A DNA stretch of 64,000 bases from a candidate division FCPU426 bacterium (GTDB lineage Bacteria; Oederibacteriota; Muellerivitia; Muellerivitales; Muellerivitaceae), in NCBI GenBank assembly GCA_027452205.1, contig DAIDGV010000003.1, positions 1 to 64,000 of the forward strand, given 5' to 3'. Below the pieces are notes generated by a model. That model saw only the letters and a program-made list of their open reading frames with translations. It was not told where the DNA came from and searched no databases. The position numbers and the translations under genes are program-made. Positions 1-64,000 of this stretch are shown piece by piece (position 1 is the stretch's first letter; each line of letters opens with the position of its first letter).

Positions 1-450
1 GAACTGGCCGTACCGCCTTTGCGGGAACGGCGAGAAGACATTTTGCCGCTGGCCCGGCTTCTTTTGGCCGAGGCGTCGAGCCAAATGAAACGCCACGTGG
101 ATGGTTTAACACCTCTGGCAGCGGACTATTTACTTGATTATAACTGGCCCGGGAACGTGAGGGAATTGGCCAATGCCATGGAAAGAGCGGTCGCGGTCGC
201 TAAGACCAGCCGGGTGGACATTACCGACTTTCCGCCCGAGGTGCGGTTGAGCATGCCACTGGTCTCTGATAAAGGCGTTCCGCGGTCCCTGAAAGACGTG
301 GAGAGGGACTGTATCCTTGGCGCGCTGGAAAAGACCAACGGCAACCGTATCCAAGCGGCGGCCCTCATGGGCGTCGGCGTAGCGACCCTTTACCGAAAAC
401 TGAAAATATATAAACTCGACAAACCAAATAACGGCATAGTTGTGATCTGA
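1..450 (+). CDS. Sigma-54-dependent NtrC-family activator, 3' part only
   Basis: The reading frame is open from base 1, so the 5' part lies outside the window. The visible 149 residues begin with ELAVPPLRERREDI, the conserved end of the AAA+ sigma-54 interaction domain, followed by the WPGNVREL motif typical of NtrC-type activators. The last 45 residues form a Fis-type helix-turn-helix (GNRIQAAALMGVGVATLYRK). The family remodels sigma-54 RNA polymerase from upstream enhancers using ATP. Any receiver or sensor domain is out of view. Fourteen sigma-54-type promoters lie in this window and the nearest is about 900 bp away, so this is a natural candidate for their activator; that link is inference. 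Confidence 0.95.
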   Translation, partial: ELAVPPLRERREDILPLARLLLAEASSQMKRHVDGLTPLAADYLLDYNWPGNVRELANAMERAVAVAKTSRVDITDFPPEVRLSMPLVSDKGVPRSLKDVERDCILGALEKTNGNRIQAAALMGVGVATLYRKLKIYKLDKPNNGIVVI

Positions 451-456
451 ACCGCG

Positions 457-1218
457 TTATACAAGAACACCCATGTCTTTTCCGTTAGAGGGGATCGATT
501 TTTTCTCGCCGGAAATGGGTTGCCCCAAGTCGAAAAGCAGTATCTCGGCGGCATCTTGAGCGGTAAAAGACACGGTTATTTCATCCGATAAACCCGCGCC
601 ATCCCCGGAATGTAAAAAGGTCCCATTGATCAAAATGTTGCCTTTGACCACGTGAAGCCAAGCGCTTCGGCCCGGGAAAAGCTCGTGGATCATATGATTC
701 CCTTTTTGGATGAAAGAAGAATAGATCTGCACATCCTGTTCCAAGGAAAGGGAGGAGTCCCTGCCGTCCGGCGAAGCGATCATCTTCAAGACCCCATTCC
801 GTTCGGCGTAAGTGAAAAGTTTCTTTTTGGGTCCTTTGGGCGAAACGCCGTCCTGTGGGGTGAAACCGCTTTGGAAGACCCTGCTTTCGTCCAAGGGCGA
901 CGTGTTGATGAGGAATTGTTTTTCAGCGTTGGTGGAAAGAAATGTATGGAATTCCTTTCCGTGCAAAGTCTCGGAGTCCTCCAGGGGGCCTTTATAAACG
1001 ATCATGCCTTCCTGCACGTAGGTCACGACCACCATGTCTTGATGAGTGTGTAACACGAACCCTGTGCCTGGGGAGAGGAGGGCTTCGTTCAGTATCTTCA
1101 GCACCCCGAAACCCTTCTGCAGGGGGTCTTTCTCGTTTTCCCAATCAAAGGTCATCCAGGTCTGCTGGTCCTTGCCTTGGATATGTCGTCTTTCTTCGGA
1201 TCGGCGAATGGTCATCAT
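457..1218 (-). CDS. Pirin-family bicupin with a degenerate metal site
   Basis: This 253-aa protein matches the pirin/YhhW bicupin family in length and order: WMTFDWEN near residue 21, then GTGFVLHTHQDM at 51-62, then a second cupin half. Pirins bind Fe(II) through two His, a third His and a Glu; some act as quercetinases, others as regulators. His57 and His59 are present, but the region near residues 98-107 that should carry the HSE ligands reads KQFLIN, so the second ligand pair seems lost. A GGGGGAGAAAG ribosome site precedes the ATG. A sigma-54-type promoter lies about 120 bp upstream on the same strand. Family assignment is firm; activity is doubtful. Confidence 0.88.
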   Translation of the reverse strand: MMTIRRSEERRHIQGKDQQTWMTFDWENEKDPLQKGFGVLKILNEALLSPGTGFVLHTHQDMVVVTYVQEGMIVYKGPLEDSETLHGKEFHTFLSTNAEKQFLINTSPLDESRVFQSGFTPQDGVSPKGPKKKLFTYAERNGVLKMIASPDGRDSSLSLEQDVQIYSSFIQKGNHMIHELFPGRSAWLHVVKGNILINGTFLHSGDGAGLSDEITVSFTAQDAAEILLFDLGQPISGEKKSIPSNGKDMGVLV

Positions 1219-1352
1219 GGTCTTTCTCCCCCTATGTGAAATGGTCGTTCATCAGGCGAAATACATCTTCCGGGGAGTCATCCATTCACGGAACCTATCA
1301 AAATGATGCGGGATCCTGTGTCAGCAGAACCATTTGAAGGTTCAATTTATAA

Positions 1353-1366
1353 GCAAGAAACAAGCC
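1353..1366 (-). promoter_or_regulatory. Sigma-54-type promoter (P1) for the pirin gene
   Basis: On the minus strand the site reads TGGCTTGTTTCTTGCTT, with GG and GC exactly 10 bases apart and TTGC at -12. The predicted start is near 1341. It diverges from P2 and shares the enhancer-like repeat at 1427-1458. Confidence 0.7.
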
Positions 1367-1426
1367 ATTCGACCGTGTTTATATGTTGGTTTTTTCCTTT
1401 GTTTGGAAGGGATTGCGATCAAAAAA

Positions 1427-1458
1427 ATCAAAACGGAAGTTTGGAAGATCGTTTTGAT
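1427..1458. promoter_or_regulatory. Enhancer-like inverted repeat between P1 and P2
   Basis: ATCAAAACG, 14 bases, then CGTTTTGAT: perfect 9-bp arms. The same arms and spacing recur exactly at 28455-28486. The position, 60-90 bp from two divergent sigma-54-type promoters, fits an upstream activating sequence for an NtrC-type activator. Confidence 0.75.
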
Positions 1459-1499
1459 AGTCCGACCATCCACGCCGGGCCTATTGGCTGGATTGTCGC

Positions 1500-1513
1500 G
1501 GCCCAATTCTTGC
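1500..1513 (+). promoter_or_regulatory. Sigma-54-type promoter (P2)
   Basis: The site reads CGGCCCAATTCTTGCTTG, GG-N10-GC with TTGC at -12. The predicted start near 1525 is about 80 bp before the gene at 1606. Confidence 0.65.
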
Positions 1514-1605
1514 TTGAACATCCCTTGAACCTGGAAGCAAGTCCAACTCACAAAAGTTTTTCGTAAAGCTCAGCTTCAAAATGACGTCGGTCAAAAGGAA
1601 ATAAA

Positions 1606-1818
1606 ATGAAGATAGAAAAAGACGCGGTTGTGGAAAAATTGAAAGAAAGGATAAAAGAGTGGGACGCTAATTTTGAACGTTTTGAGTTCAAAAGCTACCC
1701 GATGCGGTTGATGGCACAGGTCCAGCATCGGGCGAAGATCAAAGCGTTGATCTCGACCCGAGAGTTGGTGGAGAAAAAAATGCTCAACATCAATCGATGG
1801 ATGAATCCGATCCGTTAG
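1606..1818 (+). CDS. Small charged helical protein, unknown function
   Basis: This 70-aa protein is rich in Lys, Glu and Arg and is predicted almost entirely helical (heptad-like spacing through residues 5-60), with no signal peptide or cysteine. A good ribosome site (AAAAGGAAATAAA) precedes the ATG. It is the first gene after P2 and its stop is 6 bp from the next start, so the two are probably co-transcribed. It resembles in style the coiled-coil protein at 7323, but I see no convincing shared motif. I do not recognise a family. Confidence 0.75.
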   Translation: MKIEKDAVVEKLKERIKEWDANFERFEFKSYPMRLMAQVQHRAKIKALISTRELVEKKMLNINRWMNPIR

Positions 1819-1824
1819 ACATCA

Positions 1825-2406
1825 ATGTTCTTTAAAAAAGTCTTTGTTTTGACATTTTTGTTCAGTTCTACAATCGCGGCGCCGGTTCTCGCGGTGGACC
1901 CGGTTTCCATGTATTTCCAAAATAAAAGCGGGTCCTATGAGGTTGAGGGTGATTTTCAGGTTGCCGCGGACTGCGCGGTCGTCTGGAGTGTCCTAACTGA
2001 TTATGACGACCTGCATCAATTCGTCGGCAGCTTGAAAAGAAGTCATTTGGAAGAATATTGGGGCAAAAATCGTTTTCTGGTGGAACAGGAATTCGAAGGT
2101 GGCTTTTTGTTCGTCACTAAAAGGATGCGGGTCCGGCTGGATGTGCGGGAGATCCGGTGTAAGACGATCCTTTTCGAGGATGTCGGCCGACAAGACTTTG
2201 AGTTCTATAAAGGTTCTTGGAAACTGGGGGCCGATCCGGATGGGGAATTGACGGTTTTCTATTCGCTTAAAGCGCAGCAAAATTTCGATGAGCCATTCGC
2301 GGGGAACTACATGAAGGGTGTCGTTAAAGATCTGTTGGACTCAGTTCGGCGTGAAATCCTCCGACGCCAAGCCTTGAATGCCGTTGTTCATCATCCCGAA
2401 CCATAA
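1825..2406 (+). CDS. Secreted SRPBCC/START-like protein
   Basis: The 193-aa product starts with a signal peptide (residues 1-23, ending near VLA). The mature part looks like the SRPBCC fold used by START and COQ10-type lipid-binding proteins: an early helix with VWSVLTDYDDLHQFV near residues 53-67, a run of beta strands, and a long C-terminal helix. Proteins of this fold bind hydrophobic ligands in a cavity; the ligand here is unknown. An exported SRPBCC domain suggests lipid handling in the periplasm. The gene follows 6 bp after the small helical protein and has no strong ribosome site of its own, which suggests translational coupling. Confidence 0.78.
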   Translation: MFFKKVFVLTFLFSSTIAAPVLAVDPVSMYFQNKSGSYEVEGDFQVAADCAVVWSVLTDYDDLHQFVGSLKRSHLEEYWGKNRFLVEQEFEGGFLFVTKRMRVRLDVREIRCKTILFEDVGRQDFEFYKGSWKLGADPDGELTVFYSLKAQQNFDEPFAGNYMKGVVKDLLDSVRREILRRQALNAVVHHPEP

Positions 2407-2471
2407 CTTCGAATCATAAAAGTTTTCGGACACAGGTGTTTTTCTATAGTGATTACCATTACGCGTGATGC

Positions 2472-2502
2472 ATCAAGAAGAGAATTAAGACATCATTTTG
2501 AT
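2472..2502. promoter_or_regulatory. Enhancer-like inverted repeat upstream of P3
   Basis: ATCAAGAAG, 13 bases, CATTTTGAT. This is a member of the window-wide repeat set, centred about 180 bp upstream of P3. The 2407-2747 gap also holds a perfect inverted repeat, AGAAACG/CGTTTCT, at 2600-2618. I see no gene in it. Confidence 0.6.
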
Positions 2503-2666
2503 CCATTCGTGTTGTTGGGATTTGAGACGGTTTTCGACCTTTAAGACCGGCATTTAAATGTTTTGGCATGCCGAAAGTTCTTTTCCTTACCATTTTGGTA
2601 GAAACGAGACCCGTTTCTTTTGGCGTTTTTTTTCAACTTGCTGAGTGTTTGTCCCTAGCCGCTCAC

Positions 2667-2680
2667 GGCACGCTCCTTGC
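2667..2680 (+). promoter_or_regulatory. Sigma-54-type promoter (P3)
   Basis: CGGCACGCTCCTTGCTTT is a near-consensus -24/-12 element with GG-N10-GC. The predicted start near 2692 excludes an in-frame ATG at 2709 only weakly but favours the GTG at 2748, which has a better ribosome site. Confidence 0.8.
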
Positions 2681-2747
2681 TTTAATCTTTTCCTGGATTC
2701 CATGAACGATGTGGTCTTCCGAAAAAGATGAAAAAGGAGAAGTGCCT

Positions 2748-3764
2748 GTGAAAAAGATCATTAGCTTTTTAGTTTTGCTCGCCGTGATCCCGGTTGCCTT
2801 TATGGCTGGGTGCGGCAAAAGTTCAAATCCGACTTCCAATCCCGATACGCCCACCCCGACTAATGGTATCTTGATAGCGACATCGACTCGAACCGCTACC
2901 TCGACCGCGACCCAGACGACTACGGGGACTTTGGTGTCCAATACGTCCACCTACACCTCGACCGCTACGGCATCGAGCACGGTGACGAACACCATTACCC
3001 CTGCGCAGCCAACGTCAACCAGCACCTCGACGCAGACGGTCACGAATTCGCAGACGAACACGGTGACGAACACGGTTACCAATAGCCAAACCAATAGTTC
3101 GACGAGTACGGCTACAAACACCATGACCGTGACCCAAACGCCTCAAACGGCTCAGGTGGCCGTCAACTTGAATTCCGCGGCAAGCTTTGCGGTGTTAGCC
3201 TCTACGGGTATCACGGCCAGCGGTAATCCGACGATCTGCGGCAATATGGGGATCTCACCGGGAAGTTCGGTGACAGGATCGGTGATCTATTCTTGTTTAG
3301 GCAGTTTGATCACAGGTTCCATTGCGGGAACGGGACAAACGGACTTGACCACTGCTTATAATGACGCCGCAGGTCGTTCGAACGGCGCCGCCATCTCGGG
3401 CGATTTGGGCGGGTTAACGATCTATCCTGGGCTTTATAACACCGCCAGCGCGATCAGAATCACAGGTGACTTGACCTTAGACGCTCAAGGCAACACAAGC
3501 GCTATCTTCATCTTCCAGATCGGCACGACTTTGACGACAGCCACAACGGGTAATATCACCCTGGCCAACGGGGCCAATCCAGCCAATGTTTTTTGGCAGG
3601 TGGGTAGTAGTTGTTCTTTGGGAGCGGGCTCGACCTTTTCAGGAACCATCATGGCTCACACACTGATCGCTTTTGGTACGGGAGCCACCTTGAACGGACG
3701 CGCTTTGTCGGAAACTGGCGAAGTGACCATGCTTACTAACAGTGTCACCAACCCAACTCCGTAA
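2748..3764 (+). CDS. DUF3494 (ice-binding-like) lipoprotein with Thr-rich linker
   Basis: I place the start at GTG 2748 because it is preceded by AAAAGGAGAA and gives a clean lipoprotein signal (residues 1-21, lipobox MAGC). Residues 23-140 are an extreme Thr/Ser/Asn-rich linker. The last 200 residues form a DUF3494 domain: AASFAVLASTGIT, ICGNMGISPG, LTLDAQGNTSAIFIFQ and NVFWQVGSS are hallmarks. DUF3494 is a beta-solenoid; characterised members bind ice, but many are surface adhesion-like proteins. This is the first of three copies here, all linked to sigma-54-type promoters. A strong terminator follows. The outer-membrane location is inferred from the lipobox. Confidence 0.93.
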   Translation: MKKIISFLVLLAVIPVAFMAGCGKSSNPTSNPDTPTPTNGILIATSTRTATSTATQTTTGTLVSNTSTYTSTATASSTVTNTITPAQPTSTSTSTQTVTNSQTNTVTNTVTNSQTNSSTSTATNTMTVTQTPQTAQVAVNLNSAASFAVLASTGITASGNPTICGNMGISPGSSVTGSVIYSCLGSLITGSIAGTGQTDLTTAYNDAAGRSNGAAISGDLGGLTIYPGLYNTASAIRITGDLTLDAQGNTSAIFIFQIGTTLTTATTGNITLANGANPANVFWQVGSSCSLGAGSTFSGTIMAHTLIAFGTGATLNGRALSETGEVTMLTNSVTNPTP

Positions 3765-3787
3765 GGTAGGTATTGATCGGACTGGAA

Positions 3788-3819
3788 GGCGGACCAGATT
3801 TTTCTGGTCCGCCTTTTTT
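3788..3819 (+). terminator. Rho-independent terminator
   Basis: An 11-bp perfect stem, GGCGGACCAGA/TCTGGTCCGCC, with a short T-rich loop is followed by six T. It ends the DUF3494 transcript. Confidence 0.93.
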
Positions 3820-3897
3820 GTCTGTGAAGGTACGGGAATTTTGGTTCGAAAAAGAAAACTGGGAACCATTTTGCACTTATGGCCTCAAGTGCTCAAA

Positions 3898-3929
3898 ATC
3901 AAGATGATATGTGGATTCGACATTTTGAT
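3898..3929. promoter_or_regulatory. Enhancer-like inverted repeat upstream of P4
   Basis: ATCAAGATG, 14 bases, CATTTTGAT, centred about 100 bp before P4. The 3820-4087 interval otherwise holds no credible gene. Confidence 0.7.
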
Positions 3930-4014
3930 CGTAGGCGCTGAACAACGTGTCAATAATATAGCAATTCATTTCACAAGAAGATGGTTTGGTTGAGTTTGGG
4001 TGGTTACACATCGA

Positions 4015-4028
4015 GGCACGTTACTTGC
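4015..4028 (+). promoter_or_regulatory. Sigma-54-type promoter (P4)
   Basis: AGGCACGTTACTTGCTC: a textbook -24/-12 element with exact GG-N10-GC spacing. Predicted start near 4040, about 48 bp before the ATG at 4088. Confidence 0.82.
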
Positions 4029-4087
4029 TCTATCTATTGTCCTGAATGCCGAAAGAGAGATTCAGGATTTCAAAAAGGAGAAGTAAC

Positions 4088-4873
4088 ATGAAAAAGTTTA
4101 TTGTTTTAATTTTAATAGCATTACTTCCGGTTGTTTTTATGGCTAGTTGCGGTTCCAAATCAAGTCCGACTTCGTCGGATTCGAACACGGCTACGCCAAC
4201 CAGTACGACCGTTCCCAATCAGGTGGGACCTGCCGCGTTGAATATGGGCACAGCCGCAAGTTTCGCGGTTTTGGCCAATTCGGGCATTACTAATAACGCG
4301 GAAAGTGTCTGTGGAAATCTTGGCGAATATCCGGGTACGTCATCCACCGGAACCGTCGCCGTATATTCCTGCAGCGGTGTGTCCCATATCGGGGATGCGA
4401 CGGCACAAGCGGCGATGTCTTCCATCTTCGCGCTGAACACTGGGGCCTATAACGTCGGTTTGGCCATGACAGGCTCCACGCCCATTCCCGGAGCTTTGGG
4501 GTCGGGCCAATCATTGGCGCCGGGGTTCTATACGCCTGCGGCGGCAGGTAATTCGTTTTCGCTTTCGGGCACGCTTACACTGGATAATACCGGTGGAAAT
4601 CCGAATAACGTTTATGTTTTTTCAACGGGTTCGGGCTCGCCTGGGACCGTTAGCACCGCGGCGAACAGCAATGTTGTCTTGATCAACGTGCTGCCCCGCA
4701 ATGTGTTTTGGATAGCGGGTACCAGCATCACTCTGGGAGGAGCTTCCACTTTCGCGGGTAATCTTATGGCGAATACCACCATCCAGTTTGGGGCAAACAC
4801 TACTTTAAAAGGGCACGCTTACGCGAATTCCGCCATTACGTTCGGCGCGAACGATGTCATTGCCAATCCCTAA
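4088..4873 (+). CDS. DUF3494 (ice-binding-like) lipoprotein
   Basis: The start at ATG 4088 has an AAAAAGGAGAAG ribosome site nearly identical to that of the first DUF3494 gene. The 261-aa product has a lipoprotein signal with lipobox MASC and a short Thr/Ser linker (to about residue 45). The DUF3494 domain follows: AASFAVLANSGIT, VCGNLGEYPG, LTLDNTGGNPNNVYVFS, NVFWIAGTS and a closing FAGNLMA region. It lacks the long linker of its neighbour, so the domain sits closer to the membrane. The family includes ice-binding and adhesive proteins; the role here is unknown. It is a single-gene unit between P4 and a perfect terminator. Confidence 0.93.
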   Translation: MKKFIVLILIALLPVVFMASCGSKSSPTSSDSNTATPTSTTVPNQVGPAALNMGTAASFAVLANSGITNNAESVCGNLGEYPGTSSTGTVAVYSCSGVSHIGDATAQAAMSSIFALNTGAYNVGLAMTGSTPIPGALGSGQSLAPGFYTPAAAGNSFSLSGTLTLDNTGGNPNNVYVFSTGSGSPGTVSTAANSNVVLINVLPRNVFWIAGTSITLGGASTFAGNLMANTTIQFGANTTLKGHAYANSAITFGANDVIANP

Positions 4874-4908
4874 AGGATCGGGTTTCCAGGAGATGTTTGA
4901 AATTAGAG

Positions 4909-4939
4909 GGCCAGACCTAATTAGGTCTGGCCTTTTTTT
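4909..4939 (+). terminator. Rho-independent terminator
   Basis: A perfect 12-bp palindromic stem, GGCCAGACCTAA/TTAGGTCTGGCC, is followed by seven T. It separates this gene from the convergent transporter gene. Confidence 0.93.
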
Positions 4940-4994
4940 ATACCCGGGGCGGTCCATTCAATGGGGATGATCCCTGGAAGGAACCATTCATTTT

Positions 4995-6032
4995 CTAGGT
5001 CTTATAGTCCTTGCGATAGATGCTCCAAAAACTCAAGAAAGCCGTCACCACCATCGGTCCCAAGACCATTCCCGTGAAACCATAGAGTTTCAGTCCGCCC
5101 AGGGTGCTGAAAAGCATCAGGAGGAAGGGCATGCGGGCTTTGGGGCCCATTAATAGCGGTTTCAGCACATTGTCCCCGATGGCCGAGATCGATATTCCCC
5201 AGACGAGAAGAAAGATCCCCCATCCCATGTCACGGTTCATGATCCAGAGCGCCGCGGGGATGGTGATAAGGACCGAGGCGCCAAAAAGAAATAAGAAAGC
5301 GGAGGCTAAGCCAAAAAAGATCGGTAAAGGCAAACCAGCCAGGAAAAAGCCGACCATGTCCGCCAAACCGCCGATGAAGGCTGTTACGAAGACCCCAGAG
5401 ACGACCGCCCGAAAGGTCCGGTAAACATTCTCGGCGATGGCTCTCTTGTCGATCGGGTCAATGGGCACGGCGGAAAGGATGACCGCCGAAAGCTTTCTCC
5501 CATCCCGAAAAACAAAGAAAAGGGCCGATATCAGGATGATGCCGTTAAAGAGACTGATCAACATATTCTTGGCTATTTGTCCCCCAATGGAGTTCATCCG
5601 AGCGCCCAGCAATTCCATTTTTTCCAAAAGCAGAGGTTTTAATTCGACATGAAATCCGTCGAAAAAGCTGAAGACGGGACTTAAAAAAACCTGCAGGTTG
5701 GAAGGGAGCTGGTCGTCTTCAACGAATGCCTTAAGAACAGGACGAAGGTTTTCCGTTTCGGCCACGGCTATCCGTCCGATCCAGATCGCTGGGACCACTG
5801 TGATCAAAAAAATACCGACCGTCAGGATGCCGGAAGCGATGTTGGGGTCGCGTATTCGCTTAAGGACCTGTTGGTAGATCGGATCGAAAATGAGGCCCAG
5901 GATCACCGCGCCGAGAAACCCGGGTAAGAAGGGCTCGGCTAATCGAAAGGTTTCATAGGTGATCCAGCCGAAACAAAGAAAAAAGAAAACGGCGACCCAA
6001 GGACTTTTTTCCAGCAGTGTTGTGGGTTTCAA
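4995..6032 (-). CDS. AI-2E/PerM-family membrane permease
   Basis: The 345-aa product belongs to the AI-2E transporter (PerM/TqsA) family: an N-terminal TM pair, a soluble region (about 100-165), and five or so C-terminal TM segments with the typical SAIGDNVLKPLLMG and GGLKLYGFTGMVLGP motifs. Family members include the AI-2 exporter TqsA and Na+/H+ antiporters, so the substrate is open. The reading frame extends to a TTG at 6080, but the predicted sigma-54 start site near 6070 and a GGAGGG site favour TTG 6032. A second paralogue is at 25880. It is transcribed from P5, divergent to the gene at 6433. Confidence 0.9.
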   Translation of the reverse strand: MKPTTLLEKSPWVAVFFFLCFGWITYETFRLAEPFLPGFLGAVILGLIFDPIYQQVLKRIRDPNIASGILTVGIFLITVVPAIWIGRIAVAETENLRPVLKAFVEDDQLPSNLQVFLSPVFSFFDGFHVELKPLLLEKMELLGARMNSIGGQIAKNMLISLFNGIILISALFFVFRDGRKLSAVILSAVPIDPIDKRAIAENVYRTFRAVVSGVFVTAFIGGLADMVGFFLAGLPLPIFFGLASAFLFLFGASVLITIPAALWIMNRDMGWGIFLLVWGISISAIGDNVLKPLLMGPKARMPFLLMLFSTLGGLKLYGFTGMVLGPMVVTAFLSFWSIYRKDYKT

Positions 6033-6081
6033 GGGATTGGGCCCTCCGGTGGTTTTTATGAAGATCAACGATCCATTCAAA

Positions 6082-6095
6082 GCAAGAAATAGGCC
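6082..6095 (-). promoter_or_regulatory. Sigma-54-type promoter (P5) for the permease gene
   Basis: On the minus strand AGGCCTATTTCTTGCTTT has exact GG-N10-GC spacing. It implies a start site near 6070, inside the longest reading frame, and so argues for the downstream TTG start. Confidence 0.75.
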
Positions 6096-6165
6096 TTTTT
6101 ACCGATGGACCGGTCCTGGAAGCGCAACTTTAGAAGCGCCAAAAATGACATGCCGCCACAAGGGT

Positions 6166-6197
6166 CTCGAAGTGAGAGAGCGGACTATCACTTTGAT
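6166..6197. promoter_or_regulatory. Enhancer-like inverted repeat between P5 and P6
   Basis: CTCGAAGTG, 14 bases, CACTTTGAT: arms match at 7 of 9 positions, and the inner GTG/CAC pair differs from other copies in a complementary way. It is centred about 90 and 110 bp from two divergent sigma-54-type promoters. The 6033-6432 interval holds no gene. Confidence 0.7.
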
Positions 6198-6290
6198 CGC
6201 CGGCGGTCTTTGGAAAGGAAAGGTCCTCGTCCCGACCATGAAAGTCCTGTCATTCAATCAACTCGGAGGTTCCTCGCTGTCCCGGCCCGC

Positions 6291-6304
6291 GGTATGGAAC
6301 TTGC
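6291..6304 (+). promoter_or_regulatory. Sigma-54-type promoter (P6)
   Basis: CGGTATGGAACTTGCTTTAA, GG-N10-GC. The same GGTATGGAACTTGCTTTA core occurs before the gene at 21930. It leaves a leader of about 117 bases before the GTG at 6433. Confidence 0.8.
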
Positions 6305-6432
6305 TTTAATTCATGATGGTCAAGAGACCGAGATTCAAGGTGATGTCCCTTCAGTCCATCCGGGCGTGTTCTCTGGAGTTGGGGCCCGGTTTGGATCGGA
6401 TAAAAAATTAATCGGACGATAAGGAGCCGCAA

Positions 6433-7029
6433 GTGAAAGTGAAAAAAATAGCCGGGTTCATGGTTTTGGTTTTGCTGATGGGAGCGGTCGGTTTGGCTTG
6501 GGCGGATGACGACAATCGTATCATCAGTCGATTGGGGGAGAATTCCGCGAAGGATCATTTGCGGGTCGCGTCGATCTACCTGTCCTGCAAAGGCAAAAAA
6601 ATCGAAGGGTTGCCCGCGGTCCCCGCGGACAATACGATCCGCTTTTATTCCAAGGTTTGGGATGACCTCTACCTGCAGGTCACGACCGAACCGGGAGAAA
6701 ATGGTCCTGTGGGCTATGTCTTTTCTTTCTCGACGGACGAGGCTGGGGTGAATGTGGTTAAGCTCGACGAATCCAGGGACTCGCCTTCGATGTTGGAGTT
6801 GACCGCCGCGGATTTCAGGTCGGATGACAACTTTACCGCCCGTCCTTTACAGCCGGGTCCGGGCACGCCTTTGGACCGCAGCGCCTGGCGGGTGATCCAT
6901 TACAACGGCTTTGATGTGGATATCCGGGTGTTGGAATTCGACATCAGCAACGTTTATTTAAAACAAAAACCCTACTTTAAGTCGGTTTCTTCCTTGGTAA
7001 CGGTCCGGGAAACAACTTCCGCTAAATAA
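6433..7029 (+). CDS. Secreted protein of unknown function
   Basis: The 198-aa product has a clear signal peptide (residues 1-25, cleavage near AWA-DDD). The mature protein looks globular and beta-rich, with a single cysteine (CKGKK) and no motif I recognise. The GTG start has an AAGGAG site 6 bases upstream; a second in-frame GTG lies two codons on. It is alone between P6 and a 290-bp gap, so it is probably monocistronic. The sigma-54 context and export suggest an envelope stress role, which is inference only. Confidence 0.8.
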   Translation: MKVKKIAGFMVLVLLMGAVGLAWADDDNRIISRLGENSAKDHLRVASIYLSCKGKKIEGLPAVPADNTIRFYSKVWDDLYLQVTTEPGENGPVGYVFSFSTDEAGVNVVKLDESRDSPSMLELTAADFRSDDNFTARPLQPGPGTPLDRSAWRVIHYNGFDVDIRVLEFDISNVYLKQKPYFKSVSSLVTVRETTSAK

Positions 7030-7322
7030 AGCGGCATTGACAAGGAAAGCCGTGGACGAATCGCCGAACTTGGTCGATCTCAATGTTGACGGTGACTTCT
7101 CCGGTCTGTGCCGCAGAAGGGTTGGCGGCGCGGTCTTGCCGACAGGGCGTCCGCGACCGTCTTCGACCACCATGTGTTCAGTTTTTAAGGTGCAAAACAC
7201 CGAGTGCTTTAACGTGAACAATGGCAGGCCCTAGGAAACAGTCCTGGAATTGAGGGCGAAGTTCGTTCGGGTAGGGATCAGGTGAAAGAAGAGCCGATGA
7301 TGGAAGAATCCAGGAGGAGATC
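7030..7322. other. Intergenic gap without a supported gene
   Basis: Short frames exist on both strands here but none has a ribosome site and sensible composition together. I found no GG-N10-GC promoter. The AGGAGG-type ribosome site for the next gene lies at its right end. Confidence 0.5.
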
Positions 7323-7613
7323 ATGAGCGAGAACAGGCACGAGTATTTGGAACGGCAAAAAAAGAACGTCAAAGTATGGTCGGAGGAGATCGAAAAATTC
7401 CTGGCCAAAGCGGATAAGTTGGATTCGAAAATGTCCGAGAAATTCAGGAAACATATCGAGGTGTTGAAAGAGAAGAATGCCCAGTTCGAAGTTTCGTTGG
7501 GAGATATCCAAAGATCCGGTCAGGAAGGTTGGGAAGACCTCAAGTCCGGGTCGGAGAAGATCTTCAAGGCTTTGGACAAATCATTCAAATCGGCCAAGGA
7601 CTATTTCCATTGA
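7323..7613 (+). CDS. Small coiled-coil protein, possible stress protein
   Basis: The 96-aa product is highly charged and almost fully helical, with heptad-like patterns over residues 1-60 and a C-terminal segment GWEDLKSGSEKIFKALDKS. This layout resembles short coiled-coil proteins seen next to stress genes in other bacteria (for example sll1863-type), a resemblance in style rather than a proven relationship. It has no signal peptide or membrane segment, so it should be cytoplasmic. A CAGGAGGAGATC site precedes the ATG. A DUF2934-like gene follows within 41 bp, so the two likely form an operon. Confidence 0.82.
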   Translation: MSENRHEYLERQKKNVKVWSEEIEKFLAKADKLDSKMSEKFRKHIEVLKEKNAQFEVSLGDIQRSGQEGWEDLKSGSEKIFKALDKSFKSAKDYFH

Positions 7614-7654
7614 GCGCGGATATGCCCGAATGGCTGAACGAAAAGGAGAAAGTC

Positions 7655-7819
7655 ATGTCCGAAGAAAGAGACCGCGAGATACCGCAGGATAGCTTCGTCA
7701 CGGATGAGCATTTGGAAGTGGCGGCTTATTACAAATGGCTTTATCGGGGATGCCCGCCGAGTGACGCCATTACCGATTGGGTCGATGCCCGCAAGGAGTT
7801 GAAGCAAGCCTCACGTTGA
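7655..7819 (+). CDS. DUF2934-like small protein
   Basis: I place the start at ATG 7655 because AAAAGGAGAAAG lies just upstream, giving 54 aa; an in-frame ATG at 7622 is less likely. The core EVAAYYKWLYRG followed by AITDWVDARKEL matches the DUF2934 pattern (helix with AY.LW, a Gly, then DW..A..EL). The function of the family is unknown; members are small and acidic or mixed-charge. Related genes occur here at 27853, 28133 and, as a 5'-truncated copy, at 34837. It is likely co-transcribed with the coiled-coil gene. Confidence 0.8.
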   Translation: MSEERDREIPQDSFVTDEHLEVAAYYKWLYRGCPPSDAITDWVDARKELKQASR

Positions 7820-7858
7820 AAGGGAGGCGCGGCGAAGCCTCCGCTTTTGGGGTCCGGG

Positions 7859-8086
7859 TCAAAAGGGGCCGGCGGACCCCCGGAAAAGGCCGACAATATC
7901 GCCGCAGTAATGGATCGCTATCCCTCCCAAGGGGAGGGAGATCAATACCAATAGGAATATAAGGGTGCCGTGGTTTTCCACCCGCAATTTCTCTTTCGCG
8001 GTCCTCAGCACCACACCCCATAGGAATAGGATCGTTAAACAGCAGGCGATCACGGTAAAAAGCTCTGGGATCAGTGGATCGTCCAT
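7859..8086 (-). CDS. Small two-TM membrane protein
   Basis: The 75-aa product has two hydrophobic segments (about residues 10-28 and 42-60) separated by a basic RTAKEKLR loop, which suggests an inner-membrane hairpin. I recognise no family. An AAGGA ribosome site sits 8 bases before the ATG. It is the last of three co-oriented small genes (8676 to 7859) that may share the sigma-54-type promoter P7. Coding status is supported by the ribosome site and by the TM pattern, not by homology. Confidence 0.6.
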   Translation of the reverse strand: MDDPLIPELFTVIACCLTILFLWGVVLRTAKEKLRVENHGTLIFLLVLISLPLGGIAIHYCGDIVGLFRGSAGPF

Positions 8087-8123
8087 CTTATTGTCCTTGG
8101 ATATATTTTGTCTGCCCGGCCTA

Positions 8124-8339
8124 TCAGTGTTGGTCGGGTCCGGCTTCGAATATCTCGATGCTTCTGTTGATCAATTGGCGTATGCAACCGCCCCAGTGGG
8201 GGGACTTGGCCCGGGTGAATTGGATCAGGTTATTGATCCGGGTGCTTTGGCCGCTAGGCGGGCGGTCCTTCCCTTCGGGGGAGTTGCTGGATTGATCCAG
8301 GATCCTGCCGGCGATCTTATTGTTCTGTTCCTTGTTCAT
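8124..8339 (-). CDS. Hypothetical small protein
   Basis: The 71-aa frame starts at an ATG with an AAAGGATAACC ribosome site. The product is hydrophilic and basic, without signal, membrane segment or recognised motif. It sits in the middle of three same-strand small genes downstream of P7. Evidence for coding is limited to the ribosome site and position; it could be non-coding leader between its neighbours. Confidence 0.45.
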   Translation of the reverse strand: MNKEQNNKIAGRILDQSSNSPEGKDRPPSGQSTRINNLIQFTRAKSPHWGGCIRQLINRSIEIFEAGPDQH

Positions 8340-8418
8340 GGTTATCCTTTCGCGATCGCGTCAATTGCCGAATGGGCGGCAAAGGTCCGGTGAGGACCCT
8401 TCCCGCGTTCGGTGGATG

Positions 8419-8676
8419 TTATCGGTTCCTCATGTGAGCGTCCGGCTCGGCGTTCTGTGTCATCGAGGGGCTGTTGTTATAACCCCAAGCCATCCGATGT
8501 TCACATAAACGGTCACAAAGGAAGACCAACAGCGCGAAAAGCACCATGCCGACGATCAAACCTTTCCAAAAACCAGAGCAACAATGTCCGGCGTTGTTCC
8601 CGCAGCCATGGGCATGACAATGACAGCCGCAGCCTTCTTTACATACTTTTTTCAGTTCTTCCGACGATGGTTCCAT
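8419..8676 (-). CDS. Small Cys/His-rich membrane protein
   Basis: I use ATG 8676 (85 aa): GGAAGGAAC precedes it, and the predicted sigma-54 start near 8705 rules out the longer frame to 8733. Residues 11-30 contain a dense cluster, CKEGCGCHCHAHGCG followed by HCC, that could bind metal or be redox-active. One TM segment (about 35-53) follows, then a polar tail. This suggests a membrane-tethered metal-binding peptide facing the cytoplasm or periplasm. I know no named family. It heads the putative three-gene unit controlled by P7. Confidence 0.75.
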   Translation of the reverse strand: MEPSSEELKKVCKEGCGCHCHAHGCGNNAGHCCSGFWKGLIVGMVLFALLVFLCDRLCEHRMAWGYNNSPSMTQNAEPDAHMRNR

Positions 8677-8716
8677 TTGGTTCCTTCCGAACCTGATTTT
8701 CGACAGATCTGTTAAT

Positions 8717-8730
8717 GCAAGTTGTGTGCC
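8717..8730 (-). promoter_or_regulatory. Sigma-54-type promoter (P7)
   Basis: On the minus strand GGGCACACAACTTGCATT has exact GG-N10-GC spacing and the preferred GCAC/TTGCA bases. Predicted start near 8705, 29 bp before the ATG at 8676. Confidence 0.82.
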
Positions 8731-8820
8731 CAAGAGGCCGTGGGACGGAACCGAAATGCCTAAGAAAAACGAGCATGGGAAAGCGAAAAAAATAGTCGGT
8801 AAATGGACAAAGACTTTCCG

Positions 8821-8852
8821 ATCAAATTGAAAATCAAGCCTCTCGATTTGAG
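8821..8852. promoter_or_regulatory. Enhancer-like inverted repeat between P7 and P8
   Basis: ATCAAATTG, 14 bases, CGATTTGAG, roughly midway between two divergent sigma-54-type promoters. A further inverted repeat, TGTTCCCT/AGGGAACA, lies just downstream at about 8863-8899. Confidence 0.65.
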
Positions 8853-8913
8853 AGGTTCTCCCGCTGTTCCCTCAAAAAGAGATCGCAAAAAAGGGAACAC
8901 TTGAGAAAAATTG

Positions 8914-8927
8914 GGTATGGGAATTGC
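8914..8927 (+). promoter_or_regulatory. Sigma-54-type promoter (P8)
   Basis: GGGTATGGGAATTGCTTTAA, GG-N10-GC, about 80 bp upstream of the gene at 9007. Confidence 0.78.
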
Positions 8928-9006
8928 TTTAAAAACAGGTATTGAAAAAAAGAGAAGGCCGGGTAGAGGCGCGGCTTAAGGCCCTTCTGGAACCTTAGAC
9001 AGGAAC

Positions 9007-9714
9007 GTGGTGGGAAATCAAATGCGGACGGGGATGAGCATTTTCTTGTTCGGGTGCCTTCTGGCGCTGATGCCGGTGTCGGGGTCCCAAAACAGCTTGA
9101 TATTAAATGGAGTCAGCGACGCGAAGTGGCTCCGATTCATGGAAACCTATGGCTTCAAGACCGTGAGTTTCTCGGACAAGCTGCCCCTATTGGCCGAAGA
9201 CTTGGATCTGAGTTCGAAGGATGAACAAGAGGTTGCGAACCTTTTTTCCGATCATGGCGATGAAAAATTCATGAGCCGCATGGCCTCTTCGCCGGGTATT
9301 CGAGGCAGCTCTCAAGACGCTTCGCTGAACGCGTCTCAGAGCAAGGAGAAACAGACCGAATACAATGCCATGGAAGATCAGTCGGACGACGGCCCCGCCG
9401 AAACCATGGACCAAGTCCGATTGGTCCGCGAGCGATTGGGCTCGAAGGACGCGGATTTTCGGTTCTGGTTCTATGTGGAGAAACTGATCGATCAAGAGGA
9501 AAAGGAAGCTTATCAAAAAAATAAGGGTTATTCGGCGGATAGGTTGACCGAGAAGATCCTGACCGATTTGACCCTGACCCCTGAGTTCAAGGACTTTAAG
9601 TATCGGAAGAAGATCGAGTTGGTTACGGATGAAAAAGTCGGGTCCTTTCTTTCGGGTTGGCGGTTATCGATCGAAAGGAGGGTGTTGCTTCAAGGACGGT
9701 TGGCGAAACGCTAG
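9007..9714 (+). CDS. Exported charged protein of unknown function
   Basis: The product (up to 235 aa) has an N-terminal hydrophobic segment ending in MPVSGS, which looks like a signal peptide, then a strongly charged, mostly helical mature part rich in Glu, Asp and Lys. No motif is recognisable. Three in-frame starts compete: GTG 9007, GTG 9010 (best spaced from AGGA) and ATG 9022. It is alone under P8 and ends 24 bp from the convergent glucan synthase gene. An envelope role is inferred from export and from its sigma-54 context. Confidence 0.75.
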   Translation: MVGNQMRTGMSIFLFGCLLALMPVSGSQNSLILNGVSDAKWLRFMETYGFKTVSFSDKLPLLAEDLDLSSKDEQEVANLFSDHGDEKFMSRMASSPGIRGSSQDASLNASQSKEKQTEYNAMEDQSDDGPAETMDQVRLVRERLGSKDADFRFWFYVEKLIDQEEKEAYQKNKGYSADRLTEKILTDLTLTPEFKDFKYRKKIELVTDEKVGSFLSGWRLSIERRVLLQGRLAKR

Positions 9715-9738
9715 AAAAGAGCGGGGAAGCGAAGGCCC

Positions 9739-12700
9739 CTAGCGGCCTAAGATCACCTTGACCTGGTGTGTTTTCCCGTCCGCGGCCAATTCCAGCGTGC
9801 TGTCGCCGGTTGGATAAAGCGCTCCATCAAGTTCGATCCGCCGGACCCCTTTTGAAACATGGTCCGGGTTCTCGAATTGGATCTCGTAGCTAGTGGAACC
9901 CCGCAGGTAGGTCGCTTTAAATCCAGGCCATTCGGCAGGGATACAGGGGTCGAGAAAGAGTTTATTCCCTCTTTGGTGTATTCCCAATATGAACTCCAAG
10001 CCAGCCCGGTACATCCAACCCGCGGAACCGGTATACCAAGTCCAACCGCCTCGTCCCAAATGGGGAACCTGACCGTAAATGTCCGCGGCCAGAACATAGG
10101 GCTCGGATCGATAGAGATCCACTTCCGCCGGGGTCGAAGCGTGATGGATCGGGTTCAAGAGGGAAAAAAGTCCACCGGCCTCGCTGCCCATTCCCAACCG
10201 CGCATAAGCGCAAACGCACCAGACGGCGGCGTGGCTATATTGACCGCCGTTCTCGCGAACACCCGGCAGATAGCCTTTGATATAGCCGGGGTCTTTGGGC
10301 GTGTGGTCGAAGGGCGGGGTGAATAAGAGGATCATTTTGTCCTTGGGGCGGATGAGTTGGTCTTTCAAGGACCGCATGGCTTGGAGGGACCGGGAAGGAT
10401 CCCCGGCGCCGGAAAGGACCGCCCAGGTCTGGGCGATGGAATCGATCCGGCATTCGGCGTTCTCTTTGGAACCCAGCGGCGTGCCATCGTCAAAAAAAGC
10501 CCGCTTGTACCATTCGCCGTCCCAGCCATTGGTTTCCAAGGCGATCTTGAGCTTGGCCCCGTGTTCGGTCCAATTGGACCGTGACCTCTCATCGCCGCGT
10601 TCTTGGGCGAGGAGAGCCATTTGGGTCAGCACGTCCAGCAAGAACCAACCCAGCCAAACACTCTCACCTTGGCCGTCCCGTCCTACCCGGTTCATACCGT
10701 CGTTCCAGTCGCCGCTGCCCATCAGCGGTAGGTCGTGGATGCCGGTTTGGAGACTCACATTGATGGCCCGTACACAATGGTCATAAAGGCTGGTGACCGG
10801 TTCCCGGGAGGCGCCCGGTTCGCGATAAAGATCGTCCTGGTCGGGGAGAAGCACGGGGCCCTCCAGAAAAGGGACCCTTTCATCCAGGATCGCCCTGTCC
10901 TCGGTGACCTTCAAATAGTGAAGGAGCACATAGGGCAACCATAGACGGTCGTCGGAAATGCGGGTGCGAACGCCCCGGCCCGTGAGAGGGTGCCACCAAT
11001 GTTGGACATCTCCCTCAGGAAATTGCCGGGCGGCGGTCTTGAGGATATGGGCGCGGGTCAGGGCCGGGTCGGTGGTCAGGATCGCCATGGAATCCTGCAA
11101 TTGATCCCTGAACCCGATAGCGCCGCCCGCTTGGTAAAAAGCGGTCCGGGCCCAGAAACGACAGGATAGGGTTTGGTAAAGCAGCCAGCGGTTGAGCAGG
11201 ATGTCCATCGACCGGTCGGGGGTTTGGACTTGGGTCTTTTCCAGCAGACGGTCCCATTGTTGGGTGACGGCTCGAAAGGAGAGGTCCAGATCAGCGCGCC
11301 GGTATTTTTGGACCAAACGCCGGGCGCTTTCCGGGTCATCGGCCTGGCCCAAGAAAAAGGAGATCTCCCGCTTTTCGCCGGGTGCCAGTTCGATCTGAAG
11401 CTGCAGCACGCCACAGGGGTCGAGCCCCGCTCCGGTGGAACCGCTGAGTTTTTCATTTCTAAGCAAGGCGGCGGGTCTTTCCAACGAACCGTTCCGGCCG
11501 ATGAATTCAGCCCGGTCCGCGGTCCAACTGGTCTGGTTGGCGTTGATGCCAAGAAAAGAGACCCGGCCACCGAAGGCGATATCCAAAGGGTTCCTGGCGA
11601 AGAGAGAACCCGTTTCCTCGTCCCGCTCGGTGACCAGCCCGTGGGAAGTTTTAGCCCGGGAAAAACCAAGTACCCATTCGGCATAGGCGGTGACCGAAAG
11701 ATGCCGGGACTCCCCGGAAAGGTTCTCCAAAAACAAGCGGGAGATCTTGATGGGGTCGGCGCTGTCCACGTATTGGGTGATCCGGCTGTGGATGCCGTTG
11801 GATTTATTCTCGAAAACGCTGTAACCCGCGCCATGACGCGCCATGTAAGCGGCGCCTTCGAGCCGGATGGGGGAGGCGGTAGGAGACCAAAGCTGTTCGC
11901 TATCCAGGTCGCGCAGATAAAAGGCCTCGCTGACCGGGTCGGTCACGGGATCGTTGGACCAGCCGGTGATCTGGTTCTCCCGGCTGTTCAGGGCCCAGGT
12001 ATAGCCCGCGCCGGACTCGGACGCGAGAAAACCGAAATCCGGATTGGCGATGACATTGATCCAAGGCGCGGGGGTCCTTTGACCTTTTTTCAGATGGATC
12101 ACATATTCCTTGCCCTGGTCGGCGAAACCGCCGGTGCCGTTAAAGAACTCCAATTGCGGAACGGCCAATGGAGGGTCCGCGCGATCGCGCAGCCGATCGG
12201 TCTCGGTTTCATGGATCCGCTTGGCCGAGACCGGCTTGAAGAGGTCGGTTTTGCGAACCCGCATGACCTGTTCGGCCAGGGTTCCCTGGCGGCTATAAAT
12301 GATGGCCCGAGCCGCCGAGGTCAATAACTCCCTCTCATGGACCTCCAATAGATCGTTCCGCAGGACAAATATCTTGCCGGGAGGCAGGTCCGGATTGCCC
12401 GGTGACGTAGCCTCGCTGCCGCGGACCAAGCCTTCCAAGGAGGTCTGGAGATCCTGCACATAAGAAGAGGCTCTTTCGTTGATGATGACGATATCGACGG
12501 ATAAACGTTTCATGCGCCAATATTCATGGGCCCGGAGCAATTGACGGATGAGGCCCTGGTCCTCCATGTCGTCGATGCGTACCAACAGGATAGGAAGATC
12601 TCCCGAAATACCCCGGGACCAAAGGCCGGCCACGTTCATGCGGTTCTTTTTGAGGATGTCGCTGGGGGGTCTCAAGAGCGGATCGGAAAAAACGATGCGG

Positions 12701-15700
12701 TTGGCAAGTTTTTGGAAAAGCTGAGCCTCGTCCGGATCGATCCCCAGATGATGGAGCTTGGCTTGGGATTGGGTCCAAACCAGGTTCGAAGCCCGGTCAA
12801 AAGCGGAAACGTTGTGATATTTCTCGGCCAGGGTCAGCATTTCGTCCTTGGAGCCGGCGACCAGAGTGGTGAAACAGACCTTGGCGCTGGCGCCGGGCAG
12901 GAGCCGTAACTTGATCCGAAAGCTCAGGATAGGATCGAGGACCGCCCCGGTACTATTGGAAAGGGGTTGTCCGTGGATGACCGAAACCGCCTTGCGCAGG
13001 GAATGACCCCGGCCAATGAACTTGGAGCGGTCGGTCTCGTATTCGATCCCGCCGAAGGATTCCCCGTTGAAAGAAAGGACCTGGGCCATGAACACCCCTT
13101 CCTCGGCGGCGGAACGCTTTCGCCGGGTGGCGGTCAGCGCGGATTGGGCGGGCAGAAACCCGGTCTCGATAAAAAGGTTGGAGAAAGCGGGATGGGCCAT
13201 GTCCGCGTCTTGCGGCGCCAGCACCACCTCGGCGTAGGAGGTCACCTCTATCTCCCGGATGCCGCTGCCGTGATTGACCAGGGTGAGTTGGCGCAGCTCG
13301 GCGTCGTCCTCGGCCGAAATGAGCACCTCCAGGTCCGAGGCGATGGAATGGTCGAAGCGGGAAATTTTCGCGCGGTCCTCGGAAAAATGAGCCTCGTAAC
13401 GCAGAGGTTCGACAAGGGTCGGTTGATAGGTGGCGGACCATACTTGGTCATCCTGCATATCCCGGAGGAAAAAGTATTGACCGTAAGGGTCTTTGGTGAC
13501 GTCCTCCCGCCAGCGGGTGACCGCGCGGCCCTTCCATTGGCTATAGCCGGACCCGGCGGCGGTGATCATGGCGGCGTAACGACCGTTGGAAAGCAATTGG
13601 GAACTGGGAACGGGATGGTGAGGGGATTGATACTTGCGGACGATGGAGGGGACGGGGTCGATCACGTTCCGGATCTCGACTTCTTTCATCTTGTCCCTGG
13701 CGGACCCGAGGTTGCGAGGCGTCCTTTCTTGCAACAGAAGTTCACCGGATTGCACCAGCGGGTCCAAGTGAAAGCGGCGTTGGAAAAGGTCATGGTGTAC
13801 CACGTTCGAAATGGCCAAGAGCGACATGCCTTGATGATGGGTCATATAGGAACGGACCAACTCGAATTTGTCGTTGTCCCGAACGCGGGAGGAGGTGTAG
13901 TCCAAGGCTTCGTAAAAGCCATAAACGCCCAAGGCGCCGAGCTTTTCAAGCCGCTGCAAGTTCGCCAGGGCTTCGCGGGGTTCTATTTGCGCGGCCAGCG
14001 CGGTGGCATAGGGGGCGATGACCAGGTCCTTGACCAAACCCCTCTTCAAGCCCAGGCCGGGGATACCGAAATTCGAGTACTGATAGGAAAGTTCCAGGTC
14101 CCGCAAGTTATAACCGGACTCCGAAATGCCCCAGGGCACATTCCGCTGTTCTCCATATTTGATCTGGCGTTTGACGACCCTTTGACAGGTTTGGCCCAAT
14201 AAACTTCCCTCGGGAGAGCTCATGATGAGGGCGGGCATCAAATACTCGAACATGGAACCGGACCAGGAAACGAGCATGGCTTCACCCTCGTCGGCGACCA
14301 AACCCCGGCCCAGACGGAACCAATGGGAAACAGGCACATCCCCCTTGATGATGGCCGCGTAACTGGTCAAACGGGATTCGGAAGCCAAAAGGTCGTAACA
14401 ACTTTCGTCCAGTTGGGCTTCGGCCACTCGGTAGCCGATGGAAAAGAGTTTTTTCTTCGGGTCGAGCAAAAAGTTGAAATCCATCTCGTCAAAGAGTTGG
14501 TTGGAGAGGGCGGACAGGGAATTCAAGCGTTCGACCATTTTGCGGTTGTTCCCAGCCGATAAGACCAGCGATCTCAAAAGTCCGTTAAAGAGCGGTTCGT
14601 CCGCGATGAAGTCCTGGCGTTCCAACAGCGTTTGATGAAGGGTCTCGAGAAGTTCAATGGCCTTTTCGTAAACCTGGACCGATCCAGATAGGGTCGTTGG
14701 CCGGGTCAGCAGGTCCTTCAGGGTGTCCTGTAACCGTTTCTCTTCCCCGGTCTCGACGGGCAAAAGGATGAAAGATGAAAAAACGGGGACCCAGGGGTAA
14801 AAAAGACCAAGGTCAACGGAGTGGCTTTGGATGTCCTCGGCCATGCTATCCGCCCAAGCGGTCAATTCGACCGTTTCTTTTCCCCGGCGGTCGAGAGTGA
14901 ATATGTGGACGGCTTTCTTGAGCACTTCCGCTTGATAGGAGATCTTTTCCCATTGTTCGACCCAAAGGATGGGTGAGGCGCCGGTGATCTGCCTCAGATC
15001 TTGTTCGAGTTTTGATATCTCTTTTTGCAAATGGCCCAGTGACAAGGAGGACACGCGGCCATGATCCGAGAAGCGTTCGACGGCTTTTTGGAGGAGGTTC
15101 AAGGAGTCCTGAATGCCCACGCGAAGACCGTGGGAAAGCAGGGGTTGTTGGGTCAGGTCCCGGCAGGACTGGGCCAAGGTCAAAAGATGACCCGCCAAAT
15201 TACCGCTGTCCACTGAGGAGATATATCGGGGCTCCAGGGTCTGAAGGGTGCGAGTGTCGTACCAATTGAAAAAATGTCCCCGGTAACGGGGAAGGGCTTT
15301 CAGGCTTTTGAACGTATCCTCCAAATGGCCGGTCATCTCCTCTAAACCGCACCAGCCAAAGTCCCTGGCCGCGACCAGGGACAAAAGATACAGACCGAAG
15401 TTGGTCGGTGAAGAGCGGTGGGCCAGAAGGGGATGGGGTGTTTCTTGAAAATTATCCGGAGGCAGAAAGTGGTCCTCGGCGGTCGTGAAGACCTTGAAGA
15501 ATTTCCAGATACGTCGGCCGTAAGAATTGAATTGCAGGACCTCGAGGTCGTTCAACGGAAGGACCTTACTTTTGAGTTCGGGCAGGCTGATCCAACGGGC
15601 GAACCAAGGCGCGGAAAACCAGATAAGGAAAAAGGGAGCGCAAAGGGGAAGGCGGACCGGGTCCAAGAGAGAGGTCATGAACAGCGCCAAAACGGAGATA

Positions 15701-18543
15701 AAAAGGGAGCCTTTCATCCTTTTCCAAAAACTTCCGTGGGTCAGGGACGCGACGGACTGGGCTTGGGCCGCGGTGACCCACTCCAGAAGATGGCGGTGGC
15801 TGACCCCCAGACGCCAAAGGGTCCGGACGACGGCGTCAAGATTGATCCAAGCCCGGTTCGCGATCAGGGCGAGATTGACCGTCAATTGTCCGGCGCCGAT
15901 CAAAAAATCCCTTCGGGTTTCGGCCCATTGATCTCGCCAGTGCCGGGATTTTCTCCAAAAGGCCAGGTCTTCACCAAAGGCGGTAAAGGACGGCAGCGCG
16001 ATGCCCAAAAGTCCCAAGGTGATCCAAGCCCAAGGGTTGGCCGCGGAAGAGCAAAGCGCGGTCAGAAAAAGGCCGACGGCCGCCGCCGGGGAAAGACTGC
16101 GTCTCAGGTTGTCCAGCATCTTCCAACGGGAAAGAAGGGAAAGGCCGGAGCGCCGGTCAAAGATCCAGGGCAGTAATTGCCAGTCCCCCCGGATCCAACG
16201 GTGGTTGCGGAAGGTGGATATCTCGGCGTGAGAGGGAAAGTCCTCGAAGAATTCCAGGTCGCTGGCGTAACCGCACCGGGCGAAGGAGCCCTCGAAAAGA
16301 TCGTGGCTGAGCAAACGGTTCTCCGGGATCCGGGCTTTCAAGGCGCTTTCGTAGGCATCAACATCATAGATGCCCTTGCCGGTATAGCTCCCTTCACCGA
16401 AAAGGTCCTGATAAACATCGGAGACCGCGGATGCATAGGGGTCGATGCCGCATTCTCCGGAGAATAATCTTTGAAAGATCGATCTCCCGCTCGCGGTGGG
16501 CAGAAAGGCGGTGATCCGGGGTTGAAGGATGCCATAACCACGGGTGACCTGGCCCTTTTGGGGATCGACCCAGGCCCGGTGCAGGGGGTGGGCGAGGATG
16601 CCGACCAATTGACCGACGACGCCGGGCGGCAGTTGGGTGTCGGCGTCCAGGGTGATGACGTAGCGCACGCCGCCGGGAGCGGTGACGGTGGAACGGTCTG
16701 GATCGATATACGAGGTCTGGGTGGATCCGCGAAGGAGCTTGTTGAATTCATGCAGCTTGCCTCTTTTCCTTTCCCAGCCCATCCATTTACCCTCGAGAGG
16801 GTTCCAAAATCTTTTGCGGTGAAAGGCGAAGAAGCGAAGGCCGCCGTCGGGAGCGGGGCCGTATTTTTCATTGAGCGTTCCAATGAGCTCGTGAAGGAAC
16901 GAAAGTTGTCCCTTGTCGTCGGGGAGTGTCTCCGAATCCGAATCGGGCCAATCGGTCAACAGGGCGAACCGCACGTCCCCCTCGGGGTTGGAAAGGTAAT
17001 GGACCTCCAGTTTTTCTATTTGATGGGGTATCTCGGTCAGGGACCCCAGGAAAGTGGGAACGACCACGAAGGTGCGAAGGTCCGAGGGGGGGCCTTCGGA
17101 AAACTCAAGCCGGGGTAAGTGTTGGGGCGGGATCAATAACGTGATGAAACGGTTCACCCGGCTGACCGCCAGGTCCGCGGCGGAAAAGAGGCCGAAAAGG
17201 CATAAAAGCCACAGGGCCCCGGATGAAAGTCCGGGGTTCAACCACAGCGCGAGACACAGAAATATCCCCGTGAGGGCGGATAGACCGCTGATGTAAGCGA
17301 AAGCCGCGTGGTCCAAATAAAACCGGGCCAATTCATTTTTCAGCGGGCCTTGGAAATGGATCTCTTTCTCGAAGTTCCGGCGGCCTTCGGCAAAAAGATA
17401 GAGACCGGGGTCTTGTTGCCGGGACGGGATCGCCCCCTTTTGAGCCGCTTGTTCGGTCTTTCGGATGACCGCCCGGGCGATCTCCGATTCGCTCTTCAGG
17501 GATCCCCGCGCCAGTTCCTCGACCGCGGAGCGGTAACTGTTGCGGGTCATGAAATCCATTCTCTTGAAATCCGGGTATTCACAAAGGATCCGGTGGACCG
17601 AACTGACCTCCTCAAAAAAGACCTGCCAATCGAAAGTTTTCATGCTCCTAAAGCTCGTGATGATATTGCGGACGGTCTGGTTGTTGGCGGATTGTTGATT
17701 GTGGACGGAAGTGACCATTTCATCGGCGGTCGTTTTTTTCTCGGCCAGGCGTTCATTGAGCCAGCTCACCGCGGGAGTGCTCTTGGGATCTTGATAGCGG
17801 AGTCGTTGGATCAGTTGGACCAGAAAGGCCGGATGGGTGGCCCGTTTTTTGAGTTGGCCCGGGGAAGGACGGGTCTTTTGGGAGGATTCCTCGACCAGGC
17901 CGAAAAGTTCGTCCACAAAGGCGTCGGCGTCCTGGCGGTCTTCCTGGGAGGTAACGGTATAAACGGCCACGCGTTGGAGGTTCTCGATCATGACGATCCT
18001 GAGGGTAATGGCCAGCGCCCAAAGCTCGCCAATGGTGAGGATCTGGACTTGTTGATAGGACCGGACGAAATTCAAAATGGAATCCGGGTCGAAGCGGCTG
18101 TCGGTATGGGCCACGTAGGCCCAAGCCAGTCCATAAACCCGGGGATAACGTTCCAGGAAACCTTGGGAAAGTTTGGGTAGTTCTTTATAGAAATTATCAG
18201 GCAGATAACGCTGGATGTCGCTGAGCTGTTCTTCCACCACGTAGAAAGAGTCGATCAGCCATTCGCCGGCGGGATTGATGGCCCGGTTCTGGTGAACTTC
18301 GTTGGTCAAGTACCGGTAGGTTTCTTGAAGGATCCTTTTGTTCCGCTCCAACTGGGGCCGCAGCGGCACGCCGGACCGTGGATCGTCCGTAACGGTCTGC
18401 GCGGCCGCCAAGGACCGGGCGTGTTGGTCAAAACGCTCGGAACTGAAAAGTTCGGAGCGTATGGGGGCTTCCGAAGCCGGCGAGTTCCAAAAGGGAAAAA
18501 GAAAGCGTAAAGGGCGCTTGAGTTGATTGAGCGGACGGAGCAT
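9739..18543 (-). CDS. ndvB: Cyclic beta-1,2-glucan synthase (GT84-GH94)
   Basis: This 2934-aa inner-membrane enzyme has the layout and size of NdvB/Cgs. There is an N-terminal cytoplasmic part, a TM pair near 415-460, and the GT84 glucosyltransferase with VVVPTFLGS (about 490), DADTQLPPGVVGQL (about 635) and HRWIRGDWQLLP (about 780). Several TM segments follow (830-1000). A glycoamylase-like segment is at about 1100-1500 (ISSVDSGNLAGH, WSGSMFEYLMP). Two GH94-type beta-sandwiches precede a C-terminal GH94 catalytic domain with GSGDWNDGMNRVG near 2607. The family builds linear beta-1,2-glucan from UDP-glucose on itself, trims it by phosphorolysis and cyclises it. Cyclic glucans serve osmoadaptation and host contact. 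A GAGGAT ribosome site precedes the ATG. It lies 19 bp downstream of a barrel gene and a Crp-type regulator. Confidence 0.96.
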   Translation of the reverse strand: MLRPLNQLKRPLRFLFPFWNSPASEAPIRSELFSSERFDQHARSLAAAQTVTDDPRSGVPLRPQLERNKRILQETYRYLTNEVHQNRAINPAGEWLIDSFYVVEEQLSDIQRYLPDNFYKELPKLSQGFLERYPRVYGLAWAYVAHTDSRFDPDSILNFVRSYQQVQILTIGELWALAITLRIVMIENLQRVAVYTVTSQEDRQDADAFVDELFGLVEESSQKTRPSPGQLKKRATHPAFLVQLIQRLRYQDPKSTPAVSWLNERLAEKKTTADEMVTSVHNQQSANNQTVRNIITSFRSMKTFDWQVFFEEVSSVHRILCEYPDFKRMDFMTRNSYRSAVEELARGSLKSESEIARAVIRKTEQAAQKGAIPSRQQDPGLYLFAEGRRNFEKEIHFQGPLKNELARFYLDHAAFAYISGLSALTGIFLCLALWLNPGLSSGALWLLCLFGLFSAADLAVSRVNRFITLLIPPQHLPRLEFSEGPPSDLRTFVVVPTFLGSLTEIPHQIEKLEVHYLSNPEGDVRFALLTDWPDSDSETLPDDKGQLSFLHELIGTLNEKYGPAPDGGLRFFAFHRKRFWNPLEGKWMGWERKRGKLHEFNKLLRGSTQTSYIDPDRSTVTAPGGVRYVITLDADTQLPPGVVGQLVGILAHPLHRAWVDPQKGQVTRGYGILQPRITAFLPTASGRSIFQRLFSGECGIDPYASAVSDVYQDLFGEGSYTGKGIYDVDAYESALKARIPENRLLSHDLFEGSFARCGYASDLEFFEDFPSHAEISTFRNHRWIRGDWQLLPWIFDRRSGLSLLSRWKMLDNLRRSLSPAAAVGLFLTALCSSAANPWAWITLGLLGIALPSFTAFGEDLAFWRKSRHWRDQWAETRRDFLIGAGQLTVNLALIANRAWINLDAVVRTLWRLGVSHRHLLEWVTAAQAQSVASLTHGSFWKRMKGSLFISVLALFMTSLLDPVRLPLCAPFFLIWFSAPWFARWISLPELKSKVLPLNDLEVLQFNSYGRRIWKFFKVFTTAEDHFLPPDNFQETPHPLLAHRSSPTNFGLYLLSLVAARDFGWCGLEEMTGHLEDTFKSLKALPRYRGHFFNWYDTRTLQTLEPRYISSVDSGNLAGHLLTLAQSCRDLTQQPLLSHGLRVGIQDSLNLLQKAVERFSDHGRVSSLSLGHLQKEISKLEQDLRQITGASPILWVEQWEKISYQAEVLKKAVHIFTLDRRGKETVELTAWADSMAEDIQSHSVDLGLFYPWVPVFSSFILLPVETGEEKRLQDTLKDLLTRPTTLSGSVQVYEKAIELLETLHQTLLERQDFIADEPLFNGLLRSLVLSAGNNRKMVERLNSLSALSNQLFDEMDFNFLLDPKKKLFSIGYRVAEAQLDESCYDLLASESRLTSYAAIIKGDVPVSHWFRLGRGLVADEGEAMLVSWSGSMFEYLMPALIMSSPEGSLLGQTCQRVVKRQIKYGEQRNVPWGISESGYNLRDLELSYQYSNFGIPGLGLKRGLVKDLVIAPYATALAAQIEPREALANLQRLEKLGALGVYGFYEALDYTSSRVRDNDKFELVRSYMTHHQGMSLLAISNVVHHDLFQRRFHLDPLVQSGELLLQERTPRNLGSARDKMKEVEIRNVIDPVPSIVRKYQSPHHPVPSSQLLSNGRYAAMITAAGSGYSQWKGRAVTRWREDVTKDPYGQYFFLRDMQDDQVWSATYQPTLVEPLRYEAHFSEDRAKISRFDHSIASDLEVLISAEDDAELRQLTLVNHGSGIREIEVTSYAEVVLAPQDADMAHPAFSNLFIETGFLPAQSALTATRRKRSAAEEGVFMAQVLSFNGESFGGIEYETDRSKFIGRGHSLRKAVSVIHGQPLSNSTGAVLDPILSFRIKLRLLPGASAKVCFTTLVAGSKDEMLTLAEKYHNVSAFDRASNLVWTQSQAKLHHLGIDPDEAQLFQKLANRIVFSDPLLRPPSDILKKNRMNVAGLWSRGISGDLPILLVRIDDMEDQGLIRQLLRAHEYWRMKRLSVDIVIINERASSYVQDLQTSLEGLVRGSEATSPGNPDLPPGKIFVLRNDLLEVHERELLTSAARAIIYSRQGTLAEQVMRVRKTDLFKPVSAKRIHETETDRLRDRADPPLAVPQLEFFNGTGGFADQGKEYVIHLKKGQRTPAPWINVIANPDFGFLASESGAGYTWALNSRENQITGWSNDPVTDPVSEAFYLRDLDSEQLWSPTASPIRLEGAAYMARHGAGYSVFENKSNGIHSRITQYVDSADPIKISRLFLENLSGESRHLSVTAYAEWVLGFSRAKTSHGLVTERDEETGSLFARNPLDIAFGGRVSFLGINANQTSWTADRAEFIGRNGSLERPAALLRNEKLSGSTGAGLDPCGVLQLQIELAPGEKREISFFLGQADDPESARRLVQKYRRADLDLSFRAVTQQWDRLLEKTQVQTPDRSMDILLNRWLLYQTLSCRFWARTAFYQAGGAIGFRDQLQDSMAILTTDPALTRAHILKTAARQFPEGDVQHWWHPLTGRGVRTRISDDRLWLPYVLLHYLKVTEDRAILDERVPFLEGPVLLPDQDDLYREPGASREPVTSLYDHCVRAINVSLQTGIHDLPLMGSGDWNDGMNRVGRDGQGESVWLGWFLLDVLTQMALLAQERGDERSRSNWTEHGAKLKIALETNGWDGEWYKRAFFDDGTPLGSKENAECRIDSIAQTWAVLSGAGDPSRSLQAMRSLKDQLIRPKDKMILLFTPPFDHTPKDPGYIKGYLPGVRENGGQYSHAAVWCVCAYARLGMGSEAGGLFSLLNPIHHASTPAEVDLYRSEPYVLAADIYGQVPHLGRGGWTWYTGSAGWMYRAGLEFILGIHQRGNKLFLDPCIPAEWPGFKATYLRGSTSYEIQFENPDHVSKGVRRIELDGALYPTGDSTLELAADGKTHQVKVILGR

Positions 18544-18562
18544 TCGATCCTCGGTCTGTGAA

Positions 18563-19204
18563 TTAATTCAACGGGAAATTGATCCCGAGGTTGAGCGGCA
18601 TCAGGATGGTGGGCTGGTCGGCGGCGTAACCGGCCGAGGTGTTGTCCAGCTCCATCTTGGTCTGGAAAAAAACACAGGAAGCACCGGAAATGGCGAAGGA
18701 AAGCCCCAGCCCCGCCTCACCCAAAAAATCCGCCTCAAGGGCGTTTCCGGGAAGGGCTCCCAGATCAGCGTGCTTTGAGTTGAAAGCGATCCCACCGGCC
18801 AGGAAAAGATAAGGCTGAACGGATCCTTTGCCGATCACGTAAGCGAGTTTTACCACCAGCGGCGTGACATTCCAGGTGCCGGTAAAGGCCCCGTTCTTTT
18901 CCGAGTAAGTGTCGTAACCCAACTCGATCCCGATCTCAAAATCCCTCGGAAGGTGATAGCCGATCGAGATCTCCCCGCCCCAGCCTTGATCGACGGCTTG
19001 GGCCAGATTGCCTGTGGGAAAGTCCAGGTCACCGTTCATCTGCATGAACCAGGTCCCCTTTTGGGGCGGGTCCTGATTGTCGCTATCGTTGATGTTCACC
19101 CAGGGGCTGGTGTTGGGCGGCGGGGAAACATCCGCGCGGAGGACCTCAATGCTGTTGAAAAGGAAGAGGATGGCTAGAGCGGCCGTTGAGCATACAGACC
19201 TCAT
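18563..19204 (-). CDS. Outer-membrane beta-barrel protein
   Basis: The 213-aa product carries a signal peptide (about residues 1-24) followed by alternating amphipathic strands (GGEISIGYHLP, EIGIELGYDTYS, VKLAYVIGKGSVQPYLFLAGG), ending in a strand that finishes INFPLN. This fits a small eight-stranded OmpW/OmpA-like barrel. The ATG overlaps the stop of the upstream Crp/Fnr gene by 4 bp, so translation is likely coupled, and the glucan synthase follows 19 bp later. A barrel made together with a cyclic-glucan synthase suggests an osmotic or envelope role; that is inference. Confidence 0.85.
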   Translation of the reverse strand: MRSVCSTAALAILFLFNSIEVLRADVSPPPNTSPWVNINDSDNQDPPQKGTWFMQMNGDLDFPTGNLAQAVDQGWGGEISIGYHLPRDFEIGIELGYDTYSEKNGAFTGTWNVTPLVVKLAYVIGKGSVQPYLFLAGGIAFNSKHADLGALPGNALEADFLGEAGLGLSFAISGASCVFFQTKMELDNTSAGYAADQPTILMPLNLGINFPLN

Positions 19205-19896
19205 GGTCGTTGGATACGCTCTTGAAGGAGGCTTGGGTTAGGGACGAAAAAACCGCCCGGGTGGGTCGTGAGCAAGCCGGCTTTTCGGAGCCGGGTAAAT
19301 ATCCGGCTGCAAGTTTCGGGGGTAGTGCCTGCCATATGGCCGATGGCGGTGCGGCCCAAGGGTACGGTCGGACCGAATTGTCCGATCATTTCCAAAAGGG
19401 TATGTAAGATCCGTTTTTCCGCGGGATCATCCCAAACGGCCAATCGGTCCCTGGACCGCTGGAGCAGATCGGCCATTTTCAACGTGATCATCACGGTGAC
19501 AGCAATGTCCTTGGACATCCATTCCAGGATCTTTTGGACGGGAAAGCGCAGGGTGGTCCCATCGGTCTCGGCCATGCCGCGAGATCCATATTCCTTGCCG
19601 ATAAAGGCGGAAGTCCCCAATAGTCCGCCGGGCCGGAAGATCCCAAGGATCTTCTCTTTTCCGTCGATCGAATGGTTGGATTCCCGGACGAGGCCCCGTT
19701 TAACGAACCAAAGGGAAGCGGCGGAGTCGTTATATCGAAAGAGAGTGTCGCCTTTTTTATGATCTTTTTCGACCGCGCAGTTCCTGGCTTCCTGCAAGGT
19801 GATATCGGAAAGACGATCGAAGGCTTCCATGCCCACAAAGGATATTCGAGGCGTGATCACTTTAAAGGAAGGGCGGTTGTTGGTCGTGGTCAGCAC
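19201..19896 (-). CDS. Crp/Fnr-family transcriptional regulator
   Basis: The 231-aa protein has a cyclic-nucleotide-binding-like beta-roll (residues 25-130, with GDTLFRYNDSAASLWFVKRG), a dimer helix (135-165) and a winged HTH (IGHMAGTTPETCSRIFTRL near 185-203). No Fnr-type cysteine cluster is visible at the N terminus, and the effector cannot be predicted. The start is GTG with AAAGGAGCCCATC upstream. It overlaps the barrel gene by 4 bp and leads into the glucan synthase, so it probably controls this operon. It lies 59 bp after a YqjE-like gene and might be read from P9. Confidence 0.93.
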   Translation of the reverse strand: MLTTTNNRPSFKVITPRISFVGMEAFDRLSDITLQEARNCAVEKDHKKGDTLFRYNDSAASLWFVKRGLVRESNHSIDGKEKILGIFRPGGLLGTSAFIGKEYGSRGMAETDGTTLRFPVQKILEWMSKDIAVTVMITLKMADLLQRSRDRLAVWDDPAEKRILHTLLEMIGQFGPTVPLGRTAIGHMAGTTPETCSRIFTRLRKAGLLTTHPGGFFVPNPSLLQERIQRP

Positions 19897-19955
19897 GATG
19901 GGCTCCTTTGGGTCGGTCTTTCATCATGGACGTCTTTTTGGACCGTAACTTTCGG

Positions 19956-20291
19956 CTATTTCGCCATCTTGAGCAAAAGGACGAGGAGAAGAGCGGTGAA
20001 CAATCCGCAGGATAAGCAGGCGATCCCGCGGTTCAGGGAACAGTAATCGATGAGCATGAAAAGAAGACCGAACAGGGTCAAGAAAACACAGAGAAAGATG
20101 GTCGAGAAAAAGAACATCAACCACATCAAGCGTTTTTCGATGAAACGGACATATCGATCGATATGTAACTCGATATCAACGCGAATATTCCGCAGCATGG
20201 GTTTGAAACCGCTGAGGGCCCATAGGATCCATTTGGAGATCTCCTTCAGATAGGAAGGGTCCGATCCCTTAGCTTCGGCTTCCGTGTCCAT
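19956..20291 (-). CDS. YqjE/DUF1469-like membrane protein
   Basis: I use ATG 20291 because AAAGGAATCCAC precedes it and the predicted start of transcription is near 20315; 111 aa result. A charged N-terminal half with an amphipathic helix is followed by two close TM segments (about 55-78 and 83-105) joined by a short turn, ending in KMAK. This matches the YqjE/holin-X hairpin layout, a family of small inner-membrane proteins often found with stress genes. The assignment rests on topology more than on motif. Confidence 0.7.
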   Translation of the reverse strand: MDTEAEAKGSDPSYLKEISKWILWALSGFKPMLRNIRVDIELHIDRYVRFIEKRLMWLMFFFSTIFLCVFLTLFGLLFMLIDYCSLNRGIACLSCGLFTALLLVLLLKMAK

Positions 20292-20326
20292 GTGGATTCC
20301 TTTCGTTTCGCTCTCCTTTGAATTGA

Positions 20327-20340
20327 GCAAGAAGCGGGCC
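20327..20340 (-). promoter_or_regulatory. Sigma-54-type promoter (P9)
   Basis: On the minus strand TGGCCCGCTTCTTGCTC, exact GG-N10-GC. It may drive the YqjE-like gene and, by read-through, the Crp-barrel-glucan synthase genes. Confidence 0.82.
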
Positions 20341-20392
20341 AGGATTCGATGGTGAAAAGGCCCGGTGAAAATAGGTCCGCGTGCGTGGCGGT

Positions 20393-20424
20393 ATCAAAAT
20401 GAGAACAGAGGCGATCAATTTGAT
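20393..20424. promoter_or_regulatory. Enhancer-like inverted repeat between P9 and P10
   Basis: ATCAAAATG, 14 bases, CAATTTGAT; the right half lies in the local palindrome CGATCAATTTGATCG. It is centred 68-69 bp from both divergent promoters. Confidence 0.75.
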
Positions 20425-20476
20425 CGATAACGTTCCGGGGAGCGCTAAAAGAAACAAGGTGTTTAGAAATTCACGT

Positions 20477-20490
20477 GGTATGGAAGTTGC
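20477..20490 (+). promoter_or_regulatory. Sigma-54-type promoter (P10)
   Basis: TGGTATGGAAGTTGCTTTG, GG-N10-GC, about 40 bp before the TTG start of the diguanylate cyclase gene. Confidence 0.82.
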
Positions 20491-20530
20491 TTTGAATTGT
20501 GCGACAAGAAACGTTCCCCTGGAGTGATCC

Positions 20531-21415
20531 TTGAAAAGTCCCGTCATCAATGTCCTGCTCGCCGAAGGCCGACCGGGAGGATCTGTTTTTTGGGAACAGA
20601 TCCTCTCGGAAGTGAAGGATCCGGCCATAGAGTTCTTCCATGTGGACAAAATATCGGAGATATTCCAACAGATAAGCCGTTCTCCACCGGATGTCATCCT
20701 TCTAGACCTGTCCCTTTCCGAAGGCGGTTCTTTCGAGATTTTTCAATCGGTCTATAGTCTGGCCCCGACCATACCCATCATCATCGTGACGGGGAATGAC
20801 GACCAAAAACTGGCCGTTCAAGCGGTACTTGAAGGGGCTCAGGATTGCCTGATTAAAAGGGATGTCAGCGGTTTCGTTCTCAGCCGCTCCATGCGGTATG
20901 CCATTGGCCGTCAAAGGCATTTGAAGGAATTGAACGTCCTTTCCATCGTCGACGAGCTGACCGGCCTTTATAACCGCCGAGGTTTCCTGATCCTCGCGGA
21001 CCAACGGATCAAGCTGGCGGCGATCAAGAAACAATCGCTTTTATTGGTTTTCGCGGATGTGGACGGTCTGAAGATCATCAATGACACATTGGGACATCAC
21101 CCCGGGGACTTGGCCTTGATGGAAACCGCGCATGTGATGCGGGAGGCTTTTCGGGAGACAGATATCTTGGGTCGCTTGAGCGGGGATGAGTTCGTGGCTT
21201 TGCTGGTTTGCGACGGACAGGTCAATGAGGAGTTTTTGATGAACCGCTTTCAGGAAACCATTGCCGAACATAACGATTATCCGGAGAGAACCTTCAAACT
21301 CTCAGTTAGCTTGGGTATCACCCTTTTTGATCCCCTTAAACCCTGTTCGGCGGGGGATCTGATGATCCGCGCGGATTCGATCATGTATGACCGAAAGCGG
21401 TCGAAAAAATCCTAG
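20531..21415 (+). CDS. Response regulator with GGDEF diguanylate cyclase output
   Basis: The 294-aa protein has a receiver domain (residues 6-120; phospho-acceptor in VILLDLSLSEGG, Lys in CLIKRD) and a GGDEF domain (about 135-290). The active-site loop reads RLSGDEFVAL, an SGDEF variant, with DVDGLKIINDTLGHHPGD upstream; catalytic residues look intact, so it should make cyclic di-GMP when phosphorylated. An RxxD inhibitory site is visible as RETD, five residues before the loop. The start is TTG with GGAGTGATCC upstream. Sigma-54-type control from P10 would tie c-di-GMP to the same regulon. Confidence 0.93.
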   Translation: MKSPVINVLLAEGRPGGSVFWEQILSEVKDPAIEFFHVDKISEIFQQISRSPPDVILLDLSLSEGGSFEIFQSVYSLAPTIPIIIVTGNDDQKLAVQAVLEGAQDCLIKRDVSGFVLSRSMRYAIGRQRHLKELNVLSIVDELTGLYNRRGFLILADQRIKLAAIKKQSLLLVFADVDGLKIINDTLGHHPGDLALMETAHVMREAFRETDILGRLSGDEFVALLVCDGQVNEEFLMNRFQETIAEHNDYPERTFKLSVSLGITLFDPLKPCSAGDLMIRADSIMYDRKRSKKS

Positions 21416-21436
21416 GAGTCCCGGAGCTGAGCGGTC

Positions 21437-21450
21437 GGTATGAAAGTTGC
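21437..21450 (+). promoter_or_regulatory. Sigma-54-type promoter (P11)
   Basis: CGGTATGAAAGTTGCTTTAA, GG-N10-GC. It supports the ATG at 21509 rather than an in-frame ATG at 21440. It is the only one of the fourteen for which I found no convincing enhancer repeat. Confidence 0.75.
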
Positions 21451-21508
21451 TTTAACTTTGGAGACGTCGGAAGACGGCGGATGCGCTGGAAATCAAGGGG
21501 GGTATTTT

Positions 21509-21790
21509 ATGGACAATTCGATCCATTTTCATGATTGGTTCTGGTTCTTGGTCACGGGTGGTTTGGCAGGTTGGGTGGCTAGCGTGCTGGTGTCGGGAGC
21601 GGGTTTAGGTTTGGTCGGCGACATTGCGATCGGCGTCTTGGGCGCGTTTTTTGGGGCGCTTTTGGCGAACCTGATGGGTTTTACCGCCTATGGTTTTTGG
21701 GAAGTGTTCGGAATGTCGGTTCTGGGAGCGGTGATCTTGTTGTCGGTACTCCGGGTATTCAGCCAGCGTAAACGCGTCACGGACCGCTAA
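21509..21790 (+). CDS. GlsB/YeaQ/YmgE-like (transglycosylase-associated) membrane protein
   Basis: The 93-aa product has three hydrophobic segments rich in Gly (GGLAGWVASVLVSGAGLG, DIAIGVLGAFFGALLANL, and a C-terminal segment), the layout of the GlsB/YeaQ/YmgE family. Such small membrane proteins are induced by general stress in many bacteria; their molecular role is unknown. A strong AAGGGGGG ribosome site precedes ATG 21509. It is likely monocistronic or leads into the barrel gene downstream, which has its own promoter. Confidence 0.85.
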   Translation: MDNSIHFHDWFWFLVTGGLAGWVASVLVSGAGLGLVGDIAIGVLGAFFGALLANLMGFTAYGFWEVFGMSVLGAVILLSVLRVFSQRKRVTDR

Positions 21791-21796
21791 GAGGCT

Positions 21797-21827
21797 ATCA
21801 AAAAGAGAGGGAAGCGATCCATTTGAT
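21797..21827. promoter_or_regulatory. Enhancer-like inverted repeat upstream of P12
   Basis: ATCAAAAAG, 13 bases, CCATTTGAT, about 60 bp before P12. The spacer is one base shorter than in most copies, as also at 2472. Confidence 0.6.
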
Positions 21828-21870
21828 CGTTGGGCGGAAAGCGGGATCGGTTTTTCGTCCACTCTATCCC

Positions 21871-21884
21871 GGTATGGAACTTGC
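21871..21884 (+). promoter_or_regulatory. Sigma-54-type promoter (P12)
   Basis: CGGTATGGAACTTGCTTTAT, GG-N10-GC. The predicted start near 21896 favours ATG 21930 as the gene start. Confidence 0.82.
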
Positions 21885-21929
21885 TTTATCCAAGGATCGA
21901 TGATGAACAAAAGTGAAAAGGAGAACGGA

Positions 21930-22475
21930 ATGTCCATTTTAAAAGAAGGGCTCAAAAACCGACTGGCAAAGGAATTGAAGAAGGTCCTGACGCTTGGTTT
22001 GATGACGGTGGTCTTGGGCTCGATAACAACGGTTTGCAAGGCGGATGGGGATTATCACCCCACGAATGACGGGGGTGTGTTCGGTTTGGGATTGGAGCTG
22101 GGTGATCCGGGCTCCTGGGGCGTGGATGGGAAATTGTGGATCGACCAGGTGAACGCCCTTCAACCGGCGGTCAAGTTCAGTAACGGCGGGTCGGCCATCA
22201 TTCAACTGGATTATCTCTGGCATAACTTCGACATCGTCCGCATCCATGACGGTAACGGCGAACTGCCTTTCTATATCGGTGTGGGCGGCGACCTGACGCT
22301 GGACAACCCGGTGGCCATCGGGGGACGGATACCCCTGGGAATCTCTTACATCTTCAATAAAAGGAACGTTCCGATCGATCTCTATTTCCAGATCGTGCCG
22401 ACCCTTTGGTTCTACAACAACGGGGCGACGACGCTGGATTGGTATCCCGAATTCGGCGGGCATTTCTACTTATGA
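21930..22475 (+). CDS. Outer-membrane barrel protein, BAPKO_0422/DUF3996-like
   Basis: I place the start at ATG 21930, which has AAAAGGAGAACGG upstream (181 aa). A signal peptide (residues 1-37, ending CKA) precedes a barrel-like mature part. GVFGLGLELGDPGSWGVDGK resembles the start of the small barrels called BAPKO_0422-like, with later strands LPFYIGVGGDLT and VPIDLYFQIVP and a terminal aromatic strand (EFGGHFYL). Such proteins are eight-stranded outer-membrane barrels of unknown function. It heads a run with an lmo0937-like gene 23 bp downstream. Confidence 0.83.
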   Translation: MSILKEGLKNRLAKELKKVLTLGLMTVVLGSITTVCKADGDYHPTNDGGVFGLGLELGDPGSWGVDGKLWIDQVNALQPAVKFSNGGSAIIQLDYLWHNFDIVRIHDGNGELPFYIGVGGDLTLDNPVAIGGRIPLGISYIFNKRNVPIDLYFQIVPTLWFYNNGATTLDWYPEFGGHFYL

Positions 22476-22498
22476 GCGGAAAAGGAAGGAGGTCCAAT

Positions 22499-22630
22499 AT
22501 GTTGATGACACTGGCGGTAATTCTGCTGATCTTGTGGCTTTTGGGCTTGGTGACTTCGACCACCGCGGGCGGCGCGATCCATGTGCTCTTGGTGATCGCG
22601 ATCATCATTTTGGTGGTCCGTTTTATTTGA
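22499..22630 (+). CDS. lmo0937-like small membrane protein
   Basis: The 43-aa product (MLMTLAVILLILWLLGLV, then TTAGGAIHVLLVIAIIILVV) is a near-perfect match in layout to the lmo0937 family: two TM segments split by a Gly-rich GGxIH turn. In Listeria the namesake is under general stress control; the function is unknown. A very strong ribosome site, AAGGAAGGAGG, precedes the ATG. It is co-transcribed with the barrel gene from P12. A longer relative sits at 28866. Confidence 0.88.
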   Translation: MLMTLAVILLILWLLGLVTSTTAGGAIHVLLVIAIIILVVRFI

Positions 22631-22671
22631 GGGTTTTGGCGAGTACAAAAAATAAAAGTGAAAGATGAATC

Positions 22672-23241
22672 ATGAAAAGTTTGAACATGAAGGTCGGGTT
22701 TTTGGTCTTGTCGATGTTGGGCAGTACTTTAGCGATGGCCGATGAGGCGGCGACCAGTTCTTCCGCCCCGACGCAGGGTTTTCGGTTGGGCGTGGAAGCG
22801 GGCTTTGATCTGGCGAACTTCGACGGCCAGAACGTGAACGATGTTTTCGGTTCCCGTTTGGGTTTTGTCGGCGGGGCCTTTGCGGACCTGCCTTTGGGAT
22901 CGATCCTGGCGCTCCAGCCGGAGCTGCTCTACGCCCAAAAGGGCGGGAAATATAACGGCAATAGCTACCAGGAGAATTACCTGGAAGTTCCGGTCCTTTT
23001 GAACATTACCGTCGTCGGGCCGGTGGCCATCCTCTTAGGACCCTCGTTCGATATGAATGTTTTCGACAGCGGCCTGAACAACACGAACAACGGGGACATC
23101 GGTTTGGTGGGCGGGGTCCAGTTGAACATCTCCCAACTGCTGATCAGCGGTCGTTATGAAGTGGGTTTGACCGACGTGAATACGACCCAAAAGTTCCAGA
23201 ACGGGACCTTTACCTTGATGGTGGGCCTGTCACTGTTCTAG
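22672..23241 (+). CDS. PorT/OMP_b-brl-like outer-membrane barrel
   Basis: The 189-aa product starts with a signal peptide (to about residue 23, AMA-DEA). The mature part shows the repeating strand pattern of the PorT-type eight-stranded barrel: FRLGVEAGFDLANF, SRLGFVGGAFADLPL, LALQPELLYAQKGGKY, YLEVPVLLNI, and a terminal strand ending VGLSLF with C-terminal Phe, as expected for outer-membrane insertion. Its ribosome site is weak. It lies 41 bp after the lmo0937-like gene and may be the end of the P12 transcript. Confidence 0.85.
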   Translation: MKSLNMKVGFLVLSMLGSTLAMADEAATSSSAPTQGFRLGVEAGFDLANFDGQNVNDVFGSRLGFVGGAFADLPLGSILALQPELLYAQKGGKYNGNSYQENYLEVPVLLNITVVGPVAILLGPSFDMNVFDSGLNNTNNGDIGLVGGVQLNISQLLISGRYEVGLTDVNTTQKFQNGTFTLMVGLSLF

Positions 23242-23262
23242 TGACTTGATCACGAGCTGACG

Positions 23263-23356
23263 CGCGGCCCGCCTTGGGACTTCCGCGCCCCATCCCGCGG
23301 CGCTGAGGCGCCAAGGACAGGGTGCGCGGACAGGGAGTTCTGGGGACCGGGCCGCG
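23263..23356 (+). other. GC-rich, potentially structured intergenic segment
   Basis: A short segment much richer in GC than its surroundings has nested complementarity: outer arms CGCGGCCCG/CGGGCCGCG (9 bp, perfect), inner CCTTGG/CCAAGG, and GCGCC/GGCGC within. It could be a small RNA, a leader of the SOD gene or a terminator-like structure. No T tract follows, and no known RNA family is recognisable. The strand is assumed. Confidence 0.35.
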
Positions 23357-23391
23357 GGCTTATGGGATCATCGATCCGAAAGAAGAGGGAA

Positions 23392-24015
23392 ATGACTTAT
23401 AGCGCTAAGGATTACGAAAAACTGCTGGGAATGAGGGGCTTCAGCGACAAATTGCTCAAGACACACTTCAAGCTTTATGAGGGCTATGTCGCTCACATCA
23501 ACAAGATGATCGATTACTTGGCCGGCGCGGACAAGGCGACCCAGGAATATGACGAGATCAAACGAAGGTTCGCTTGGGAATTCAACGGGATGCGGCTGCA
23601 CGAGGCTTATTTCGGCAACATGAATAAGAATGAGGTGCGGTTGAACCCGCACTCCGAACTGGCCAGGAAACTGGTCGAGGATTTTGGATCGCTCACCGAG
23701 TGGGAAAAGGATTTCAAGGCGGTCTCATCCATGCGAGGCATCGGTTGGGCGGTCTTGGCCTGGGACCCGGAAGGGGAACGGTTCTTCAATATTTGGATCA
23801 ATGAACACGATATCGGCCATCTTTTTTACTCGGTAGCGGTGTTGGTGAACGACGTGTTCGAGCACGCTTACATGATGGATTACAACATGGACCGGAAAAG
23901 CTATATCGAGGCTTTCCTGCGGGTGATCGATTGGTCTGAGGTGGAAAGACGATTTGTCGGCGTGAAATCGAACTCCACTGTCCGCTCCGTCCCCGCTTGG
24001 AGCGGCGAGGCTTGA
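23392..24015 (+). CDS. Fe/Mn-family superoxide dismutase
   Basis: The 207-aa product (ATG 23392, GAAGAGGGAA upstream) has the Fe/Mn SOD layout. Putative metal ligands are His25 (KTHFKLYEGYV), His70 (MRLHEAYF), Asp154 and His158 (NDVFEHAYMMDY). The first ligand motif is one residue shorter than the usual HxxxHHxxYV and lacks its second His pair, as in a divergent branch of the family. An NEHD segment near 137-140 occupies the place of the active-site Gln/His. It converts superoxide to peroxide and oxygen in the cytoplasm. It overlaps functionally with the rubredoxin-like and Dps genes just downstream. Confidence 0.9.
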   Translation: MTYSAKDYEKLLGMRGFSDKLLKTHFKLYEGYVAHINKMIDYLAGADKATQEYDEIKRRFAWEFNGMRLHEAYFGNMNKNEVRLNPHSELARKLVEDFGSLTEWEKDFKAVSSMRGIGWAVLAWDPEGERFFNIWINEHDIGHLFYSVAVLVNDVFEHAYMMDYNMDRKSYIEAFLRVIDWSEVERRFVGVKSNSTVRSVPAWSGEA

Positions 24016-24016
24016 G

Positions 24017-24265
24017 ATGCCGGCTTTCAACCCTTTCTTGAACCGTCAAGAGAAGCTGGGGCCGACCGCGCCGGAAATGGGGATCGGCGTGATGCCCCAG
24101 TCGGGCCATGGCAATTACAGCTATGACGCCCTGAGGGATAAGACGGAACTTTTATGGAAGTGCCTGGTCTGCGGGGAACTGAAGCCCAGGAATCGATGGA
24201 CTCTGGATGTTTGCCCCGCTTGCGGGGCCCTGAAGTCGCAGTTCGTTCTGGTGGCCGAGGATTGA
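24017..24265 (+). CDS. Rubredoxin-like protein
   Basis: The 82-aa product has a 45-residue N-terminal extension, then a rubredoxin/rubrerythrin-type metal knuckle pair: WKCLVCGELKPRNRW and VCPACGALKSQF. The two CxxC pairs lie 15-17 residues apart, as in the short rubrerythrin C-terminal domain rather than in full rubredoxins. It would bind one iron or zinc and pass electrons. It starts 1 bp after the SOD stop, which implies tight coupling; together they suggest superoxide or peroxide defence. Confidence 0.85.
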   Translation: MPAFNPFLNRQEKLGPTAPEMGIGVMPQSGHGNYSYDALRDKTELLWKCLVCGELKPRNRWTLDVCPACGALKSQFVLVAED

Positions 24266-24297
24266 CGCCCGCGCTGACGGGCCCGAAAGGAAACGCG

Positions 24298-24780
24298 ATG
24301 TATCCAACGAAGAACAGTCTTCCGGAGAAGACCCGGGAACGGGTGATCACGATGTTGCAAGAGCGGCTGACGGACTCCATCGACATGGCGCTGCAAGCCA
24401 AGCAAGCGCACTGGAACGTCAAGGGGCCGGATTTCATCGCTTTGCATGAGCTGTTCGACAAGGTGGCGGAGGCCGCTGAGGACTATGTGGACCTGATCGC
24501 CGAGAGGATCGTGCAATTGGGCGGGATCGCCCTGGGGACCTTGGCGTCCCTGAAAGAGCGCACGACCCTGCCGGTCTATTCGGTAACGATCGCCAGCGGC
24601 AAGGAACATGTGGCCGCCCTGTCCCACGCCTTGGCGTCCTATGGCGAATCGGTCAGGGACTCGATCGCCCGGGCGGCCGAAGCGGGAGACGCCGATACGG
24701 CGGATCTTTTGACGGAAGTTTCGAGGGGAACGGACAAGTGGTTGTGGTTCGTGGAAGCGCACGGCCAATCGGAGCGTTGA
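24298..24780 (+). CDS. dps: Dps-family ferritin-like DNA-protection protein
   Basis: I use ATG 24298 (GAAAGGAAACGCG upstream), giving 160 aa, a typical Dps length. The ferroxidase signature is clear: QAHWNVKGPDFIALHELFD at about residues 35-54, with the His and the Asp/Glu that form the inter-subunit di-iron site, followed by the long helix with LIAERI. Dps forms a dodecamer that oxidises Fe(II) with H2O2 and stores the mineral, which protects DNA. It follows SOD and the rubredoxin-like gene with a 32-bp gap, so an oxidative-stress operon is likely. Confidence 0.95.
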   Translation: MYPTKNSLPEKTRERVITMLQERLTDSIDMALQAKQAHWNVKGPDFIALHELFDKVAEAAEDYVDLIAERIVQLGGIALGTLASLKERTTLPVYSVTIASGKEHVAALSHALASYGESVRDSIARAAEAGDADTADLLTEVSRGTDKWLWFVEAHGQSER

Positions 24781-24827
24781 ACAGGACCGGACCCTCCCCG
24801 GCCACAACTAGGTTGAAAGGAAAACGA

Positions 24828-25253
24828 ATGAAGGACTTTAAAAAAGCGGCTTTAACGGCGGGGCTGATGGGTTTGTTGGCCTGCGGCTGCGCGGCAAAGA
24901 AGGTGGATAACACCGAGGTGCCGAAGTCGCCGGAAGAACAGCAGGTGGCGGTGGTCGCGACGCCGACAAGCTTGCCGGCTCACCAGAAGTATGTGGTGCG
25001 AAAAGGGGACACCCTTTGGGCGATCTCCGGGCGCTCGGAGGTTTATTCGGATCCTTTTCAGTGGCCTTTGATCTTCAAAGCGAACCGGGACCAGATACAG
25101 GACCCGGATGAGATCGAGGTGGACCAGGTTTTCTCCATCCAAAAGGACCCGTCATCGGACCAGGTGAAGAATGCCAGGCGTTTGGCCGGCGATACGCCGC
25201 CTTTCGTGGCGCACGCGAACCCGCGTAAGCCTTTGCCGATCGATTACTTTTGA
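24828..25253 (+). CDS. LysM-domain lipoprotein
   Basis: The ATG at 24828 has GAAAGGAAAACGA upstream and gives 141 aa. The signal peptide ends in a lipobox (LLACGC, lipidated Cys near residue 19 or 21). One LysM domain follows, KYVVRKGDTLWAISG near residue 54, through DPDEIEVDQVFSIQ, which binds peptidoglycan glycan chains. The QWPLIFKANRD segment is typical of LysM in periplasmic envelope proteins. It lies 47 bp after dps and may share its transcript. It probably links the outer membrane to the cell wall. Confidence 0.9.
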   Translation: MKDFKKAALTAGLMGLLACGCAAKKVDNTEVPKSPEEQQVAVVATPTSLPAHQKYVVRKGDTLWAISGRSEVYSDPFQWPLIFKANRDQIQDPDEIEVDQVFSIQKDPSSDQVKNARRLAGDTPPFVAHANPRKPLPIDYF

Positions 25254-25286
25254 ACAAGTTGAACAAAAAAGAAAGAAGGAACAAAG

Positions 25287-25805
25287 ATGAGAATGAAAAT
25301 GACGGCAGTATTGGGTTTTGTGTGTTTGTCCGCGATGGGTCTGGCTTTGGCCGATGACGCCTCGCTCAAGAACAACAAGACGGAGCTGGACCAGAAGATC
25401 GGCAACGATCAAAAGGGGGTTTCCAAGGCCGACGACAATATCGGCGAGGATACCACGGCGGTCAATTCGGATAGCGACGCCGTCAAGGATGACAAGCGCA
25501 GGTTGAACAGCCACTACGCGAACCTGGTGAAGGACCGGGAGGAATTGCGGGATGCCAAAGCCAAAGGCGACCAAGACAAGATCAAGGCCAAGGAAACGGA
25601 TATCCGGCATGACCATCACGCGATGCACAAGGACACGGTCAAGTTGAAGAAAGACCGCGCCGTGCGCAAGACCAGTGAGGGAAAATTGAAAAAGGACGAG
25701 AATAAACGCGATTCGGATGTGAGCAAGTTGGACTCGAACAATGAAAAGCTGAACAAGACCAACGAGAAGATCGAGGATAAAAAACAGGATACGGAATCGA
25801 AGTAA
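25287..25805 (+). CDS. Exported, highly charged low-complexity protein
   Basis: The 172-aa product has a signal peptide (residues 1-22, ALA-DD). The mature part is almost all Lys, Asp, Asn, Glu and Ser in a repetitive pattern (KKDENKRDSDVSKLDSN), consistent with a long helix or disordered polyampholyte in the periplasm, somewhat like Lpp-type or hydrophilin-like stress proteins. No domain is recognisable. It ends the oxidative-stress gene run and is followed directly by a terminator. Confidence 0.82.
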   Translation: MRMKMTAVLGFVCLSAMGLALADDASLKNNKTELDQKIGNDQKGVSKADDNIGEDTTAVNSDSDAVKDDKRRLNSHYANLVKDREELRDAKAKGDQDKIKAKETDIRHDHHAMHKDTVKLKKDRAVRKTSEGKLKKDENKRDSDVSKLDSNNEKLNKTNEKIEDKKQDTESK

Positions 25806-25818
25806 TTTCGGGTAGGGG

Positions 25819-25855
25819 GCCGGGTGGTGATGATCGAAGCCGCCCGGCTTTTTTT
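25819..25855 (+). terminator. Rho-independent terminator
   Basis: Stem GCCGGGTGG/CCGCCCGGC (one G-T pair), 12-base loop, then seven T. Confidence 0.9.
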
Positions 25856-25879
25856 AACGTAAAGCCAAGGCGGTGAAAT

Positions 25880-27085
25880 ATGGGCTCGATATCGGACAAG
25901 AGCCTAGCGGATGGCGCGAAAAGGTCCGCGCGTATCCTTCGGTTCGAGTTGGCTCCCATCACCATGCTGCAGATCATTTTAGTGATCGCCGGCCTGTGGC
26001 TGTTGTTCAAGCTGCTGCCGGTCTTTTTGGTCCTGATCGCTGCCTTTTTCATCACGGAAACTTTGAACCCGCTGGTCCAATGGCTGGAAAAGAAGGGCGC
26101 GTCCAGGGGTTTTTCGATCGGTCTCGTTTTTGTGTCGTTGTTGGTCCTCACGGTCACGCTGGCCATCTTTACGGTACCGGCATTGCTCGCCCAAGCTTCC
26201 TCCATCCTGGAACAAGAGCCCCTCTTACGGGAGCAATTGGCGGACAAGCTCTCCGGGTTTCCCTTCAGTCATGATCTGGCCAATTGGTTGAAAGGTTTTA
26301 AATACACCGGGACGGTCAATGTGACCAGCGCCACGGCCTTTTCTTTGCAAGCGATCGGGTTCATTACTTACGGCCTCGGGGCCATTTCCTTGGCCCTCTA
26401 TCTGATGATCGACCGGGACCGGATGAGGGGCGGTCTTTATTCGGTCGTGCCCCGGTCCCACCATATCCGGCTTTCTCGGGTGATGATGAACTTGGAGACC
26501 ATTGTGGGCGCTTACATCCGGGGGCAGGTCATCACCAGTCTGTCGATCGGCGCATTCGTGCTGGTCCTGCTTTTGTGCTCTGGCATCGAGAATGCGCTGG
26601 CCTTGGCGGTCTTCAGCTCCGTAGCCGACATCCTGCCTTACATCGGCATTTTCCTTCCCATGGCCGCGGCGGTCCTTTCCGCGGCGCCCCATGGGCCCGT
26701 GGTCACACTGGTCGTCCTCGCGGGGATGCTCATTTACATGGAGTTCGAGAGCCGGTACTTGGTGCCGAGGGTCTATGGCAGGGCCCTTCGATTGCCTTCG
26801 ACAGTAGTTTTGATCTCGCTATTGGCCGGGGGGATCCTAATGGGGATCACAGGCGCCTTACTGGCGCTGCCTTTCGCCGCGGCGGTGATGATGCTTCTTG
26901 AGGAATTACGGGTCCAATTGCCGGGGGAGCAGGAGCGGGTCGGGGATGTGGTGCTGCGGCAGAAAGATGACCAGGGTGAAAAGGAATATGAGCGGCGCAC
27001 CGAGGGGGTCTCGTCAGAACGGTCGGCGGCCATCGCGGTGGAAATATCCGGTGACCGGGTGAAGGAAGAATCGAAAGTGAAATGA
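25880..27085 (+). CDS. AI-2E/PerM-family membrane permease (second copy)
   Basis: The 401-aa protein has the family layout: TM segments near 33-55 and 62-80, a long soluble part, then TM segments from 165 to 350, with DILPYIGIFLPM and GALLALPFAAAVMML as conserved blocks. A 45-residue hydrophilic C-terminal tail rich in Glu, Arg and Lys is unusual for the family. The substrate is not predictable. It begins 25 bp after a terminator and is followed 6 bp later by a small membrane-protein gene. It is a distant paralogue of the permease at 4995. Confidence 0.92.
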   Translation: MGSISDKSLADGAKRSARILRFELAPITMLQIILVIAGLWLLFKLLPVFLVLIAAFFITETLNPLVQWLEKKGASRGFSIGLVFVSLLVLTVTLAIFTVPALLAQASSILEQEPLLREQLADKLSGFPFSHDLANWLKGFKYTGTVNVTSATAFSLQAIGFITYGLGAISLALYLMIDRDRMRGGLYSVVPRSHHIRLSRVMMNLETIVGAYIRGQVITSLSIGAFVLVLLLCSGIENALALAVFSSVADILPYIGIFLPMAAAVLSAAPHGPVVTLVVLAGMLIYMEFESRYLVPRVYGRALRLPSTVVLISLLAGGILMGITGALLALPFAAAVMMLLEELRVQLPGEQERVGDVVLRQKDDQGEKEYERRTEGVSSERSAAIAVEISGDRVKEESKVK

Positions 27086-27091
27086 GGGTTT

Positions 27092-27367
27092 ATGAAAAAA
27101 CCGAACGTTGATAAGAAAGTTTTTGGGTTGGGTCTTTTGATCGTGATGTTGATCTTGATGGGGACTTTTTCGATCGATCGGCTGCTGGCCCCTTCGGCGG
27201 TCCGGCAGGTCAGCGCGGGACCGGTGTCCGCGGTACGATCCGCGAAAGCCGATGGAAATTACGCGATGCTGCCGTATGAACTGACGCCGCCGGGTGAAGA
27301 AACGCCGGTCAACACGTCCGTGATGGTAGCCACGCCGATCCCCACCTCGAGCGGGGACGACGAGTGA
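27092..27367 (+). CDS. Small single-TM protein of unknown function
   Basis: The 91-aa product has one N-terminal TM segment (about residues 11-31) after a short basic stretch, so it probably stays anchored with the Pro/Thr/Ser-rich remainder in the periplasm. No motif is recognised. Its ATG lies 6 bp after the permease stop with a GAGGG site overlapping that end, which suggests coupled translation and a possible partnership with the permease. Confidence 0.75.
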   Translation: MKKPNVDKKVFGLGLLIVMLILMGTFSIDRLLAPSAVRQVSAGPVSAVRSAKADGNYAMLPYELTPPGEETPVNTSVMVATPIPTSSGDDE

Positions 27368-27423
27368 TCCGTCCTTAAAAGATGGCAAGGACACTCAAGG
27401 ACCGCTTCTGTCGTCATGGGGCG

Positions 27424-27467
27424 GAATGAACCGCGCGAAACATTTTTTTGTGTTCCGCGGCTCATTC
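27424..27467. terminator. Inverted repeat between convergent genes
   Basis: Imperfect arms GAATGA-CCGCG and CGCGG-TCATTC enclose a T-rich loop. The place, between two converging genes, suggests a bidirectional terminator, but no T tract follows the stem. Confidence 0.5.
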
Positions 27468-27505
27468 TCGAATATTAAGGTCTGGTTCGGTCTTTTGCGG
27501 CCGCC

Positions 27506-27823
27506 TCAGGCCGGAACGAGATGATGTTCGGGCTTTTTCGGCGGATCGTTCGAAGGACGGGATTTGGCCGGGGGATTGTTCTTGAAGACGGGGGCCAGGT
27601 CCGCGTTGATCTTGGCGTATTCCGGGTCCTTCTCGGCGGATTCGACGATGGCGCCGATCGGGCAGGCGGAAAAGCAGTTGGCGCAATCCGTACACTCGTT
27701 GGGATCGATGACCATGAAGACCTGATCCTTGTAACTTCCGGTATGGATGCAATTGACCGGGCAAACTTCCACGCAATTGGCATAGACCTCTCCTAAACAT
27801 TTATCCGTAATGACATAAGGCAT
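27506..27823 (-). CDS. FdxA-like 7Fe/8Fe ferredoxin
   Basis: I use ATG 27823 (AAGAGGGATCT upstream), giving 105 aa. The first cluster motif reads CLGEVYANCVEVCPVNC and the second CTDCANCFSACPIGA, the order seen in FdxA-type ferredoxins. The first motif lacks the second Cys of a full CxxCxxC set, so a 3Fe-4S plus 4Fe-4S arrangement is most likely. A 35-residue Pro/Lys-rich tail ends the protein. It is a soluble low-potential electron carrier. It lies 29 bp downstream of two DUF2934-like genes on the same strand and could share P13. Confidence 0.9.
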   Translation of the reverse strand: MPYVITDKCLGEVYANCVEVCPVNCIHTGSYKDQVFMVIDPNECTDCANCFSACPIGAIVESAEKDPEYAKINADLAPVFKNNPPAKSRPSNDPPKKPEHHLVPA

Positions 27824-27852
27824 AGATCCCTCTTTCTTAGGTTTTGGGCCGA

Positions 27853-28074
27853 TCAGCGATCGGACTCGTCCAGTTTTTCTTTTACGTTTCTTTCGGCTTC
27901 GAGCCAATCGCTCAACGCGTCGCCGGATTGGCCGTATTTTTCCCTTTCCAGCCACAGGCAATAGGCGGTCCCTTGAATGGATCTTTTGAGGTCATAAGCC
28001 TCTTCCGCCTCGAACAGGTCCAACTCCTCGTCGACGGGTTGGGTCAGCTCTTGGAAGGTGCGGTTTTGGCTCAT
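27853..28074 (-). CDS. DUF2934-like small protein
   Basis: I place the start at ATG 28074, where AAGGAAAACAAA precedes it (73 aa); the longer frame to 28131 lacks such a site. The core SIQGTAYCLWLEREKYG and ALSDWLEAERNVKE fits the DUF2934 helix-turn-helix pattern. The protein is acidic and cytoplasmic, function unknown. It is tandem with a paralogue 58 bp upstream; both follow P13. Confidence 0.83.
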   Translation of the reverse strand: MSQNRTFQELTQPVDEELDLFEAEEAYDLKRSIQGTAYCLWLEREKYGQSGDALSDWLEAERNVKEKLDESDR

Positions 28075-28132
28075 TTTGTTTTCCTTGATCCAATCCACTG
28101 AAAAGACCTTGGGTTTTATGAGGGTGTCCACG

Positions 28133-28339
28133 CTATGCCAGGTTTTCTTTGACGGCTTTTTCGGCCCTCAGCCAATCGTGCAGTTCGTCGCCCGGACGGG
28201 CCTCCCGCCTGCGTTCCATGCCGAGGTAATAAGCGGCTATCTCGATGGATTGTTTCGAGTCGTCCACATCCTCTGGTTCGAGCCGGGGATCTTTTTCGTC
28301 AAAGATCGGGATCTCTTTGAATCTTTTGATCTTGTACAT
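28133..28339 (-). CDS. DUF2934-like small protein
   Basis: The 68-aa product has AAGGAGAACCTC upstream of its ATG. Residues 30-65 carry the family core: SIEIAAYYLGMERRRE, then ELHDWLRAEKAVKE. The N-terminal half (MYKIKRFKEIPIFDEKDP) is not shared with the other copies. It is the first gene after P13. Tandem divergent paralogues suggest that dosage or combination matters; no function is known. Confidence 0.83.
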   Translation of the reverse strand: MYKIKRFKEIPIFDEKDPRLEPEDVDDSKQSIEIAAYYLGMERRREARPGDELHDWLRAEKAVKENLA

Positions 28340-28380
28340 GAGGTTCTCCTTGGTGTGTCTTTAAGACGCCTTATGGAGAA

Positions 28381-28394
28381 GCAATAAACGGGCC
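28381..28394 (-). promoter_or_regulatory. Sigma-54-type promoter (P13)
   Basis: On the minus strand CGGCCCGTTTATTGCTTC, exact GG-N10-GC, about 42 bp before the ATG at 28339. Confidence 0.82.
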
Positions 28395-28454
28395 GTTCGC
28401 CGGGGAATTAAAAGCTCATTTCTGCGGTCTTTGTCCAGGCGGAAAGCCGGACAT

Positions 28455-28486
28455 ATCAAAACGAAAGGGCCTTGGATCGTTTTGAT
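28455..28486. promoter_or_regulatory. Enhancer-like inverted repeat between P13 and P14
   Basis: ATCAAAACG, 14 bases, CGTTTTGAT: perfect 9-bp arms, identical in arms and spacing to the site at 1427-1458. It is centred 76-77 bp from each of the two divergent promoters. Confidence 0.8.
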
Positions 28487-28546
28487 AATCCGTCCCGGGC
28501 CTGCTCCAAAAGAGCGCCCGATCGGCCCTTTTCCCACCCGATCCTT

Positions 28547-28560
28547 GGCACCCTCCTTGC
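28547..28560 (+). promoter_or_regulatory. Sigma-54-type promoter (P14)
   Basis: TTGGCACCCTCCTTGCTTTA: the best -24/-12 match in the window. The predicted start near 28572 leads a four-gene unit ending with the third DUF3494 gene. Confidence 0.9.
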
Positions 28561-28622
28561 TTTATCAGAGATGGCAATTAGGTGAAAGTCGGGATTCCAC
28601 GACCGGTAACGAGGAGGCTCGA

Positions 28623-28835
28623 ATGAGGGAAGTGTTCTTTAGCTTCAGTTTTGTTCTGCTGGTGACGTTGGCCTTCATGGATATGGCTTGTTACGCGCAT
28701 GTGAATGGCGCGGGAGCGGGGATGGAGATCCAACCGCGTGACGCCAAATGGCATTACTACAACGATAGCGGTCACGATGACGCCTGGCGTTCGCGTCACG
28801 CGTGGCATGAAGACCGTAATGATTGGGACCGTTAA
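28623..28835 (+). CDS. Small secreted His/Asp-rich peptide
   Basis: ATG 28623 has GAGGAGGCTCGA upstream; the product is 70 aa. A signal peptide (about residues 1-25, ending CYA) leaves a mature peptide of about 45 residues that is rich in His, Asp, Trp and Arg (HDDAWRSRHAWHEDRNDWDR). This could bind metal or be disordered; I know no family. It is the first gene after P14. Confidence 0.75.
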   Translation: MREVFFSFSFVLLVTLAFMDMACYAHVNGAGAGMEIQPRDAKWHYYNDSGHDDAWRSRHAWHEDRNDWDR

Positions 28836-28865
28836 GATCCGGCGGAAGCCAAAGGAGAAGATCGA

Positions 28866-29027
28866 ATGTTATATCTGACCGCTTCAAGTTTACTGATCCT
28901 TTGGCTTTTGGCTTATGTGAATGCCTATACCCTTGGCGGGTTCATCCCGATCGTTTTGATCCTCTCCGGCCTCCTTTTCGCCGGTGGATTCCTTGAGAAG
29001 AGATGGGAACGCAAAGAGTACGTATAA
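28866..29027 (+). CDS. Small two-TM protein, lmo0937-like
   Basis: A 53-aa frame begins at ATG 28866 with AAAGGAGAAGATCG upstream. The product (LTASSLLILWLLAYVNAYT, then GGFIPIVLILSGLLFAGGF) repeats the plan of the lmo0937 family: two TM segments joined by a GG-containing turn, with a basic tail (EKRWERKEYV). It lies 30 bp after the secreted peptide gene and 9 bp before the BON gene, so it belongs to the P14 operon. Confidence 0.82.
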   Translation: MLYLTASSLLILWLLAYVNAYTLGGFIPIVLILSGLLFAGGFLEKRWERKEYV

Positions 29028-29036
29028 AGGCTCGTT

Positions 29037-29279
29037 ATGTCCTTAAAGCACGTGTCGGATGTCGAGATGGCGGATCTTGTGGTCCGAACCCTTCGGGGAA
29101 TGGGGGAACATCTTCATGTCAGCGCCCGGGACGGTGTCGTGACCTTATCAGGCATCGCGGAGGACTATGAGGAAAAGCGCCAGATCGATACCGCCGTCAA
29201 AATGATCCACGGGGTCCATCAAGTCATTGACATGATCCGGGTCGTTTCTCGCGAGAGCTCGTTCGATAACTATCGATAA
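29037..29279 (+). CDS. Single BON-domain protein
   Basis: The 80-aa product is one BON domain: SDVEMADLVVRTLRG, then HVSARDGVVTLSGIAEDYEE and a closing GVHQVIDMIRVV. BON domains bind phospholipid or glycan surfaces and usually sit in periplasmic osmotic-stress proteins such as OsmY. No signal peptide is visible, so this one may be cytoplasmic or exported by another route. It is the third gene of the P14 unit, 9 bp after its neighbour. Confidence 0.9.
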   Translation: MSLKHVSDVEMADLVVRTLRGMGEHLHVSARDGVVTLSGIAEDYEEKRQIDTAVKMIHGVHQVIDMIRVVSRESSFDNYR

Positions 29280-29313
29280 GAAAAATGTTGGATAAAAAGA
29301 AAGCGTGAATTGA

Positions 29314-30048
29314 ATGAAAAAGATCACAGTTGGCTTGTTTGTCGCGGCGTTTTTTCCGCTGGTGCTGATCCTGGGATGCGGTGGTTCCTCCCCTTCGACG
29401 CCGAATGGGCCTTATGGACCCGCTCAAAACCAACAAGCCATGGTGCAGTTGGGTACCGCGGCTAATTATGGAGTTCTGTCCGCGACCGGTATTACGAACG
29501 TGGGCGCGACGACCATTTGCGGCGGTTTGGCTTCGACCAATCCTTCGGTTCCCGGCAGCATTGTTGTGGCCTGCGGCGGCGCGAGCAATATCGCCAACAC
29601 GGCGGCGACCAACGCTGAATTGGACCTGGGCACGGCCTACACCGATGCCGCGGGACGGACGGGGGGCCAGGTGATACCGCAGGGCGGGGATATCGGGGGG
29701 CAAACGATCTATCAAGGGCTCTATGTGGATACCGGAAACCTCAATTTGTTGACCTCGGACGTGACCTTGGACGCGCAGGGCAATGCTAACGCGGTCTTCA
29801 TTTTTCAGGTGAGAGGCGATCTGGTGGTGGCATCGGGCCGTAAAGTGATCCTGACCAATGGCGCGAGCGCGAAAAACGTCTTTTGGCAGGTGACGGGTTA
29901 TTGTTCGCTGAATACGACAGCCGCTTTTGCCGGCAACATCATGGCGCATACCGCGGTGACCTTTAACACCGGCGCCACTTTGAATGGCCGTGCCTTGGCT
30001 GAAACGGCCAATGTGACCTTTCTTTCCAACACCATTACCGTTCCTTAA
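29314..30048 (+). CDS. DUF3494 (ice-binding-like) lipoprotein, third copy
   Basis: The 244-aa product has a lipoprotein signal with lipobox LILGC near residue 22 and a very short linker, then a DUF3494 domain: AANYGVLSATGIT, TTICGGLASTNPS, VTLDAQGNANAVFIFQ and NVFWQVTGYCSL. It is closest in motif detail to the copy at 2748 (both contain DAQGN and NGRAL.ET), so these two may be recent paralogues. It ends the P14 operon. The characterised function of the family is ice binding; adhesion or surface roles are equally possible here. Confidence 0.93.
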   Translation: MKKITVGLFVAAFFPLVLILGCGGSSPSTPNGPYGPAQNQQAMVQLGTAANYGVLSATGITNVGATTICGGLASTNPSVPGSIVVACGGASNIANTAATNAELDLGTAYTDAAGRTGGQVIPQGGDIGGQTIYQGLYVDTGNLNLLTSDVTLDAQGNANAVFIFQVRGDLVVASGRKVILTNGASAKNVFWQVTGYCSLNTTAAFAGNIMAHTAVTFNTGATLNGRALAETANVTFLSNTITVP

Positions 30049-30082
30049 GGTTCGGTCGTTCGCCGGGTTGTGGTCCTGTTAG

Positions 30083-30119
30083 GCCGGTCACCCTTCCTTT
30101 GGGATGGGGACCGGCTTAA
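30083..30119 (+). terminator. Probable terminator after the DUF3494 operon
   Basis: Stem GCCGGTC/GACCGGC with an inner CCC/GGG extension; only a short T/A tail follows. Confidence 0.6.
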
Positions 30120-30179
30120 TAATGTTCAGGGCGGAAGATGATGGGCGAGTTGATCCAAAAACAAGGAGGAAGTGACCCT

Positions 30180-30776
30180 ATGGTCGGTCTATTGCTGCTT
30201 CTCGGGGGCAAAGGTAAAACCGCTTGGGTCTGTCGTTACATCTTGTCGTTCTTTTTGACCGTTCTTTTTTTGCCTTTTCAAACGTCCCTAGCCTGGGCCG
30301 AGGGGTTAACGGTCAAAACTTCGAATGCGCCCATGACCATCGAAGCCCGCTGGGACTCCATGTGGGGTATGGGATATTTTCAAAATGGCCAAGAATTGAA
30401 GGGCGACCAATTAAGGCTTTTGCTCCGGTCCAAAAATGACCCGGACATCAACACGCTGGTCAACCGATCCGAGGATGATTCGACCCTGGGAACCCTGGGA
30501 TTGGGGACCTCGGTCGTGGCCTCTCTCGTCTGTCTGGCGCTTCCCAGTACCCAGATCCACTTGGGGTCCTTGAACATCGCGGCGCCTTATCTTCCGGTGC
30601 AGATCCCAGCGCTGGCCATTGGGGTCGTGGCGGCCTTCTTTACCAATGCCGCGGGCGCGGCCCAATATGAGGCCGTTCAACGTTATAACGCCCCCAAAGC
30701 CCGTCCCGGTCCTGTCACTTGGGACCTTTTGCCAGTAAAGGACCATCTGGCTTTTGGCTTGACCTACCACTTATAA
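30180..30776 (+). CDS. Membrane-associated protein of unknown function
   Basis: I favour ATG 30180, which has AAGGAGGAAG upstream, over ATG 30138. The product (198 aa) has an N-terminal hydrophobic segment that may be a signal peptide (ending LAWA), then a soluble stretch with many Asp and Asn, then two hydrophobic segments (LGLGTSVVASLVCLALP and ALAIGVVAAFFTNAAG) that look like TM helices, and a C-terminal tail LAFGLTYHL. No family is recognised. It is alone between a terminator and a convergent gene. Confidence 0.7.
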   Translation: MVGLLLLLGGKGKTAWVCRYILSFFLTVLFLPFQTSLAWAEGLTVKTSNAPMTIEARWDSMWGMGYFQNGQELKGDQLRLLLRSKNDPDINTLVNRSEDDSTLGTLGLGTSVVASLVCLALPSTQIHLGSLNIAAPYLPVQIPALAIGVVAAFFTNAAGAAQYEAVQRYNAPKARPGPVTWDLLPVKDHLAFGLTYHL

Positions 30777-30811
30777 AAACTCCGTCGGCCGTTTCATGGC
30801 TTTTGATTTTT

Positions 30812-32332
30812 TTAATTGAGTAGTTTGTTGAAATCGAAGTATTTGATGAGCTGAAGCCGAAACCCGCTCAGGGGAAACCCGTCGTTGGTCAGGAATCGGT
30901 CCAAATAAGACCCGCTGATCACCGCGGAGGAGCGGGAAAGTTCCTTCACCCCGTCCCATTCCAAGCTCAACCCCAACCCCGAATCAGAGACCAGTTCCAC
31001 TCCCGGTCCTCCGTGGGCCGCCCAGGCGGTGGAACTGTTGCCCTGGTCGTAGTAATCGATCCCTGCATTCAGGTAGAGCCGCAAATTTGAATCCTCCAAG
31101 TTCCAACGCAATTCGAGTTGGGTCGGCAAAAAGCCGTGGTTGATCCCTGCGGCAAGTTCCAAGGCGGGTGTTGGAAGCCAAATGAATTTAATGGTATTGA
31201 GATAAGTGCCCAATTGCCCGGCGATGGCGAAGTTGTGGTCCTGGATCGTTTCGATGGAATGAACGTTGTCAAAGAGCATGTAATATTTCTTTCCGTCGTT
31301 GTCATAGTCGTCCACCAGCCGTTTCTTGAGGGGGATGCCCTGGTGCAGGGAAAGGTACATGTCGTTGATGACCCCATTGATCTGGGATAAGCCGTGGCAA
31401 ATGCCGCAATCCTGCGAGCTTTGAGTAGCGTCGATGGTGGTCAGGCCATCGATCAGCGTCACTTTGCCATCGCCTTGGCCTAGCCGTAAACGGCCATGGT
31501 GAAAACTGGCCGAAAGTTCCAGGGCTTCGTCCCGCCCGGATACGTAAAGGGACAATTTGCCGTCCAGGGCTTTTCTCAGCTTGGGGTAATAGAGGTTCTT
31601 GAAATCCTCCGCGTCGATATCCGCCGAGATGAGGATGACCGCCCCGACCTTGGAAAAGTCCTGGCCTTCATCGGCCAGTTCCATGAGGGCCCGGGTCAAG
31701 AGATAGGTCCCCATGCTGAAGCCGACCAAGTCGACCCGGCCCCGGCCCGACTCCCTTAATACCTGCCGGATGAAGGTCTTGAGGTGGTCGATCGATCGGG
31801 TTTGGTTCACGGTCTCTTGATCCACTTCGTAATCACCCACGGAAATATTGCCGTGGGAAGGCCAGCTGTAAAGCAGGGGTTTGCCGGGAAGCTGGAGATC
31901 GTAGGCGATCTGGGCCGCTTCCTTGGCGCCTTCCTCGAAAGTGGTCGAGAAGCCGTGCACATAGAGGAATGTTTGGTTGTTCGTGCCATGATGCAAGGCT
32001 TGGTCGAAAGACTTTTCATCCATAGGGCTGACCGGTTGAAGGCCGATTTTTTTCTCGGAAGGGACCCGGGGACGCCACCATTTTTGGATGTCGTCGCTTT
32101 TGCGGAAATAATGAAGATGCAGGATGTATTGGGCTTGGCCGTAGCTCAGCGTCGGTGAACTTTTACCATTAAAGCTGGTCTTTTCGGGCGCCCGGTCAGT
32201 CCCATAAAGGATCGAGATCACGGGGTAGTAATTCCTGGAAGTTTCCAGTGGTTTGACTTGGCCCTGGGCAAGGGTGGTCCAGGCCAATAAAAGACTGAAG
32301 ATAAATAAGGTCTTGGTGGGTGAAAAGTTCAT
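30812..32332 (-). CDS. Exported DUF900-type alpha/beta hydrolase
   Basis: The frame opens at 32626, but ATG 32332 gives a proper signal peptide (MNFSPTKTLFIFSLLLAW to AQG) with GGAAGG upstream; 506 aa. Residues 30-320 match the DUF900 alpha/beta-hydrolase family: SILYGTDRAP, FLYVHGFSTTFEEGA, the nucleophile elbow LVGFSMGTYL, and a late TTIDAT followed by CGICHG, where the His is the likely catalytic base. A C-terminal part of about 170 residues looks like outer-membrane strands (LELAAGINHGFLPTQLELRW, LGLSLEWDG) ending in LQLIKYFDFNKLLN. A hydrolase fused to a barrel-like region is uncommon. Confidence 0.85.
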   Translation of the reverse strand: MNFSPTKTLFIFSLLLAWTTLAQGQVKPLETSRNYYPVISILYGTDRAPEKTSFNGKSSPTLSYGQAQYILHLHYFRKSDDIQKWWRPRVPSEKKIGLQPVSPMDEKSFDQALHHGTNNQTFLYVHGFSTTFEEGAKEAAQIAYDLQLPGKPLLYSWPSHGNISVGDYEVDQETVNQTRSIDHLKTFIRQVLRESGRGRVDLVGFSMGTYLLTRALMELADEGQDFSKVGAVILISADIDAEDFKNLYYPKLRKALDGKLSLYVSGRDEALELSASFHHGRLRLGQGDGKVTLIDGLTTIDATQSSQDCGICHGLSQINGVINDMYLSLHQGIPLKKRLVDDYDNDGKKYYMLFDNVHSIETIQDHNFAIAGQLGTYLNTIKFIWLPTPALELAAGINHGFLPTQLELRWNLEDSNLRLYLNAGIDYYDQGNSSTAWAAHGGPGVELVSDSGLGLSLEWDGVKELSRSSAVISGSYLDRFLTNDGFPLSGFRLQLIKYFDFNKLLN

Positions 32333-32616
32333 GGCCTTCCAGTGTAGGGGATTGGTTGAAAAAATGAGAGGGTTCCGCGTTTTATTATCGGGCCTAAAAA
32401 AGATTGAAAAGGTCTTTTGGGCACGACGGTGGTTGGTCATGGGCGGTTGACCCGACAGGTTTCGCCGGCATTTGGGAAAAATCGACATGATCTTTGCTAA
32501 AGCACCATCCCTCTTAACCTGTCCGCCGTCATGCCTTTCTGGCTTTAAAAGGCCTATGCTGACATCGGACGATTTAGGAGAAAAATTTTTTCGTGAAAAA
32601 ACATTTAAGGACGAAG

Positions 32617-33696
32617 ATGAAATCACTTAAGGGCGCGATCTGTTCGTTGGGGTCACTAGCCCTTTTTTTGTTCGCATCCGGTTGCGCGACCCTGCCGCCG
32701 CACGCGGTGCCTATCCTGCCACCGCCCCGGACCAGCTTTCCCGCGCCTAAGCCGGCCACGATCCGGTTGCCGGTGGAGTTCATCTTCCCAAGCGGACAAG
32801 CCATCGCCAAAAACATTGGGGATTATTTCACCCTCCATCGGGACAAGGTGAAAGATCCCCATGATCCCTCAGCGAACCTCAATATCCTTCATATCTGGTC
32901 GGGTATCCAAGAACCGATCTATTTGGAAAAGAACGCTTGGCTGGTCATCCGGCCGAAAGACCTCAGCGTCGGAAGTATGCGGTCCGACCCAAAACAAATA
33001 ACCAGCACTCATGCGGTCGTGGAAATGACCGCCGACCCCGAGGTGATCTTTGGCCGCAAACCGAAGGCGGCCATCGTTCCCATTCCGCCCTTAAAGACCT
33101 TCGTGCCAGGTCCCAGTGTTTTTTACGCCATTAGTGACGTTCGTATCACTTATAGAGAGTTGAATGAATATCTTTTGGACCCCCGCCTTAAATTGATCGG
33201 GATGGTCCTGCCCGGCACCGGGGGACAAAAAGTGACATTGGACGGGATCCGCGTTTATGGGTCAGGGGGCAAGGTGGTTGTGGAAGCGAAGATCCATTAC
33301 CAGCCCTTGATCATCAATCTTGGCAGCAAGCCCGCGAAATTAACCCTTTATTTAAAGGGCACACCCCGTTACCGTCCCGCTCGAAGGGTATTCGATATGC
33401 CGGACCTGGACTATGACATCAAGACCAGCGATCTGATGGTCCAGGTCGCCGATTGGCTTTTCAAATCCGATTTCAGGAACCAACTGAGAAAGGTCGTCAA
33501 AATACCGGTAGGTCCCAAAATGGACATGCTCAAGGTGCGCATGGACCTGGTTTTGAACCGGCCTATCGGTCAATTCACCCGGTTAAGCACTCAAGTGAAC
33601 AAATTCAAGGTTTTGGACGGTTTCGCGGACAACGAGGGCATTGAAGTGCGTTTTCAAGTCCAAGGAAACGCGGTGTTGCAGGTGACTTGGAATTGA
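32617..33696 (+). CDS. DUF4403-like lipoprotein
   Basis: ATG 32617 (AAGGACGAAG upstream) gives 359 aa; a GTG at 32593 is less well placed. The signal peptide ends in a lipobox (FASGC). The mature part has a Pro-rich linker (residues 25-45) and then two long beta-rich halves with LHIWSGIQEPIYLEKNAWLVI and later GTPRYRPARRVFDMPDLDYD, a pattern I associate with DUF4403, a tubular lipid-binding-like family in diderms. It is divergent from the DUF900 gene with overlapping upstream regions. Confidence 0.75.
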   Translation: MKSLKGAICSLGSLALFLFASGCATLPPHAVPILPPPRTSFPAPKPATIRLPVEFIFPSGQAIAKNIGDYFTLHRDKVKDPHDPSANLNILHIWSGIQEPIYLEKNAWLVIRPKDLSVGSMRSDPKQITSTHAVVEMTADPEVIFGRKPKAAIVPIPPLKTFVPGPSVFYAISDVRITYRELNEYLLDPRLKLIGMVLPGTGGQKVTLDGIRVYGSGGKVVVEAKIHYQPLIINLGSKPAKLTLYLKGTPRYRPARRVFDMPDLDYDIKTSDLMVQVADWLFKSDFRNQLRKVVKIPVGPKMDMLKVRMDLVLNRPIGQFTRLSTQVNKFKVLDGFADNEGIEVRFQVQGNAVLQVTWN

Positions 33697-33729
33697 GCGG
33701 GGTTTCGAGCGGCACCCCAAAGGGAAGGA

Positions 33730-34155
33730 TCAGCTTTTATTTTCTTGTTTGAAATGATCCGGCAGGAATTTGGTGTCGTCGATCTCTTGGACCTTTGTGA
33801 TCTTTCCCTCATCGTGGGTCAAGATATGGATGGTCGAGACCGGATTAGGCGAAGGCGCGAAGAACATGCTGTAGATATGCGCGGTCTGGTTCCCGGCTTC
33901 GTAGTGGGCGGTCTCATCGATCTTTTGCACATGGTTGAGCACCTTCTGCAGGGTCGCTAAAAAGCTTTCCTTCCCCTGGGTCTCTCCGGTCGGCGTCACA
34001 TAATTGAATTGGGGATGCAGGATGTTGCTGATGGCCGTTAAATTACGGTTCTGCAAGGCGGCCGAATAGGCTTCGGCGACCCGGGTGCTTTCTCGGTTTT
34101 CGCCAACGCGGCGAACGGCCTGGATCTGGGCGACAAGTATATCTTCCGGACTCAC
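33730..34155 (-). CDS. SnoaL/NTF2-like protein
   Basis: The 141-aa cytoplasmic protein fits the SnoaL/NTF2 cone fold: a first helix pair (VAEAYSAALQNRNLTAISNIL), then HPQFNYVTPTGETQGKESFL and three C-terminal strands (HYEAGNQTAHIYSMFF, STIHILTHDEGKI). Such proteins are isomerases, hydratases or binding proteins; nothing fixes the substrate. A perfect ACTAACGTTAGT palindrome 25 bp before the ATG suggests control by a dimeric repressor. Confidence 0.8.
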   Translation of the reverse strand: MSPEDILVAQIQAVRRVGENRESTRVAEAYSAALQNRNLTAISNILHPQFNYVTPTGETQGKESFLATLQKVLNHVQKIDETAHYEAGNQTAHIYSMFFAPSPNPVSTIHILTHDEGKITKVQEIDDTKFLPDHFKQENKS

Positions 34156-34179
34156 ATGGACTCCTTTGACGATCTCTGT

Positions 34180-34191
34180 ACTAACGTTAGT
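34180..34191. promoter_or_regulatory. Perfect 12-bp palindrome upstream of the SnoaL-like gene
   Basis: ACTAACGTTAGT resembles operators of TetR-type repressors in symmetry. No such regulator is encoded nearby. Confidence 0.5.
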
Positions 34192-34320
34192 GTTCTGCGG
34201 CCTGAATTCAATCGGTGTTTCAGGCCCGAAACAGAGCGTTCCGCCATTCTTTTGGAACCGCTTCCGTTCAGGAGATACTTAATTAACTAAAGATCGCCTT
34301 AAGTATTTGTGGTTTTAATA

Positions 34321-34533
34321 TCCCATGCCCCTGCATCCGTGGCTAAAAATGTCTTTATCCTTCGTCTTTACCCCGAAAATAAAAGCTTGTTTTGCCACAG
34401 ATACAGGGGATTCAGGGGATAAACAGCTAAGACAAAATCGTTTTAGCCGCAGATGCACGCAGATTGACGCTAATGAGGAAAACCCAAAAAGATTTTATCG
34501 GCGTCCATCCACCTTGATAGGCGGTTGCTTTTG
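34321..34533. repeat. Dispersed repeat, copy 1 of a direct pair
   Basis: About 210 bp, near-identical to the copy at 34546 in blocks such as CTTTATCCTTCGTCTTTACC and CAGATGCACGCAGATTGACG. It holds internal complementarity between its two ends. No gene is supported inside. Confidence 0.85.
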
Positions 34534-34545
34534 TTTTTGATTTCA

Positions 34546-34760
34546 TCCCATGCATCCCCTGCATCTGTGGCTAAAAATGTCTTTATCCTTCGTCTTTACC
34601 CCGAAAATAAAAGCTTGTTTTGCCACAGATACAGGGGATTCAGGGGATAAACAGCTAAAACAAAACCATTTAGCCACAGATGCACGCAGATTGACGCTAA
34701 TAAGGATAACCTGAAATTTTTTATCGGCGTCCATCCACCTTGATAGGCGGTTGCTTTGCC
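34546..34760. repeat. Dispersed repeat, copy 2 of a direct pair
   Basis: Direct tandem partner of copy 1, with a few substitutions. Diverged, inverted relatives occur at 41061 and 41190. The copy ends just before a 5'-truncated DUF2934-like frame. Confidence 0.85.
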
Positions 34761-34836
34761 TAAGGAAGTTAATACATATTTCCTTTCTCTTATGCCCTGG
34801 GTCATGTTCTAAAAACCGGCGCGGGCCTATTTTTAG

Positions 34837-35085
34837 AGAAAGAAGGGAGAAACGTTCCGAATACGGGAGAAAAAACAAAAAGCGGTCCGCGCGGTACCGA
34901 AGGAATACCTTGAAACGGCGGCTTATTACCATTGGTTAAGCCGTGGCTGCCCCGCCAACGACGCCCTGACGGATTGGCTGGCGGCGGAAAAGGACGGGCC
35001 TTCCCAGCGCAGTTGGTTGGTCAGGTTGGGGCGCACCAACCGAAAGGCTGAACCTTTCGCCCCCAGTAACCTGGAACACGCCTGA
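34837..35085 (+). pseudogene. 5'-truncated DUF2934-like gene
   Basis: An open frame after a TAG encodes KEYLETAAYYHWLSRG, then ALTDWLAAEKDG and a basic tail to a TGA at 35083, clearly a relative of the 7655 protein. No ATG, GTG or TTG start is available in frame before the conserved core, and a repeat copy ends 76 bp upstream. Either the 5' end was lost when the repeat arrived or a rare start (such as ATA 34861) is used. Confidence 0.7.
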
Positions 35086-35125
35086 CAGGTTTTTTGGGGC
35101 CGCGGCCTAGAGAGGAAGTGAGGCC

Positions 35126-36121
35126 ATGAGGATCGCCGTTTTCAGCGCCAAAAATTATGACCGCCAATCCTTGGATAAAGCCAACCGCGCTTATTTGAAA
35201 GAACTCGTTTATTTCGAAGCGAAGTTGGACGCGAACACGGCCCTTTTGGCCGAAGGTTTCGATGCCGTTTGTGTGTTCGTGCATGACCGCCTGGATTCCC
35301 GTGTTTTGAAATTACTTTTGAAAGGCAAGACCCGGTCCATCGCCCTGCGATGCGCCGGTTACAACAACGTGGACCTGAAAACGGCGAAAGCCTTGGGGTT
35401 TCAGGTAGTTCGGGTACCGGCTTACTCGCCTCACGCCGTGGCCGAACATGCCCTGGGACTGCTTCTGGACTTGAATCGGCATATTCACCGGTCCTATTTC
35501 CGGGTCCGGGAAGGCAATTTCGCTTTGGAAGGGCTTTTGGGGTTCGATCTTTTTGGAAAGACCGTGGGCATCATTGGGACGGGACGCATTGGGTTGGTCA
35601 TGACGCGGATCCTTAAAGGTTTCGGCTGTGAGGTGCTGGCCCACGATCCGATCCCCGACCCGGAATGCGAGAAAGCGGGCGGGCGTTATGTTCCCCTGGA
35701 CGGGCTTTTCCAAGGATCGGACATCATCAGCCTGCATTGTCCGCTCACGCCCCAAACCCATCATTTGATCAACGGGGCGGCGATCGCCCGGATGAAGGAG
35801 GGTGTCACGCTCATCAATACCAGCCGCGGGGCCATCCTGGATACCGTCGCGGTCATCCAAGGGCTCAAGGACGGCAGGATCGGCAACCTGGGGCTCGATG
35901 TTTACGAGGAAGAGGACAATCTTTTTTTCGAGGACCTGTCCAATACCATCATCCAAGACGACGTCTTCAGCCGTCTCCTGACCTTTCCGAACGTTTTGAT
36001 CACGGCCCACCAGGGCTTTTTCACCCAGGAAGCCCTCAAGTCCATTGCGGACGTAACCCTGGCGAACCTCGATGACCTTGAAAAAGGGCGCCGCTGTCCC
36101 AATTCGGTCGAGGATCATTGA
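35126..36121 (+). CDS. ldhA: D-lactate dehydrogenase (2-hydroxyacid dehydrogenase family)
   Basis: The 331-aa protein has the D-2-hydroxyacid dehydrogenase layout. The NAD-binding motif GIIGTGRIG is near residue 149. The substrate and catalytic residues sit in NTSRGAI (Arg, about 234), DVYEEE (Glu, about 263) and AHQGFFT (His, about 295). AGYNNVDL near 77 and DLNRHIHRSYFRVREGNF near 113 are typical of the LdhA branch that reduces pyruvate to D-lactate with NADH. The ATG has GAGAGGAAGTGAGGCC upstream. This implies a fermentative capacity. It precedes ftsH by about 100 bp. Confidence 0.94.
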   Translation: MRIAVFSAKNYDRQSLDKANRAYLKELVYFEAKLDANTALLAEGFDAVCVFVHDRLDSRVLKLLLKGKTRSIALRCAGYNNVDLKTAKALGFQVVRVPAYSPHAVAEHALGLLLDLNRHIHRSYFRVREGNFALEGLLGFDLFGKTVGIIGTGRIGLVMTRILKGFGCEVLAHDPIPDPECEKAGGRYVPLDGLFQGSDIISLHCPLTPQTHHLINGAAIARMKEGVTLINTSRGAILDTVAVIQGLKDGRIGNLGLDVYEEEDNLFFEDLSNTIIQDDVFSRLLTFPNVLITAHQGFFTQEALKSIADVTLANLDDLEKGRRCPNSVEDH

Positions 36122-36221
36122 AATGACGTGGATGGAAAACATGAATTGTCGTTGAGAGAGAAGAACGTCGCTTCCTTGACCGCGCCAACCCTAAAAGCGA
36201 TCGAGGATGAAAGGCAAAAAA

Positions 36222-38105
36222 ATGGCCACCCCCGACAGCGCGCAGAATAAGAAGACCTATTTTGGGTCATCCTGGTTGAATTACCTGTTGTTCTTTGTTT
36301 TTTGGTTCTGGGTATTCCAGAGCTTTTCCTCCCAAGGGCCCCGGCCGGTGACCTACAACGAATTTTTGGGACTTGTGGAGTCGGGCCGGGTCCAGTCCGT
36401 CCAATGGGGGGACACTCAACTGGAGGCCCAAGCCAAGTTCGGCATCCCTTTTCGCGATCCCGATAAGGTCGAAACGGTCATGACGACCCAGTTGGCCGGG
36501 GTGGATGAAACATTCCTGATGAAGCGGCTGCTGGAGTTGAAGATCCCCGTCACGGGCAAGATCGACAAACCCTCCTGGTTCATGCAGTTCCTGACATCAT
36601 GGCTCCTTCCGATCGGCATCATCTTCCTTCTTTACACTTGGTTCCTTTCGCGGGTCCGTGGCGGCGCCGCTTCCGCGGGACCCTTTGGTTTCGGTAAAAG
36701 CAGGGCCAAGCTGCATGACAAGGAGGACAAGGAAAAAGTCACCTTTGGCGACGTGGCGGCACTGGACGAGGCCAAGGGTGAATTGGAAGAGGTGGTGGAC
36801 TTCCTCAAGAACCCCCGTAAGTATCTTTCCTTGGGAGCCCGCATCCCCAGGGGGGTATTGTTGGTGGGCCTCCCCGGCACAGGCAAGACCTTGATGGCCC
36901 GGGCGGTGGCCGGGGAGGCGGACGTTCCCTTTTTCTCCCTTTCAGGTTCGGATTTCATCGAAATGTTCGTCGGGGTTGGCGCGGCCCGGGTGCGCGACCT
37001 TTTTGAACAGGCTAAAAACCGCGCGCCCTGTATCGTCTTCATCGACGAACTGGATGCCATCGGCCAGTCCCGCGGGGGCCCCGGGTATTCGGGCGCCCAT
37101 GACGAGCGGGACCAGACCTTGAACCAACTCCTGTCCGAAATGGACGGTTTCGACACCAGCGGGGGCGTTATTTTGATGGCGGCCACCAACCGGCCCGAGG
37201 TGTTGGATGCCGCCTTGCTTCGTCCAGGCCGGTTCGATCGGCAGGTGGTGCTGGACCCGCCCGATCTGGTCGGACGGGAAGCCATCCTGAAACTGCACTG
37301 CCGCAAGATCCAACTGGCCGATCAGGTGGACCTGGGCATGGTGGCCCGCCGGACGCCCGGCATGGTCGGCGCGGACCTGGCCAACGTGGTCAATGAGGCG
37401 GCTTTGGCCGCCGCGCGCCGCGGTGTATCCCAGGTGGAATCGCAGGACCTGGAGGAAGCGATCGACCGGCTCCAGTTGGGGCTCAAGAAACGGTCCACCG
37501 TCATGGGGGAAGAGGAAAAGCGCCGGGTCGCCACCCATGAGGCGGGGCATACCCTGATCGCCTTGAGCCTGCCCAAGGCCGATCCCGTCCACCGGGTCAC
37601 CATTATTCCCCGGTCCATCGGGGCCCTGGGGGCGACCCTTCAACTTCCTACCAATGAGCGGCACTTGATCACGAAAGAGGAACTGGGCGACCGGCTTTGC
37701 GTCATGTTCGGGGGCCGGGCCGCGGAGGAAATGGCCTTCGGGGACGTCTCGACCGGCGCCCGGAACGACCTGGAACGGGCCACGGAGACCGCCCGGCAGA
37801 TGGTGTGCCGGTACGGCATGAGCGACCAATTGGGGCCCCAAACCTTCGGCCTTTCGACGGAATTGAAGTATCTCAACACGCCTTTCGGTCGAACCGAAGA
37901 ACGCAACTTCAGCGAAAAGACCGCCCAGGCCATCGATGAGGAAGTGAAAAAGATGGTGGACGGCCAATACGCGCGGGCCCGGGAGATCATGGGCTCCAAA
38001 CGGGAAATATTGGATCGCATCGCGGCGGAACTGTTCGCGAAAGAGACACTGGACCGTCCGGACCTGGACCGCATCTTGGGAGAGTTCCCGGCCCGGAAAG
38101 CGTAA
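36222..38105 (+). CDS. ftsH: ATP-dependent zinc metalloprotease FtsH
   Basis: ATG 36222 is favoured by AAAGG seven bases upstream; ATG 36207 is possible. The 627-aa protein has two TM segments (about 15-35 and 127-147) around a small periplasmic domain. The AAA+ module follows, with Walker A GLPGTGKT (about 215), Walker [13 protein letters not shown] and second-region-of-homology [19 protein letters not shown], then the M41 protease with zinc motif HEAGH (about 442). FtsH is a membrane hexamer that extracts and degrades misfolded membrane proteins and some regulators. All catalytic motifs look intact. The C-terminal tail is short. Confidence 0.96.
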
Positions 38106-38134
38106 CGGTCCGGGAAAAGGATGGGCGTTGTGGA

Positions 38135-38158
38135 AACCACCCCGATCTTGGGGTGGTT
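38135..38158. terminator. Hairpin after ftsH
   Basis: A perfect stem AACCACCCC/GGGGTGGTT with a 6-base loop. No T tract follows, so termination is uncertain. Confidence 0.55.
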
Positions 38159-38190
38159 GTTCAATAAAAAAACCGGAAAAGGAGTTAGTC

Positions 38191-38496
38191 ATGACATGGA
38201 ACATTTTTAGTCGTCTGTCTGAAAAAATAGGTCTGTGGCTCAATGAGCCGATTGGGGACGCGGGCATCGTGGCCGATTCGACCGCCACGGAACTGAAAAA
38301 GCCCCAAAGATCCTTTCAAGCCGCCCGGGCTTTACCCAAAGGCAAAAGGGGCCGGGGCAGCCGCCCGGAAACGACCAAGCCGATCCGTGAATTCCATCCC
38401 CGGGGCGCGGCGGGCCGCCGCGAGGTTCGCGGGCCTTCGGGCGCCCACAAGGCCGTCATGCCGCACAAGGGTAATCATCCTCGCTATTCTAAATAG
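38191..38496 (+). CDS. Small basic protein of unknown function
   Basis: ATG 38191 has AAAAGGAGTTAGTC upstream; 101 aa. The first third is mixed, while the rest is rich in Arg, Lys, Gly and Pro, ending SGAHKAVMPHKGNHPRYSK, which suggests nucleic-acid binding or disorder. No family is recognised. Its last 24 codons recur 757 bp downstream at 39179-39253 with mostly synonymous changes, on the far side of a toxin-antitoxin module. Confidence 0.75.
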   Translation: MTWNIFSRLSEKIGLWLNEPIGDAGIVADSTATELKKPQRSFQAARALPKGKRGRGSRPETTKPIREFHPRGAAGRREVRGPSGAHKAVMPHKGNHPRYSK

Positions 38497-38608
38497 GGTT
38501 GGATGGCTCAGGTGCCAATTTGATCCGAATCCAAATTCTTTCGTGGATGAAATAAGCCACGGTCGTGTAGGCATTGCTGGGATGATAGATCCCCCGGCGA
38601 TGTTCACG

Positions 38609-38869
38609 TTATCGGTAGACCTCTCGGCGGTTGCCGATCTTGAAAATGACGATCTCTTTTTCATGGTTGTCGATCGTATAGATCACGCGCCAATCCCCTT
38701 GGCGAATGCGATATCTTTCGCCACCCTCCATTTTTTCGCAGCCATGGGGCCGTGGTTGCTGTTGAAGATTTTTGATCTTTTCGAGGATCTTGGTGGCGTC
38801 GTGGCGGGGGATGGCACGGATTTCTTTTTCAGCGCTTTTTTTCAGCGCGACTTTATAGGTGGCCGTCAC
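38609..38869 (-). CDS. RelE/ParE-superfamily toxin
   Basis: The 86-aa basic protein has the RelE fold pattern: YKVALKKSAEKEIRAIP at the N terminus, a helix pair with LEKIKNLQQQPRPHGCEKM, then YRIRQGDWRVIYTID and the closing IGNRREVYR. RelE-type toxins cleave mRNA in the ribosome; ParE types inhibit gyrase. The GDWRVIY and RREVY motifs favour the RelE mRNA interferase branch. It overlaps the upstream antitoxin gene by 17 bp. Confidence 0.92.
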   Translation of the reverse strand: MTATYKVALKKSAEKEIRAIPRHDATKILEKIKNLQQQPRPHGCEKMEGGERYRIRQGDWRVIYTIDNHEKEIVIFKIGNRREVYR

Positions 38870-39077
38870 GCTTTAAGTCTTTCAAGACGGATTCCAAGCT
38901 TCGAGCGGGTTCTTTCGCTCTCTTCTCGAATGCTTCATAGTCAGCGGCGTCTTCCCTAAGGGACAAACGAAGGGCTTCGTTGACCAAATAAGAAAGGCTT
39001 TTTTCGGTGTGCGCGGCTTTGATCTTGGCGGCTTTCAAGATCTTAGGATCTAAATAAAGTGTGGCTTTTGAGTTCAT
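38853..39077 (-). CDS. Ribbon-helix-helix antitoxin
   Basis: The 74-aa protein starts with a ribbon strand (KATLYLDPKILKAAKIKA) and a helix pair (SLSYLVNEALRLSL), the RHH DNA-binding fold, followed by a charged toxin-binding tail. It should neutralise the RelE-like toxin and repress the operon. Two abutting TGACGTCA palindromes lie just upstream and are the likely operator. The overlap with the toxin gene supports a genuine TA pair. Confidence 0.9.
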   Translation of the reverse strand: MNSKATLYLDPKILKAAKIKAAHTEKSLSYLVNEALRLSLREDAADYEAFEKRAKEPARSLESVLKDLKRDGHL

Positions 39078-39103
39078 GGTTTCACCTCATCGATAAATTA
39101 CCG

Positions 39104-39132
39104 TAATGACGTCATGACGTCAAGATGTCATC
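39104..39132. promoter_or_regulatory. Operator-like tandem palindromes of the TA module
   Basis: Two abutting TGACGTCA octamers (39107-39122) plus a third, imperfect half (TGTCATC) lie 27 bp before the antitoxin start. This is a typical RHH autoregulatory layout. A decayed copy is at 41400-41415. Confidence 0.7.
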
Positions 39133-39178
39133 GGTTCCGCAAAATGCGGCTTGAAAGGGGCGTTGAAAAATACTTTTT

Positions 39179-39253
39179 GAGGTTCGCAGGCCTTCGGGCG
39201 CCCACAAGGCCGTCATGCCTCACAAGGGCAATCATCCCCGCTACCCCAAATAA
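39179..39253 (+). pseudogene. Relic: duplicated 3' end of the small basic protein gene
   Basis: 75 bp match 38422-38496 at 67 positions. They encode VRRPSGAHKAVMPHKGNH, then PRYPK and a TAA. An in-frame TGA lies 13 bp upstream, so only the tail remains. Most differences are synonymous, so this is an old paralogue's end rather than a fresh copy. Confidence 0.8.
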
Positions 39254-39378
39254 AGACCGCCGTACGGGGAATGCTAAACGTTAAAGCGTTTACTCGAAAA
39301 ACACCCAATGTGACCTGGGACATGGCCGTTCGTCCCCGGCAGCGCACAATGGTCCCGATGAACAAAAGGATGAAGTGA

Positions 39379-39744
39379 ATGGAAACCCAATTGCCTTCGG
39401 TCACGATCTTTACTTCTGAAAATTGGGACGCGGAGGTTGGGCGGTGCGACCGGCCGGTGCTGGTCGATTTTCGGTCGCCTTGGTGCCGGGCCTCGGTGAT
39501 CCAGGGTTCCAACCTCAGGCGGGTCGCCAAGGACTGGGGCGAAAAGGTGAAGGTGGGGGTGTTGGACGTGTCCGAAGAGAGCGCGGTGGCCGTCACTTAC
39601 CATATCCACGATCTGCCGGCGCTGGGGCTTTTCCAACGCGGAAAACTCCTCAAGTTCTATGTGGGAAGTGAAAGGGTGGAAACGATGAAAGCCCATTGGC
39701 TGCCAACGCTCATCCGGGTGATGTCGGTGGAAGTCGCGCCATAG
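39379..39744 (+). CDS. Thioredoxin-fold protein with a CRAS active site
   Basis: The 121-aa cytoplasmic protein aligns with thioredoxin by eye: TSENWDAEV, PVLVDFRSPWCRAS, VKVGVLDVSEESAVAVTYHI, then DLPALGLFQRGKLL. The canonical WCGPC is WCRAS, which leaves only Cys36, and the cis-Pro loop reads LPAL. It therefore cannot act as a dithiol oxidoreductase. Monothiol or purely binding roles (as in some thioredoxin-like chaperones) are possible. No clear partner gene is adjacent. Confidence 0.85.
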   Translation: METQLPSVTIFTSENWDAEVGRCDRPVLVDFRSPWCRASVIQGSNLRRVAKDWGEKVKVGVLDVSEESAVAVTYHIHDLPALGLFQRGKLLKFYVGSERVETMKAHWLPTLIRVMSVEVAP

Positions 39745-39770
39745 GCAGGGATTATTGAAAAAGAGGGACT

Positions 39771-39995
39771 ATGTTCTTCATGAGCAAGCGCCAAGTAAAA
39801 GGAAAGATCCCATCCTATATGCGGGTGATCCAAGGCGGATCCCAAGCGAGGGAAGGGATCCGGGCGGATCGGCCGAACAATGCGGCATTCGTTCCCCTGG
39901 TTGTTGAAGGGAGCAGCCCCTTTTCCCTGGAGCGGCTGCTCCCTGACCTTTTCTGGAAATGGTTCAAAGGACGGTTGGATATAAAACATCGGTAA
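39771..39995 (+). CDS. Hypothetical small basic protein
   Basis: The 74-aa frame has AAAGAGGGACT before its ATG. The product is basic, without signal or known motif. A strong inverted repeat, GGGAGCAGCC/GGCTGCTCCC, lies inside the frame (about 39910-39945), which raises doubt: the region could instead be an untranslated structure or terminator after the thioredoxin-like gene. Confidence 0.4.
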   Translation: MFFMSKRQVKGKIPSYMRVIQGGSQAREGIRADRPNNAAFVPLVVEGSSPFSLERLLPDLFWKWFKGRLDIKHR

Positions 39996-40023
39996 TGAGT
40001 CCTTGGTTCGAAAAGGAGATCTT

Positions 40024-40245
40024 ATGAAACGATACAACGGATTGTTTGTCGGTCTATTTTTGATGGCGATCGGGGCTGTCCTGTTGGGTACGGGTATCGA
40101 CCCCGCTCAAACGAATACTTCGACCCCCATCTCCGGGGCATCCGCCCCGGCCAAGCTCCTGAATCCTAAAAAAGCCGTAAGGAAAGTCAAAAAGAACAAA
40201 CCGGCGGCGACAACCGTGATTCCTTCGACCCCTGCCGTCAAGTGA
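40024..40245 (+). CDS. Small exported or membrane-anchored basic protein
   Basis: ATG 40024 has AAAAGGAGATCTT upstream; 73 aa. An N-terminal hydrophobic segment (GLFVGLFLMAIGAVLLGTG) could be a signal anchor. The remainder is rich in Thr, Pro and Lys (KKAVRKVKKNKPAATT), so it should be a periplasmic, possibly peptidoglycan- or nucleic-acid-binding tail. No family is recognised. A hairpin with CCAGGG/CCCTGG arms follows at about 40270. Confidence 0.65.
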   Translation: MKRYNGLFVGLFLMAIGAVLLGTGIDPAQTNTSTPISGASAPAKLLNPKKAVRKVKKNKPAATTVIPSTPAVK

Positions 40246-40483
40246 GCGGTGGGAGGTGATAGGCGCGGGTTCCAGGGGCGCCAAGGTCCCTGGAGCTCAC
40301 GTTCTATCTTTCGTTCCGGTGTTTCTCGAAGGTCGTGGTCCGCTTTGCTTAACGCAGTCATACCTGTTTCCATGAACTCCGGTTAACCTTCCAGCAAGAC
40401 CGTTGTTCCGTCCGGCAAGACATCACACCCACCATTCGCGTCACACTTTTCAATAATGGGAAGAACCGACGGGAGGGACCGAC

Positions 40484-41008
40484 GTGATCTACCAGCTCCG
40501 ATTCCTTAAATCCGAGCCTATCGGCAATTGGCTAAGGTCGACCTCTTCCATATTGAATGTCCTCATCCCCGAGGGAGCTTGGCCGAACCCTTTGGTGAGC
40601 GCTGATGAGAGGAGAAAATTACTGCAAAAGGCCTTGATCCTTGGGCTTCTCTCGTTCGCGACCAGCCGTAGTCTCTGTGGCAGCGAGCCCCTTTGCGACA
40701 GCGGCTGCAGACCCATCGACGAGAACAAGAACCCGGACCGCTTCAATTATCTGGTTTTTAGCCGGACGACCCAGTACCAAGTGGAAAAGTCCATGACCCT
40801 CGCGGATATGTCGGACCGGCTTACCCGGGCGATCATATTGAAACTGCCTGGCGCCGCGTCTGCTTTCGACAAGATCCATTTTGTCTTGAAGGATGCCCTC
40901 TCATCCCATCTTTTCGAGAATATCAATTGTTACTTGGCCTCTTTTTGCCGCCATTCAAAGCCCCTGAATTTGAAATGGAGGCTCGATCACGACAAGGGGT
41001 TTTCTTAG
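40484..41008 (+). CDS. Hypothetical protein, unknown function
   Basis: The GTG start has GGGAGGGACC upstream; 174 aa. The product is mixed-charge with seven Cys, including a CGSEPLCDSGC cluster near residues 65-75, but no signal peptide or recognised domain. Codon use is less typical than that of its neighbours. It ends just before a repeat-filled stretch, and it could be a degraded or transferred gene. Confidence 0.5.
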   Translation: MIYQLRFLKSEPIGNWLRSTSSILNVLIPEGAWPNPLVSADERRKLLQKALILGLLSFATSRSLCGSEPLCDSGCRPIDENKNPDRFNYLVFSRTTQYQVEKSMTLADMSDRLTRAIILKLPGAASAFDKIHFVLKDALSSHLFENINCYLASFCRHSKPLNLKWRLDHDKGFS

Positions 41009-41060
41009 GTCGTTTATTTACTATTTCATTTTGAGGGAATTTAAATACTTAAGACCCTTA

Positions 41061-41335
41061 CGGCAAAGCAACCACCGATTACGGTGGACGGCTTGCCCGC
41101 ACCGATAAAGCTGAATAACTTATTCCATATCGGCGTCCATTTGCGTTCATCAGTGGCTAAAAAGATATTTTTTCAAGGCTGTTCTAAATGATCGTTAACC
41201 ACGGATGTGGGGGATACAGGGAATGAAAACAAAAGATTAAAAGCAACTGCCGATCAAGGCCAATAAAAGCTGATAAACCTGGATAAGTGATTCCATATCG
41301 GCGTTGATCTGCGTTCATCAGCGGCTAAAAGATTC
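41061..41335. repeat. Two diverged, inverted copies of the 34-kb dispersed repeat
   Basis: GGCAAAGCAACCACCGAT is the reverse complement of the end of the 34546 copy. Twice, ATATCGGCGT leads to TGCGTTCATCAG-GGCTAAAA. The 41009-41476 stretch holds these repeats and the operator relic, and no gene. Confidence 0.7.
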
Positions 41336-41389
41336 GTTTTAGACGTTGTTTGAGGGAGTTAAGTATATAAATCCCTATTTTGAAAATAA

Positions 41390-41470
41390 ATTATCGTAAT
41401 GACGTTATGACGTCAAAACTCCTTAAGGGTTCGAAATGTAGTTTCAATAGGACGCTGAATTTTTTTTAGG
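41390..41470. other. Decayed copy of the TA operator region
   Basis: AAATTATCGTAATGACGTTATGACGTCAA matches the TA operator at about 39093-39123 with few changes, and the following 45 bp are a weaker match (AGGACGCTGAA against GGGGCGTTGAA). No antitoxin remains beside it. Confidence 0.65.
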
Positions 41471-41476
41471 CACCCG

Positions 41477-43171
41477 TTAAAACCCAAATGTCTTTATGAG
41501 TCTGGCGCCTTTGGTAGCCATATCAGCCCCTAAGGTCAATAAATCACCCTGGGGCTTCGGCGTGGGCGTCTGCTGCGAGTTCACCGGACGAGCGGCGGGA
41601 TTTGACTGCGTCTGGGCCGAAACTTCAGGTTGAGGCCCATTGTTTGAGTGTGCCGATTCCAAATGAGAATCGGCGTGCAAGGGCCCATTCATATTGCCCT
41701 TGGCATTGGGTGTGGGAGCTTGCGCAACGGTCGTGGGGACGGCTGTGGGTTCTAGCGTTGGTTCCGTTTTAGTAAGAACCGCTTTCTTCACAGGTTGCGA
41801 CGCCTCTGGAGTGGGGACCGGTGTGTTCACGACCGTTGGGTTGACATCGACCACACTAACGGGCTGTTGTGGTGTCGGCTGTGGAGTAGGGATGACAGGC
41901 GTAGGCGCGGGGGTGCTTGCCGGAACGATCTTCGTATAGACCAGATGGACCAACCCGCGTGTGCCATGCTCATGTACATACGAACCGCCGATAAACAGGC
42001 CGATCAAAAGGCCAATGATCGCCACCGCCTGGGCGAACTGGTAAACGCGAAAGAACTTTAACAAGCCCATCACGAGATGCCAGACGAACTTGATGGCCTT
42101 GAAGGTCCACTTCACGGTCAGCTTGGTCAGCCGGAAGCCGTTCTTAACCAGCCAGACCAGCCCATGCCAAAGGTTGTACCCGGCCAAGAGGCATACTTCG
42201 AACAGGTTCGGTCTTTCGCCCTTTTTGATCTTGGACCTGATCTTGGCGATGACCGATACCCCCGCGACGGCTTCATAAAGAGCGGTCTCAGCAGAGCCCA
42301 TCGCCTGCTGCTCACCCACCAGGTGAGCAGCGTGACTTGGCTGTGCCGATTCCTGAGGGGCTTTAGCCCCGGCAATAGGGGAATCGGCATGGAGCGCCGG
42401 GGTGGTACCCATTTCTGGTTTGGGTGAAATGGGTACACGCAAGGCTTGCTTCTCGGCTTGTGGCCTCGAAGCAGAGGCCTTGGGTGCCGTTACATGGGTA
42501 TGGGCCGGGTTGCCAGCCTTTAACGAGGCCACCAGGGCCTGCACCTGGGGCTGGGTCAGTTTACGGTCCAAGACCGTGGGTAAGGCCTTTTCGACCTCTA
42601 GGGGGTCGCCTAGGGTCACTAAAGCCTGGATGGGATTCTGGGTTATGGCCTTCTGGGGTCCAAGTTTTACGCAACTTGCGTAAAGAAGGTCCCGGGAAGC
42701 CTGGGTTAGACCGGCAGCTACCCGGAGGGCACGGGAAACCTGGTCTTGGGATACGCCAAATTCGGCGGCAATTGCCTCTTGGGTGGGATCGTCGGCTTCT
42801 TTGGACCGGTCTTCGATCTCTAAAACCCAGTCCAACCAGTACATATCGGTCTTTTGGTTGTCGATCCGGGCCTTCCTTCTGGCCACCTGGGGGGTGACAT
42901 CCCAGATCTGGCAGTTCAGGGTAGCTAGGCCAGCCTTTTGGGCGCCCGCGAAGCGGATATGCCCGCCGATAAGCTCGTATTCCACCCCTGCGCTGGTCGC
43001 CTTCTCTTCCGGGGTCAGGGGGCGAACCTTGACCGGGTCTTCTTGTCCAATGGCGGTCAATGAAGAGGCCATCAGGTCAATGGCCTCTTGGGTAATGACC
43101 CGCCGGGGCTGGTTCGGCATAGGGCGGATCTGGGCTAGGGGAATGGCCTGCACGACGATCGGGTTCGACAT
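41477..43171 (-). CDS. ParB-like protein with a membrane anchor and Pro/Thr-rich tail
   Basis: The 564-aa protein begins with a ParB N-terminal domain: IPLAQIRPMPNQPRR (9-24), a KVRPL strand, and GGHIRFAGAQKAG (69-81) in place of the usual GERRWRA box. A KorB/ParB-type HTH follows (IAAEFGVSQDQVSRALRVA, 134-152). After a Pro/Ala-rich linker (220-300) come amphipathic stretches and a definite TM segment (about 381-398), then a 160-residue Pro/Thr-rich tail (PTPQPTPQQP) that should be extracytoplasmic. I know no standard ParB with this layout. No ParA is visible nearby. The ATG has GAGGTGAC upstream. Confidence 0.85.
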   Translation of the reverse strand: MSNPIVVQAIPLAQIRPMPNQPRRVITQEAIDLMASSLTAIGQEDPVKVRPLTPEEKATSAGVEYELIGGHIRFAGAQKAGLATLNCQIWDVTPQVARRKARIDNQKTDMYWLDWVLEIEDRSKEADDPTQEAIAAEFGVSQDQVSRALRVAAGLTQASRDLLYASCVKLGPQKAITQNPIQALVTLGDPLEVEKALPTVLDRKLTQPQVQALVASLKAGNPAHTHVTAPKASASRPQAEKQALRVPISPKPEMGTTPALHADSPIAGAKAPQESAQPSHAAHLVGEQQAMGSAETALYEAVAGVSVIAKIRSKIKKGERPNLFEVCLLAGYNLWHGLVWLVKNGFRLTKLTVKWTFKAIKFVWHLVMGLLKFFRVYQFAQAVAIIGLLIGLFIGGSYVHEHGTRGLVHLVYTKIVPASTPAPTPVIPTPQPTPQQPVSVVDVNPTVVNTPVPTPEASQPVKKAVLTKTEPTLEPTAVPTTVAQAPTPNAKGNMNGPLHADSHLESAHSNNGPQPEVSAQTQSNPAARPVNSQQTPTPKPQGDLLTLGADMATKGARLIKTFGF

Positions 43172-43320
43172 AAGTCACCTCGGTGTAAAAGTTGAAAAAT
43201 ATCCAGTGTTTTTAATGGATGAGGGCCTGTTGGGCAAATTAACGGTTTGTTAACTTAGGGAAACCGTTTGAATTAGAGGGTGAAGGTCAAAACAGGAGAG
43301 TAGAATTTCTGGAGTGAAAG

Positions 43321-43674
43321 ATGGGGGGCGTCATGAACTTTCAAAACATACTGGTCCATACGGAAGAAAAGTTCCTCCGGGCGGGGTTGGTCTTGCGGAT
43401 CGAAATATTTGCCCGAACCGAGCAAAAAGATCGAAAGCATTCCTCAAATGAATTTGGCTTTTCAGGCGGCACCAAGCACCATTATTGCCGGGTCTATGAA
43501 GGGGCCCAGGGAAGCTGGACGGAGAAGTATTTCATCCCCGAGATCAACGACAAACTTCCGCGTTTGGATATTGGCTACAAGAATGACTATGACGGCCCCG
43601 GGATGGATTTCGCTCATTTGGATGAATATGCCATCGCCAAAAAGGTTTGGGAGTATTTTGGGATCAAGGATTGA
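43321..43674 (+). CDS. Hypothetical protein, unknown function
   Basis: The 117-aa product (GGAGTGAAAG before ATG; an in-frame ATG at 43333 is an alternative) is soluble, with aromatic-rich segments (HHYCRVYEGAQGSW and EYAIAKKVWEYFGIKD). No domain is recognised. Its last ten codons recur at 44625-44657 after the next two genes, with one sense change. The gene therefore borders a possible inserted cassette. Confidence 0.65.
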   Translation: MGGVMNFQNILVHTEEKFLRAGLVLRIEIFARTEQKDRKHSSNEFGFSGGTKHHYCRVYEGAQGSWTEKYFIPEINDKLPRLDIGYKNDYDGPGMDFAHLDEYAIAKKVWEYFGIKD

Positions 43675-43735
43675 TGGCCCGTAAATAAGATCGGTGGGTT
43701 TTTCTTGGCTTTTGGCGGTAAATCGGGCAGGCTTG

Positions 43736-43761
43736 ATTGTAGCTACACATGTAGCTACAAT
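43736..43761. promoter_or_regulatory. Operator-like palindrome upstream of the TA-like pair
   Basis: ATTGTAGCTACA and TGTAGCTACAAT flank a central CA: a 26-bp inverted repeat in which each half also contains the palindrome TGTAGCTACA. It lies 37 bp before the next ATG, as in autoregulated operons with an RHH protein. Confidence 0.7.
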
Positions 43762-43797
43762 ATGAATACGGTATGACTTGAGCGGAGCGGTTCATCA

Positions 43798-44094
43798 ATG
43801 GCGAACAGACCGGAGGAAGTAAAGGCCTGGACAGTTCTCGATACCCTTGTCGCGGATAAGGTTCAGGACTTAAGGTCGGCGCCGAGAGTCGGCCATCAAC
43901 TGAAGGATATTTACGAGGGTTTGTTGGATGCCTTGAAAACCTATCCTCCCGACCAGGGAAGGTTCAAAGTCCCGGTTCAGTTGGGGGATTGCACGTGGTT
44001 GGTCGAATCCGAGGATGGAAGGGTTCGGTTGAAGGCTTGTTACGAGGTTCGGTTTGAAACTTGCTTCGTTGAAGAGCTGATGTACAAAGCCTAA
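43798..44094 (+). CDS. Hypothetical protein, candidate partner of an RHH protein
   Basis: The 98-aa product has no signal and no recognised motif. It is mostly helical at the N terminus (KAWTVLDTLVADKVQDLRSA) with strands after residue 55 (GRFKVPVQLGDCTWLVESED). It is the first gene of a two-gene unit behind a strong palindrome and 20 bp ahead of an RHH-like gene, an arrangement typical of toxin-antitoxin pairs. Toxin activity is inference. Confidence 0.7.
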   Translation: MANRPEEVKAWTVLDTLVADKVQDLRSAPRVGHQLKDIYEGLLDALKTYPPDQGRFKVPVQLGDCTWLVESEDGRVRLKACYEVRFETCFVEELMYKA

Positions 44095-44114
44095 AACGCT
44101 TCAGGGAGTATGTC

Positions 44115-44612
44115 ATGAAAACGGTCCATAAGGCCAAGGTTGTCCATCTCATTTCCGGTAACAAAGAAGAGACGGTCCGTTTCCGGATCGACCCCATCAC
44201 TAAACAGCATTGGGGTGAGAGTTTTGAGCGTTTGGGAGTGAAGGATTTTTCTTCCTATGCCCGGCGCGCGGTCGAAAGGGCGATTCAACAGGACTTTCGG
44301 GCGGCCGACCCGAAGTGGCAGGCCTTTTTAGAAGCCTCGAAGGATCTGGCCATCAAATACCTGGGTTATGCCTTAGGGGATGAAAAAAAAGATTACTCTC
44401 GGCTCAAAGAGATCGAAGACCTGAAACTGGAATTGGGATCGAAAATGGCCCGGGAAAAAGGTTTGCGGTCGGAGGATGTTTCTCCCTTGCCGGGACAGGG
44501 AACAACTTTGAGCCATGTTGTCGTTCGTGAGAAACATACGCCCCATGGCGCTTATCGTTTCAAAAGACCAAAACTTAAGGCGGCCTATCGGACAGCCCCG
44601 AAAAAGAAGTGA
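44115..44612 (+). CDS. RHH-like DNA-binding protein with basic tail
   Basis: The 165-aa protein carries a ribbon-helix-helix-like segment at residues 20-57 (TVRFRIDPITKQHWGESF, then DFSSYARRAVERAI). A helical linker and a very basic C terminus (FKRPKLKAAYRTAPKKK) follow. RHH proteins bind palindromes as dimers; the repeat at 43736 is a natural target. It follows 20 bp after the unknown 98-aa gene. It is longer than most antitoxins, so a regulator of another sort is possible. Confidence 0.75.
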   Translation: MKTVHKAKVVHLISGNKEETVRFRIDPITKQHWGESFERLGVKDFSSYARRAVERAIQQDFRAADPKWQAFLEASKDLAIKYLGYALGDEKKDYSRLKEIEDLKLELGSKMAREKGLRSEDVSPLPGQGTTLSHVVVREKHTPHGAYRFKRPKLKAAYRTAPKKK

Positions 44613-44624
44613 AAATATTGTTAT

Positions 44625-44657
44625 AAGGTTTGGCAGTATTTTGGGATCAAGGATTAG
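44625..44657 (+). pseudogene. Relic: duplicated 3' end of the 43321 gene
   Basis: 33 bp encode KVWQYFGIKD and a TAG, against KVWEYFGIKD and a TGA at 43642-43674: one mismatch in the first 31 bp. It starts 12 bp after the stop of the RHH-like gene. Confidence 0.75.
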
Positions 44658-44705
44658 TTAGTCGATCGAATACAGCGCAGTTCATATTTTAAAAAGTGAG
44701 TTTTG

Positions 44706-45533
44706 ATGAACCTTTCGTATAAAACCTTTGTCCTTTTCTGTCTGATGGCCCTGAGATCTTTTCCAGTTTGGGCACAAACCCCAACCGGCGATGGACAACA
44801 GATCGCTGGGGACTTTTTAAATACCGGCACGCCTGTGGTTATCTCGATCTCTGCACCTGTCAGTAACCAATGCGCTATTTCCATCTTGGGTCCAGCCAAT
44901 CAAGCGTTTACGCAGTTGGAGAAGCCCTCCTTTGGGGCTCCGCAGGTCGTGGGGCGCATCCGCAAAGACCTCCCGCTGGTCATTGCTTACGCCTATGACT
45001 GGGCTGCTTCGGCGGATTTTACGGCCTATAAGTTCTTCATGTGGGACGGCACCGAATTTAAACAGATATTGGATGCCTCTTCGGGCACCGAGGGTTCATC
45101 GCCTGTTTTTGAAGACTTAGACCACGACGGTACTAATGAGATGGTCTTTGAAAATGAGGATAGTAAATACTATAACTCCCCTCAAATTTATAAATGGAAT
45201 GACAAGAAACAGGTGTTCGAGGAAGCCTCAGACCAATTTCCGGGCTTTTGGGAACCGAAGATCCAAGCCGAAATGGCCAAATTAAGGGATTGGAAGTATT
45301 CATCCAATTCCCGGGGTCCGCTGGTTTATTGCACTATCATCGCCAATTACTTAAGGGCTCGAGGTGGGGACAAGGATGTGAAAGAGTTTGTGGCGTTAGC
45401 GGACAAGCAATTACAGTTCCTAATGGACGACAAGAAGAATGATTACCTTCAGGAACGCGCGGTGAGGACTAAGAAGATGGTGCATCAGTTTTTTGGCGGG
45501 GATGGGAAGTTATTTGGCTCTAGTATTCAATAA
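44706..45533 (+). CDS. Secreted FG-GAP/VCBS-like protein
   Basis: The 275-aa product has a signal peptide (residues 1-21, VWA-QT). A central segment, VFEDLDHDGTNEMVFENED, is a calcium-binding-type FG-GAP/VCBS motif, and KFFMWDGTEFKQIL and QIYKWNDKKQVFEEA look like paired beta-propeller blades. The C-terminal 80 residues are helical (LVYCTIIANYLRARGG). A propeller-like secreted protein is likely; its target is unknown. The ribosome site is weak. Confidence 0.72.
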   Translation: MNLSYKTFVLFCLMALRSFPVWAQTPTGDGQQIAGDFLNTGTPVVISISAPVSNQCAISILGPANQAFTQLEKPSFGAPQVVGRIRKDLPLVIAYAYDWAASADFTAYKFFMWDGTEFKQILDASSGTEGSSPVFEDLDHDGTNEMVFENEDSKYYNSPQIYKWNDKKQVFEEASDQFPGFWEPKIQAEMAKLRDWKYSSNSRGPLVYCTIIANYLRARGGDKDVKEFVALADKQLQFLMDDKKNDYLQERAVRTKKMVHQFFGGDGKLFGSSIQ

Positions 45534-45548
45534 AACAAGCGGGGATAC

Positions 45549-46643
45549 ATGAAAGATCAATCGGGTCTTATCAAAAGTCACGGTGACATAAAAATAGTAC
45601 TTTTATTTTTAGCTTCATTTTTGGGTTTTGTGTTTGCACCTTTTTCCATTGGCCTAACCTTATTTATCATTGCGATAAGTTATGTTGGCAAAGTAGAGAT
45701 CAGCTACCGGGCGCAGCAAGACACAGATACGTATCAATATGCCGGCTTTTTTCCAAGACTTGGCAGTTTTTTGATCGATGCGGGGGTAATGTATTGTTCG
45801 ATTACTTTTTCGTTCATGTTGTTTCGAGCGGATTCCTTGGATGAACATCACGAATTCTACCGGATGCTTCTCTGGTTGTTCATTCAGCTTTATATGCTTA
45901 AACGCTGGGGTCAAACTCCAGGAAAAATGATGATGGGGATCAAAGTTTTAAGGGTTGATTTTGAACCAATCGGTTGGAAAGAAATCATTTTGAGAGATCT
46001 GTTTCAGGTCCTTCAGGCTCTCGGATCTTTGACCAAGATGTTCCTGGTTACTTTTGCAATTGTTGATATGAACCTTAAATTAACCGGTGTTTCTTTTGTT
46101 CCGGCGAATAGCTTAAATTTTATGGTCAATAGATTCAGCTTATTATCCACCTTTTGGATTTTCAGTGAATTGCTTGTTCTTTTAACAAATCAACGTAAGC
46201 GGGCGTTGCATGACTTTTTGGCCGGGACAGTCGTCGTTGTTGCCAATAAACCAGTTCGATATGCCTGGGCTTTTGCTGCAAGTGCGCTTCTGTTTGCGGT
46301 TGGGCTTGTTTGGTTTTCGGTGATGCATACGGGGATGTTATTCGAAAGTTTAGCTGAGAAGGGTAACGCTGCTGCTCAGTATAGTTTGGGTGGTAGTTAT
46401 CTAATGGGTTGGGAAAAACCTAAAAATGAAAAATTGGCTTTTCAATGGATTCAGAAATCGGCTGACCAGGGCTACGCCAAGGCTGAGTTCGATTTGGGAC
46501 AATTTTATGAAAAGGGAAAGGGTGTTACCGTCAACCGCGATCAAGCGATCCATTGGCTGGAATTAGCGGCTCAAGATGGGGATTGGGGTACTTCTGGAAA
46601 AGCTAAGTTGGAATTGAAAGGTATGGGAGTAAACCAAGAATAA
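45549..46643 (+). CDS. RDD-family membrane protein fused to Sel1-like repeats
   Basis: The 364-aa protein begins with a TM hairpin (16-45). An RDD domain follows (about 65-235; FFPRLGSFLIDAGVMY, GQTPGKMMMGIKV, RALHDFLAGTVVV). After a further TM segment (242-263) come two Sel1-type repeats (AAQYSLGGSYLMG to AFQWIQKSADQGY, and AEFDLGQFYEKGKGV to AIHWLELAAQDG). RDD proteins are of unclear transport function, and Sel1 repeats bind proteins. The fusion suggests a membrane scaffold. The gene is AT-rich against the window average. Confidence 0.85.
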   Translation: MKDQSGLIKSHGDIKIVLLFLASFLGFVFAPFSIGLTLFIIAISYVGKVEISYRAQQDTDTYQYAGFFPRLGSFLIDAGVMYCSITFSFMLFRADSLDEHHEFYRMLLWLFIQLYMLKRWGQTPGKMMMGIKVLRVDFEPIGWKEIILRDLFQVLQALGSLTKMFLVTFAIVDMNLKLTGVSFVPANSLNFMVNRFSLLSTFWIFSELLVLLTNQRKRALHDFLAGTVVVVANKPVRYAWAFAASALLFAVGLVWFSVMHTGMLFESLAEKGNAAAQYSLGGSYLMGWEKPKNEKLAFQWIQKSADQGYAKAEFDLGQFYEKGKGVTVNRDQAIHWLELAAQDGDWGTSGKAKLELKGMGVNQE

Positions 46644-46661
46644 ACATTCGAAAGGTTATCC

Positions 46662-47117
46662 GTGAGAACGATCGGTAATTTTATTTGGTTCGTTTGTGGT
46701 GGCCTCCTTATGGGTCTGTGTTGGTGGCTCATTGGTTGTCTAGCTTATATCTCCATCATTGGTATCCCCTGGGGAAAAGCCTGTTTTGTAATCGGTAATT
46801 TCACTTTCTTTCCCTTTGGCAAAGAGGCCATCAGCCGTAAAGAACTGCATGGCAAAGACGATATTGGCACTGGGGGATTGGGGCTGATAGGGAACATCAT
46901 TTGGTTCCTTTGCGGTGGTTTCTGGCTGGCGCTAGGGCACGTTGGGACAGGCTTATTGTGCTGTGTGACCATCATTGGAATACCTTTCGGCATTCAGCAT
47001 TTCAAACTGGCAGGTATTTCATTAGCGCCTATTGGAATGACGATCGTTACAAAAGAAGTGGCTGAAGCTGCGCGGAAAGCTAACGCCGAAGAAACGGTGA
47101 AGGGGTTAAGAAGCTAA
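46662..47117 (+). CDS. YccF-like inner-membrane protein
   Basis: The 151-aa product contains two copies of the YccF motif: GNFIWFVCGGLLMGLCWWL with ISIIGIPWGKACFVIGNFTF, and GNIIWFLCGGFWLALGHV with VTIIGIPFGIQHFKLAGISL. Each has a TM hairpin. YccF family proteins are of unknown function. The GTG start has AAAGGTTATCC upstream. It follows the RDD-Sel1 gene by 18 bp, so an operon of membrane proteins is likely. Confidence 0.9.
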   Translation: MRTIGNFIWFVCGGLLMGLCWWLIGCLAYISIIGIPWGKACFVIGNFTFFPFGKEAISRKELHGKDDIGTGGLGLIGNIIWFLCGGFWLALGHVGTGLLCCVTIIGIPFGIQHFKLAGISLAPIGMTIVTKEVAEAARKANAEETVKGLRS

Positions 47118-47187
47118 AGTCAAAGATTAGATACTTACTGGCAAGATACCTTTGTAACCTCTGGCATTTTGAAAATCGGTGATTGCA

Positions 47188-47808
47188 ATGATGTCGTACA
47201 CTGAAAAAATGAAACAGCTTCAAAAGTTATTGTCGGAAATGAATAATCCGACTCCTAATGAATTTAGGAAAATAACAACGGAGTTCAATAAATACAGGGA
47301 CAAAAACAACACCAATTTTGAACCAGTTAAAATATCTCAAGAAGTAATGCTTTATTTTCTTTTTGATAAGTATAAAGAATTTGAGTATTTGAGAATGTTT
47401 AGAGATTCAACTGAGAATTACGAATTTAGAAATGCAGCAAGCGGCCCGATGATTGGTTATTTTTACGAGATGCTGGCGACGATTCGCAGACATGATATTT
47501 TCGGCTGGTATTCTTCTGGATTTAATTTCACAGATGAGGAAATGAATTTAATGAAAGAATATAGGCACACAAAATTTCATATTCCGGACGATCTGGATTT
47601 GTTCGAGGAACGAGCTAATAATTTAATTAATTGGGAAGAAGTGTTTCCGAAAATATATGATAATTCTAGAAGGTTAAAAGAATATATTTGGCGTTTTAGA
47701 GAGGTTTATCCTGATCTTGATAAAACTATATATGATTCCTTCAAAGACATACTGAGACCGATGTTTCCGCATGAAATAAACGCGCATACAAAAACTAGTG
47801 TGAATTAG
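47188..47808 (+). CDS. AT-rich hypothetical protein, probably acquired
   Basis: The product (about 206 aa) is soluble and helical, rich in Glu, Lys, Asn and aromatic residues, without a motif I know. Base and codon use are markedly AT-rich compared with genes on either side, and Shine-Dalgarno support is weak (GTG 47179 and ATG 47191 are alternatives). This is a strong sign of recent transfer. It could belong to a mobile or defence cassette, but nothing in the sequence proves it. Confidence 0.75.
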   Translation: MMSYTEKMKQLQKLLSEMNNPTPNEFRKITTEFNKYRDKNNTNFEPVKISQEVMLYFLFDKYKEFEYLRMFRDSTENYEFRNAASGPMIGYFYEMLATIRRHDIFGWYSSGFNFTDEEMNLMKEYRHTKFHIPDDLDLFEERANNLINWEEVFPKIYDNSRRLKEYIWRFREVYPDLDKTIYDSFKDILRPMFPHEINAHTKTSVN

Positions 47809-47863
47809 ATTTTCGTGCATAAAACCTAGTTGGCAAACTTCGGAATGTGTTGGTAGTTGAACC

Positions 47864-48328
47864 TTACTTCTGCAGTGCCCTTTGCCAAATAACCCAATCC
47901 AGCAATATCTTGCGGTTCTTATCCGACACTGCGGAGCCCAAACCTAATTTGGCCTGCTCGTCGGGCGGCATGAAACCTTTACTAAGTTCCTTTTCCAAAT
48001 GTTTCAACTGCTTGGCGGTGGGCTCATCCGCGGGGAAAGGGAATCGATCCCCCATGGTGAAATCCTCCAAGGCGTCGGCGATCTCCTTTTTGATCTTAGT
48101 GTCGATGACCGGATCGGTACCGGCATAAGGGGCTGTCGCGTTGGGAACATGACAGGCAAAACAGCTGGTCTTGAGGATGGGTAACACGGTTTGATGAAAG
48201 TCTATCAACACGGGTGGACTATCCGCATAAACGTCCAAGGCCATGAAAAGGTTCGCCAAGAAAAGCGTGATGTAAAAGGCCGTTAAAAAGGGTATCGGAC
48301 TCAAATCGCGCTTTGATGGAACCAGCAT
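47864..48328 (-). CDS. Haem-binding-domain c-type cytochrome
   Basis: The 154-aa product has an N-terminal signal anchor (residues 12-35) and one haem c motif, CFACH (near 57), in a context (VLPILKTSCFACHVPNATAP) typical of the haem-binding domain family PF14376. The C-terminal KGFMPPDEQAKLGLG region supplies the distal Met region (MPP). It should be a periplasmic mono-haem electron carrier. It is the last of four same-strand genes for exported proteins (49835 to 47864). Confidence 0.87.
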   Translation of the reverse strand: MLVPSKRDLSPIPFLTAFYITLFLANLFMALDVYADSPPVLIDFHQTVLPILKTSCFACHVPNATAPYAGTDPVIDTKIKKEIADALEDFTMGDRFPFPADEPTAKQLKHLEKELSKGFMPPDEQAKLGLGSAVSDKNRKILLDWVIWQRALQK

Positions 48329-48351
48329 GGTGAACCTTTCCTTCGTGAAGC

Positions 48352-48462
48352 TTAGTAGCCGGAATTATTGTTCTTGGGCGAGGTGGAGCTATTGTTGCTT
48401 CCGCAAGCGGACGTCAAACAAACCAAAGACAACAAGGCCATCACCAAAATAAGTACTTTCAT
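48352..48462 (-). CDS. Tiny lipoprotein
   Basis: ATG 48462 has a strong AGGAGGTTTGAC site; the 36-aa product is essentially a lipoprotein signal (MKVLILVMALLSLVCLTSAC) plus 16 polar residues (Ser/Asn-rich). It sits between two cytochrome genes. Such entericidin-like mini-lipoproteins occur widely; its role here is unknown. Confidence 0.7.
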   Translation of the reverse strand: MKVLILVMALLSLVCLTSACGSNNSSTSPKNNNSGY

Positions 48463-48535
48463 GTCAAACCTCCTAGTTGAATTTCCTGTCCCGACCGCTG
48501 ATCGAAACGGTCGAGACCAGGTCCTGCTATCAGCT

Positions 48536-49324
48536 CTAATTATTTGGCGCTCCCTCATTGATCCAAGCGGCCACATCGGCCAATTGAGCGGAACTCAAGA
48601 AAAAACCACCGCTTTCAGGCATTCGAGGTGAACAGCCTGTGCCGCTCAACCTCAGGTAAAGAGCACTTTGATTGGCATTGCCCGGCGACACTAGCAGGGA
48701 AGCGCAGCCATCCGGCGCGGATCGGTTGACCACGGAATTATAAAAATTGGCTTGAGAACTGGGGTCGGGCGGCCCGGGAGACCCGCTGGCACCGTGACAA
48801 TTGATGCAGGAGTTAGGCTGAATGTAGGTGGTGTAGATATAGGTGAAGGTGACCGTGGTGGGGGTATAAGTTGAGGTAGAAGTGACCGTATTGGACGAGG
48901 TTGCAGTTGGGGTTGAGGTGGACGTGTTCGTTGAGCCATTGGTTTGAGTATCGGTCGCGGTGCTGGTGGCTGTGCCAGTGGCGGTATCGGCATTGGTGGG
49001 GCTGTTAGTGGCCGTATTACCGAGAGTAACCGTGTTAGTTGCCGAATTGGTCGCGGTATGGGTAGGGGTAAAGGTATTTGTGGCGGTATTGCCCAAGGTG
49101 GCTGTATTGGTCGCTGATTGGGTGACGGTATTAGTTGCGCTAGCGGTATTGGTGGCCAGATTGACGGGGGTCATGGTCGAAGTGGAAGTCTCCAGGGGTG
49201 TAAAAGTCTTAGTCGGGTTCAGCATGATGGGGGAAGTGGAGAGACTCTTTGAACAACCGCCTTCTAACGCCGCCACCAATAAAACCAAAACCGCTCCCAG
49301 TTGATAAGTTTGTTTTCGGTTCAT
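48536..49324 (-). CDS. Lipoprotein with Thr-rich linker and c-type cytochrome domain
   Basis: The 262-aa product has a lipoprotein signal (LEGGC), then about 120 residues of Thr/Asn/Ala/Ser repeats (TNTVTQSATNTATLGNTA), then a mono-haem domain with CINCHGASG near residue 175 and a distal Met in SPRMPESGGFFLS. It ends AAWINEGAPNN, as in planctomycete-style cytochrome domains. The design puts a haem on a long flexible tether, presumably from the outer membrane. Its close relative is next door at 49353. Confidence 0.9.
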   Translation of the reverse strand: MNRKQTYQLGAVLVLLVAALEGGCSKSLSTSPIMLNPTKTFTPLETSTSTMTPVNLATNTASATNTVTQSATNTATLGNTATNTFTPTHTATNSATNTVTLGNTATNSPTNADTATGTATSTATDTQTNGSTNTSTSTPTATSSNTVTSTSTYTPTTVTFTYIYTTYIQPNSCINCHGASGSPGPPDPSSQANFYNSVVNRSAPDGCASLLVSPGNANQSALYLRLSGTGCSPRMPESGGFFLSSAQLADVAAWINEGAPNN

Positions 49325-49352
49325 GTCATCCGTCTTTTCAAGATCAGTCGGG

Positions 49353-49835
49353 TTAGTTATTAGGCGCCCCGTTGTTGATCCAGGACGCGAATTGGGCCAG
49401 TTGGGTGGAGTTCAAGTAACTAGGCCCGTTATAGGGCATTTGAGGGGAACAACTGCTGCCGCTGAGCCGGTTATAGAGGGCGCTTTGGCTGGTGTTGTTG
49501 GCCGTGACGATGGAGGTACCGCAACCGAAAGAAGAAGCCACGCCCACGGTGGAGCTATAGAAGGCGGCTTTGGAGCCGCAATTGAGTTGAGTCCCTTGAG
49601 AGCCCGCCGAACCGTGGCAAGAAATGCAGGAGGAACTGCTGCCGATGGCGGTGCTGATATAAGTGTTGTATAAGAAGGTCAGGGTAGCGGGAGTGGCCGA
49701 CGCCGCGGGGGTGGGGGTGGAAGTGGGATTGTTATGGACGGTGGTAGGACTATTACTGGAACTGCTATTGGAGCAAGCCGCCGCCACCCACATTAAAGCA
49801 AAGAGTACAAAGCTTAAAACGATCGTGTTTTTCAC
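49353..49835 (-). CDS. Lipoprotein with c-type cytochrome domain
   Basis: I use GTG 49835 (GGAGGCTGAT upstream): 160 aa with lipobox WVAAAC. A short Ser/Thr/Pro linker precedes the cytochrome domain: CISCHGSAGSQG, distal Met in SPQMPYNG, and the ending FASWINNGAPNN, nearly the same as in the 48536 protein. The two are paralogues with long and short tethers. An ECF-type promoter motif lies about 70 bp upstream, divergent to the ECF sigma operon. Confidence 0.9.
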   Translation of the reverse strand: MKNTIVLSFVLFALMWVAAACSNSSSSNSPTTVHNNPTSTPTPAASATPATLTFLYNTYISTAIGSSSSCISCHGSAGSQGTQLNCGSKAAFYSSTVGVASSFGCGTSIVTANNTSQSALYNRLSGSSCSPQMPYNGPSYLNSTQLAQFASWINNGAPNN

Positions 49836-49902
49836 ATCAGCCTCCGTGACGATTGGATCCGGCGGCACGGTCAACGCGAAGCGTTGGAGGGTGCTTGCTG
49901 AT

Positions 49903-49931
49903 GTGTATTCATGGACCGGGCTAAATGTTAC
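49903..49931 (-). promoter_or_regulatory. Putative ECF promoter for the cytochrome lipoprotein gene
   Basis: On the minus strand GTAACATT, 15 bases, ATACAC. The same -35 box precedes the ECF operon and the haem-motif porin gene. The divergent boxes form the 9-bp inverted repeat AATGTTACC/GGTAACATT. Confidence 0.6.
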
Positions 49932-49961
49932 CGTGACCCCGGTATTTATTTTCGGGATGGG

Positions 49962-49990
49962 GTAACATTGCGGACGAGCGCAAACTATCT
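49962..49990 (+). promoter_or_regulatory. Putative autoregulated ECF promoter
   Basis: GTAACATT, 15 bases, CTATCT, some 25 bp before the ECF sigma gene. GTAAC-type -35 boxes are known for ECF sigma factors paired with NrsF/DUF1109 anti-sigma proteins, such as Caulobacter SigF. Confidence 0.65.
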
Positions 49991-50012
49991 ATAGAAAAGG
50001 AGCCTGAGTCCC

Positions 50013-50573
50013 TTGGATTTCAACGACGACCAATGGAAAACTTGGGCCCAGTTGATGAAATTGACCCAGAGTGGGGACAAGGCCGCTTATGAAAGGCTGC
50101 TGCTGGAGATAAGCCCTTTGGTATTTCATTTCGTCCATAAAAGGGTATTCGATCAGGACCATGTCGAGGATGTGTTCCAAGACGTGTTGTTATCGTTCCA
50201 TAAAGCGAAACATAGTTACCGGACCGATCTGCCCTTTCCGCCCTGGTTCTTCGCGGTGATCCGCAACGCGGTTTGGGCGGCGTTAAAAAAGAACTATCGG
50301 ATAACGCAGCGGGAAGTGCCCCTGGAGGATCTATTGGAGATCGCGGCGCTGGAGACGGCAGAAGATGGCATCGACGACCGTATCCACCAAGCCATGGCAG
50401 CCTTGCCTGAGATGAACCGACAAGCGGTGGAATTGTTGAAGTTAAAGGGTATGAGCGTGGATGTGGCGGCAAAGACGCTGGGGATTTCCAATGCCGCGTT
50501 GCGGGTGCGGGCCCACCGAGGTTACGCGCTATTGAAAAAGATACTGGTCACGCAAGCGGAGAAAAGCGAATGA
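50013..50573 (+). CDS. ECF-type RNA polymerase sigma factor
   Basis: The 186-aa protein has sigma-70 region 2 (YERLLLEISPLVFHFVHKRV to DVFQDVLLSFHKAKHSY, residues 26-70, with the DQDHVEDVFQDV core) and region 4 (residues 125-180, ALPEMNRQAVELLKLKGMSV then AKTLGISNAALRVRAHRG). Start is TTG with AAAAGGAGCC upstream. Its stop overlaps the next ATG by 4 bp; that gene encodes a DUF1109/NrsF-type membrane anti-sigma factor. This sigma likely drives its own operon, the divergent cytochrome gene and the porin at 53335. Confidence 0.95.
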   Translation: MDFNDDQWKTWAQLMKLTQSGDKAAYERLLLEISPLVFHFVHKRVFDQDHVEDVFQDVLLSFHKAKHSYRTDLPFPPWFFAVIRNAVWAALKKNYRITQREVPLEDLLEIAALETAEDGIDDRIHQAMAALPEMNRQAVELLKLKGMSVDVAAKTLGISNAALRVRAHRGYALLKKILVTQAEKSE

Positions 50574-51265
50574 GCGGATTGATCGACATTAAAACAGCCA
50601 AAAGCGCGCTGCCTGAACCCCGCCGGCGGTTGGTGGATCAATTGGTCGCGGATAATAAGCCGAGCAAGCCCGCGCCCTCGGTTCTGGGCCAATGGCTGGC
50701 TTGGTTGGGTTTCTCTTTAGTGGCGGTGGTCTTTTCCCTTTTCCTGATCGGACCCCAATTCGAGATCATGGATCGGTTGACGGAACCTGCCTCGGGCGGG
50801 TTCTTACTGTTGACTTTCATCCTGGCGGCCTTCTCGGCCTGGGTGGGCATCGCCTCCAGCATGCCTCAATACCGACCCCGCTGGGCGCCCCGGATGGTCG
50901 CTGGTTTTTTGATCCTTTTTCTTTTCGCTATGCCTTTTTTGTTCTTTGACCGGGAGTCTTTGGCCGGAGTGGTGACCTTGGACATGGCGGACGGATGGTT
51001 CTGCGCGCGAACAGTAGTTTGGATCGCCTTGCCGACCTGGTTGATGCTGGGTTGGATGGCTTCCCGGAACGCTTCGTTCTACCCGAGGTGGACGGGAGCT
51101 TGGTTGGGGATATCCGCTTTTCTTTTAGGGGCCGGGACCATTCAACTTCACTGCGCCCGATGGGAAACCTGTCACATGTTGATGGATCATCTGTTGCCGA
51201 TGTTGCTCTTCATTTTCTTGCCGATTTGGATCGGCGGCTACTGGTTCGCGCGCTGGAGAAAATAA
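50570..51265 (+). CDS. DUF1109/NrsF-type membrane anti-sigma factor
   Basis: The 231-aa protein has a short cytoplasmic N terminus (about 45 residues) and six TM segments (about 48-65, 78-98, 108-128, 145-162, 172-190, 205-225), the layout of NrsF. Two cysteine sites, WFCARTVVW and LHCARWETCH, sit near membrane faces as in the family, where periplasmic cysteines are needed for sensing. Caulobacter NrsF responds to heavy metals. It should hold the ECF sigma at the membrane until a redox or metal signal arrives. Confidence 0.85.
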   Translation: MSGLIDIKTAKSALPEPRRRLVDQLVADNKPSKPAPSVLGQWLAWLGFSLVAVVFSLFLIGPQFEIMDRLTEPASGGFLLLTFILAAFSAWVGIASSMPQYRPRWAPRMVAGFLILFLFAMPFLFFDRESLAGVVTLDMADGWFCARTVVWIALPTWLMLGWMASRNASFYPRWTGAWLGISAFLLGAGTIQLHCARWETCHMLMDHLLPMLLFIFLPIWIGGYWFARWRK

Positions 51266-51284
51266 GCTTTGGTCCGGCCTGTCC

Positions 51285-52268
51285 TTATTTCTTAAAAACA
51301 GCCCCTTCTTTTTGAACCTGATCCTGAACAATCGTCGATCTTAGATTCTGGACATCTACCGCCAGGGGAGTCAAAAGAACGGCTTGGGTCTTTCGAAGAC
51401 CGTTGTCCACCGCCACGAATTGGCAATCGAACTCGGTGGCTTTGCGGGCTAGTTTTGCGGCCAGATAGGCGGTTTCTTCCGCCAATTTTTCAGGCGGGTG
51501 ATAGACGGTCATCCATTGGGTGCCGTTCGTGAGGCGCTGGCAGGTGGCCAAATCTTCGCCGATGCCCGCGAGGACGATTTTTTTCGATAGGCCCTTCTTT
51601 TCCAATATCCGGGCGACTTGTTCAGCCGTTTCCGAATCGGCAACCAGGATGGCATCCACCTTGTTCTTTTCAGGGGCCAAGATGTTTTTCAATTCTTGAG
51701 AGGTGGCGGCCCACTTGGAGGCCGTGATCTGAATATCTCCCCGGTCGATGGCTGGTTGAAGCACTTTCATTTGGCCTTTGCGAAGGTCTTGGGAAGCGCT
51801 TTTCGCCGGGTCTCGGCCTAGCAGCACGTAACGACCTTGGGGAACTTTTTTGACCAGGGTCTTGGCCTGTAACTCTCCAGCTTTTTCGTTGTTGAAGTCG
51901 ACCAAATAATCCAGGTCGCTGTTGGGGATGAGCCGCTCAATGGAGAGGACCTTGATCCCCGCTTCGTGGGCGGTCCTTACCAAGGCTGAGGCTTTTGAGG
52001 GCGCGCAGGGGATGATGGCCAAGGTTTGAATGCCTTGGTGGATCAGTTCTTGGACTTGGGCGGTTTGGGTGGCCGGATCACCTTGAGCGTCTTTGACGAG
52101 AAGTTCGGCGCGGTTCTCTTCCATAGCCGTCCTTAATTTTTGGATGAAGGGTTGGCGGTCGTGGGCGTTATCCAGGGCCAGGCCGATCTTGACGTTGGGG
52201 CCCCAATGGCCCCAGCCGGTCAAGAACAAGACGGCGAAAGAGAAGAGAATGGGATTCATCCAACGCAT
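51285..52268 (-). CDS. Periplasmic sugar-binding protein (XylF/RbsB-like)
   Basis: The 327-aa product has a signal peptide (1-20) and the two-lobed type-I periplasmic binding fold: VKIGLALDNAHDRQPFIQKL, IQTLAIIPCAPSKASALV, and VLSIERLIPNSDLDYLVDFN, which resembles D-xylose-binding XylF, with VDAILVADSETAEQVARIL in the second lobe. No ABC permease or ATPase gene is nearby, so it may serve a transporter elsewhere or a sensor. A GAGGAACCC site precedes the ATG. It converges on the anti-sigma gene. Confidence 0.9.
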   Translation of the reverse strand: MRWMNPILFSFAVLFLTGWGHWGPNVKIGLALDNAHDRQPFIQKLRTAMEENRAELLVKDAQGDPATQTAQVQELIHQGIQTLAIIPCAPSKASALVRTAHEAGIKVLSIERLIPNSDLDYLVDFNNEKAGELQAKTLVKKVPQGRYVLLGRDPAKSASQDLRKGQMKVLQPAIDRGDIQITASKWAATSQELKNILAPEKNKVDAILVADSETAEQVARILEKKGLSKKIVLAGIGEDLATCQRLTNGTQWMTVYHPPEKLAEETAYLAAKLARKATEFDCQFVAVDNGLRKTQAVLLTPLAVDVQNLRSTIVQDQVQKEGAVFKK

Positions 52269-52424
52269 GGGTTCCTCGGGCGAGATCGAATTGAAAAGAA
52301 ATCATAACACAAATGACTTTCGGGACCATTTGGGCTTTCCCGTGTTGCGGAGCGGGGGGTTCAAGGATAGAATTTTTCGGTCGAAGGGCCGGCTGCGAGC
52401 GGTCCTTGAAAGGAGGCGAAACCC

Positions 52425-53195
52425 ATGGATCGACTTTCGGCGCGCCTCAAAGGCTTCTTCCTGCTTTTAACGGTTTATGGTTTGACCCAGTTTTTCCTGC
52501 CATCTGTCTTATCCGCCCAAGAGAACGACCCGGGCATTTTGCGCGCTTTGGAAACCGATTCACCCCAGATCGAGAACACCTATTATCTTGAGGGTTCCTC
52601 CAATAACGATACCTCGGCCCATCATTGGCTTTATCTGTATGGCGAAGCTTTGTTCGCCCTGGGCGGGGACTGGGGCCTGGAGGTCGATTTCCCGAACTTG
52701 GACACCCAGTACCCGTTGCGAGGGGCTCCCCTTATCCTGGCCCCGATCGGCCTTAATTTACGGTACGAGTTCTACCATTTCGGGAGTTGGAGCAGTGAGA
52801 CCGCCGGGGCTTTTTCCATCGAGGGCGGCGGGGCATATGGCTTTCCCAATAGCGGTTTTCCCTGGATCGGCAGCAGCTGGAGCGCCGAGATACTGGCTGG
52901 TTACCGCATGGGGAAGTTCTATGGCGAGGGCAACTACGGTTACGAAGGGGGGATCGATGCCCATGTCCCCAGCCAGTGGCAGGCCAATACAGCCCTGGGC
53001 TATCACCTGAGCCGTGATTGGTATGTGCAAGTGGAAGCGGACCTGACCGCGGTGACAGCCCCGGCCAGCAATTCGTCCTGGTCTTTCATCCCCCAGATCG
53101 CCTTTCAGCCGGGCGAATGGCTTTTTGAGCTGGGTGAGGCGCTGAACGAATCCCCGGCGGGCGTGACCGAATTGATGGTCGCCAGGACCTTTTAA
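52425..53195 (+). CDS. Outer-membrane barrel protein
   Basis: The 256-aa product (GAAAGGAGGCG upstream) has a signal peptide ending LSA-QE. The mature part is a run of amphipathic strands with aromatic girdles (HHWLYLYGEALFALGGDWG, LNLRYEFYHFGSWS, WYVQVEADLTAV, WLFELGEALNE) and ends VARTF with a terminal Phe. It resembles transporter-type or DUF2490-like barrels; the exact family is uncertain. It precedes the haem-motif porin by 139 bp. Confidence 0.82.
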   Translation: MDRLSARLKGFFLLLTVYGLTQFFLPSVLSAQENDPGILRALETDSPQIENTYYLEGSSNNDTSAHHWLYLYGEALFALGGDWGLEVDFPNLDTQYPLRGAPLILAPIGLNLRYEFYHFGSWSSETAGAFSIEGGGAYGFPNSGFPWIGSSWSAEILAGYRMGKFYGEGNYGYEGGIDAHVPSQWQANTALGYHLSRDWYVQVEADLTAVTAPASNSSWSFIPQIAFQPGEWLFELGEALNESPAGVTELMVARTF

Positions 53196-53246
53196 AACGC
53201 TGTTTTCAAGCCTGTCCCAAACACCCCTCCATAAATCCTCATGACC

Positions 53247-53275
53247 GTAACATTTGTCCTTTTCGCGCGATAGTC
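53247..53275 (+). promoter_or_regulatory. Putative ECF promoter for the haem-motif porin gene
   Basis: GTAACATT, 15 bases, ATAGTC: same -35 box and spacing as the two sites at 49.9 kb, 60 bp before ATG 53335. Confidence 0.65.
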
Positions 53276-53334
53276 ATAGGCGGGCCCCCGAAGGCCTCAA
53301 AACAGTGACAACCTGGTTTTCTCAAGGAGCTTTC

Positions 53335-54513
53335 ATGAAGCGCTGGACTGGAATGACCCTCCTTCTCATGTTGTTGGCGGTCCCGAACCTTTGGGCGGAG
53401 CCCTATTTGGCCGCTTGGAAAGGCGTCAATTGCAACGCCTGCCACATGAACGAGACCGGCGGATATATCCGCAACGATCTTGGCCGCAATTACGGCAACG
53501 ACCTGAAAACTTTCGACTGGCAGGGCATCGCGGAAACCGCGCAAGCTTTTACCCATAAGACCCCCACCTGGGTCGTCGCGGGAGTGGACCTTCACGAAAG
53601 CTATGGCGCCTTCTTCACCCCGGGCGCGCCGGGGCCGCAGTTCAACCCCACGAACATCAATTCGCCTTTTGGTTCTTTGGGCCGCCAAAGTTTCTCCATC
53701 GCGATCAAGGCGAACGAGGCTGTCTCGGGGGTCTTTACCTACCGGCTGGACCTGAACGATCCCCAAGAGGTCTTCGCGTTGATCTCCGGTTTGCCTTCGG
53801 ACTCTTATATCAAGTTGGGTAAATTCCTGGTCCCTTATGGCCTGGAATTGGCGGACGACAATAGTTTGGTGCGCGACGACCTGATTTCGGGCGGCGCCTT
53901 TAGTTTCAACAGCTCGTCGAACACCCAGGGCGCCGAGTTCGGGATCTATCCGGGCGATCTGTTCTTCAACGGCGCGACCTTTAACGACGGCGCCAATCCG
54001 GGGGAATTGGATTTTGCCGCCAAAGGCGGTGTCAACTTGAGGTCCTTCACTTTAGGCGGGACGGTCTATGGCCAAAACCTGAGTTATGGGGCGAGCGCGT
54101 CCAACGTCGGCAAGATCCGCTACGGCGCTTTTGGGTGGACCAACCTGGGACCGGTGGTGATCTTGGGCGAGTTCGACTCGGGTCACGACAACAATGTCAT
54201 CGCTCCGACCAACGCCATCCAAGTGACGCCGGGAACGGTGGTCGGCCAGAACAACTACACCGCATATCACGCCAGCTTCGAGATAGACTTGGGTCGGGAC
54301 ATGTACCTGCGTTTTGTGAACGAATATCTGAATGATACCGATCTGATCGACACCTTTGATGGATTTCGAGATGTGGTCAGCTTCCGCTGCTATCCGGTGC
54401 GGAACTTGAAGTGCCAGGTGGATGTGCAGCGGATGGACCCGACTACCGGGTCCGCAAATTACGCTTCGGGCCCCTATTACGGCGCCACGCTTGATGCATA
54501 TATGTTTTATTGA
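53335..54513 (+). CDS. Porin-like barrel with an N-terminal haem c motif
   Basis: ATG 53335 has AAGGAGCTTTC upstream; 392 aa. After a signal peptide (1-22, LWA-EP) comes one c-type haem motif, CNACHMNETGGY (near 33), with GRNYGNDL following. The rest is a porin-like barrel of about 14-18 strands (QSFSIAIKANEAV, VFTYRLDLND, YIKLGKFLVPYG, MYLRFVNEYLND), ending in LDAYMFY. A haem at the mouth of a barrel could pass electrons across the outer membrane, as in porin-cytochrome conduits. It is linked to the ECF circuit by its promoter motif. Confidence 0.85.
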   Translation: MKRWTGMTLLLMLLAVPNLWAEPYLAAWKGVNCNACHMNETGGYIRNDLGRNYGNDLKTFDWQGIAETAQAFTHKTPTWVVAGVDLHESYGAFFTPGAPGPQFNPTNINSPFGSLGRQSFSIAIKANEAVSGVFTYRLDLNDPQEVFALISGLPSDSYIKLGKFLVPYGLELADDNSLVRDDLISGGAFSFNSSSNTQGAEFGIYPGDLFFNGATFNDGANPGELDFAAKGGVNLRSFTLGGTVYGQNLSYGASASNVGKIRYGAFGWTNLGPVVILGEFDSGHDNNVIAPTNAIQVTPGTVVGQNNYTAYHASFEIDLGRDMYLRFVNEYLNDTDLIDTFDGFRDVVSFRCYPVRNLKCQVDVQRMDPTTGSANYASGPYYGATLDAYMFY

Positions 54514-54659
54514 GTTGAAAAGGACCCGCGTGGAATACCCCAGTTTTTGACGACATTTGCAGGTGATAGGTAAAACCTTAAACAACGGCTATTTTGTAGG
54601 GTATTATTCCTTTAGGTATCTGCTTTGGAACCCTATTTCAACTGAGTTTAAAGGTATTG

Positions 54660-57600
54660 ATGAAGTCCCTCCGCTTATTTTCCATCTTTGCGATTTCCAC
54701 CAGTTTGCTGGTTGTGGCTGTATGGGCAGACCGATTTTTACCCGCTTCAAAACCCTCGAAGCTATCCACTGATCCCTCAAAAGTGAAAGCTGCGTATAGT
54801 CAATTACCCGTCTATTTCGAACCCAATCAAGGCCAGGCCGACTCTCGAGTGAAATTCCTTTGTCGCGGCTTGGGATACAACCTTTTTTTGACGGATACCG
54901 AATCGGTATTGGTATTGGAACATGCGAGGTCGAATAGTAAAAAAACGCCGATTGGCCTACGAGGTCCTCGGGGTCTTCGACTTGGCCGGAATGACCACAT
55001 AAAGCGGGAGGTCGTGCGTTTGCAATTGGAAGGTGCCCAAACGCCTTCTGCTATCGAAGGATTGGATAAATTACAAGGGGTCAGTAATTATTTTATTGGT
55101 AAAGACCCTCGACAATGGCATTCGAATGTTAGCCAATATGCCCGAGTGAGGTTAAAGAACATCTACCCTGGCGTGGATGTGGTCTATTACGGTAACTTCG
55201 GAAAACTGGAACACGATTTTATTGTGTCACCGGGCGTCGATCCGAGTTGTGTTCGTTTTGCCTTAAAAGGAGTGAAAGAAACCCATTTGGATGCTGAAGG
55301 TAACCTGGTTTTGAAGACAGCCTGTGAACAATTCTCTCTGAAGGCGCCGTTGGTTTATCAACAATTGGATGGTCATCGTAAGATCGTTCGGTCCCAATAT
55401 CATTTAGCGGGTCAACAGGTTGTTTTTTCGGTGAGTGATTACGATAAAAAATATCCATTGGTTATCGATCCTGTTCTTGATTATTCGACATATCTCAGCG
55501 GGAGTAACATCAACGGGGACCGTGAATTAGGGTTGGCGGTCGACGGTTCTGGTGATGTTTATATTTCGGGGAGCGCCATTTCTACCAATTTCCCAACGAC
55601 GGCTGGTGTTTATCAATCGACCGATCCGATGGCGAATAATTATCATGTTTATGTCGCAAAGTTCGATCCAACCCAAACTGGCGCCAATAGTTTGATCTAT
55701 TCCACTTATTTGGGCGGTTCGGGAACGGATGACGGGAATGGCATTGCGGTTGACAGCAGTAACAATGCCTATGTTATCGGGGAAACCACATCGTCCAATT
55801 ATCCGACTACCGGTGGAGCCTATCAGACGGCGAATTGGGGGGTGACCAATGCTTTTGTGACTAAGCTGAACCCAACGGGGTCGTCTTTGGTCTATTCCAC
55901 CTATTTAGGAGGATCTGCTGTCGATGATGCGATTAATATTGCGTTGGATTCCAGCAACAACGCTTACGTATGCGGACAATCGACTTCAACGGATTTTCCC
56001 ACTACGGCGGGTGCTTTTCAAACCACCAATAACCAAAGTACGGGTTTTGGTAATGGATTCATTACTAAAGTAAATTCGACAGGAACGGGACTGATTTTTT
56101 CCACTTACTTGGGAGGTGCAGGGCCGGATATCGTGGCCGGTATTACAGTCGATTCTTCTGATAATGTTTATGTGGCAGGGTCAGCCTATTCCACGAACTT
56201 TCCAACTACAAGTGGAGCTTTTCAGACCGCCAATTCTGGGTTTTATGACGGGTTCGTCACCAAATTGAATCCAGCGGGAACGGCACTGATTTATTCCACA
56301 TATCTTGGTGGTGGAAGCCTGGATTACGCTTTTCGTGTTGTGGTGGACGTTAACGGTTACGCTTACGTAACAGGTTATTCCTCATCTTCCAATTTCCCCA
56401 CGACCGCAGGCGCTTATCGAACCACATTTCCAGGCGCTTTTTATGGGGATGCTTACGTTGTTAAATTGAACTTAACAGGTACGGGTCTGGTTTATTCAAC
56501 GTGGCTAGGTGGAAATAGTTCGAATAGTGGTGACACCGGCGACGGGCTCGCGATCGATGGCAATGGAGATGTTTATTTGACGGGAACCGCCGCTTCTTCC
56601 AATTTTCCAACTACGGCTGGCGCGTATAAAACAACGGCGACCAGCACCAATGCTTACCTCACGGAGATCAATCCGACGGGTTCGGGATTGATCTATTCCA
56701 CTTATTTAGGTGGAAGTAGTACGGATTATGGAAATGGCCTTGCCTTGGACTCGTCCGGTAATGTTTATGTTGGGGGTGAAGTATCGTCGACGGATTTTCC
56801 AACCACTAGCGGAGCCTATCAAAGCACGAAAATGAATGCAGGTTCTTATGGGGATTCATTTGTCACTAAATTCGATCGTTCAATTTTTTTGACAGCGACC
56901 CCAACTCCAACTAACACCCCTAACTGTTGCACGGCGGGTTGGGCGGAGGCACCCGGTATATTTCCCAATATCAGTCAGGTCGCCATCGATTACTCGCGAA
57001 ATGTGGGTTATGTCTTAACCTCTGGCAGCGTGAGCATCTTCAGCCTCTCGACGGGAGCCATCACGGGGGTTATCGGCACGGGTGGCCAATTCACCAATAC
57101 CTGTCTAACGATGGGCAGCAGTGGTTATCTTTTTGTCAGTCACGTCTATAGCGTCGAAAAAGTGGACCCGGCTACGGGCGTAGTTGTGGCGACCCTTCCA
57201 TTATCGGGAAGTTCGAACGTTCCCGAAGGCGCCTTCGAGGCGCCTAACGGCGATCTTTATGTCACCGGGACGACCAATGTGGACAATTTGGGCGTGGTTT
57301 TTCGTTACGTTTATACCGCGCCGAACACTTATAACCCTGTTCTGCTGACCTTAGGCACGGCGGTTTCCGATGCCTGCGGGATCGTCAAGGTGGGGAATAA
57401 CCTCTTTGTGTCCAGCAATTTAGGTGGGCCAGCCTACATGCTTTGGGAATCCGTTGTGGGTTCGAATAATTACAACAACTTCTTGACCTTGCCCACCGGC
57501 GCTTTGAACGACTGGCGCCCAGGGCAGATCACGACGGATCTGGCCGGCAATGTTTTCATGGCCGATGAGAATAACGATGGGTATTTCGTCTACAACCCGA

Positions 57601-58346
57601 ATGGGACCCTAAAATACGCCTGCCAACCTTCTTTGTCGCAAGTCCCGTTCGGTATTGGCGTCGACGCCAGCGGCAATGTTTATATGAGCGACGCCGTTAA
57701 TATCCGGATGTTCCAGATATTGGGTAGTTGTAACTCCGAGCCAAGCTTGACACCTACTGCACAATCGACTTCCACGGCTACGGCGACCCCCTCGTCCACG
57801 AACACCTTGGGTCCGACTGGTACCTCAACCAGCACGGCCACAGTAACCAACACGCAAACGGTTACTTTTACAGCCACGGTCACGAACACTGCAACGGAAA
57901 CGAACACCATTACCTATACCAGCACACCCTTGAACACCGCGACCGTTACCAACACACAGACGGTGACGAACACGCCGACCGATACGTCCACCGCCACAAC
58001 GACCAGCTCAGTGACCGACACACCGACGGTCACCGCAACCCCCATTACCAACCACATTTGCTCGCCTTATCCCAACCCGGTGACGAGCGCGGCGGGGCAG
58101 ATATCCTTCTGCTATTCGGTCATAAAACCCTGTGTTTTCCACTGGGCGGTCTATACCTTGTCTTTCCGGAAGATCTATGACCAACGGATCAATGTCACCA
58201 CGGGCGGCGGCACCATGACGTGGAATTTGCGGGATAAGAACGGTTACCACACGGCGAACGGCCTTTATTACCTGAAGGCGGAGATCATTGGGGATGGGGG
58301 CGAGAACCCCATTGAAAAGATCTCAAAGATACTCGTTCTGCAGTGA
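54660..58346 (+). CDS. Giant SBBP-repeat surface protein with C-terminal FlgD-like Ig domain
   Basis: ATG 54660 (AAAGGTATTG upstream) gives 1228 aa. A signal peptide precedes an N-terminal beta domain common to SBBP proteins (about 50-270; FEPNQGQADSRVKFLCRG, LKNIYPGVDVVYYG). Seven or so SBBP blades of about 65 residues follow (275-740), each with IYSTYLGGS and a DSSNNAYV-like segment. A second, unlike propeller region spans about 760-1020 (NLFVSSNLGGP, ASGNVYMSDAV). A Thr/Asn-rich linker (1025-1125) leads to an FlgD/T9SS-like Ig domain (ICSPYPNPVTSAAGQIS). It is a secreted adhesion or glycan-binding protein; the sorting route is unknown. Confidence 0.92.
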   Translation: MKSLRLFSIFAISTSLLVVAVWADRFLPASKPSKLSTDPSKVKAAYSQLPVYFEPNQGQADSRVKFLCRGLGYNLFLTDTESVLVLEHARSNSKKTPIGLRGPRGLRLGRNDHIKREVVRLQLEGAQTPSAIEGLDKLQGVSNYFIGKDPRQWHSNVSQYARVRLKNIYPGVDVVYYGNFGKLEHDFIVSPGVDPSCVRFALKGVKETHLDAEGNLVLKTACEQFSLKAPLVYQQLDGHRKIVRSQYHLAGQQVVFSVSDYDKKYPLVIDPVLDYSTYLSGSNINGDRELGLAVDGSGDVYISGSAISTNFPTTAGVYQSTDPMANNYHVYVAKFDPTQTGANSLIYSTYLGGSGTDDGNGIAVDSSNNAYVIGETTSSNYPTTGGAYQTANWGVTNAFVTKLNPTGSSLVYSTYLGGSAVDDAINIALDSSNNAYVCGQSTSTDFPTTAGAFQTTNNQSTGFGNGFITKVNSTGTGLIFSTYLGGAGPDIVAGITVDSSDNVYVAGSAYSTNFPTTSGAFQTANSGFYDGFVTKLNPAGTALIYSTYLGGGSLDYAFRVVVDVNGYAYVTGYSSSSNFPTTAGAYRTTFPGAFYGDAYVVKLNLTGTGLVYSTWLGGNSSNSGDTGDGLAIDGNGDVYLTGTAASSNFPTTAGAYKTTATSTNAYLTEINPTGSGLIYSTYLGGSSTDYGNGLALDSSGNVYVGGEVSSTDFPTTSGAYQSTKMNAGSYGDSFVTKFDRSIFLTATPTPTNTPNCCTAGWAEAPGIFPNISQVAIDYSRNVGYVLTSGSVSIFSLSTGAITGVIGTGGQFTNTCLTMGSSGYLFVSHVYSVEKVDPATGVVVATLPLSGSSNVPEGAFEAPNGDLYVTGTTNVDNLGVVFRYVYTAPNTYNPVLLTLGTAVSDACGIVKVGNNLFVSSNLGGPAYMLWESVVGSNNYNNFLTLPTGALNDWRPGQITTDLAGNVFMADENNDGYFVYNPNGTLKYACQPSLSQVPFGIGVDASGNVYMSDAVNIRMFQILGSCNSEPSLTPTAQSTSTATATPSSTNTLGPTGTSTSTATVTNTQTVTFTATVTNTATETNTITYTSTPLNTATVTNTQTVTNTPTDTSTATTTSSVTDTPTVTATPITNHICSPYPNPVTSAAGQISFCYSVIKPCVFHWAVYTLSFRKIYDQRINVTTGGGTMTWNLRDKNGYHTANGLYYLKAEIIGDGGENPIEKISKILVLQ

Positions 58347-58359
58347 TGTGCTGAAGCAG

Positions 58360-61300
58360 TTACTTCTTGAATTCTTTCCACAACGACATCCAACGATCCG
58401 TCGAGATGGGTTGGGCAAACCCTTGCCGGCTGACCTTGCAAAGCCCCGCGACTTCCGAAGTTCTCACCAACTGATCCGGGTTTAACCCTGCGTCCACCCA
58501 ATCCGTCGAAACATGAACGATCTGCCCCTTAGCATCCACCATTTTGTAACCCCGGCTGTCTTGGTCGAAAGCGATGGCCTTGACCATGCTTCCATTAGGG
58601 ATCTCGCTCCCGATGGGTTCGCCCGAGTGGGTGTCCCATATTTCCCGGGTCTTATCTTTATAGACCACCAATAAGGCATTGCCCTGGGGGCCCAGGACCA
58701 TTTGCGAAACTTCGCTGGAATGTTTCATGGGGTCGCCGATGGGGTCGGCGGTTTGGGCATCCCAGAGATGACCGGTGCCGTCGGCGCCAAAGCTGATGAC
58801 GATCTTGCTGTCGGGTGTGGTCAGCAGGTTCCTCAACCCGGAATGTTTGAAAGAGGCCATTTGTTTGCCCGAGGAGGCGTCATAGATAAGCCCCGTACTG
58901 CCCGCGGCGACCAAAAGCCTTTGGCTGTCCGCGGTAAAGGCCAGGGATTTGGTCCATTGGTTCAGCTTCACTAAAGCGGGGCCCCCGGCGGCGGAAAAAA
59001 GACGCAAAGAACCTTTGTCGGTCACGACCGCGACTTGGCTGCCGTCGGGGCTGAGCTGGACCCGGGTGATAGGGTTGCCCAGCGGGACAGGATCACCCAA
59101 CGGTTCGCCGTTGGCGGGGTCGAAAAAGAGAAGCGTCTTGCCTTTGGTGCCCAGGACCAGTTTTTTGCCGTTCTCACTGAAAGACGCCGCCGTCAGGGTG
59201 CCTTGGGTCTTGAGGGTGACGCTTTTTTTAGCAGAAAGGAGGCAAAGCTTCGCGCCGCTTTTACTGAGCAGCAACAGTTCTTGATCGTTGGGGCTGAAGA
59301 GTGCGTTTTGAATATTGCCCGGCGCGGTCAGGACCCCGCCCTCGGGCCTGGCAGTGGTGGCGTTCCACAAGCAAGCCGTCTTGGCGCTATAGGTCAAAAG
59401 ATGTTTCGCGTCGCGGCTGAAAAGCCGGCGGGTCTGGCTTTTTTCATAGGCTTTGCGGCCCGCTTTTTTCCAGTTCAGTTCGGTAACGTCATCGGCGCGG
59501 GTGGTAAAGCTCCAGACCCGGGCGACACCGTCCTGGCTGGCGGTGACGAGGGTCTTGCCCGAGGGGCTGAAGGAAGCGCCGGTCACGATATCCCCCTGCC
59601 AGAAGGCGCGGCCGAGGGGTTTGCCGTTGTCCGTTTGCCAGACCTGGGCGGAGTGGTTGATGGTGCCGGCCATGAGCCGGCTGCCATCCGCGCTGAGGGC
59701 GAAGGCGGTCACCCGCCCGATGGTGTGGAATTTGATCGGCGAGGGATTGTGGCTTTTGACCCCATAAAGGCGGAGAAGCCCGCTGGTTTTGTCGTGCAGG
59801 ACCGAGGTGACCAACTGATGGCCGTTGGGGCTTAAGAAGGCTTTCGCCCCCAAACCATCCAGTGCCAGGGCGTTGCCGGTACGGCCCCCATCCCGGTTAT
59901 AAAAGCGTAAAACGCCGTCCCAGCCGGTGGCGGCGATCTTGTTGTCTTTATTGATGAAGAAAACATCAGGATGGTACCAATCGGGCGCGCCTTGGATGTT
60001 CAGGTGGATAGGATCGGATTGGGAAGAGCCGTTCTCGACCTCCCAGACATGGGCGGTGCCGTCTTTTGTGGCGGTGAGCAGGTATTTGCCGTCCTGGCTG
60101 AATTCGACCGAAACCACCCCCGGACCCGGGTCGATGGTGGCCTTGGAAGCTTCGCCCTTGCTGGGATTCCAAATGCGGACGGTGCCGTCTTTTGTGCCGG
60201 AGGCCAGTTTGCGGTCATCGGGGCTGAAGGCCAGGCAGTTAATTTGTCCGTTGGGTTCTTTGGCGCTGCTGACGGCCTTTTGATTGGAAACCTCGAAAAC
60301 CTTGATGTTGCCCTGGGCATCGCCGGTCGCCACCCGGCGTCCGTCGGCGTTGAAGGCCGCGGCGGTGTCCTTGCCCCACAGTTTCAAGGCGTGGCTGGTG
60401 TCGGTCTTGAGGGTCCAGAGGACGGCGCTGGAAGCCCCGGTCAGCAAAAGAACGGAACCGTTGCGGTTGAAAGCGATGGCTTGAAGGGGTTTCTGGTAGT
60501 TGAAGATGGCGGTCGGTACGGGGGGCATATACATGAAGGCGTTGCCCCGGGCCAGGAGGGAAGGAAAGATACGGTCGGCTTCGGCGAAATAAGCCGTGGC
60601 CGAGGCGTTGTCGCCGTTATCCAAGCATTCCTTGCCCCTTAATACATCGTTCGAGGCCAGGTCTTGCGCCTGGGCCTTTTGGCGCTCGACGACAATGAAG
60701 CCCGCGGCCAGGGAAATGACCAGGGCCGCCGCGACGGTAACGAGCACCGCCTTGTAGCGGTTCACGTATTTTCGAAGGACATAGACCTTATCTCCGGCTA
60801 AGGGACTGACGGGTTTTCTTTGCCAGCGGCGTTTGATGTCTTTCAAGACTTCGGTCACATCGTTATAGCGTTCGTCGGGGTTCACTTTCATGCACTTGGC
60901 CACGATGGCGGAAAGGTCTTTATCCACCCGGCCGTGGGTGAGGGTGAAAAGGTCGGGCACTTCGGTCGTTTCGATCGCCTTTCGGTAGATCTTGAGACGG
61001 GTCTCGAGGACCGGGGTCATTTCGAGGTCGAGTGCGATGTCGTCGTGGGGCGGGTGGCCGCTGAGCAGGTGATAGATGGTGCAACCAAGGGCATAAATAT
61101 CCCAGCGTATATCGGGCTGGCTGATGTGGTCGTGGTCCGTGGCGGTGGTCTGTTCGGGCGCCATGTAGAAAAGGCTGCCCAGCGCGCCGCCCGAATCGGT
61201 GAGGACCAAGGAATGGCCGAAATCCGCCACGCGCACGTGGCCTTCCTGGTCGAGGAGGACGTTGGCGGGTTTGAGGTCGCAATGAACGATCTCTTTGGCA

Positions 61301-61800
61301 TGGACGTAACTTAAAGCTTCGGCGATCTCCTGCATCCAAGTGGCGGCCTGGTAGAGGTCTTGGGGACTGACGACCCTGTTCTTTTTACTCTGGACGACAC
61401 TGTCCAGGGACCCTTCTTCGGCCAGGTCCATGACGTAATAGGGGATCTGGCCCCTTAAGTCCGCGTCGAGCAGGGAAATGATGTGGGGATGCTTGTCGAG
61501 GCGGATCATGCGGTCCGCTTCGCGCTGCAAAAGGTTCCAGTGCAGGATGCCCTTTTTGTGGAAGACCTTCACCGCGACCAGGCGCCGGGTGCGAAGCTGG
61601 ATGGCTTCCCAGACCTGGGCATAAGCCCCATTGCCGATGGAGCGGAGCATGAGATAACCGTCGAGTTTGGGCGCGTCGTCGTGCTGTTTCAGGCCCGCGA
61701 GGTCGGGATCCTGTTCGGCGGATCCCTGGGCCTTTTGTTCGGCCTCTGGACCGGAGACGGTGTGGAAGATATTCGGTTTTGGGTCGGCCGGGTCGGGCAT
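58360..61800 (-). CDS. Membrane Ser/Thr protein kinase with WD40-type propeller
   Basis: I use ATG 61800 (GAGGACCCC upstream); the frame opens at 61857. The 1146-aa protein has a Hanks-type kinase domain (about 28-300): IGNGAYAQV glycine loop, VAVKVFHKK lysine, VHCDLKPANV catalytic loop (HCD, a non-RD kinase), DFGHS and MAPEQ. A TM segment (about 350-372) leads to an extracytoplasmic part with two or more WD40-like propellers (blades such as KLASGTKDGTVRIWNPSKG, YLLTATKDGTAHVWEVENG). The family relays envelope signals by phosphorylation. It is convergent with the SBBP gene. Confidence 0.95.
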   Translation of the reverse strand: MPDPADPKPNIFHTVSGPEAEQKAQGSAEQDPDLAGLKQHDDAPKLDGYLMLRSIGNGAYAQVWEAIQLRTRRLVAVKVFHKKGILHWNLLQREADRMIRLDKHPHIISLLDADLRGQIPYYVMDLAEEGSLDSVVQSKKNRVVSPQDLYQAATWMQEIAEALSYVHAKEIVHCDLKPANVLLDQEGHVRVADFGHSLVLTDSGGALGSLFYMAPEQTTATDHDHISQPDIRWDIYALGCTIYHLLSGHPPHDDIALDLEMTPVLETRLKIYRKAIETTEVPDLFTLTHGRVDKDLSAIVAKCMKVNPDERYNDVTEVLKDIKRRWQRKPVSPLAGDKVYVLRKYVNRYKAVLVTVAAALVISLAAGFIVVERQKAQAQDLASNDVLRGKECLDNGDNASATAYFAEADRIFPSLLARGNAFMYMPPVPTAIFNYQKPLQAIAFNRNGSVLLLTGASSAVLWTLKTDTSHALKLWGKDTAAAFNADGRRVATGDAQGNIKVFEVSNQKAVSSAKEPNGQINCLAFSPDDRKLASGTKDGTVRIWNPSKGEASKATIDPGPGVVSVEFSQDGKYLLTATKDGTAHVWEVENGSSQSDPIHLNIQGAPDWYHPDVFFINKDNKIAATGWDGVLRFYNRDGGRTGNALALDGLGAKAFLSPNGHQLVTSVLHDKTSGLLRLYGVKSHNPSPIKFHTIGRVTAFALSADGSRLMAGTINHSAQVWQTDNGKPLGRAFWQGDIVTGASFSPSGKTLVTASQDGVARVWSFTTRADDVTELNWKKAGRKAYEKSQTRRLFSRDAKHLLTYSAKTACLWNATTARPEGGVLTAPGNIQNALFSPNDQELLLLSKSGAKLCLLSAKKSVTLKTQGTLTAASFSENGKKLVLGTKGKTLLFFDPANGEPLGDPVPLGNPITRVQLSPDGSQVAVVTDKGSLRLFSAAGGPALVKLNQWTKSLAFTADSQRLLVAAGSTGLIYDASSGKQMASFKHSGLRNLLTTPDSKIVISFGADGTGHLWDAQTADPIGDPMKHSSEVSQMVLGPQGNALLVVYKDKTREIWDTHSGEPIGSEIPNGSMVKAIAFDQDSRGYKMVDAKGQIVHVSTDWVDAGLNPDQLVRTSEVAGLCKVSRQGFAQPISTDRWMSLWKEFKK

Positions 61801-61965
61801 TGGGGTCCTCGGGAATGGTTCAAACGATCCGTAGGGGCCCATCTTAACACTAATCATTTTGAGGGTACCTGATCTTTGTTCCGAATGGGGATCGGTTACA
61901 CCCAGGCTCGGCGGGAACGGTCTTTGTTTTGGCGGTTTTAGGTGTCGAAATGATCGTTCAAGGAC

Positions 61966-62415
61966 TTAATCTGACTTGAGGGGCTGGTCGTTGACCAAAT
62001 AGTTCTGCAAATTCTCGACCAAGCGGAAAAACCCATAGAGGTCCAGGGGTTTGACCAAATAGGCCTGGGCGTTCAGGTTCTTGACCTCGCGGATATCCGT
62101 TTCCAGCCTCGAACTGCTGAGGACGACCAGTTTCAAGTTCTCGAACTGGGGCAGGGACCGGATGCGGCGCAGGAGGGTACGGCCGTCCATGCGGGGCAGG
62201 TTGAGGTCCAAAAGCACCAAGTCGGGCAGGGCGGTCCCGCCATAGCGGTCCTCTTGTTTCAAGAAAGCCAGGGCCTGTTCGCCGTCGCCGACGATGTGCA
62301 GGTTGGCCGAAAAGTGGCCCTGCTGGAAGGCGATCTTCATCAGCTGGGCGTCGGCGAAATTATCCTCGACGAGGAGGATCTCGAACGTTCTTTGATCGGA
62401 CATGAGCAGTTTCAT
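61966..62415 (-). CDS. Single-domain response regulator
   Basis: The 149-aa protein is a lone receiver: ILLVEDNFADAQLM (acidic pair), LVLLDLNLPRMDG (phospho-Asp near 68), VLSSSR (Ser/Thr switch) and YLVKPLD (Lys near 119). It has no output domain, as in Rcp1-type partners of phytochrome-like kinases. Its ATG overlaps the stop of the upstream regulator gene (ATGA). It is the last of a kinase-regulator-regulator-regulator run. Confidence 0.93.
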   Translation of the reverse strand: MKLLMSDQRTFEILLVEDNFADAQLMKIAFQQGHFSANLHIVGDGEQALAFLKQEDRYGGTALPDLVLLDLNLPRMDGRTLLRRIRSLPQFENLKLVVLSSSRLETDIREVKNLNAQAYLVKPLDLYGFFRLVENLQNYLVNDQPLKSD

Positions 62416-62870
62416 CCTTCATCCACCTCCTCGGGTAGGTCCCTCATCCAAATTTCCTCGACGTGGTTCATGGCCTCGAAAAGCTGGTAGAGGTTGTGCG
62501 GTTTGATCAGGTAAAAATTGGCGTGATGTTCATAGGCGCTCATCAGGTCGCTGTCCAGATTGGAGTTGGTTAGGATGATGACGATGATGTTCTTCAACCG
62601 GGGGTCGGCCTTGATCTCGGCGAGGGCTTCCAGGCCCGATTTGCGGGGCATGTTCAGGTCCATGAGGATGAGGTCGGGCCGGGACGGTTGCGCGTATTTT
62701 CCGACACCGCGTAGGTAATCCATGACGTCCTGGCCATCCTTCACGCGGTCGATGTGGATGGGCCTTTGGGAAACCCTGAAAATTTCCTCGATCAGAAGCG
62801 CATCGCTTAGGTTGTCCTCGGCCAAGAGAAGTTTGACCGCGCGTTTTCTTTTTTGAGTAGGTGTCGCCAT
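62412..62870 (-). CDS. Single-domain response regulator
   Basis: ATG 62870 has AAGGAGACCT upstream; 152 aa. Receiver motifs: LLLAEDNLSDALLIEEIF, LILMDLNMPRKSG with the phospho-Asp, IILTNSN and FYLIKPHN. The N terminus is basic (QKRKRAVK). It sits between two similar regulators with a short gap upstream and an overlap downstream. Three paralogous Rcp-like receivers behind one kinase suggest a branched phosphorelay. Confidence 0.93.
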   Translation of the reverse strand: MATPTQKRKRAVKLLLAEDNLSDALLIEEIFRVSQRPIHIDRVKDGQDVMDYLRGVGKYAQPSRPDLILMDLNMPRKSGLEALAEIKADPRLKNIIVIILTNSNLDSDLMSAYEHHANFYLIKPHNLYQLFEAMNHVEEIWMRDLPEEVDEG

Positions 62871-62907
62871 AGGTCTCCTTAAAAAAGTTAGTGGACGGGC
62901 CGGACCG

Positions 62908-63360
62908 TCATTGGCCCCGGTAATCCGCCAGTTTTTCCAACCAAGCTGTCTCGACGTAACGGACCACGGAGGCGTATTGCTCCAGGTTGCGGGGTTTGGT
63001 GAGGTATAAGTCGACCCGGGACTTGTAAGCGCTTGAAATGTCCTTGATGGAATCGGAGGAGGAAAGAATGATGACCGGGATGGACGCCAATTGCGGATCG
63101 TTACGGATGATCCGCAGGAGCTCATGTCCGGTGACGTGGGGCAAGTGAAGGTCTAAAAAGATAAGATCGGGTCTTGGGGTGTTCTCGAAACCGTTCGTGC
63201 GTTTTAAAAGGTTCAACGCCTGTTGTCCGTCGCGGGCGACAGTGATGTTGTTCTTGATATGGGATTCGCCCAGGAATTTCGACATGAGCAGGCAGTCGCC
63301 GAGGTCGTCCTCAACGAGGAGGATCTGGAGTTCATAGATGGGTTCGATCAAGACGTTCAT
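62908..63360 (-). CDS. Single-domain response regulator
   Basis: The 150-aa protein has the receiver set ILLVEDDLGDCLLM, LIFLDLHLPHVTG, ILSSSD and LYLTKPRN. It overlaps the kinase gene stop by 4 bp, so production is coupled. Of the three regulators it is the first and probably the direct partner of the kinase. No output domain is present; it would act by protein contact. Confidence 0.93.
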   Translation of the reverse strand: MNVLIEPIYELQILLVEDDLGDCLLMSKFLGESHIKNNITVARDGQQALNLLKRTNGFENTPRPDLIFLDLHLPHVTGHELLRIIRNDPQLASIPVIILSSSDSIKDISSAYKSRVDLYLTKPRNLEQYASVVRYVETAWLEKLADYRGQ

Positions 63361-64000
63361 TTTTTGTCCTCTTGTAGGGGCAGGGAGAAGTAAAAAGTGG
63401 TCCCCTTGCCGACTTTAGATTCCAACCATATTTTTCCGTGCTGCTGTTCGACGATCTTCCGGCATAAGGCCAGACCGATACCCGTTCCGGGATATTCATC
63501 CCGGGTGTTCAACCGTTGGAAGACAACGAAAAGTTTTCCGAAATATTTCTCATCAATGCCGATGCCGTTATCCGCGATGGAAAAGACCCAGCGGCCCTCT
63601 TCGCGGCGGGCCGAAATGTGCACCCGGGGTGGGTCCTTGGCGTGGAACTTCAAGGCGTTGCTGATAAGGTTCTGGAACAAGAGGACCATGTGGGCGTGGT
63701 TGGCGGGTAGGGTGGGCAGCTCGTCGTGGGTGACGACCGCGTGGTTGTCCTTGATGGTGGCTTCCAGGCCGGTGAGGGTCTCTTGAAGCACCTTGGAAAG
63801 GTCGATCATTTGGGAAGGCTGGGGCCCGGCGTTGAGGCGCGTATAGGATAAAAGGTCGTCGATGAGCTCTTGGAGACGGTGGGTGCCGTCGACCACGAAT
63901 TGGATGTAGTCGTTCGCGCCGGGAGCCAGGTTGGAGCCGCTGACCTTTTGGAGCAGCTGGACGTAACTGGTGATGGTCCGGAGCGGTTCTTTCAGGTCAT
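63357..64000 (-). CDS. Histidine kinase, C-terminal part (truncated by window end)
   Basis: The frame runs off the right edge. The visible 213 residues begin at the H box (DLKEPLRTITSYVQLL; the His codon is cut by the window end). The HATPase follows with N box NLISNALKFH, G1 DNGIGI, F box FVVFQRLN and G2 GTGIGLALCRKIVEQ. The H-box and HATPase details resemble phytochrome-like and other soluble sensor kinases that pair with Rcp regulators. All ATP-binding motifs look intact. The sensor domain is outside the window. Confidence 0.95.
   Translation of the reverse strand, partial: DLKEPLRTITSYVQLLQKVSGSNLAPGANDYIQFVVDGTHRLQELIDDLLSYTRLNAGPQPSQMIDLSKVLQETLTGLEATIKDNHAVVTHDELPTLPANHAHMVLLFQNLISNALKFHAKDPPRVHISARREEGRWVFSIADNGIGIDEKYFGKLFVVFQRLNTRDEYPGTGIGLALCRKIVEQQHGKIWLESKVGKGTTFYFSLPLQEDKK

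Follow-up and report, generated by a model that had tools for sequence, protein, structure and literature searches.

A predicted membrane-anchored ParB-like protein and its gene

The window, i.e., the whole stretch of 64,000 nucleotides analyzed here (positions 1 to 64,000 of contig DAIDGV010000003.1 from a candidate division FCPU426 bacterium, assembly GCA_027452205.1), contains, on the minus strand, a single unbroken open reading frame (41477-43171, read 43171->41477). It encodes a protein of 564 amino acids that consists of a ParB-like/HTH head, a linker, a membrane module, a Pro/Thr-rich tail and a C-terminal helix. The initial annotation of this gene, which described a ParB N-terminal domain and an HTH followed by amphipathic stretches, a transmembrane (TM) helix and a Pro/Thr tail, is borne out by Pfam and TIGRFAM matches, an AlphaFold2 model, charge distribution and composition. 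The gene is further delineated by paralogues and by purifying selection on individual modules; the paralogues on contigs C9 and C10 share the same layout, which rules out a misassembly or a chimera of two genes.

The gene stands alone. Encoded at lower coordinates are FtsH (36207), a toxin pair of the ParE type (38609-39077) and a thioredoxin (39379); at higher coordinates are three small proteins that match no Pfam family (43321-44612) and an RDD/Sel1 membrane protein (45549). Paralogues of the pair of small genes at 43798-44612 are located near the family gene on contig C24, a recurrence that may be due to chance. As noted originally, there is no ParA nearby: the normal Soj-Spo0J pair of this genome, with LGRGL present in Spo0J beside Soj, is on a separate contig (C12), and neither ParA nor a partner operon was detected by family genes in the neighborhoods examined. 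Also encoded in the window are three ice-binding-like proteins (PF11999; 2709-3764, 4046-4873 and 29314-30048), in an organism that has a relative from palsa soil, and one protein that combines a protein kinase and a WD40 beta-propeller region (58360-61857).

Residues 1-222 of the protein (42506-43171; all protein features are on the minus strand) comprise the ParB NTP-binding fold and an HTH DNA-binding module. The ParB_N domain (PF02195) is recognized in residues 7-105 (E-value 8e-10; 39 bits against a cut-off of 26.3). The best curated-family models are those of Noc (TIGR04285; residues 7-222, E-value 5e-14) and of the ParB/Spo0J family (TIGR00180), both of which match below threshold, with 52 bits against a cut-off of 315 bits in the case of Noc. 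A sequence search of the PDB retrieved Caulobacter ParB, Thermus Spo0J and Noc over residues 7-220. In the AlphaFold2 model, built from 18 family sequences, residues 1-225 have pLDDT values mostly above 90, so that the ParB-CTPase fold and the HTH are confidently predicted; a Foldseek search of the PDB ranks Noc (7ng0/7nfu; E-value 6.5e-12) at the top, followed by ParB-CTPgammaS and Spo0J-CDP, with KorB lower. Sequence and fold agree with Noc/ParB throughout residues 5-222. The HTH core (residues 130-154; 42710-42784) is represented by a weak Pfam HTH_ParB match (0.088), two helices of the model (131-138 and 142-154) and a match to the DNA-binding domain of Noc (6y93).

The nucleotide pocket of this domain is partly conserved. 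By alignment, Box I (the C motif, as defined in PMC12704722) is the loop GQEDP (residues 42-46; 43034-43048), Box II (the P motif) is GGHIR (residues 69-73; 42953-42967), with His71 in place of E78 of Bacillus subtilis ParB (PMC8494293), and Box III, the equivalent of ENLQR, is DNQK (residues 104-107; 42851-42862), with Glu replaced by Asp and Asn retained. The original description of an altered GERR box, here G70-H-I-R73, over-read the change: GxxR, with its nucleotide-contacting Gly and Arg (G70 and R73 here), is kept in all 16 family members that possess the box, and it is GxxR that constitutes the Box II signature in a recent survey of the ParB-CTPase fold (PMC12704722). In B. subtilis ParB, the G77S and R80A substitutions interfere with CTP binding, whereas E78 and E111 are needed for hydrolysis; E78Q and E111Q are hydrolysis-defective, and replacement by His gave much the same picture as Gln in initial tests (PMC8494293). 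The window protein lacks the hydrolysis Glu of both the GERR and the ENLQR motifs (His71 and Asp104 of D104-N105). Because GxxR is kept but the catalytic Glu is replaced by His, this protein likely binds a nucleotide without normal hydrolysis; nucleotide binding is a prediction only, given that, in the same survey, nucleotide choice is described as not predictable from sequence and 17 of the 28 proteins tested bound no NTP (PMC12704722).

The head is followed by a disordered linker (residues 223-292; 42296-42505) of low pLDDT, with residues 232-292 disordered in the model, and there are no Pfam matches across residues 223-564, i.e., the linker, the membrane module and the tail. The membrane module starts with positively charged amphipathic helices (residues 293-373; 42053-42295; helices 293-316 and 323-373 in the model) that contain a conserved KIRSKIKKGERP motif and continues with the TM helix (residues 376-398; 41978-42046; helix 377-415 in the model), which is indicated by hydropathy, charge and the AlphaFold2 model; its span is thus somewhat longer than that first assigned (about 381-398). 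Hydropathy alone is modest evidence because the peak value for a 19-residue window (KD 2.09, residues 376-394) is reached by 150 of 2000 shuffles of the protein. A soluble helix in place of the TM segment is not favored, since both the hydrophobic peak, which lies at the equivalent point of the layout in the other members that were examined, and the charge pattern recur across the family. In the window protein, the 60 residues on the N-side of the TM helix include 11 positive and 2 negative charges, compared to 2 and 2 on the C-side. The homologues, this charge pattern and the structure prediction support a ParB/Noc-type module joined to a membrane anchor with a predicted N-in/C-out topology, in accord with the tie to the envelope originally proposed. 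The outer domains of sibling proteins, which resemble periplasmic VirB8/DotI/IcmL domains and PDZ, are consistent with the C-out orientation; some of the siblings in genome G001 may contain extra membrane helices.

Beyond the membrane is a predicted extracytoplasmic, mostly disordered tail (residues 399-543; 41543-41977; disorder at 416-543 in the model) in which Pro and Thr account for 32% of the residues compared to 17% in the whole protein. This extension was first described as 160 Pro/Thr-rich residues; the final part is a helix (41480-41542; low-confidence helix 544-561 in the model) with the end ...KGARLIKTFGF, and the ...LIKTFGF terminus has similar counterparts in siblings. The proposal of a DNA-binding clamp is borne out by half: the ParB/HTH head is there, but a closing-and-reopening clamp is doubtful because the membrane part takes the place of the usual C-terminal dimerization domain and the CTP-hydrolysis residues are changed.

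Distribution and mosaic evolution of the family

The genome to which the window belongs (2.9 Mb, 28 contigs, 99% complete) encodes four paralogues of the protein, on contigs C9, C10, C23 and C24, of which the C23 copy contains an interrupting stop. Further copies of this ParB-TM fusion are present in relatives from the same bacterial family, up to about ten in G001, and overall the copies are scattered and vary in number, with between about 3 and 10 in each genome. When 384 genomes were searched with a profile, 8 matched, namely, seven of one FCPU426 family and one other genome of the phylum, in which the matches are two cousins without a TM segment. A separate scan of genome contigs for the family retrieved only an FCPU426 genome from palsa soil. 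Searches of plasmids and phages matched the ParB part alone and the search of viral contigs returned zero matches; none of the viral, phage, plasmid or other genomes searched yielded a full-length relative. Genes for ParA, replication or integration are not seen near the window gene, and each copy is a solitary gene in chromosomal surroundings. The suggestion that the protein segregates an element thus finds no support, and neither the plasmid, phage and viral searches nor the neighborhood support a plasmid or prophage partition gene.

In the tree of ParB domains, the orphan proteins are united in a single clade, separate from Spo0J, with 98/98 support, with some of the inner placements on long branches. 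Three head subfamilies can be distinguished by Box II, I (SGQRR), II (AGENR, AGELR, AGERR) and III (GGHxR, including the window protein); genomes of one bacterial family have these subfamilies in common, and a cousin occurs in another family. Complete members retain the HTH, as do siblings that lack the CTPase domain. No fewer than three copies appear to be broken (G000 C23, G001 C36 and G001 C39), which implies that single copies may be dispensable. Two siblings contain two tandem ParB-like modules and no TM segment (L049 5853-7586 and L093 5704-7077).

Several features recur in the surroundings of the family genes. Fic-family proteins with a MarR-type C-terminus are encoded near two of them (L041 6690-7703 and L046 13251-14270). 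Direct repeats of about 70-240 bp with 85-96% identity flank single genes or toxin-antitoxin pairs, in the window (38422-38495 and 39179-39252) and in other loci (L048 1319-1494/2779-2954 and 8951-9060/9719-9828; L050 6833-6932/8482-8599/10020-10137; L055 2502-2737/3592-3827). Some of these repeats copy the end or the start of the adjacent gene, as if cassettes had entered with long target duplications.

The two halves of these proteins have had distinct evolutionary histories. The DNA-binding halves cluster across genera according to their old subfamilies, whereas the membrane and outer halves cluster by genus. Between genomes, members of the same head subfamily are similar in their N-terminal halves (mean 175 bits; all 37 pairs match) but hardly in their outer halves (mean 5 bits; no match for 33 of the 37 pairs). 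Within a genome, proteins with heads of different subfamilies show the opposite trend, with a mean of 36 bits for the N-terminal halves and 224 bits for the outer halves. For example, G004_C56 and G006_C143 share 79% in the head and 27% outside it, whereas G001_C39 and G001_C109 share 28% in the head and 87% in the membrane module. Under unrelated heads, the DNA of the outer parts can be as much as 95% identical across 200 bp (L052/L053) and 88% identical across 653 bp (L043/L047). Accordingly, the outer module differs among genera: a Pro/Thr tail in the genome analyzed here, where the C24 copy has almost no outer part, a PDZ-containing part in G001, and, in G002, G004, G006 and G007, a domain with the predicted fold of periplasmic VirB8/DotI/IcmL. 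The C-terminal ends of the Pro/Thr-tailed proteins and of the VirB8-like proteins from G004 and G006 are alike, each a helix that terminates with ...LGF, FGF or LGL. Analysis of paired codons indicates purifying selection on the head and the membrane module (dN/dS of about 0.3-0.45 in comparisons with paralogues) and relaxed selection on the fast-evolving linker, in which there was a recent exchange with the C23 copy. Outer halves that evolve in concert, combined with old, diversified heads, are expected if the paralogues of a cell share an envelope partner and differ in their DNA sites.

Candidate DNA sites and iteron arrays

No canonical parS site was found in the genome within 2 mismatches. 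An inverted repeat, AACGGTTT-N12-AAACCGTT (43241-43268), located 69 bp upstream of the start codon of the window gene and unique in the genome, is a weak operator candidate that could be due to chance. A block of about 130 bp upstream of the C9, C10 and C23 genes was considered as an operator and rejected: there are 7 copies in the genome, some beside unrelated genes, and the block is absent at the window gene. Occurrences of this block are at L038 8804-8983, L039 2438-2619 and L040 9376-9506, 12350-12467 and 14275-14348.

Further candidate sites are present in a single genome, G001. In four siblings from this genome (C31, C82, C13 and C54), the CTPase fold is lost, with no remnant found upstream, and the HTH, membrane and PDZ-type outer parts are kept. 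Directly upstream of each of these genes, within a few hundred bases of the start, is a private tandem array with a 21-22 bp period, all four different: CCATAGAC spaced by 22 bp, GTAGACG in 11 units with a mean spacing of 21.3 bp, CCGGAAAAG spaced by 21 bp and GTTGGCAT spaced by about 22 bp, with a double period of 42-44 bp. The spacing varies from 20 to 22 and most frames contain stops, so the arrays do not reflect repeated coding sequence; the spacing is most naturally understood as two helical turns. Arrays of at least 3 such units are found upstream of none of the 21 CTPase-bearing genes, and the G001 loci examined contain no arrays except beside a CTPase-less gene or where the locus was picked for its array, so that such arrays are not a background feature of these loci. 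Given that they come from one genome and probably one lineage, the four cases are not independent events. The GGTAGACG array is also found at two intergenic sites that have no family gene, much as dispersed binding sites would be. Intergenic 21/22 bp arrays of the sibling types, without a family gene, are at L105 6746-6985, L106 7401-7593 and L107 1-71 of G001, and in L105 another 21-bp array precedes a gene for a HATPase/DUF4325 protein.

Relationship to known systems and possible function

Noc of Bacillus and Geobacillus (7ng0, 7nfu; PMC8429893, PMC4331003) resembles the window protein in the ParB-CTPase fold and HTH, in the orphan status of the gene without a ParA-binding motif and in the combination of DNA binding with membrane association. 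However, Noc is attached peripherally by a short amphipathic helix at the N-terminus, presumably released through CTP, and dimerizes by means of a C-terminal domain, whereas in the window protein this domain is replaced by an integral TM segment and the outer part, and the hydrolysis Glu is a His. The Noc-type N-terminal helix is absent in the model of the window protein, which begins with a strand (6-11). With ParB/Spo0J (6sdk, 7bnr, 1vz0), the protein shares the fold of residues 5-222, GxxR and the Asn of the phosphate motif; it differs in the lack of ParA and of a C-terminal dimer domain, the absence of a detectable parS and its placement in the separate clade (98/98), and its N-terminus (MSNPIVVQAIPL) does not contain the ParA-binding motif LG-R/K-GL. 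Since these defining features of Noc and ParB were looked for and are not seen, we classify the protein as neither, but as a variant of the orphan ParB-CTPase fold proteins. Like the orphan fusions described in PMC12704722, the family combines an orphan ParB fold with lineage-specific domains; the fusions named in the main text of that survey include HNH, methyltransferase, CBS, ASCH and similar domains, and in this main text the word 'transmembrane' does not appear and none of the named fusions has a TM, VirB8-like or PDZ part.

The siblings from G002, G004, G006 and G007 share with VirB8/DotI/IcmL of type IV secretion (5cnl, 3wz4), in addition to the single TM segment, the predicted fold of the outer module; such a domain is absent in the window protein. 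Unlike the secretion components, these siblings carry a fused ParB head, and no secretion genes are recognized in the neighborhoods examined, with Pfam covering a minority of the neighbors; the link to conjugation or type IV secretion that the domain suggests finds no support there. The predicted topology, with a cytoplasmic DNA-binding head, one TM segment and an outer part, is reminiscent of ToxR/CadC, but the head is of the ParB type rather than an OmpR-type winged helix (Trans_reg_C is absent among the Pfam matches of the window protein) and the outer parts are homogeneous within a genome.

Overall, we favor DNA anchoring as the role of the window protein. The reading to which we tentatively give the best, if not quite even, chance is that it belongs to a Noc-like family of integral membrane, orphan ParB-like proteins, each of which would hold chosen sites of the chromosome at the envelope. 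Fold, HTH, TM helix, predicted topology, paralogy, mosaicism and purifying selection are computed results; the DNA site, nucleotide binding, the envelope partner and tethering are inferred from them. The ParB/HTH head would bind a paralogue-specific DNA site, and the flexible linker would join the head to the amphipathic and TM helices, so that the head is held on the inner membrane. The outer part, i.e., the Pro/Thr spacer with a short terminal helix in this protein and the VirB8/DotI-like or PDZ domain in other genera, would dock on an envelope partner common to the paralogues of one genome. A nucleotide is probably bound and probably not hydrolyzed. In the CTPase-less members, tandem iteron arrays, rather than clamp spreading, could serve to load many copies at a single site. 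Concerted anchors and diversified heads agree with a single structure to which several sites are fastened. The more elaborate version of this scheme, an attachment system in which several integral ParB-like proteins with different DNA addresses and a common outer anchor gather loci at one envelope structure, is conceivable but has to be regarded with some reserve. Several observations run against tethering: canonical parS is absent and a single weak inverted repeat is the one candidate site at the window gene; the arrays, known from one genome, immediately precede the start codons of the sibling genes themselves, as would also suit autoregulation; the canonical dimerization domain is missing, so that a closed clamp is not assured; and the broken copies suggest that single copies may be dispensable. 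Furthermore, Noc fastens loci to the envelope transiently, and a synthetic TM-Noc, stably membrane-bound in B. subtilis, did not restore function and yielded broken and bisected chromosomes (PMC4331003); permanent tethering should, therefore, require some form of relief, which is not seen in this family.

The strongest competing explanation, which takes up the envelope sensing originally suggested and which we consider less likely but far from negligible, is that these proteins are transmembrane regulators similar to ToxR/CadC with a ParB-type head, in which the outer domain senses the envelope and the head controls its own and a few other genes. A shared sensor with separate regulons would generate the same mosaic pattern, so that the probability of this alternative is sizeable. 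It agrees with the N-in/C-out layout, with the solitary genes, with the position of the array in three siblings, downstream of a promoter-like motif and ahead of the start codon, a usual place for autoregulation, and with the regulation of transcription by the ParB relatives KorB and VirB (PMC11790492, PMC10770331). However, the outer parts are not diverse within a genome, the disordered Pro/Thr tail, or almost nothing in the case of C24, would make a poor sensor, the two extra copies of one array are intergenic and not close to a start codon, and there is no adjacent target operon.

It is improbable that the genes are selfish or accessory single-gene cassettes, each with its own operator or centromere, that spread between intergenic hot spots and ensure their inheritance by membrane attachment. 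The scattered distribution and varying copy number, the toxin-antitoxin and Fic genes and long direct repeats in the neighborhoods, and the broken copies are all compatible with this possibility, but no gene-specific recombinase or terminal repeats are seen, the plasmids, phages and viral contigs searched contain no homologue beyond the ParB part, the subfamilies are common to one bacterial family with a cousin in another, and the genes evolve under purifying selection. Least probable is a DNA-free scaffold in which the ParB fold serves purely to bind proteins and links a cytoplasmic partner with the envelope. PadC, which binds CTP without hydrolysis and acts as a scaffold, is the model for this reading (PMC12704722, PMC8494293): the loss of the hydrolysis residues is in line with such a role, but the HTH is retained in the complete members and even in the CTPase-less siblings, and the latter are accompanied by private DNA arrays.

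If tethering is indeed the function, the family bears on the old question of whether there are dedicated integral proteins that fasten particular chromosomal loci to the envelope. Considering that the synthetic TM-Noc was non-functional and damaged the chromosome in B. subtilis, a natural TM-ParB family should come as a surprise to specialists, and its multiple copies suggest that stable attachment has become feasible in this lineage. From the crossed evolution of heads and anchors, one would predict that the paralogues of a genome bind different DNA sites and one envelope partner, and the private iteron arrays of the siblings provide ready test sites for binding assays.
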